Below, piece by piece: positions 1 to 21,481 of a stretch of 21,481 nucleotides of DNA (positions within the stretch are counted from its first letter, which is position 1; each line of letters opens with the position of its first letter). The stretch is from contig UREN01000037.1 of the NCBI GenBank assembly GCA_900546885.1, positions 1-21,481 on the forward strand, in the 5' to 3' direction. The notes under the pieces were generated by a model. The model had not been told where the DNA came from, made no database searches, and saw only the letters and a list, made by a program, of their open reading frames with translations. This DNA is from an uncultured Oscillospiraceae bacterium (GTDB taxonomy: Bacteria; Bacillota; Clostridia; Oscillospirales; Ruminococcaceae). Position numbers and translations under genes: made by a program.

Positions 1-48
1 GGGCATTTTCCCGGGCGCGGCGGCCTTATTCTCTACTTGGCTCTAATT

Positions 49-732
49 TTACTCGCCCAAAATCAGCTTCGTCAGCTGCATGGGTTCCACAATCTTGCCA
101 TCCTTGTACACGCGCATATTGCCGGAGGCAATCTCATCGATGAGGATGACTTCGTCGCCGTTGTAGCCGAACTCAAACTTGATGTCATACAGCTGCATGC
201 CCTTGGCGGCCAAATCGTCCGCCACCACTTTGGTGATGGCCAGCGTCTGCTTTTTCATATCTTCAAACTGCGCCATCGTCATCACGCCCAGCGCCTCAAG
301 GCCTTCGGCCGTCACAAGCGGGTCGCCCAAAGCGTCGTTTTTAAACGTGCATTCCACATAGCCGCCGGGCAGGGGCGTGCCGTCCTTGATGTAATCGCCA
401 TAGCGGCGGATGAAGCTGCCGGTGGCCACCAGGCGGCAAATCACTTCCAGGCCGTGGCCGAACACCTTGGCGGGCAGCACCTCCATGGTGGCGTCCTGCA
501 CATTGGCGCTTACATAGTGCGTTTTCACGCCGGCTTTTTTCAACAGCTCAAAAAAGTGGATGGACGTTTTCAGGTTTTCACGGCCAATGCCCTCAATGGT
601 GAGGCCCACCGAGTTCTCGCCCGGGTCGAACACGCCGTCCTTGCCGGTGCAGTCATCCTTGAATTTCAGCAGCACGTTGCCGTTTTCCAGCTCAAATACG
701 TCTTTTGTTTTGCCTTCGTATACTTTTTTCAT
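49..732 (-). CDS. purC: Phosphoribosylaminoimidazole-succinocarboxamide synthase (SAICAR synthetase)
   Basis: This 227-aa cytosolic enzyme condenses CAIR with aspartate using ATP in de novo purine synthesis. The N-terminus [12 protein letters not shown] is the family's signature nucleotide-binding start. The segments [32 protein letters not shown] and [10 protein letters not shown] follow in the usual order, and [12 protein letters not shown] lies near the C-terminus. Length is normal for a stand-alone bacterial PurC. The ATG at 732 is preferred over an in-frame start at 849 because homology begins there and a GGAAAGGGG ribosome binding site lies just upstream; the longer form would run through the promoter. 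A palindromic terminator separates it from the leftward M55 peptidase gene upstream, so it is probably transcribed from its own promoter. Family call is very secure. Confidence 0.95.
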
Positions 733-778
733 TGTGCAAAAAGCCCCTTTCCGTCTTCCTAAAATTCGGCCAGTAAAC

Positions 779-784
779 ATTATA
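779..784 (-). promoter_or_regulatory. purC promoter, extended -10 box
   Basis: Read leftward, the sequence TGTTATAAT gives a consensus -10 hexamer with an extended TGn. It lies about 47 bp upstream of the purC start codon. The -35 region about 17 bp further upstream is poor (TGGCGG), as is common for extended -10 promoters. No purine riboswitch fold was recognised in the short leader. Confidence 0.6.
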
Positions 785-870
785 ACAGACAAAAAACGCA
801 TCCGCCAGCCCTTTCCCGCCTGCAAAGGGGAAATTTTTGCATTTTCCATTCAAAAGGCCGGGCAAAAAGC

Positions 871-896
871 AAAAGGCCGGGGCGCCCCGGCCTTTT
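871..896 (-). terminator. Perfect-palindrome intrinsic terminator after the rnf/peptidase operon
   Basis: A 26-bp perfect palindrome, with arms AAAAGGCCGGGGC and GCCCCGGCCTTTT, starts 8 bp beyond the stop codon of the M55 peptidase. Read leftward it is followed by a T-rich tail (TTTTgcTTTTT). It would end the rnf-peptidase transcript before purC. Confidence 0.8.
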
Positions 897-904
897 GCAC
901 ATGG

Positions 905-1711
905 TTACAACACAAAATGGAAAAAGCGCATGGCGTCCGCATAATTTTCACACGCAAAGCGCACGGTCTGCTCTTCGCACAGGCTTGCGCCGGGGTAAAA
1001 GCTGGCGTGATAGGCCAGCTGGTGGCTGCGGTAACGCACAAACACCTCAAACTGCAGCGGCATGGGCACGAGGCACGTTTTATACCGCTCGGAATCCAGC
1101 TGGTCATACAGGGCTTTTTCAATGCGCTCGGCCGCAAGGGCGGGGTGCAGGCTTGTGGCGCCGCCGCCCTCCCCTTTCACCACAGGCACGGCGGCAATGC
1201 CGGGCACCATACGCCGCGCGGCATCGCACAGGGCCGCGTCGCCCGAAACAAAGCACACGGGAACACCGTGCAGCCCCGCCATGTAGGCGTTCAGCGTGAA
1301 TTCGCTGGCGCGTTCGCCGTTGATCTCGATATAATCCACCTTCTGCGGCTCCATGGTATGGGCCATGGGGCTGCCCGAGGTGCCTGCCCCGGAATGATAG
1401 CCCAAAAACACTGCGCCATCCCAGCTTCCATGCTGAATGCCGCTCATCATCCCATAGGGGTCACCTGCCCAGCCGCGGTTCACCTGCACCTGCACGGGCA
1501 GTTCCTCCAGGGCGATGTTGCGGCCCGTGTCGTGCGCGTCTTTTACCAGAATGCGCTCGCCGCCCGCGCGCACAGCGGCGCGGCAGGCCGCGGCCACCTC
1601 GCGCGTCATCTGCCCGCACAGCGCCTGCAGCTCGGGCGTGCCGGGCGCAAGCTGGCCCCAGGCGGCCGCGCCGCTCACCCCCTCGATGTCACAGGAAAAG
1701 AAAAGGTCCAT
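905..1711 (-). CDS. M55 family D-aminopeptidase (DppA-like)
   Basis: This 268-aa protein belongs to the M55 zinc peptidases typified by Bacillus subtilis DppA, a D-amino-acid-specific aminopeptidase forming ring-shaped decamers. The N-terminal SCDIEG motif supplies Asp8 and Glu10. KDAH supplies His60, GYHSGAG supplies His106, AHTM supplies His118, and INGERASEF supplies Glu133. These sit at nearly the same positions as the DppA metal and active-site residues as I recall them. The ATG start has an AGGGGGG ribosome binding site 5 nt upstream. There is no signal peptide, so it is cytosolic. Only 18 bp separate it from rnfB with no terminator between, so it is likely the last gene of the rnf transcript. 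A role in trimming D-amino-acid peptides from wall turnover is inference. Family secure; physiological substrate unknown. Confidence 0.9.
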   Translation of the reverse strand: MDLFFSCDIEGVSGAAAWGQLAPGTPELQALCGQMTREVAAACRAAVRAGGERILVKDAHDTGRNIALEELPVQVQVNRGWAGDPYGMMSGIQHGSWDGAVFLGYHSGAGTSGSPMAHTMEPQKVDYIEINGERASEFTLNAYMAGLHGVPVCFVSGDAALCDAARRMVPGIAAVPVVKGEGGGATSLHPALAAERIEKALYDQLDSERYKTCLVPMPLQFEVFVRYRSHQLAYHASFYPGASLCEEQTVRFACENYADAMRFFHFVL

Positions 1712-1729
1712 GCAAGCCCCCCTTTTGCC

Positions 1730-2530
1730 TCACACGCGCGCCGCAGGCATAAAGATAGCGCCCACCGGGCACTGTGCCGCGCACACGCCGCAGCCCGTGC
1801 ATTTCTCTTCATCAATGCGGGCCACATTGTTCACAACCGTCACTGCGCCGGCCGGGCAGTTTTTGGCACACTTCATGCAGCCGATGCATCCGGCCGTACA
1901 GGCCTTGCGGGTGAGGGCGCCGCGGTCTTCATTGGCGCACAGCACCACCGGCCTGTCAAGGCGCGTGTGCAGGCGAATAATGCCCTTGGGGCACGTTTCC
2001 GCACAGGCACCGCAGCCCGTGCACTTTGCCTCGTCAATATGTGCCAGGCCGTTTTTCACCTCAATGGCGCCAAACTTGCAGGCCGAGGCGCAGTCGCCGC
2101 AGCCCAGGCAGCCAAACGGGCACACCGCGCATCCGCCGTGCAGCGCCGCCATGGCGGCACAGCTTTGCACACCCTGGTATTCATATTTATCCTGCGTGTG
2201 CTCATAGCTGCCCTGGCAGGCCACATAGGCCGTGCGCTTCAGCACGCTGCCGGCCTCCACGCCCATAATGGCCGCGGCGGCCTTTGCCACTGCCTCGCCG
2301 CCGGGCACGCACTTGTTTACCGGCGCACCCTCGGCAATGGCCTTTGCATAATCTGCACAGCCCGCATAGCCACAGGCGCCGCAGTTTGCGCCGGGCAGCG
2401 CCTCTTGCAGGCGGCCCACGCGCTCATCCTGCGGCACAGCCAGAAAGCGCGAGGCCAGCACCAGCACCACGCTGCCCAAAAGGCCAAGGCCCGCACACAC
2501 GGCAGCAGCCCAAAGAATTCCTGTCCACAT
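1730..2530 (-). CDS. rnfB: Rnf complex subunit RnfB, multi-cluster iron-sulfur protein
   Basis: RnfB is the ferredoxin-facing electron-entry subunit of the membrane ferredoxin:NAD+ oxidoreductase. The 266-aa protein has one N-terminal membrane helix (about residues 4-28). A four-Cys [4Fe-4S] domain follows (C50, C53, C58, C74; GANCGACGYAGC). Four ferredoxin-type CxxCxxCxxxC motifs come next, at 141-151, 170-180, 215-225 and 244-254. Extra cysteines at 105, 124, 134 and 137 are also present, as in other clostridial RnfB proteins. The ATG at 2530 has an AAGGGGGG ribosome binding site 8 nt upstream. It follows rnfA by 15 bp, completing the C-D-G-E-A-B order known from Acetobacterium and other clostridia. 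Confidence 0.95.
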   Translation of the reverse strand: MWTGILWAAAVCAGLGLLGSVVLVLASRFLAVPQDERVGRLQEALPGANCGACGYAGCADYAKAIAEGAPVNKCVPGGEAVAKAAAAIMGVEAGSVLKRTAYVACQGSYEHTQDKYEYQGVQSCAAMAALHGGCAVCPFGCLGCGDCASACKFGAIEVKNGLAHIDEAKCTGCGACAETCPKGIIRLHTRLDRPVVLCANEDRGALTRKACTAGCIGCMKCAKNCPAGAVTVVNNVARIDEEKCTGCGVCAAQCPVGAIFMPAARV

Positions 2531-2545
2531 AGCAGCCGCCCCCCC

Positions 2546-3148
2546 TTACGCACCAAAAATGTGTTCGATGACGCCGCCGAAGCCCATGAACGACAGGCTG
2601 ACAATGGCAGCGCTCACCAGCGTGATGGGCAGCCCCTCAAAGCACTTGGGGGGCTTTGCGTCCGCCAGGCGGCGGCGCACGCCCGCAAACAGCACCATGG
2701 CCAGCATGAAGCCGAACCCGGCGCCCACGGCGCACACCATGCTTTCGGCGAAATTGTACCCCTCATCAATGACGGAGATGGTAACGCCCAGCACCGCACA
2801 GTTGGTGGTGATGAGCGGCAGGTATACGCCAAGTGCCTTATACAGCGGCGGGATGACCTTTTTCAGCACCATCTCTACCAGCTGCACCAGCACCGCAATA
2901 ATGAGGATGAACACAATGGTCTGCAGATAGGCCATGCCGTTTGGCTCCAGCACATAAGTATAAATAGGCCATGTGACGGCTGTGGCGATGGCCATGACGA
3001 AGATGACCGCGCAGGACATGCCGAAGGCGGAATCCAGCTTTTTCGACACGCCCAGGAACGGGCAGATGCCCAAGAACTGCACCAGCACATAGTTGTTCAC
3101 AAGGATCATGCCAAAGAAAATCATGGCAAGGTTTCTCATTTCATCCAT
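2546..3148 (-). CDS. rnfA: Rnf complex membrane subunit RnfA
   Basis: This 200-aa hydrophobic protein with about six membrane helices is the RnfA/NqrE-type integral subunit that, with RnfE, forms the membrane core carrying an intramembrane iron-sulfur centre. Family segments include NNYVLVQFLGICPFLGVSKK near residue 20 and a mirrored TTNCAVLGV segment near residue 105. Each supplies one of the conserved intramembrane cysteines. The start codon is 3 bp from the rnfE stop, and its GGAGGG site lies inside the end of rnfE, so translation is probably coupled. Length is normal. The call is secure. Confidence 0.95.
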   Translation of the reverse strand: MDEMRNLAMIFFGMILVNNYVLVQFLGICPFLGVSKKLDSAFGMSCAVIFVMAIATAVTWPIYTYVLEPNGMAYLQTIVFILIIAVLVQLVEMVLKKVIPPLYKALGVYLPLITTNCAVLGVTISVIDEGYNFAESMVCAVGAGFGFMLAMVLFAGVRRRLADAKPPKCFEGLPITLVSAAIVSLSFMGFGGVIEHIFGA

Positions 3149-3151
3149 GTG

Positions 3152-3874
3152 TTACGCGCCCTCCTTCCCGGCATCCTGCGCGCCTTCGCACGCGCCACCG
3201 CAGGCGGCAGCGGCGGGGCAGCCCTCGCAGCCCGCACGGCGCGTGATGCGCGCGCCCATCTTTGTCTCAAGCGCCACCACCAGCGCCATCAGCACGCCAA
3301 ACACCAAAAAGCCGCCCGGCGGCATGATGAAAAGCGTCATGGGCTGGAACGTAAAGGGCAGATGCAGCGCCTCGAACAGCATATCCATTACGGGCACGTT
3401 GAACAGTGTGCCTGCCCCCAGCAGCTCGCGCACGCTGCCCATCACCAGAAGTGTCAGCGTAAAGCCAAGGCCCATGCCAAGGCCGTCCAGCGCGGAATCG
3501 ACCACGTTGTTCTTGGAGGCAAACATTTCGGCGCGGCCAAGAATGATGCAGTTCACCACAATAAGCGGCAGGTAGATGCCAAGCGCTGTGTCCAGCGCGG
3601 GCATATACGCCTGCACCAGCATCTGCAGAATGGTTACAAACGCCGCAATCACCGTGATATACGCCGGCAGGCGCACTTTATCGGGAATTACCTTGCGCAG
3701 CGCGGAAATGGCAATGTTGGAACCAATCAGCACAAATGTGGCCGCAAGGCCCATGCCAAGGCCGTTCGTCGCCACGGTGGTGACGGCCAGCGTGGGGCAG
3801 GTGCCCAGCACAAGGCGCAGCGAAGGGTTTTCTTTAAGCAGGCCATTGGTTACAATGCGAAGCCGTTCTTTCAT
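3152..3874 (-). CDS. rnfE: Rnf complex membrane subunit RnfE with Cys-rich tail
   Basis: RnfE (240 aa) is the RnfA/NqrD-related integral membrane subunit. NGLLKENPSLRLVLGTCPTLAV near the N-terminus and LIVVNCIILGRAE near residue 112 supply the paired intramembrane cysteines, and about six helices are evident. The start codon overlaps the rnfG stop (ATGA), with a GGAGG site 9 nt upstream. After the last helix a soluble tail carries four cysteines (C216, C219, C225, C229; CEGCPAAAACGGAC) followed by an acidic, Ala/Gly-rich end. The core RnfE fold does not need such a tail. Family assignment is secure; the role of the tail is unknown. Confidence 0.94.
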   Translation of the reverse strand: MKERLRIVTNGLLKENPSLRLVLGTCPTLAVTTVATNGLGMGLAATFVLIGSNIAISALRKVIPDKVRLPAYITVIAAFVTILQMLVQAYMPALDTALGIYLPLIVVNCIILGRAEMFASKNNVVDSALDGLGMGLGFTLTLLVMGSVRELLGAGTLFNVPVMDMLFEALHLPFTFQPMTLFIMPPGGFLVFGVLMALVVALETKMGARITRRAGCEGCPAAAACGGACEGAQDAGKEGA

Positions 3875-4425
3875 TCCTGCACGCCTCCTTCCTGTGTGCT
3901 CTGTGCGCTCTGCCCGCCCGAGGCAAGTGCCTCATAGGCGGCGCAGGCGTGCTCTACCGCCACAATGGCGGCGTTGGAAGAAATGGTTGCGCCAGAGATT
4001 GTGTCTATCTGGTAGGCGTTCTCTGCGGTCTTTCCGGCAAATTGCGAGCTGAAATCTTCATTTCGCACCTTCTGGCCAAGGCCGGGGGTCTCGTCGTTTG
4101 CCAGGAACTGCACGGCGCGGATGGTGCCGTCCTCGCCGAAAGCCACCATCACCGGCACCATGCCGCCATAACCCTGCGCCTGCGCGGTAATCACCCATCC
4201 CGCGCCGTTTTCGGCGCGCGCCGCCTCGGTCACGCCTTCTGCCTCCACCGGCACAACTTCAAAATTGTCCGCTTCGGGCAGCAGCTCCAGCCGCGTCTGC
4301 TGGGCCGTTGCTTCGGCATTTGCGGCAATAATCGGCGCCGTAATGCCATTTGTGGCAGCCAGCAGCACCGCCACAATCAGGCAGATGCCGGTAAGCACAA
4401 AGATGGGTTTTAATGTCTCCTTCAT
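3871..4425 (-). CDS. rnfG: Rnf complex subunit RnfG, covalent FMN-binding
   Basis: RnfG (184 aa) has one N-terminal membrane anchor (about residues 7-30) and an extracytoplasmic FMN-binding domain. The motif D141-TISGAT-147 matches the Dxx(S/T)GAT flavinylation consensus. FMN would be attached through a phosphoester bond to Thr147 by the flavin transferase ApbE, which is not encoded in this window. LANDETPGLGQKV near residue 108 is also typical of the family. The ATG at 4425 is chosen over an in-frame upstream start because the membrane anchor begins there and a GGGAGGG site precedes it. It overlaps rnfD by 4 bp and rnfE by 4 bp (ATGA junctions), indicating coupled translation. A Ser/Gln/Gly-rich C-terminus is probably disordered. 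Confidence 0.94.
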   Translation of the reverse strand: MKETLKPIFVLTGICLIVAVLLAATNGITAPIIAANAEATAQQTRLELLPEADNFEVVPVEAEGVTEAARAENGAGWVITAQAQGYGGMVPVMVAFGEDGTIRAVQFLANDETPGLGQKVRNEDFSSQFAGKTAENAYQIDTISGATISSNAAIVAVEHACAAYEALASGGQSAQSTQEGGVQE

Positions 4426-5375
4426 TTGCGCTTCCCTCCCCCCAGCGGCCTTTGCCGTGTAAGCTCGTTGATATAGGGCACCAGCAGGTTCATCAGCAGC
4501 AGCGCAAAGCTGACGCCCTCTGTCATGTTGCTGCAAAAACGTATCAGGCAGGTGATGCAGCCAAGCCCTATGCCGAACACCAGTTTGCCCAGCCGGGTAA
4601 AGGGGCTGGTGACATAATCGGTGGCCATGAAGAACGCGCCCAGCATCAGGCCGCCGGAAAGCAGCTGCACCAGCACATCATGCCCCGTGACAGCGCTGAG
4701 CACCGCCACCGTGCCAAGGTAACTTACCGGAATGATTGCGCTGATGGTGCCGGTGAGAATAAGGTAGATGCCGCCCAGCAAAAGGGCAAGCGAGCACGTT
4801 TCACCCAGCATGCCGCCGTGCTGGCCCAAAAACAGGGCAAACATGCTGCCTGCCGGAATTTCGGCCGCAGCCAGCGGCGTGGCCGAAGCCACGGCATCGG
4901 TGGTGGCGCTGGCCACCAGGTCGATGCCGCCGTTCACCGGGTAGGCATAATTGGTCATGTAAGAGGCAAACCCAATAAACAGCGCAAGGCGCCCCACCAG
5001 CGCCGGGTTTGCAAAATTGGTGCCAAGGCCGCCAAACAGCTGCTTTGCCACCACAATGGCCGCAAAGCTGCCCACCACGGCCGTCCACAGCGGAATGTTC
5101 GCGGGCAGGTTGCAGGCCAATATCACGCCAGTTACAAGGGCCGAGCAGTCTTTCACCGCCTCCGGGCGCTTTGCCAGCCAGCAATACAGCGCCTCGAACG
5201 CCACACAGCTGACGGCACACACCGCCACCACCAGCCATGCGCGCGCGCCGAAAATCATGCCAGAGGCCAGCACCACGGGCATGAGCGCGATGAGCACATG
5301 GATCATCAGCCCCTGTGTGGAAGTCCCCTCATGAATATGTGGGGAGGCTGACACAAAGAACTTTTCCCGTTCCAT
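4422..5375 (-). CDS. rnfD: Rnf complex membrane subunit RnfD, covalent FMN-binding
   Basis: RnfD (317 aa) is an NqrB-like integral membrane subunit thought to take part in ion translocation. SASPHIHEGTSTQGLM at residues 9-24 is the characteristic N-terminus. CNLPANIPLW, FGGLGTNFANPALVGR and the late FFMATDYVTSP segment are all family blocks. The flavin-attachment region reads DAVASATPL (Thr166): the acceptor Thr and preceding Ala are kept, but the usual (S/T)-G before them is A-S. The ATG at 5375 is preferred to the in-frame 5411 start because family homology begins at MEREKFF. It starts one base after rnfC ends and overlaps rnfG by 4 bp. Assignment is secure. Confidence 0.94.
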   Translation of the reverse strand: MEREKFFVSASPHIHEGTSTQGLMIHVLIALMPVVLASGMIFGARAWLVVAVCAVSCVAFEALYCWLAKRPEAVKDCSALVTGVILACNLPANIPLWTAVVGSFAAIVVAKQLFGGLGTNFANPALVGRLALFIGFASYMTNYAYPVNGGIDLVASATTDAVASATPLAAAEIPAGSMFALFLGQHGGMLGETCSLALLLGGIYLILTGTISAIIPVSYLGTVAVLSAVTGHDVLVQLLSGGLMLGAFFMATDYVTSPFTRLGKLVFGIGLGCITCLIRFCSNMTEGVSFALLLMNLLVPYINELTRQRPLGGGKRK

Positions 5376-5376
5376 C

Positions 5377-6687
5377 TCATTTGCCTGCCTTTCTCTGCAT
5401 GGCCTTTGCAAGGCTCATGGTCTGCGCCACAGGGCGCTTTGCCGGGCATACGAATGTGCAGCAGCCGCAGCCCATGCACAAATCCACCATCAGCTTATCC
5501 AGCCGGGCCGCATCGCCCTGCGTATAAGCGCCGGCAATTTCCACCGGCGAAAGGCCAAGCGGGCACGCCTCGATGCAGCGCCCGCAGCGCACGCACGGCT
5601 GCGGGGCGGCCAGCTTTGCCTGCTTTTCCAAAAACACCAGAATGCCGTTGTTCTGTTTCAGCACCGGAAAATCCACACTGCAAAGCGCGGTACCCATCAT
5701 GGGGCCGCCCATCAGCACCTTGGCCGCGCCCTCTTCCATGCCGCCGCAGAAATCCAGCACGTCCCGAATGGGCGTGCCAATAATGGCCTCCACGTTTTTC
5801 GGCTCTTTCACGCCGGGGCCGTCCACCGTAAGGCGCTTTGTGGTTAGCGGCATGCCGGTGGCCAGAAACTTGCCCAGCGCAGACACGGTGGTGACGTTCA
5901 TCACCAGCACGCCCACGTCTGCAGGCAGGCCGCCGCGCGGCACCTCGCGCCCGGTGGTGCGCTCAATCAGCACCTTTTCCGCCCCCTGCGGGTAGCGTGA
6001 GGGCAGCGGCTGCACCGTATAATCGGCATCGTTCTGCACCAGGCTGAACATCAAATCAATTGCCTCGGGCTTGTTGCGCTCGATGGCAATGATGACGCGC
6101 CCAATGCCAAGGTGCTGTTTCACCGCCGCAATGCCCGCCAGCACTGTGTCGGAGCATTCCAAAAATTCACGGTTGTCCGCCGTGAGGTAGGGCTCACATT
6201 CCGCCCCGTTAATCACCAGCGTGTCAATGGGCGCCTCGGGCTTCACCGTCAATTTTACCGCCGTGGGAAAGCCCGCGCCCCCAAGGCCCACAAGGCCCGC
6301 CGCGCGGGCCGCTGCCACAAGGCTTTGCGCATCCGTCACCTGCGGCGGCACACAGTGTTCATCCGGTGTCTGCGCGCCGTCCGGCACAATCACCACGGCG
6401 GGCACATCGGCGCCGTTTGGCATTTTCAGCACGGTTACATCGCTCACCGTGCCAGAGACGCCGGAATGGATATCCGCGCCCACAAAACCCTTGGCGCGGC
6501 CCACCACAGTGCCCACTTTCACGGTGTCGCCCTTTTTCACGGCAACCTCACATGGCGCGCCAATGTGCTGGCTCATAGGCAGCACAATTTTTGCCGGAAG
6601 CGGCATCACCTGCGTGGCGCTTCCGGCCGTGTTTTTTCTGTGCGGCACTGCCGCGCCCTTTGCGCTTCGCGCAAGGCTCCAACTCAT
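5377..6687 (-). CDS. rnfC: Rnf complex peripheral subunit RnfC (NADH/FMN and two Fe-S clusters)
   Basis: RnfC (436 aa) is the NAD+-reducing subunit of the Rnf complex. The N-terminal VPHRKNTAG segment corresponds to the HPPxxK-type start of the family. A Gly-rich GLGGAGFPT loop at 134-142 belongs to the FMN/NAD-binding domain, which resembles the complex I 51-kDa subunit. The C-terminus holds two [4Fe-4S] motifs, C365/C368/C371/C375 and C404/C407/C410/C414. The ATG at 6687 has AGGGGG 7 nt upstream. An in-frame ATG at 6759 exists but would add non-conserved residues. It is the promoter-proximal gene of the operon, as in other clostridia. Confidence 0.95.
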   Translation of the reverse strand: MSWSLARSAKGAAVPHRKNTAGSATQVMPLPAKIVLPMSQHIGAPCEVAVKKGDTVKVGTVVGRAKGFVGADIHSGVSGTVSDVTVLKMPNGADVPAVVIVPDGAQTPDEHCVPPQVTDAQSLVAAARAAGLVGLGGAGFPTAVKLTVKPEAPIDTLVINGAECEPYLTADNREFLECSDTVLAGIAAVKQHLGIGRVIIAIERNKPEAIDLMFSLVQNDADYTVQPLPSRYPQGAEKVLIERTTGREVPRGGLPADVGVLVMNVTTVSALGKFLATGMPLTTKRLTVDGPGVKEPKNVEAIIGTPIRDVLDFCGGMEEGAAKVLMGGPMMGTALCSVDFPVLKQNNGILVFLEKQAKLAAPQPCVRCGRCIEACPLGLSPVEIAGAYTQGDAARLDKLMVDLCMGCGCCTFVCPAKRPVAQTMSLAKAMQRKAGK

Positions 6688-6757
6688 CTTCAGACCCCCT
6701 GCCTTCTCTTCCTCCGGCGGGCATGCCCGCCCCAGAGCATTCAAATCGCATGGATTC

Positions 6758-6787
6758 ATTTTAGCACCCTGTTTCCCGGTGCGTCAA
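6758..6787 (-). promoter_or_regulatory. Candidate rnf operon promoter
   Basis: Read leftward: TTGACG (6787-6782), an 18-bp spacer, then TAAAAT (6763-6758). Transcription would start near 6750, leaving a leader of about 65 nt before rnfC. A second, weaker pair with TTGACG at 6893-6888 and TAAACG at 6871-6866 lies further upstream. The 396-bp gap 6688-7083 between rnfC and the rightward gene holds these elements, a cre-like site and the rightward promoter, with nothing else recognised. Confidence 0.55.
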
Positions 6788-6859
6788 TCGTTACAATGGA
6801 TGAATATTCGATTTTACTGCGCTTTTTTCCAGAAAAACCGGCTTTGCCAAGCAAAGAAT

Positions 6860-6873
6860 GGGAAACGTTTACA
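6860..6873. promoter_or_regulatory. cre-like (CcpA) site upstream of rnf
   Basis: GGGAAACGTTTACA matches the catabolite-responsive element consensus TGNAANCGNTNNCA at every defined base except the first. It lies about 75 bp upstream of the main rnf promoter candidate and overlaps the -10 region of the second candidate. Catabolite control by CcpA is inference from the sequence match alone. Confidence 0.4.
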
Positions 6874-6993
6874 TTTTCACCCCACTTCGTCAATTTTTTA
6901 TCATTTTTGCCATGGTTTTTGCCTGTTTCTTTTTTACTTTTATGCGGGATGCATAGCGCACAAAATTTCATCTGTGCCGGTGCCGCAGGCGCC

Positions 6994-7023
6994 TTGCACT
7001 TTCCCGGCAGGGTATGCTATACT
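6994..7023 (+). promoter_or_regulatory. Promoter of the unknown 190-aa gene
   Basis: TTGCAC, an 18-bp spacer and TATACT precede the start codon at 7084 by about 60 bp. The two hexamers match sigma-A consensus at 5/6 and 5/6. It is divergent from rnf. Confidence 0.6.
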
Positions 7024-7083
7024 GTATGTATAAATTTTCGCATGGCCGGTGTGCCGGGCCGTGCGCCTTCTGGAGGCCGCCGC

Positions 7084-7656
7084 ATGCCCTTTCTGGTGAC
7101 GGATTCTGCCGTGTCCCTGCCGGCAGAAACACTGCCCGCGCTGAAGCTGACGCACTATTATGATGCGCCCGCGCGCGGGGACGTGTATGCGTATCTGCGC
7201 TGCTACATCTATAAAGGGGCGCTGTGCTATAACCTTCTGGTGTTTGACGGGGCCCCGCCGCCTACAGAGCGCATTGGGTTTGCGCTGTGCCCGGCGGAAA
7301 GCGAGGGTGAATTTTTGTTTGCCTCGTTTGGCAAAGCGCCGGGCTCTGACACGCTTGCCCTGTGCCGGGCACAGCCCGGCGGCGGCTATGCCGCGGTGCG
7401 GGCGTTTTCGGCGCCGGCGGCCAGGCGCAGCGCAGGCGAAGATGAACAGGGCCCCTATTGGTGCGCCGAGGGCACGGTGCCCGCAGACGTGCTGCGCAGC
7501 GCCTTTGGCTGTGTGCCGCAGGCGGGGGGCTTCTGGCCGGGAAACGTGTTTTTATATGACACTGCCGCGCCGGGGTTTGGCGCAGCGTTTCCCTGCCCCG
7601 GCGGGCCCGGCGGCTGGCAGCCGGGTTTTGAGCCGTTTGTGATTGTCCCTTATTGA
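7084..7656 (+). CDS. Unknown protein, possibly CBM9-like fold
   Basis: A 190-aa protein of unproven function. The ATG at 7084 has a GGAGG site 6-7 nt upstream. An in-frame ATG at 7042 lies just below the promoter and lacks such a site. There is no signal peptide or membrane segment, and it is rich in Gly, Pro and aromatic residues. The C-terminal pattern, GNVFLYD then GAAFPCP then GWQPGFEPF, loosely resembles cytosolic carbohydrate-binding (CBM9/DOMON-like) proteins of Firmicutes, which end in a comparable GNFYK...H.G.W...FH block. That resemblance is a weak personal reading, not an established assignment. The 45-aa microprotein gene follows 88 bp downstream without a clear terminator between, so the two may share a transcript. 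Confidence 0.75.
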   Translation: MPFLVTDSAVSLPAETLPALKLTHYYDAPARGDVYAYLRCYIYKGALCYNLLVFDGAPPPTERIGFALCPAESEGEFLFASFGKAPGSDTLALCRAQPGGGYAAVRAFSAPAARRSAGEDEQGPYWCAEGTVPADVLRSAFGCVPQAGGFWPGNVFLYDTAAPGFGAAFPCPGGPGGWQPGFEPFVIVPY

Positions 7657-7744
7657 TAAAACAGAGTAAATACCTCACTGCGGGTTTCCGCGCATGTGCC
7701 GCGGTGCGCAAAGTTAAAAACAAGGTTTGGGAGGCTGTTGTACC

Positions 7745-7882
7745 ATGTTGAAATTTCTGTTGAAGCTGCTTGCCTGGGTGGGCGCCATTGCCGCAGCGCT
7801 GGCCGCGCTGGCTTATTTTGACAGGGCCAAGGCGAACGATTATATTGAGATTTATTCCGACGACGAGGACGATGTGTTCTGA
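7745..7882 (+). CDS. 45-aa single-pass membrane microprotein
   Basis: A 45-codon gene, ATG to TGA, preceded by GGGAGG about 10 nt upstream. The protein starts MLKFLLKLLAW, continues with one Ala/Leu-rich hydrophobic helix (about residues 5-24), a short FDRAKAND linker and a very acidic tail (YSDDEDDVF). Two N-terminal lysines and the acidic C-terminus favour one defined topology, but the side of the tail cannot be fixed from sequence. I recall short proteins of this architecture in gut Clostridia without an assigned function. Supporting evidence is the ribosome binding site, the clean helix-plus-acidic-tail design and the following terminator-like structure. Function unknown. Confidence 0.7.
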   Translation: MLKFLLKLLAWVGAIAAALAALAYFDRAKANDYIEIYSDDEDDVF

Positions 7883-7899
7883 GTTTACACCGGTAACAC

Positions 7900-8014
7900 A
7901 AAAGGCACCCTGCCATTCGGCGCGTTGACGTAAGAAAGCAAACCGGGGGCGGCTGTACGCTTCCCCCACAAAAAGCTTCTTATTTCACCGCCTTATTGTG
8001 CAGGGCGCCTTTTT
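7900..8014 (+). terminator. Long-range stem/terminator-like structure between convergent genes
   Basis: AAAAGGCACCCTGC (7900-7913) pairs with GCAGGGCGCCTTTT (8000-8013) at 13 of 14 positions and is followed by a T-run, so it can end rightward transcription after the microprotein gene. The loop of about 86 nt is unusually long and contains its own GGGGG...CCCCC hairpin (7945-7967). It may be a terminator or the closing stem of a small structured RNA. Confidence 0.45.
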
Positions 8015-8030
8015 CTTTCCGCTTCGGCCG

Positions 8031-8360
8031 TCAGCCGGCCTGTTCCACCGTGACGGAAACCCCCGCGGGCGCGCACACGGCAGCTTCGCCCTCCAGGCGA
8101 AGCCAGCCGGTGTTCTCGCAGATATGGTCCGGGCAGACGCTGTTCACAAAGCGCACCGCGCCGTCCTTCACTTCCAGCGTCACAGGCAGGGCTGCGCCCT
8201 CTATGGGGTAGGTCCCATCCTGCGAAAGGGCCAGGCGCACGGTGCCGCCCCCGGCAATATCCACACGCGCAGCGCCGCCCGCGCCGCCGGGGCGCGCCCA
8301 AAAAAACAGCGCGGCTGCCACAGCCAGCACCCCCAGCACGAACACCATGTTCTTCTTCAA
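8031..8360 (-). CDS. NusG domain II-containing membrane-anchored protein
   Basis: A 109-aa protein of the NusG_II (Pfam PF07009) family. An N-terminal membrane anchor (about residues 4-21) precedes a small beta domain carrying the hallmark S-x-CPDHIC-x3-G (Cys76, Cys81, Gly85) and a later Cys96. The family is usually an exported partner of isoprenoid/quinone-related or energy-linked genes; its biochemical role is not established. The start codon is TTG at 8360: AAGGAGG lies 7 nt upstream, whereas the next ATG (residue 5) would be about 19 nt away. It is divergent from the pepV-like gene, with overlapping promoters in the 87-bp gap. Confidence 0.85.
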   Translation of the reverse strand: MKKNMVFVLGVLAVAAALFFWARPGGAGGAARVDIAGGGTVRLALSQDGTYPIEGAALPVTLEVKDGAVRFVNSVCPDHICENTGWLRLEGEAAVCAPAGVSVTVEQAG

Positions 8361-8378
8361 GGCAGCGCCTCCTTCCCC

Positions 8379-8412
8379 TTGCGCTTTTTTCTCTTCCCCA
8401 CTATACTATAAT
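8379..8412 (+). promoter_or_regulatory. Promoter of the M20 dipeptidase gene
   Basis: TTGCGC (8379-8384), a 17-bp spacer and TATACT (8402-8407) run directly into an overlapping TATAAT (8407-8412). The start codon is about 36-41 bp downstream. The same bases serve a leftward promoter. Confidence 0.55.
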
Positions 8413-8428
8413 CAAATGCAAAATGCAA
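8400..8428 (-). promoter_or_regulatory. Leftward promoter of the NusG-II gene
   Basis: Read leftward: TTGCAT (8428-8423), a 17-bp spacer and TATAGT (8405-8400), about 40 bp before the TTG start. Its -10 overlaps the -10 of the rightward promoter, so the two would compete for polymerase. Confidence 0.5.
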
Positions 8429-8447
8429 AATGCAAGGAGCTGATGAC

Positions 8448-9845
8448 GTGATAAACGAACAAGAACTGATGCAGAGCATTGACAACTTTCTTTCTGAAAA
8501 TAAAGAGGCCATGCTGGCAGACCTGAAAACGCTGATTGGCCAGCCCAGTGTGCGCGGCGAGGCCGCGCCCGGCGCCCCCTACGGCACAGACGTGAACGCC
8601 GCGCTGGAAAAAGCGCTGGCCATTGCCCGCCGCATGGGCCTTGAGACGGAAAACTGCGCGGGCAACATCGGCTGGGCCGACCTGCCCGGCAAAAGCAAAA
8701 AGCAAATTGCCACCATCACCCATCTGGATGTGGTGCCCGCGGGCAACGGATGGACTTCCGACCCCTTTGAAATGATTGTCAAGGACGGCTGTGTCATCGG
8801 GCGCGGCACGCTGGATGATAAAGGCCCCGCCGTGCTGACGCTTTATATTGCCAAATTTTTCAAAGAGCGCGGCGAGCAGCTTCCCTACACCCTGCGCCTG
8901 CTGTTCGGCACGGATGAAGAGACCGGCATGGAGGACGTAGAGTGGTATTTAGAGCACCACGACGCGCCCGCGTTCCTGTTTACGCCGGACGGTGAGTTCC
9001 CCGTGGGGTACGGGGAAAAGGGCGGCTATGGCGGCGACGTCATCTCGGCGCCCGTTTCAGGCAATTTGATGGAATTTGAGGGCGGCGTGGCCGGAAACGT
9101 AGTGCCCGATAAAGCCAGCGCACTGGTGAAAGCGGACATTTCCGTGCTTTCCAGCACAGAGCGCGTGACGGTAGAGCCCGCGGGCAACGGCCTTGTGCGC
9201 ATCACCGGGCACGGCATCGGCGGGCACGCCTCGATGCCGCAGGGCACCGTAAACGCCATTGCCCTGGTGGTGGAGTATCTGCTGCAGAACCGGCTGTGCA
9301 GCGAAAGCGAAAACCGCGCGCTGGAAATGCTGCACACTTTGCTTTCCACCACGGACGGTTCCAGCATTGGCGTTGCCAGCTGTGACGATGTGTTCGGCCC
9401 GCTGACGTGCATCGGCGGCACCATTGCCCTGAAGGAAGGCTGCCTTGTGCAGAACATCGACATCCGTTACCCCACCAGCATCACCGACGAAGAGATGTTC
9501 GCCAAAATCAGCGCTTTCGCCGCCCAGTACGGCGGCAGCTTCAAGCCCATGAAGCCCATGAAGCCGTTCTATATCGAACCCAGCAGCCCGGCCATCCGCG
9601 CGCTGGTGGACACTTACAACGAGGTGACCGGCCAGGATAAAAAGCCCTTCACCATGGGCGGCGGCACCTATGCGCGCCATTTCCCCAACGCCGTGAGCTT
9701 TGGCATTGAAGAGCCGGAGGAAACCTGGCCCGCCTGCTGCGGCGCCATGCACAGCGCCAACGAGGGCGTGCCCATTGAGCATCTGATGAAGTGCCTGAAG
9801 ATTTACCTTCTGGCCACCGCCCGCCTGATGGAACTGGAATTCTAA
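8448..9845 (+). CDS. pepV: M20 family dipeptidase (PepV-like)
   Basis: This 465-aa zinc metallopeptidase of the M20/PepV group hydrolyses dipeptides in the cytosol. THLDVVPAG (His92, Asp94), GRGTLDDKGP (Asp123/124), FGTDEETG (Glu157, Glu158) and TPDGEFPVGYGEKG (Asp181) give the first set of metal and catalytic residues. CCGAMHSANEG near residue 435 supplies the C-terminal His. The inserted lid domain, residues about 190-360, contains GHGIGGHASMPQ. The start is GTG at 8448 with AAGGAG 8 nt upstream; the in-frame ATG at 8430 would place that ribosome binding site inside the coding region. Length agrees with the family. It is apparently monocistronic, and a mobile element begins about 75-125 bp downstream. 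Confidence 0.93.
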   Translation: MINEQELMQSIDNFLSENKEAMLADLKTLIGQPSVRGEAAPGAPYGTDVNAALEKALAIARRMGLETENCAGNIGWADLPGKSKKQIATITHLDVVPAGNGWTSDPFEMIVKDGCVIGRGTLDDKGPAVLTLYIAKFFKERGEQLPYTLRLLFGTDEETGMEDVEWYLEHHDAPAFLFTPDGEFPVGYGEKGGYGGDVISAPVSGNLMEFEGGVAGNVVPDKASALVKADISVLSSTERVTVEPAGNGLVRITGHGIGGHASMPQGTVNAIALVVEYLLQNRLCSESENRALEMLHTLLSTTDGSSIGVASCDDVFGPLTCIGGTIALKEGCLVQNIDIRYPTSITDEEMFAKISAFAAQYGGSFKPMKPMKPFYIEPSSPAIRALVDTYNEVTGQDKKPFTMGGGTYARHFPNAVSFGIEEPEETWPACCGAMHSANEGVPIEHLMKCLKIYLLATARLMELEF

Positions 9846-9919
9846 GCTCTGCACAAAAAATAATATAAGGCCGGGGCCGCCCATTGGGCTGAACCGAACC
9901 AGCAAAAACAGACAGTGAC

Positions 9920-9967
9920 AAAATGCCCCCCTGATGCAGGAAAACAGACTACATCAGGGGGCATTTT
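9920..9967 (+). repeat. Long inverted repeat (hairpin) immediately before the transposase start
   Basis: AAAATGCCCCCCTGATG (9920-9936) and CATCAGGGGGCATTTT (9952-9967) pair over 16 bp with one bulged C, leaving a 15-nt loop. The right arm contains AGGGGG, the only ribosome binding site for the ATG at 9969. Transcripts entering from pepV would fold and mask that site. It may also help end pepV transcription, since no other terminator is visible after pepV. Confidence 0.7.
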
Positions 9968-9968
9968 C

Positions 9969-10283
9969 ATGGAGAAACGAAATTATGCGCATGTTCAAGC
10001 ACTGCTGCCTGAGATCAAGCTCATGCTGGCAGAGGGAAAAAGTCAGCGGGAAGCTGCAGAATACGATAGCTTTCGGGACAAGCAAGTGGTAAAAAGGCTG
10101 CTTGAGCGTGAATGGAGAAAAGAACACAAGCTGGAAGCCGGAAGCCTGCCACGGCCCAAGGGACGGCTGAGAAAAGATGCTGCGCCAAGAGCCATTGTGG
10201 CTGAACAGGCCTATGAAATCCAACGGCTTCGCTTGGAGGATAACCTGCTGCGGGATTTTCTGCAATTCACAGGAAGAAGGTGA
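9969..10283 (+). CDS. IS3-like transposase OrfA (helix-turn-helix)
   Basis: A 104-aa basic protein resembling the OrfA DNA-binding partner of an IS3-group transposase. An N-terminal helix-turn-helix region (about residues 6-48; LPEIKLMLAEGKSQREAAE then KQVVKRLLERE) is followed by a basic PRPKGRLRKD stretch. A leucine-zipper-like helix (79-100; ENLLR-type LRLEDNLLRDFL) would mediate oligomerisation. The ATG at 9969 has AGGGGG 7 nt upstream, lying in the arm of the preceding hairpin. Its stop overlaps the orfB start (GTGA). Bases are less GC-rich than neighbouring genes, consistent with transfer. Intact in frame but probably inactive without a complete orfB. Confidence 0.75.
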   Translation: MEKRNYAHVQALLPEIKLMLAEGKSQREAAEYDSFRDKQVVKRLLEREWRKEHKLEAGSLPRPKGRLRKDAAPRAIVAEQAYEIQRLRLEDNLLRDFLQFTGRR

Positions 10284-10540
10284 AACCGAGAATAAAATAC
10301 CGCATCATACATCGCCACAGCAGAGAATATCCGGTGTCCGTCATGTGTGTTTTTGAAGTATCCGGAAGCGGTTGCTACGCCTTTGTCCATCGCTTGAGCA
10401 AGCCGGAAAGGGCCGCCGCTCTTGCGGAACTTATCGCACAGCAGCGGGAATGCAGTTACCGCACCTGCGGGTACCGACGGATGTGGTTATGGCTGAAACG
10501 TCAGAATATCTTCCGCATCTGTTGTTGTAAAAAGATTTGA
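10280..10540 (+). pseudogene. Truncated IS3-like transposase OrfB
   Basis: The frame opens at GTG (10280), overlapping the orfA stop by 4 bp. The first 77 or so residues resemble the N-terminal part of an IS3-type OrfB: YRIIHRHSREYPVSVMC, then FVHRLSKPERAAAL, then CGYRRMWLWLKRQNI. A full OrfB is about 270-290 aa and carries the DDE integrase core after this point. Here the match stops near 10510 and the frame ends ten codons later at TGA (10538-10540). No catalytic residue is present, so the product cannot be an active transposase. Confidence 0.75.
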
Positions 10541-10838
10541 CCGAAGAGTTTGGGTTAATCTGCGTAGAGTTAATAGCCTGCTTTTATAACTCTCCTTTTC
10601 TTTTTGTAGCATATCGCGAGTATTCTTACGGCTATTGAGAGAAAATTCCCTCTTGCTTTTTGGTGCCTTTAAATGTCGTATATTTTCCTCAATACTCATA
10701 AGGCCGCTGCAAAGATTAGCTTCTAAGAGATTATGGAGAAGTCAAAGATATGTGGATTATAAACTTGTGGAAGGACAACGGAACCGGTTATACTCCTCCA
10801 ATTTTACTCTTTATTAAAAATAATACCCCCGAAATAAC
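10511..10838. other. AT-rich unidentified segment between IS remnant and tRNA-Ser
   Basis: About 330 bp at roughly 40% GC by eye, clearly below the surrounding chromosome. Short open frames exist on both strands: a 70-codon leftward frame at 10487-10699 and a 36-codon rightward frame at 10750-10860. None has a convincing ribosome binding site or a family I recognise. It looks like the debris of another mobile element or of the sequence that replaced the end of the IS. Confidence 0.5.
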
Positions 10839-10878
10839 AAGAAACCCGCTTTTGACCTAAATCAAAAACAGGTTTCTT
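10839..10878 (-). terminator. Terminator of tRNA-Ser
   Basis: AAGAAACCCGCTTTTGA (10839-10855) and TCAAAAACAGGTTTCTT (10862-10878) pair over 17 bp with two mismatches or wobbles around a 6-nt loop. It begins 4 bp after the tRNA CCA end read leftward. The following T content is modest. Confidence 0.65.
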
Positions 10879-10881
10879 TTC

Positions 10882-10970
10882 TGGCGCAGCGGGAGGGATT
10901 CGAACCCTCGTGTGGTTTCCCACAAACTGATTTCGAGTCAGCCCCGTTATGACCGCTTCGATACCGCTGC
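10882..10970 (-). tRNA. tRNA-Ser (anticodon CGA)
   Basis: Read leftward, an 89-nt cloverleaf with acceptor GCAGCGG/CCGCTGC, discriminator G and encoded CCA. The anticodon loop CTCGAAA on a GCTGA/TCAGT stem gives anticodon CGA, which decodes UCG. The long variable arm (GTGG-gaaa-CCAC) is characteristic of serine tRNAs. The T arm is GAGGG-TTCGAAT-CCCTC. The 3' end faces the IS remnant and AT-rich segment, a common situation for integrated DNA. Confidence 0.95.
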
Positions 10971-11002
10971 ATAGAAAGCGCCGCTGTACGCGGTGCCCAT
11001 TT

Positions 11003-11031
11003 ATTATAGCAAAAAGAAGGGCCAGCGTCAA
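11003..11031 (-). promoter_or_regulatory. tRNA-Ser promoter
   Basis: Read leftward: TTGACG (11031-11026), exactly 17 bp, then TATAAT (11008-11003). It starts transcription about 25-30 bp before the mature tRNA 5' end. A near-consensus sigma-A promoter. Confidence 0.85.
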
Positions 11032-11088
11032 CGAAAAAAGCTGTGAGGCTGGCATTTGGCGCGAAAAATCGGTGTGGGCAGCATGAGC

Positions 11089-11113
11089 CTGTGCAGAAAG
11101 GGGTTCCGCACAG
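11089..11113. promoter_or_regulatory. Candidate operator palindrome over the EI-like promoter
   Basis: A 25-bp inverted repeat: CTGTGC, then GAA, a short centre, TTC, then GCACAG. Nine base pairs are symmetrical. It covers the expected -35 position of the promoter whose -10 is at 11126-11131, so a bound regulator would block polymerase. The binding protein is unknown. Confidence 0.45.
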
Positions 11114-11122
11114 AAAAAGATG

Positions 11123-11131
11123 TGCTATAAT
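11123..11131 (+). promoter_or_regulatory. Promoter (extended -10) of the Enzyme I-like gene
   Basis: TGCTATAAT is a consensus -10 with extended TGn. The -35 region (around 11102-11109) is weak and lies within the palindrome. The leader to the ATG at 11236 would be about 100 nt. Confidence 0.6.
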
Positions 11132-11170
11132 AATTTTCAAGAGGGCGCCTGTGCTAAAGCGCGAAAGTGC

Positions 11171-11204
11171 GGCGCGGGCATATCTTTACAAGGCGCGGGC
11201 ATAT
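11171..11204 (+). repeat. 13-bp direct repeat in the EI-like leader, 21-bp period
   Basis: GGCGCGGGCATAT occurs at 11171-11183 and again at 11192-11204, identical, with a start-to-start distance of 21 bp (about two helical turns). It lies between the promoter and the start codon, in the presumed untranslated leader. Confidence 0.7.
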
Positions 11205-11235
11205 ACATCACACAGCGGAAAAGGGGGCCTGGGGG

Positions 11236-12843
11236 ATGGAACTTGTAAGAGGAATTGCAGCCTCTGCCGGCCTTGCGGTGGGCACGGTGCGCCGGCTGCG
11301 CCATATCCAGACAGGCCTTGGGCGGGTGGTGATGAGCCCCGCACAGGAATTTGAGAGCTTCTGTGCGGCCGCCGAGATTGCGCGTGCCCAGCTGGAGGAA
11401 ATGGAAAAAAAGGCAGACAGCACGCAAAAGGACATTTTGGGCGCCCAGCGCATGATGCTGGATGATGAGGGCCTGCGCGAAGAGATAGAGCGGTATATCA
11501 AAGCGGGTGCCGGGGCGGCCGCAGCGGTAGAGCGCGCGGCCGGCATCTTTGCGGGACGCATCCGCGCGCTGGACAACGATTATATGCGAGAGCGCGCCTG
11601 CGATGTGCTGGACGCCTGTTACCGCGTGGTGGAGGCGCTGGACGACAGCCCAAGGCAGATTTTGCAGCTTTCGGGCCCGGCCATCATTGCCGCACACGAA
11701 ATATACCCCACCGATATTTTTTTGCTGGACCGCAGCCTGATTTTGGGGTTTATCACGGCCCAGGGCTCGGTGAACGCCCATGCGGCCCAGCTTGCCCGCA
11801 CCATGGGCATCCCCGCTGTAGTGATGGCGGGCGAAGACTTTTTGGAGGCATGCGACGGCCGCCTGGCCGCGCTGGACGGAAACGGCGGCGAAGCATACCT
11901 GGACCCGGACGAGGGCACAAAGGCGCGCTTTTCCCACAGCATCCGCCTTTCGCGGCGCCGCAGCCTTACCAAGGAAAAACTGCGCGAGGCCATATGTGTC
12001 ACGCGCGATGGCACGCGCATCACATTAATGGCCAGCTGCGCCACGCAAAGCGGTGTGGCGCAGGCCATGGAAGAGGGCGCAGAGGGCATTGGGCTTCTGC
12101 AAAGCGAATATCAGCTTTTGGCCCAAAGCGAGGCTGGCGAGGACGCACAGGTGCGCTTTTATTCCCAGTGCCTTGTAAATGCAAAGGGCAAGCCGGTCAC
12201 CATCGCTACCTACGATTTCAGCACAGATAAACAGCCGCCCGGCTTTGAGGCGCCGCCGGAAAAGAACCCCGCCCTTGGGCTGCGCGGCGTGCGTTACAGC
12301 CTGGCGCATCCCCAGTTGCTGCGCAGCCAGTTTGCAGCGCTGCTTCGTGCAGGTGTGGCGGGCAGCCTGCGCGTGGCGCTGCCCATGGTATCCTCGCGCG
12401 AAGAGATGGAGCGCGCGCTGGATATCATGCACGAGACAAAGCGCAGCCTGCGCGAGGCAAAGCGGATGTTCAATGAAAATGTGCCGGTGGGCGTGGTGGT
12501 GGAAACACCGGCCGCAGCGCTGTGCGCACGTGAGCTGGCGCAGAAAGCGGCGTTTTTCTGTGTAGACCTTGCAAACCTGGCCCAGTATACACATGCGGCA
12601 GACAGAACACAGGCAGATGTGCAGCCGTATTTTTCTGTCACGTCCCAGGCGGTGCAGCAGCTGGTGGGCATGGTGCTGGAGGCAGCCAAAAAAGCCAATA
12701 TTCCAATGGTGCTGTGCTGCGACAATGCGGCACAGCCCAGCATGGTGGAAAGCTATGCCCGCCTTGGCGTGCGCTGTTTTTCCATGGCTGCGGGCGATAT
12801 TCTGCCAGCCAAAGAATACCTGATGGGAATGAGCCTGCAATAA
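11236..12843 (+). CDS. Divergent PTS Enzyme I homologue (PEP-utilising family, probably non-canonical)
   Basis: A 535-aa homologue of PTS Enzyme I (phosphoenolpyruvate-protein phosphotransferase, normally about 570-575 aa). The order is conserved: N-terminal RGIAASAGLAVG, HPr-binding helices (about 40-140), swivelling phosphohistidine domain with His182 in NAHAAQLARTMGIPAVV, then the C-terminal PEP-binding barrel (about 250-535). Several active-site positions differ from the canonical enzyme as I recall it. RTEF is QSEY (Gln289). The Arg of RTLDIGGDK is Ala324 (ATYDFSTDK). The TNDLTQYT signature is LANLAQYT (Ala446-Asn447). The CGEMAGD loop is CCDNAAQ, with Cys494 kept. Arg350 and Glu423 are retained. 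PEP and Mg binding are therefore doubtful. AAGGGGG lies 8 nt before the ATG. No HPr or Enzyme II gene is nearby. ptsI itself is probably elsewhere in the genome. Confidence 0.85.
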   Translation: MELVRGIAASAGLAVGTVRRLRHIQTGLGRVVMSPAQEFESFCAAAEIARAQLEEMEKKADSTQKDILGAQRMMLDDEGLREEIERYIKAGAGAAAAVERAAGIFAGRIRALDNDYMRERACDVLDACYRVVEALDDSPRQILQLSGPAIIAAHEIYPTDIFLLDRSLILGFITAQGSVNAHAAQLARTMGIPAVVMAGEDFLEACDGRLAALDGNGGEAYLDPDEGTKARFSHSIRLSRRRSLTKEKLREAICVTRDGTRITLMASCATQSGVAQAMEEGAEGIGLLQSEYQLLAQSEAGEDAQVRFYSQCLVNAKGKPVTIATYDFSTDKQPPGFEAPPEKNPALGLRGVRYSLAHPQLLRSQFAALLRAGVAGSLRVALPMVSSREEMERALDIMHETKRSLREAKRMFNENVPVGVVVETPAAALCARELAQKAAFFCVDLANLAQYTHAADRTQADVQPYFSVTSQAVQQLVGMVLEAAKKANIPMVLCCDNAAQPSMVESYARLGVRCFSMAAGDILPAKEYLMGMSLQ

Positions 12844-12914
12844 GTTGGCAACGAACTGGCCGTGAGTTTGCCGAGAATTTGCAAAGAAGAGATGCGTGTT
12901 GTTTTGCGCATTGC

Positions 12915-12951
12915 AAAAAGGCTTCTGCAGCACAGCTGCAGAAGCCTTTTT
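12915..12951. terminator. Perfect bidirectional terminator
   Basis: A 17-bp perfect stem, AAAAAGGCTTCTGCAGC (12915-12931) and GCTGCAGAAGCCTTTTT (12935-12951), with a 3-nt loop and T-runs on both strands. It serves the rightward EI-like gene and the leftward prmA-to-degV cluster, whose last stop is at 12986. Confidence 0.92.
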
Positions 12952-12985
12952 ATACCTCCGCCCGCGTGTGGCGGGCGATTTGTTT

Positions 12986-13861
12986 TTAGTTGCGGCTTTC
13001 TGCCAGGAAGAACAGCGCCACCGTGCCGGGGCCGGAATGCGCGCCAATCACCGGCCCAATGGGGTTTGTATAAATATCTGCTGTGCCGAAGCGCTGGCGA
13101 ATCTGCTGTGCCACATATTCCACATCGTCCTTGCAGTCGCCATGGCTGATGAAGATGGTTTGGTGAGCATTGTCGATGCCCGTCTTCGCCATATGTTCCA
13201 CCAAAGCGTCCAGGCTTTGGCGGCGGCCGCGCACTTTTTCCATGGGGATAAGATGGCCTTCATCGTCCACATGCAGCACGGGCTTGATGGAAAGCATGGT
13301 GCCGAAAAACGCCGCCGCGCCGGACACGCGCCCGCCGCGCTTTAAATGGTTCAAATCATCCACGGTGAACCAGTGTGCCAGATGCAGGCGGTTTTCCTCC
13401 ACCCACTGCGCCACTTCTTCAATGCTTTTGCCCTTGTCGCGCTCCTGGCAGGCCAGGTAGACAAGCAGGCCCTCGCCCATCGAGGCGCCCAGCGTGTCTA
13501 CGCACAGCGCCTTGCGCTGCGGGTATTCCTCGGCCAGCTCGGCAAAGGCAATGCGGGCGTTGTTGAACGTGCCCGAAAGGCCGGAAGAAAACGCCAGATA
13601 CAGCACGTCCTCGCCGCCTGCCAGAATGGGCCCCACGGCCTCTTTAAAATCCATGGGATTAAGCTGGCTGGTGGTGGGCATGCTGCCGGCACGAACTTTA
13701 TCGTAAAACACTTTTGAGGACATATCGGTCTCGTCCGGTGTATTGCGATAAGTTTTTCCGTCCATTGTAAACGTCAGAGGCATTACGGTGACGTTCATTT
13801 TTTCCACCAGCGCAGGGGAAAGATCTGTGGTGGAATCGGTCAAAATACGGTAAGGTGCCAT
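12986..13861 (-). CDS. DegV family fatty-acid-binding protein
   Basis: A 291-aa DegV-family protein. Family members bind a fatty acid between two domains, and some act as the FakB carrier for fatty acid kinase, loading exogenous fatty acids for phospholipid synthesis. LTDSTTDLS (7-15), the PTTSQLNP block (62-69), SSGLSGTFNNA (92-102) and the KRGGRVSGAAAFFGTMLSIKP region are diagnostic. The end HSGPGTVALFF is also typical. The ATG at 13861 has GGAGG 6 nt upstream. No FakA gene is in the window. It is last in the leftward cluster but has a candidate promoter of its own. Confidence 0.95.
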   Translation of the reverse strand: MAPYRILTDSTTDLSPALVEKMNVTVMPLTFTMDGKTYRNTPDETDMSSKVFYDKVRAGSMPTTSQLNPMDFKEAVGPILAGGEDVLYLAFSSGLSGTFNNARIAFAELAEEYPQRKALCVDTLGASMGEGLLVYLACQERDKGKSIEEVAQWVEENRLHLAHWFTVDDLNHLKRGGRVSGAAAFFGTMLSIKPVLHVDDEGHLIPMEKVRGRRQSLDALVEHMAKTGIDNAHQTIFISHGDCKDDVEYVAQQIRQRFGTADIYTNPIGPVIGAHSGPGTVALFFLAESRN

Positions 13862-13898
13862 AAAGCTCCTCCTTTATTGATGAAAGAATTCCGGCATC

Positions 13899-13927
13899 AG
13901 TATAGCATATTGCAAGATAATTTTCCA
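13899..13927 (-). promoter_or_regulatory. Candidate internal promoter for degV
   Basis: Read leftward: TGGAAA (13927-13922), 17 bp, then TATACT (13904-13899) preceded by an extended TGn. It lies in the 66-bp gap between the TVP38-like gene and degV, about 38 bp before the degV start. Confidence 0.5.
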
Positions 13928-14617
13928 TTATTTTTCTGCGTGCCGCCGCCTGAACCAGGTGAGGATGTGTTCTTCAGACGCCAGGCACAAAAGGGCCACA
14001 AGCCCTGTGACGGCAAACACGGCAACCGACACCTGCCACGAGCCCTCGGCCAGCTGGCTTGCGGCAAAGGTACTGGTGAGCACCGACGGAATGCGGGCCA
14101 GCGTAGAGATGATGAGAAATTGCCAGGCCGGAATGGGAAGGAAAGGCCCCAGATAAGTGAGAAGGTCTTTCGGCGTGCCCGGAATGAAAAACACCAGGAA
14201 CACCGAAAAGCGGATGTGCGCTTCATCCCGAAGAAAACGGTATTTGGTGAAAGCCTTTTCGTCAATGCGTTTGGCGCCGAACAGGCGCACGAAAGCATAT
14301 ACGGTGCAGCTTGCCAGCAGAATGCCCAAAAGGCACAGCAACAGCCCGGCCCAGGTGCCGTAAAGAAGGCCCGCAGCGAATTCAACCGCTTCACCGGGCA
14401 GGAAAGCCACCACCACCTGAAGAAGCTGGATGCCCAGAAAGATGAATACACCCAGCACACCCTTGCCGCGCACAAATTCAATGAAAGCGTCACGGGCCTG
14501 CGGCTGGGTGAGCACAGCCCATATCTCACGCCAGTAAGTAAGGCCGAACCCGGCCAGAATGAGAAGCACCAGCACGCCGGCCAGTTTTCCGGCGTGCTTT
14601 TTCCACCATTGTTTCAT
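13928..14617 (-). CDS. TVP38/TMEM64 family (DedA/VTT domain) membrane protein
   Basis: A 229-aa polytopic membrane protein with an N-terminal helix at about 12-28 and several further helices. The re-entrant-loop signatures of the VTT domain are present: FLPGEAVEFAAG (72-83) and FIPGTPKDLLTYLGPFLPI (144-162). Members of this superfamily are implicated in lipid scrambling or undecaprenyl phosphate recycling; the substrate of this one cannot be read from sequence. Its ATG follows the stop of the carboxypeptidase gene directly (TAAATG), with AAGGAA inside that gene, so translation is coupled. Pairing with a wall carboxypeptidase fits an envelope role, by inference. Confidence 0.9.
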   Translation of the reverse strand: MKQWWKKHAGKLAGVLVLLILAGFGLTYWREIWAVLTQPQARDAFIEFVRGKGVLGVFIFLGIQLLQVVVAFLPGEAVEFAAGLLYGTWAGLLLCLLGILLASCTVYAFVRLFGAKRIDEKAFTKYRFLRDEAHIRFSVFLVFFIPGTPKDLLTYLGPFLPIPAWQFLIISTLARIPSVLTSTFAASQLAEGSWQVSVAVFAVTGLVALLCLASEEHILTWFRRRHAEK

Positions 14618-15478
14618 TTACAATTCCTTATATTCTTCCAGTGTAATGCCGCGCTGCATCATAATTTGCGCAGCCTCTCTGCCTACATAACGATAATGCC
14701 AGGGTTCATACGTCACACCGGTGATCGATTCTTTGCCCTGCGGGTAGCGCAGAATGAACCCGTATTCGGCGCAATGCGCTTTCAGCCAGGCAAACTGCGG
14801 CGTTTGTTCGAAATCTGCCGTCAGGTCGGAATGATTTGAGTACCAGTCTGCACTGACAATATCGGCCGCAAGGCCCAGGTTGTGTTCACTGGTGCCCGGG
14901 CGCGCCACCCATTGGGCGGCATTCTTCTCGGCCTGTTCGCGGGGCAGGCCCTCTTCCACAAACGAGGCCACTTTGCGCTCGAACAGCGCCTTCTGGCGGG
15001 CCACGCTGCGATAGCCGGACACTAAGTATAGCTTGTTTCCGGCTGCTTCGGCGTCTGCCAGCATCTCTTCCAGTGCGGTGGCAGCGCGCGCATCGAACGG
15101 GCGGTTTTCATACCCTTCAATATTCACGGTTTTCACAGAGAAATCTTCCGGCAGAGGGTTTGCCGCATTCACCAAGCGCGTGGCCCATTCGTCCGCGGCC
15201 GCGGCTGTTGCCGCGGCACTGGATGAACCGGCCATAGAGGAAGAACCTTCCAGCGTTTCTTTGCCTTTGCTGATGGCGCTGGAAACGCCGCTTTCCACCT
15301 TTGACATACCGCTTTCGATACTGCCGGAAGAAGAGCTGCCGGACATGCTGGAAGAACCGCTTTGCGTGCCGGACGAGGAAGAGTGCTTTGAAGACGAGCT
15401 GCTAGAGCTGCAGCCCGCAAGAAGGGCCGCGGCAAGCGCCAGGCAGCTTACAAGGGACACTGTTTTTTTCAGCAACAT
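14618..15478 (-). CDS. VanY-type D-Ala-D-Ala carboxypeptidase lipoprotein
   Basis: A 286-aa exported lipoprotein. The signal peptide ends in the lipobox LLAGC, giving acylation at Cys23. A Ser-rich low-complexity linker (24-90, with seven consecutive Ser after the Cys) leads to a peptidase M15B catalytic domain (about 105-275). SGYRS (154-158), the SEHNLGLAADI zinc motif (His199, Asp206) and EPWHYRYVG (Glu258, His261) are all intact. The enzyme removes terminal residues from peptidoglycan stem peptides outside the membrane. VanY and LdcB cannot be separated on sequence alone, so D,D- versus L,D-specificity is open. It sits between rsmE and the TVP38-like gene. This is not evidence of vancomycin resistance, since no other van genes are present. 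Confidence 0.92.
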   Translation of the reverse strand: MLLKKTVSLVSCLALAAALLAGCSSSSSSSKHSSSSGTQSGSSSMSGSSSSGSIESGMSKVESGVSSAISKGKETLEGSSSMAGSSSAAATAAAADEWATRLVNAANPLPEDFSVKTVNIEGYENRPFDARAATALEEMLADAEAAGNKLYLVSGYRSVARQKALFERKVASFVEEGLPREQAEKNAAQWVARPGTSEHNLGLAADIVSADWYSNHSDLTADFEQTPQFAWLKAHCAEYGFILRYPQGKESITGVTYEPWHYRYVGREAAQIMMQRGITLEEYKEL

Positions 15479-15522
15479 ACAAACTCCTTTTCGCCCCGGC
15501 GGGGCAAAAAGCAGCCGCGGGG

Positions 15523-16242
15523 CTATTGTAAATTGCCGGTCAGTGCCATTGTGACAGCCAGTGCAGCAAGGGGCGCCGTCTCACAGCGAAGAATGCGCGG
15601 CCCAAGGCCCACCGGCACAAGGCCGGCGGCCACGGCGGCCTGTGCCTCCTCGGGGGAAAAGCCGCCCTCGCTGCCGGTGACGATGGCAATGGTGTTTCCA
15701 CCAGCCAACCGGCTATGTAAGGGCGCGCCGCCTTTTTCGTAACAGAACAAAGCGGTATCTGCCGCTGCGGCCTCGGCCAGCATCTGCTGATATGTGAGGG
15801 GCAGCCCCACTTCCGGAATCACGCCCCGCCCGGCCTGCTTGGCGGCCTCGAAGGCAATGCGGGCATACCGCGCGTGCTTTTTTTCTTCATTTTTTGGTGC
15901 GGCCACGCAAAAGCGGCTGAAAAACGGCACAATGCGCGCAGCGCCCAGCTCGGTGGCCTTTTGAATGATGTGTTCCAGCTTATCCTGCTTGGGATAACCC
16001 ACATATAGGATGACACGCACCGAAGGCTCTGATACACATGCTTCGCTGGAAAGGATATCCAGCCCGGCGCGCGTGGGGGAAACTGCGGCAAGGCGGCAGG
16101 CATAATCGGTGCCGCGGCCATCGCACACCGTAACGGCCTGCCCTGCCTGCGCGCGCATCACCACGCACAAATGGCGGGAATCCGCCTCGCTCAGCCATGC
16201 CCTGCCCTGCGTGATCTCTGTGGAAAAATACCGGTGCGGCAT
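15523..16242 (-). CDS. rsmE: 16S rRNA (uracil1498-N3)-methyltransferase
   Basis: A 239-aa SPOUT-fold methyltransferase that uses SAM to methylate U1498 of 16S rRNA. The N-terminal PUA-like part starts MPHRYFS. YVGYPKQDKLEHIIQKATELGA (80-101), TGSEGGFSPEE (189-199) and LGPRILRCETAPLAAL (213-228) form the knotted SAM site. The last block has Cys220 where Thr is usual (RILRTETA), a conservative change. The ATG at 16242 has GGAGGG 6 nt upstream; upstream in-frame starts extend into prmA. It follows prmA by 28 bp, the standard Firmicutes order. Confidence 0.94.
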   Translation of the reverse strand: MPHRYFSTEITQGRAWLSEADSRHLCVVMRAQAGQAVTVCDGRGTDYACRLAAVSPTRAGLDILSSEACVSEPSVRVILYVGYPKQDKLEHIIQKATELGAARIVPFFSRFCVAAPKNEEKKHARYARIAFEAAKQAGRGVIPEVGLPLTYQQMLAEAAAADTALFCYEKGGAPLHSRLAGGNTIAIVTGSEGGFSPEEAQAAVAAGLVPVGLGPRILRCETAPLAALAVTMALTGNLQ

Positions 16243-16270
16243 GCAGCGCCCTCCTTTTCTGCCGCCCGCT

Positions 16271-17191
16271 TCAGGCGGCGTGATGGGTGCACACAAGGCA
16301 CACCCAGCCGTTTTTTTCTTTGATTTGCTGCACGGCCAGCCCGGCCGCCTGCACGGCCTCCACCACTTCGTCTTTGCGGGTGTCGATGATGCCGCTGGCC
16401 ATGAAGATGCCATCCGGCTTCAAAAGGGCGGGCACACCGGGCACCAGCGCCTTGATGGCGTTGGCCACGATGTTGGCACAGATGATGTCGTACTGGCCGC
16501 TGGCCTGGTTGGACAAATCGCCCACCAGCACCTTGAAATTCTGTTGCACGCCGTTGCGCTGGGCGTTTTCGCCCGCGGTGCGCACGCACATGGGGTCAAT
16601 GTCCACGCCTTCGGCCCCGGCCGCGCCCAGTTTCAGCGCTGCAATGGCAAGAATGCCGCTGCCGGTGCCGATGTCCAGCACGCGCTCACCGCCGCGCACA
16701 TGTTCGTCCAGCGTCTCCAGGCACAGGGCGGTTGTCTCATGGGTGCCGGTGCCAAACGCCATGCCGGGGTCCAGCGTGATGACGGCGCGGGATGTTGTGC
16801 AGGTTTCCCAGCTTGGCACAATGGCAAGGCGGCGGCCAATCTCCATGGCGTGGTAATATTGCTTCCAGCCGTTTTCCCAGTCCTCCTGCTTCACGCCCTC
16901 GCAGCTCAGCGTATAGGGCACCTCGGCGCGTGTCAGCCTGTCCTGCATCAATTCGGCAATTTCGGCAAAGTTTTCGTCCGGCGCAATGTAAAGATGCACC
17001 GTCACCTCGTCGCGCGGCTTATCGCGAAGCGATTGCTCAATCAGGTCTACATGCGCAATGGCCTGCACCTGCTCTTCCAGGTCGCGGTAATCTTCAATAT
17101 AAATGCCGCCGCCGGAAATGCCGGTGGCGATGGCTTCGGCCGTGTCGGCATAGCGCGCAGGCACAACCGTTTTGATATCTGTCCATTCCAT
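16271..17191 (-). CDS. prmA: Ribosomal protein L11 methyltransferase
   Basis: A 306-aa class I SAM methyltransferase that trimethylates ribosomal protein L11. The N-terminal substrate-recruiting domain (about 1-115) precedes DPGMAFGTGTHETT (141-154), motif I VLDIGTGSGILAI (171-183), VDIDPMCV, and ICANIVANAIKAL, which is the PrmA variant of motif IV. The start MEWTDIKTVV at 17191 fits family N-termini; the nearest purine-rich site, AAGGGAG, is about 12 nt upstream, a little far. The longer in-frame extension is rejected because it crosses the promoter. prmA is first in the leftward cluster. Confidence 0.94.
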   Translation of the reverse strand: MEWTDIKTVVPARYADTAEAIATGISGGGIYIEDYRDLEEQVQAIAHVDLIEQSLRDKPRDEVTVHLYIAPDENFAEIAELMQDRLTRAEVPYTLSCEGVKQEDWENGWKQYYHAMEIGRRLAIVPSWETCTTSRAVITLDPGMAFGTGTHETTALCLETLDEHVRGGERVLDIGTGSGILAIAALKLGAAGAEGVDIDPMCVRTAGENAQRNGVQQNFKVLVGDLSNQASGQYDIICANIVANAIKALVPGVPALLKPDGIFMASGIIDTRKDEVVEAVQAAGLAVQQIKEKNGWVCLVCTHHAA

Positions 17192-17276
17192 AGTGTGAGA
17201 AAGCTCCCTTCTCTTCCGTTCGCCGGGCGCAGGGGCATGTGCGGCGTGCCGCGGCGGCCCGCCCCGGTTCGGCTTT

Positions 17277-17305
17277 ATTATACACGCTTTGCACGCCGCG
17301 GAAAA
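17277..17305 (-). promoter_or_regulatory. prmA promoter
   Basis: Read leftward, TATAAT (17282-17277) lies about 85 bp upstream of prmA, with a weak -35 (TTTTCC) 17 bp before it. It is the only consensus -10 in the 406-bp gap 17192-17597 on this strand. The rest of that gap holds the adhE promoter, a palindrome and GC-rich filler. Confidence 0.55.
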
Positions 17306-17431
17306 GGGCGCGCGCAAATTTCGGCTTTTCCGTTTGCCTGGCGCGCCGTGTTGCCGGGCCTTTGCGCGGCAGGCGGTGCACAAAGGGTGGGAAGGCGCTG
17401 CGAACTGTGCAAGAGAATATGTTTGTTAAAA

Positions 17432-17450
17432 TTTTGTCAATTTGACAAAA
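17432..17450. promoter_or_regulatory. 19-bp perfect palindrome upstream of adhE
   Basis: TTTTGTCAA-T-TTGACAAAA is a perfect inverted repeat with a single central base, located 41 bp upstream of the adhE -35 box. It has the size of a dimeric regulator site. It does not fit the Rex consensus, which needs a 4-bp centre. Confidence 0.5.
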
Positions 17451-17490
17451 ACCATGCAAGGAATCGAAAAATATTCAGCAGAACGGCTTA

Positions 17491-17519
17491 TTGATAGATT
17501 TTTCACAATACGGTACAAT
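17491..17519 (+). promoter_or_regulatory. adhE promoter
   Basis: TTGATA (17491-17496), exactly 17 bp, then TACAAT (17514-17519). Transcription would start near 17526, giving a leader of about 70 nt. A GAATC-6-GATTC inverted repeat (17521-17536) covers the predicted start site. Confidence 0.7.
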
Positions 17520-17597
17520 AGAATCAGCGAAGATTCGCAAAGTGACATGGAACATGCAAGACGTCAATTACAATATTTGATTTTGGAGGAAGACGCT

Positions 17598-20225
17598 ATG
17601 GCAGAAAAGAAAGCAGCGCCCGTCACCACGGTGAAATCGGAAGTGGACACCATGATTGATGCGCTGGTGGAAAAGGCGCAGGTGGCCCTGCAGGAGTTTT
17701 TGAAGCTGGACCAGGAGCAGGTGGACCATATTGTGCATGAAATGGCCCTGGCGGGCCTGGATAAGCACCAGGAACTGGCGCGCATGGCCGTGGAGGAAAC
17801 GGGCCGCGGCGTATATGAAGACAAAGTAATCAAGAATATGTTTGCCACGGAATATATCTGGCACGACATCAAGAACGAAAAAACCGTGGGCATTCTGGAC
17901 GAAAATGAGATGGAAGGCTATGTGGAAGTTGCAGAGCCCGTGGGTGTAATTTGCGGCGTGACGCCCACCACGAACCCCACCTCCACCACGCTGTTCAAAT
18001 GCCTGATTGCGATGAAAACGCGCAACCCCATCATTTTCGGCTTCCACCCCTCTGCGCAGAAATGCTCTGCCGAGGCGGCCCGCATTGTATACGAGGCGGC
18101 TGTAAAGGCCGGCGCGCCAAAAAACTGCATCCAGTGGATTGACAAGCCCTCCATTGAGGCCACCGGCGCCCTGATGAACCACCCGGGCGTGGCCACCATT
18201 TTGGCCACGGGCGGCCCGGGCATGGTGCAGGCGGCTTATTCCTGCGGCAAGCCCGCGCTGGGCGTAGGCCCGGGCAACGTGCCCTGCTATATTGAGAAAA
18301 CGGCCGATTTGCACCGCGCCTGCACAGACCTGATGATGTCGAAAACATTCGACAACGGCATGATTTGTGCGTCGGAGCAGGCCGTGATTGTGGACGAAGC
18401 CATCGCAAAAGATTTCGAGGACTATATGAAGGCCAACAACTGCTACTTCCTCAACAAGGAAGAGACCGAGCAGCTTGCGAAATATATGTTCCCGGACCCG
18501 AACAAGGGCGTGTATGCACCGCTGGTGGGCAAAAGCGCAAACTGGATTGCCGAGCAGGCCGGGCTGAAGGTGCCCGCCAAGACGAAGATTCTGATTGCGC
18601 CGCTGGATAAGCCGGATAACAACCACCCCCTGGCCAAAGAAAAGCTCAGCCCCGTGCTGGCCTATTTCAAAGTGAAAAACACGCAGCAGGGCTTTGACTA
18701 TGCCAATAAGATGCTGGAACTGGGCGGCCTGGGCCACTCGGCCGTCATCCATACGGGCGATATGAAAATTGCGGACGAATACGGCATTGCCATGCGCGTG
18801 GGCCGCATCATCGTCAACAGCCCGTCCTCTCAGGGCGCCATCGGCGATATTTACAACACCAACACTCCGTCCCTCACGCTGGGCTGCGGCTCTTACGGCA
18901 AGAACTCGGTGAGCCAGAACGTCACCACCGTCAACCTCATCAACAAAAAGCGCATCGCGAAACGGAGAGTCAATATGCAGTGGTTCAAAGTGCCGCCCAA
19001 GATTTATTTTGAGGAAGATTCCATCCAGTATCTGGAGAAGATGGAAGACATCTCCCGCGCATTTATCGTCACAGACCCCGTGATGGTAAAGCTGGGCAAT
19101 GTGGACAAGGTGCTGTACTATCTGCGCAAACGCGAGCAGTACTGCCATGCGGAAATTTATTCCGATGTGGAAAGCGACCCCAGTGTGGAGTGCATCATGC
19201 GCGGCGTGGAGGCCATGCGCGCCTTCCAGCCGGACGTGATTATTGCCATTGGCGGCGGCAGCGCCATTGACGCGGCCAAGGGCATGTGGCTGTTCTACGA
19301 GCACCCCGACACCAGCTTTGACGGCCTGCGCCAGCGCTTTTTGGATATCCGCAAACGCGCGTTCAAGTTCCCGAAGCTGGGCACGAAAACAAAGCTGGTG
19401 GCCATTCCCACCACCTCCGGCACGGGCAGCGAGGTGACGAGCTTCTCTGTTATCACCGATAAGAAAAACGGCAACATCAAATACCCCCTGGCAGACTACA
19501 GCCTGACGCCGGACGTTGCCATCATCGACCCGCAGTTCACCTGGAGCATGCCCAAGAGCATTGTGGCCGACACGGGCCTGGACGTGCTGACGCACGCCAT
19601 TGAGGCGTATGTGTCCACCATGGCCAACGACTACACCGACGGCCTGGCCCTGCATGCCATTGAGATGGTGTTCACCTATCTGGAAAAATCGTACAACGGC
19701 GACCGCCTTGCCCGCGAAAAGATGCACAACGCCTCGTGCATTGCCGGCATGGCCTTCACCAACGCCTTCCTGGGGCTGAATCACTCGATGGCGCACAAAC
19801 TGGGCGGCGAATATCACATCCCGCACGGCCGTGCCAACGCCATTCTGCTGCCGTATGTGATTAAATACAACGCCACAAAGCCCACGAAGTTTGCCTCCTT
19901 CCCGAAATATAAGGAGTATGTGGCCGACGAGCGCTATGCCAAAATTGCCCGCCGTGTGGGCCTGTGCAGCGCAAAGGCGCCCACGCAGGAGGCTGTGGAC
20001 AGCCTGATCAGCGCCATTGAGGACCTGATGCGCGCCACCGAGCGCCCGCTGTCCATCTCTGCCTGCGGAATCAGCGAGGCCGAGTTCATGAGCAAGGTGG
20101 AAGAGCTGAGCTATAAGGCGTTTGAAGACCAGTGCACCACGGCAAACCCCGTGTACCCGCTGGTGAGCGAAATTGAAGAACTGTACAAGGCCGCTTTCTA
20201 TGGCAAGGAAGCCAAAAAAGCGTAA
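17598..20225 (+). CDS. adhE: Bifunctional acetaldehyde-CoA/alcohol dehydrogenase
   Basis: AdhE (875 aa, normal length) reduces acetyl-CoA to acetaldehyde and then ethanol with two NADH, recycling NAD+ in fermentation; the family assembles into spirosomes. The N-terminal aldehyde dehydrogenase half contains GVTPTTNPTSTTLFK, GPGMV, GVGPGNVP and the nucleophile Cys257 in FDNGMICASEQ. The C-terminal iron-dependent alcohol dehydrogenase half starts near residue 460. It has GGGSAIDAAKGM (NAD site near 551), TTSGTGSEVT, DTGLDVLTHAIEAY and NHSMAHKLGGEYHIPHG, which supply the Asp and His metal ligands. The ATG at 17598 has GGAGGA 7 nt upstream. An in-frame extension upstream would cross the promoter. 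A strong terminator follows, so it is monocistronic. Confidence 0.97.
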   Translation: MAEKKAAPVTTVKSEVDTMIDALVEKAQVALQEFLKLDQEQVDHIVHEMALAGLDKHQELARMAVEETGRGVYEDKVIKNMFATEYIWHDIKNEKTVGILDENEMEGYVEVAEPVGVICGVTPTTNPTSTTLFKCLIAMKTRNPIIFGFHPSAQKCSAEAARIVYEAAVKAGAPKNCIQWIDKPSIEATGALMNHPGVATILATGGPGMVQAAYSCGKPALGVGPGNVPCYIEKTADLHRACTDLMMSKTFDNGMICASEQAVIVDEAIAKDFEDYMKANNCYFLNKEETEQLAKYMFPDPNKGVYAPLVGKSANWIAEQAGLKVPAKTKILIAPLDKPDNNHPLAKEKLSPVLAYFKVKNTQQGFDYANKMLELGGLGHSAVIHTGDMKIADEYGIAMRVGRIIVNSPSSQGAIGDIYNTNTPSLTLGCGSYGKNSVSQNVTTVNLINKKRIAKRRVNMQWFKVPPKIYFEEDSIQYLEKMEDISRAFIVTDPVMVKLGNVDKVLYYLRKREQYCHAEIYSDVESDPSVECIMRGVEAMRAFQPDVIIAIGGGSAIDAAKGMWLFYEHPDTSFDGLRQRFLDIRKRAFKFPKLGTKTKLVAIPTTSGTGSEVTSFSVITDKKNGNIKYPLADYSLTPDVAIIDPQFTWSMPKSIVADTGLDVLTHAIEAYVSTMANDYTDGLALHAIEMVFTYLEKSYNGDRLAREKMHNASCIAGMAFTNAFLGLNHSMAHKLGGEYHIPHGRANAILLPYVIKYNATKPTKFASFPKYKEYVADERYAKIARRVGLCSAKAPTQEAVDSLISAIEDLMRATERPLSISACGISEAEFMSKVEELSYKAFEDQCTTANPVYPLVSEIEELYKAAFYGKEAKKA

Positions 20226-20236
20226 CGGTGCTTTCA

Positions 20237-20276
20237 AAAAATTTCGGGCCCTGCTAAATGCAGGGCCCGAATTTTT
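20237..20276 (+). terminator. adhE terminator
   Basis: A 12-bp GC-rich stem, TTCGGGCCCTGC (20243-20254) and GCAGGGCCCGAA (20260-20271), with a 5-nt loop, flanked by an A-run on the left and T5 on the right. It begins 12 bp after the adhE stop codon. Confidence 0.92.
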
Positions 20277-20330
20277 GCACTGGGCCAGGCGGCGCAGTAT
20301 GCGCAGCAAAACTGCATGCGGGCGGCGGCC

Positions 20331-20353
20331 GCTTTGGGCGGGGTGCCCAAAGC
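20331..20353. repeat. Small perfect hairpin upstream of the DUF2804 gene
   Basis: GCTTTGGGC and its exact complement GCCCAAAGC flank a 5-nt loop. It lies between the adhE terminator and the next promoter. No adequate T-run follows, so it is not a clear terminator; it could be an operator or chance. Confidence 0.35.
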
Positions 20354-20391
20354 CCGTTCGCCTTTTATGGTGCCTTTTTTTCGGGCGGATA

Positions 20392-20400
20392 TGGTAAAAT
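20392..20400 (+). promoter_or_regulatory. Promoter (extended -10) of the DUF2804 gene
   Basis: TGGTAAAAT is a near-consensus -10 with extended TGn, 43 bp upstream of the GTG start. No good -35 is seen. Confidence 0.5.
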
Positions 20401-20443
20401 AGGGCAGGAAATATCACATCCGTGTGTAAGGGGGCGCGTTTTT

Positions 20444-21445
20444 GTGCATCAGCAGGAGCTCAAAACGCCCGGCCGTGTGCTGGACGGCCGCGGCATCATT
20501 CATCCGGGGTGGGCCGCCCGGCCTGTGCAGGTATACCGCAGGGCCGATATCAAGGCCTCGCCGCTGCGCATAAAAGAATGGGATTTTTACCAGGTGTCCG
20601 ACCGGGAAAAATGCCTGCAGTTCACCTTCGGCCATGCCTCTTATGCCGGGCAGGCCGGCATCATGCTGTTCGATTTTCAAAACGGAAAGATGATTGCCGA
20701 CATCAACAAAATCATCCCCTTCCCCTTTGGGCGGCTGCACTTGCCGGAGAGTGCAGAAACCGACAGCGACATCGCCTATGACAAGCAGGGTGTGCACCTG
20801 CGCTTCAAAACAGAGGGCAGCACGCGCTTTCTCTCTTTTTCAGCGCCCGATTTTGAAGCCAACATCACGCTGGAACGCACCATGCCATTTTCTGCCGTCG
20901 TTCAGACGCCATTTCGGGAATCGCCCCGCATGTTCTACTATAACCAGAAAATAAACTGCATGACGGCGCGCGGCCGGGCGGTCTACAAAGGGCAGGCATA
21001 CACATTCGGCGAGGATGCATTTGGCCTGCTGGATTGGGGCCGCGGTGTGTGGCCCTATCACAATGAGTGGTACTGGGCCAATGGCACCGCCCCGGTGGCA
21101 GGGCAGCTGTTCGGCTTCAATTTGGGCTGCGGCTTTGGCGACACCTCAAAAGCCACCGAGAACATGCTGTTCTACGGCGGAAAAGTGACAAAGCTGGGGC
21201 GGGTGCACTTTGATTTGGGCACCGCTTATATGAAGCCGTGGCATTTGTACGATGACGAGGGCAGGCTGGATTTGACGCTGACCCCCAGCTTCGACCGCAC
21301 CACCAGAATTCGGGCCGTGGTGGTGAACAACTGCTGCCACCAGATGTTTGGCCTGTTTGAGGGCACGGCTGTTTTGGCGGACGGCACAAAACTGCTGGTT
21401 GAAGAACTGCCCGCCTTTGCCGAACATGCAGTGAACAACTGGTAA
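20444..21445 (+). CDS. DUF2804 domain-containing protein
   Basis: A 333-aa protein of the DUF2804 (Pfam PF10974) family, found widely in bacteria and some eukaryotes, with no established function. Family marks include the N-terminal ELKTPGRVLDGRGIIHPGWAARP block, KEWDFYQV, FDFQNGK, and the strongly conserved GLLDWGRGVWPYHNEWYWAN region near residues 192-212. The predicted fold is beta-rich and lipocalin-like, with no signal peptide or membrane segment. The start is GTG at 20444 with AAGGGGG 9 nt upstream; no ATG lies nearby in frame. It stands alone after the adhE terminator. The last 36 bp of the window after its stop show no terminator. Confidence 0.88.
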   Translation: MHQQELKTPGRVLDGRGIIHPGWAARPVQVYRRADIKASPLRIKEWDFYQVSDREKCLQFTFGHASYAGQAGIMLFDFQNGKMIADINKIIPFPFGRLHLPESAETDSDIAYDKQGVHLRFKTEGSTRFLSFSAPDFEANITLERTMPFSAVVQTPFRESPRMFYYNQKINCMTARGRAVYKGQAYTFGEDAFGLLDWGRGVWPYHNEWYWANGTAPVAGQLFGFNLGCGFGDTSKATENMLFYGGKVTKLGRVHFDLGTAYMKPWHLYDDEGRLDLTLTPSFDRTTRIRAVVVNNCCHQMFGLFEGTAVLADGTKLLVEELPAFAEHAVNNW

Positions 21446-21481
21446 AGGCGGCTTTGGGTGCACAAACAACAAATGAAAAAG

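Follow-up and report, generated by a model that had tools for sequence, protein, structure and literature searches.

A predicted second Enzyme I of gut-type Clostridia with an eroded PEP site and a preserved phosphorylation-site histidine

The 21,481-nucleotide stretch of DNA that we analysed (the window) encodes a full-length homologue of Enzyme I (EI) that belongs to a second-EI clade, which we call EI2. Judging from the residues that are kept and lost, eroded forms of EI2 are found in a group of gut-type Clostridia. We propose that window EI2 is a PEP-independent, EI-type phosphoprotein that would be charged in reverse by phosphorylated HPr (P~HPr) and would act as a sensor of the state of the phosphotransferase system (PTS) or as a relay. 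We put the probability of this reading at about one half. EI2 probably takes phosphate from the PTS relay rather than feeding it.

Results

The window protein has the domains of EI

The reading frame is clean (Table 1), and its product has the EI domain order: PEP-utilisers_N, the mobile domain and the PEP-binding barrel. The Pfam models for these (PEP-utilisers_N, mobile domain and PEP-utilizers_C) each scored above cut-off. The NCBIfam equivalog_domain model TIGR01417 gave 321 bits, slightly below its cut-off of 341.7. The closest solved structures by sequence are EI structures. An AlphaFold2 model was built from 42 homologues (mean pLDDT 86.4, pTM 0.56). Whole EI chains took the top ranks in a Foldseek search with this model, at TM scores of only about 0.5-0.7, as domain placement differs. 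The modelled barrel matched the EI C-domain with PEP (2xz7) with a TM score of 0.86 by target length and an rmsd of 1.6 Å. Thus, the domain folds of EI are kept in the model.

Table 1. Coordinates of features in the window; residue numbers in brackets are those of E. coli PtsI.
Feature	Position	Strand	Basis or conservation
EI2, predicted Enzyme I paralogue whose PEP site is eroded, 535 aa	11236..12843	+	Pfam, NCBIfam, alignment, AlphaFold2, Foldseek
EIN-like half (HPr-binding and phospho-His subdomains, about residues 1-229)	11236..11922	+	Baseline-invariant sites
His182, codon CAT (His189, phosphorylation site)	11779..11781	+	His in 57/57 subclade rows
Gln289 replacing Arg296 (PEP phosphate)	12100..12102	+	Arg in 4/57 subclade rows
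Ala324 replacing Arg332	12205..12207	+	Arg in 8/57 subclade rows
Arg350 (Arg358), retained	12283..12285	+	Arg in 33/57 subclade rows
Glu423 (Glu431), retained	12502..12504	+	Glu in 46/57 subclade rows, Asp in 10
Ala446-Asn447 replacing Asn454-Asp455	12571..12576	+	Asn in 20/57, Asp in 13/57 subclade rows
Arg457 (Arg465), retained	12604..12606	+	Arg in 55/57 subclade rows
Cys494 (Cys502), retained	12715..12717	+	Cys in 50/57 subclade rows
TATAAT with TG one base ahead (extended -10 type), conserved in L001; no -35 match	11126..11131	+	Read from sequence, L001 alignment
Two perfect 13-bp direct repeats GGCGCGGGCATAT (11171-11183, 11192-11204), possible operator	11171..11204	+	Repeat scan, L001
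Perfect 12-bp hairpin, then T run (A run on the other side), likely terminator	12920..12951		Read from sequence; not listed by the promoter scan
DegV family (FakB-like) gene, convergent, 143 bp from EI2	12986..13861	-	PF02645, E 2.5e-82

EI2 forms a clade apart from canonical EI

The closest named record to the window is a Clostridia MAG contig (L001), at 85% identity. All 11 genomes of the genus of this nearest relative encode an EI2 relative, at 85% identity for the MAG and 44-60% for the remaining ten. Matches at E ≤ 1e-90 occurred in 60 of 396 genomes sampled from the GTDB family and at E ≤ 1e-95 in 5 of 295 from the order, the most distant of which may in each case lie outside the clade; the one match among 291 genomes of the class is the nearest-relative MAG itself. 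One EI2 member is annotated phosphoenolpyruvate--protein phosphotransferase [Allofournierella] (Oscillospiraceae). IQ-TREE placed the window protein within a 58-row group (SH-aLRT 100, four of the rows being later dropped as mixed or gapped) inside a larger second-EI clade, which the tree separates from the canonical EIs that these genomes encode. FastTree labels after rerooting were not used for support.

The final alignment held 57 rows of the window subclade, 50 other EI2 rows and 35 'other' rows. Thirty-two of the last group, together with E. coli, form the canonical baseline of 33 rows for invariance and for counts of PEP-site residues; the three left out (L037, L038 and L039) are further EI lineages. 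The 57 subclade rows were gathered by similarity to the window and are partly redundant (40 clusters at 90% identity). Visual inspection led us to drop six rows as mixed or gapped assemblies (P0005, P0024, P0026, P0030, P0052 and P0058), all of which have His at 189. Rows shorter than 450 aa, near-identical Allofournierella rows and L035, a G012 fragment present in the first alignment only, were also dropped.

The PEP site is eroded and the phospho-His is preserved

Residues were called from an alignment of window EI2 to E. coli K-12 PtsI, whose numbering we use, and the codons were then checked in the DNA. His189 is preserved, as are Arg358, Glu431, Arg465 and Cys502; Arg296, Arg332, Asn454 and Asp455 are replaced (Table 1). 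The CGELAGD loop of E. coli reads CCDNAAQ in window EI2. Lys340 is retained, but the DIGGDK stretch is DFSTDK. We take Glu431 and Asp455 to be the Mg ligands of EI. Seven PEP/Mg contact residues were scored (R296, R332, R358, E431, N454, D455 and R465), and window EI2 retains three of them. The initial annotation, which had described a degraded PEP site next to an intact phospho-His domain, was right on both counts. An excerpt of PMC9856155 gives the PEP-recognising cluster as Arg296, Arg332, Arg358 and Arg465, plus the backbone amides of Asn454 and Asp455. Because two phosphate-binding arginines and Asp455 are gone, autophosphorylation from PEP would not be expected at a useful rate, and we consider it very likely, from the sequence, that window EI2 has lost this activity.

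All seven residues were present in every one of the 33 canonical rows (34 of 36 once the set-aside rows are counted), in 43 of the 50 other EI2 rows and in none of the 57 subclade rows. Arg195, like His189, is kept in every subclade row. The other EI2 rows show scattered PEP-site losses too, with R296 kept in 50, R332 in 45, N454 in 49, D455 in 50 and the phospho-His (H189) in 50 of 50. Collapsing the subclade at 90% identity left the pattern unchanged (H189 40/40, R296 4/40, R332 6/40, D455 10/40). Twelve of the 57 rows retain five or six of the seven residues. Two genus members, G011 and G012, keep five, including N454 and D455, and by this residue count their EI2 may still be active. The replacements vary by lineage within the subclade: R296 became L, S, H, Q or F, and D455 became N, L, K, T or R. 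The substitutions of the window protein recur in the close orthologues P0003, P0004 and L015. The initial annotation had held that orthologues with canonical residues would betray an artefact. More distant clade members do have such residues, but an artefact does not follow; because they keep them, the erosion is specific to lineages rather than an error.

PEP-site change may have occurred again outside EI2, as the sequences of three further EI rows suggest. In L037 (G011), L038 (G008) and L039 (G007) the neighbourhood of the PEP site is changed and His189 is kept: L038 has His at 358, L039 has Gln at 332 and Val at 502, and L037 keeps all seven residues with an altered DIGGDK stretch.

Loss is concentrated at the PEP site

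Fifty-eight sites were at least 96% invariant in 83 baseline rows. In the 57-row subclade, 16 of the 19 in the N domain and 20 of the 39 in the C domain were kept at 90% or more. The invariant sites lost in most subclade rows were R296, P308, M429, G452, N454 and D455 and, in the N domain, S166. The mean number of residue changes per conserved site was 8.7 for six PEP sites (R332 fails the invariance filter); it was 4.9 in the rest of the C domain (33 sites) and 2.5 in the N domain (18 sites). With kinship handled through parsimony only, P was 0.019 for PEP against other C-domain sites, 0.002 for PEP against N-domain sites and 0.078 for other C-domain against N-domain sites. No changes at all were seen at H189, D82 and R126 over the 140 rows on the tree. 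The residues D82, L85, Y122, R126 and D129, which we take to face HPr, are each present in 57 of 57 subclade rows. The C-domain tree was 1.46 times as long as the N-domain tree in the subclade (12.94/8.86) and 1.04 times as long in other EI2 (13.58/13.04).

The N domain has nevertheless changed in the subclade. Ser188, which adjoins the phospho-His, is Ala in 55 of 57 rows, and thus the His loop itself is altered. The changes S188A and A128C, both in the N domain, are near-exclusive to the subclade. In an excerpt of PMC5537066, the E. coli EIN sites that broaden on EIC binding include T164, T168 and S188. All three are altered in the subclade, the first two in other EI2 as well.

EI2 is under purifying selection

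Estimates of dN/dS are approximate, as the older pairs have nearly saturated synonymous sites. Between the window and L001, dN/dS was 0.073 for EI2 (N domain 0.059, C domain 0.079), which falls within the spread of the neighbouring genes: 0.064 (DegV), 0.059 (PrmA), 0.134 (RsmE) and 0.108 (VTT protein). The degraded EI2 pair G004/G006 gave 0.055 (C domain 0.061) and their canonical EI 0.070; the partly degraded pair G011/G012 gave 0.096 (C domain 0.154). Values were 0.133-0.207 for intact EI2 pairs, whose DNA is far less diverged, and 0.145 for one canonical pair. No internal stop was present among the 60 family matches listed. Purifying selection acts on both EI2 domains, and the gene is maintained rather than decaying, as the initial annotation had argued from its open frame.

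Canonical EI and HPr occur in the same genomes

The nearest sequenced relative does have the second, canonical ptsI that had been thought worth seeking: a separate EI gene with all seven residues, followed by an HPr gene. A full EI with seven of seven residues was found in 10 of the 11 genus genomes; the eleventh (G012) has EI fragments. Of 16 genomes searched for HPr, 14 had it, each with a GLHARP copy; no HPr was found in G009, a genus member with an eroded EI2, or in G037, genomes that are possibly incomplete. The partners of EI2 are presumably the cell's ordinary HPr proteins.

One stand-alone HPr (L126, 1492-1755) is almost invariant across genera, with counterparts in L013, L123-L125 and L127-L135. 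Its gene lies between ORFs that look by eye like trmD and uvrC, and it has His15 and Ser46. Most genomes with this HPr also have more divergent HPr genes.

Surroundings of EI2 in the window

A dedicated sigma-70 promoter for EI2 was considered and rejected: the sigma-70 scan found no site on the + strand, and only the TATAAT and the repeat with 21-bp spacing recur in L001. The leader repeats reported at the outset are real. The copies start 21 bp apart, and the core [CT]GC[AG]GG[CT]ATA is also present in the 85%-identical L001 (from 1773), with the same spacing and the same 42 bp from the core of the second copy to the ATG. From its sequence, this repeat is a possible operator. The proposed promoter palindrome TGTGC/GCACA fared differently, as it does not recur in the L001 alignment. 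The hairpin downstream is a likely terminator common to EI2 and the convergent degV, by its sequence.

Searching the window by tblastn with three HPr proteins, E. coli EIIA-Glc, and a fructose EII and its PfkB-type kinase gave no convincing match, in agreement with the earlier statement that no HPr or Enzyme II gene lies nearby, as far as the HPr, EIIA-Glc and fructose EII queries reach. The sole match, to E. coli HPr (E 0.048), is on the strand opposite to an RnfC-like ORF and was taken as chance.

Within 2 kb of EI2 there is a tRNA-Ser(CGA) gene, both in the window (10882-10970) and in six of 41 other loci (L001, 1336-1426; L091, L093, L098, L108 and L110); in L103 it is about 7 kb off. A tyrosine integrase (PF00589) adjoins this tRNA in L001, and in L108 and L110 ORFs that are 98% and 85% identical, respectively, sit next to this tRNA. 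By sequence, the site looks to be an integration hot spot. The window also contains an IS3-like remnant at 9915-10540, where one frame resembles orfA by eye and another, short frame falls just below the HTH_21 cut-off (27.6 bits, with 28.1 required). An Rnf-type electron-transport cluster occupies 1730-6759 on the - strand (RnfB-like Fe-S domains by Pfam, other subunits by eye).

Gene neighbourhoods differ between EI2 groups

We surveyed 42 EI2 loci, 12 from the subclade and 30 from other EI2. Immediately upstream of EI2, and on its strand, there is a patatin-like gene in 15 of the 30 other EI2 loci and in none of the 12 subclade loci (Fisher P 0.003, kinship ignored); the identity of this gene was checked with PF01734 in two loci. 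Searching whole genomes with one of the patatin-like proteins, we found nothing at E ≤ 0.001 in the 11 genomes of the genus and matches in three genomes known to have the gene, one of them the query's own. Two genomes with intact EI2 PEP sites gave a 30% match only (G146) or none (G031). Thus, the loss of patatin is not tied to erosion of the PEP site. A supposed patatin remnant in L001 was discarded, the clustering match being an ORF over the tRNA-Ser/integrase region.

In six other-EI2 loci, the second EI is followed by genes for a PfkB-type kinase, a fructose-type EII and a canonical EI (assigned by Pfam in L107 only). The EI2 proteins of these loci are intact or without R332 only. DegV lies within 250 bp of EI2 in 11 of the 42 loci (4 of 12 subclade, 7 of 30 other), in three arrangements; in L114 it is 5412 bp away.

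Discussion

EI2 is a duplicate of EI that retains the phospho-His, the HPr-binding subdomain and the fold of that enzyme. We propose that this copy has lost the use of PEP. His182 would then receive a phosphoryl group from P~His-HPr, in the reverse of the normal step from EI to HPr. EI2~P would mirror, by reporting or by buffering, the charge of the PTS that the cell's canonical EI drives, and the eroded barrel would act as a dimer or effector domain. Charging by P~HPr is proposed because the His, R195 and the EIN surface are kept and because the transfer from EI to HPr can run backwards. An excerpt of PMC8295985 describes work on phosphorylated, isolated EIN, which has no PEP domain; samples for NMR, at about 1 mM, were charged with less than 1 µM EI, less than 1 µM HPr and PEP. 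Thus, an EI N-domain can be charged without a PEP site of its own. We regard the charging of EI2 by P~HPr as an evenly balanced proposition. A sensor output is put forward more tentatively and may well not hold.

Several observations sit uneasily with this model. The C domain is under strong purifying selection, and the retention of R465, C502 and E431 exceeds the needs of a bare dimer barrel. Since the barrel is constrained and these residues are kept, there is room for a ligand or a dimer role, and a changed ligand site is possible. In addition, 12 of the 57 rows, G011 and G012 among those less eroded, keep most of the site; the two genomes in which HPr was not found include one with an eroded EI2; and both the His loop and the EIC-responsive EIN sites are altered.

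Alternatively, EI2 may be a pseudo-enzyme that is not phosphorylated and that titrates HPr or forms mixed dimers with canonical EI through its barrel, damping PTS flux. The fold that the model predicts to be intact, the constraint on both domains and the presence of an EI with canonical residues in nearly all genus genomes all suit this explanation. However, the phospho-His and R195 are invariant, and pure binding needs neither; we therefore think it unlikely. Somewhat less probable still is an active phosphotransferase that takes another phosphoryl donor, or a carboxylate ligand, at the barrel through the kept R358, R465, E431 and C502. Three of these residues (R465, C502 and E431) are mostly retained in the subclade and the C-domain dN/dS is low, but the replacements differ by lineage, which resembles loss rather than a new common site, and the two near-exclusive changes of the subclade lie in the N domain. 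An ordinary EI that uses PEP weakly despite its substitutions would fit the rows with five or six residues. It is improbable for the window protein, which is without two of the four arginines of the PEP cluster and without Asp455, positions at which canonical rows hardly vary.

EI2 could also be one half of a split relay of the DhaM type: it would take the input from the PTS and pass HPr-derived phosphate, or a phosphorylation-dependent contact, to a fatty-acid module for lipid salvage. This reading was drawn from the patatin gene upstream, the DegV/FakB neighbour and the EDD domain, which is common to DegV, EIIA-Man and dihydroxyacetone kinase (title of Kinch 2005, as cited in an excerpt of PMC9136124). 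We give it very little credence, for the N-terminal motif of the window DegV is Asp-Ser-Thr and not His, the patatin gene is absent from the subclade loci and the genus genomes, and the neighbourhood may be inherited synteny. Finally, a pseudogene or a sequencing or assembly error, which the loss of several key residues might suggest, is ruled out by dN/dS of 0.055-0.096 in three degraded or partly degraded pairs, the lack of internal stops in the listed matches and the sharing of the substitutions by close orthologues.

Among known proteins, canonical EI (PtsI) shares with EI2 all three domains, the fold, the phospho-His, the HPr-binding subdomain and a similar length, and differs from it at the PEP/Mg site. 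By analogy, EI2 would work most like the EI-type domain of DhaM, a His domain without a PEP domain that is tied to PTS phosphorylation. DhaM carries this EI-like domain in a fusion with EIIA-Man-type and HPr domains. Window EI2 matches the NCBIfam model NF008478, which agrees with the EI-like domain in DhaM. Unlike DhaM, EI2 is stand-alone with a whole but eroded barrel, and neither EIIA-Man nor HPr domains were found in its chain with Pfam and NCBIfam. The link of DhaM and PTS-linked dihydroxyacetone kinase to the PTS is stated in an excerpt of PMC9136124.

Another relative, EI-Ntr (PtsP), resembles EI2 in being an EI paralogue. PtsP has an active PEP site. Its role is presumed to be regulatory, and it has an N-terminal GAF domain, according to an excerpt of PMC2405797. 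Pfam found no GAF domain in window EI2, and NF008283 scored 236 bits against a cut-off of 583. The excerpted part of that survey (PMC2405797) reports EI and HPr paralogues mostly in Proteobacteria and makes no mention of an eroded PEP site. We found no description of an EI paralogue with an eroded PEP site in the open-access full-text literature, which is weak evidence of absence. To call this an undescribed system, as was first suggested, is nevertheless an overstatement; what we describe is a single paralogue, now eroded, of an enzyme already known.

Phosphoryl transfer through the PTS starts at EI. Stand-alone, full-length EIs that have always kept the phospho-His in the rows examined, and whose PEP site is eroding along several lineages, represent a natural separation of the half-reactions of this enzyme. 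The EI2 series, from intact through partly to largely eroded, is a defined set for asking whether HPr charges EI backwards in the cell and whether the cell reads that charge as a signal. A genome annotated with two EIs may contain only one enzyme that uses PEP.
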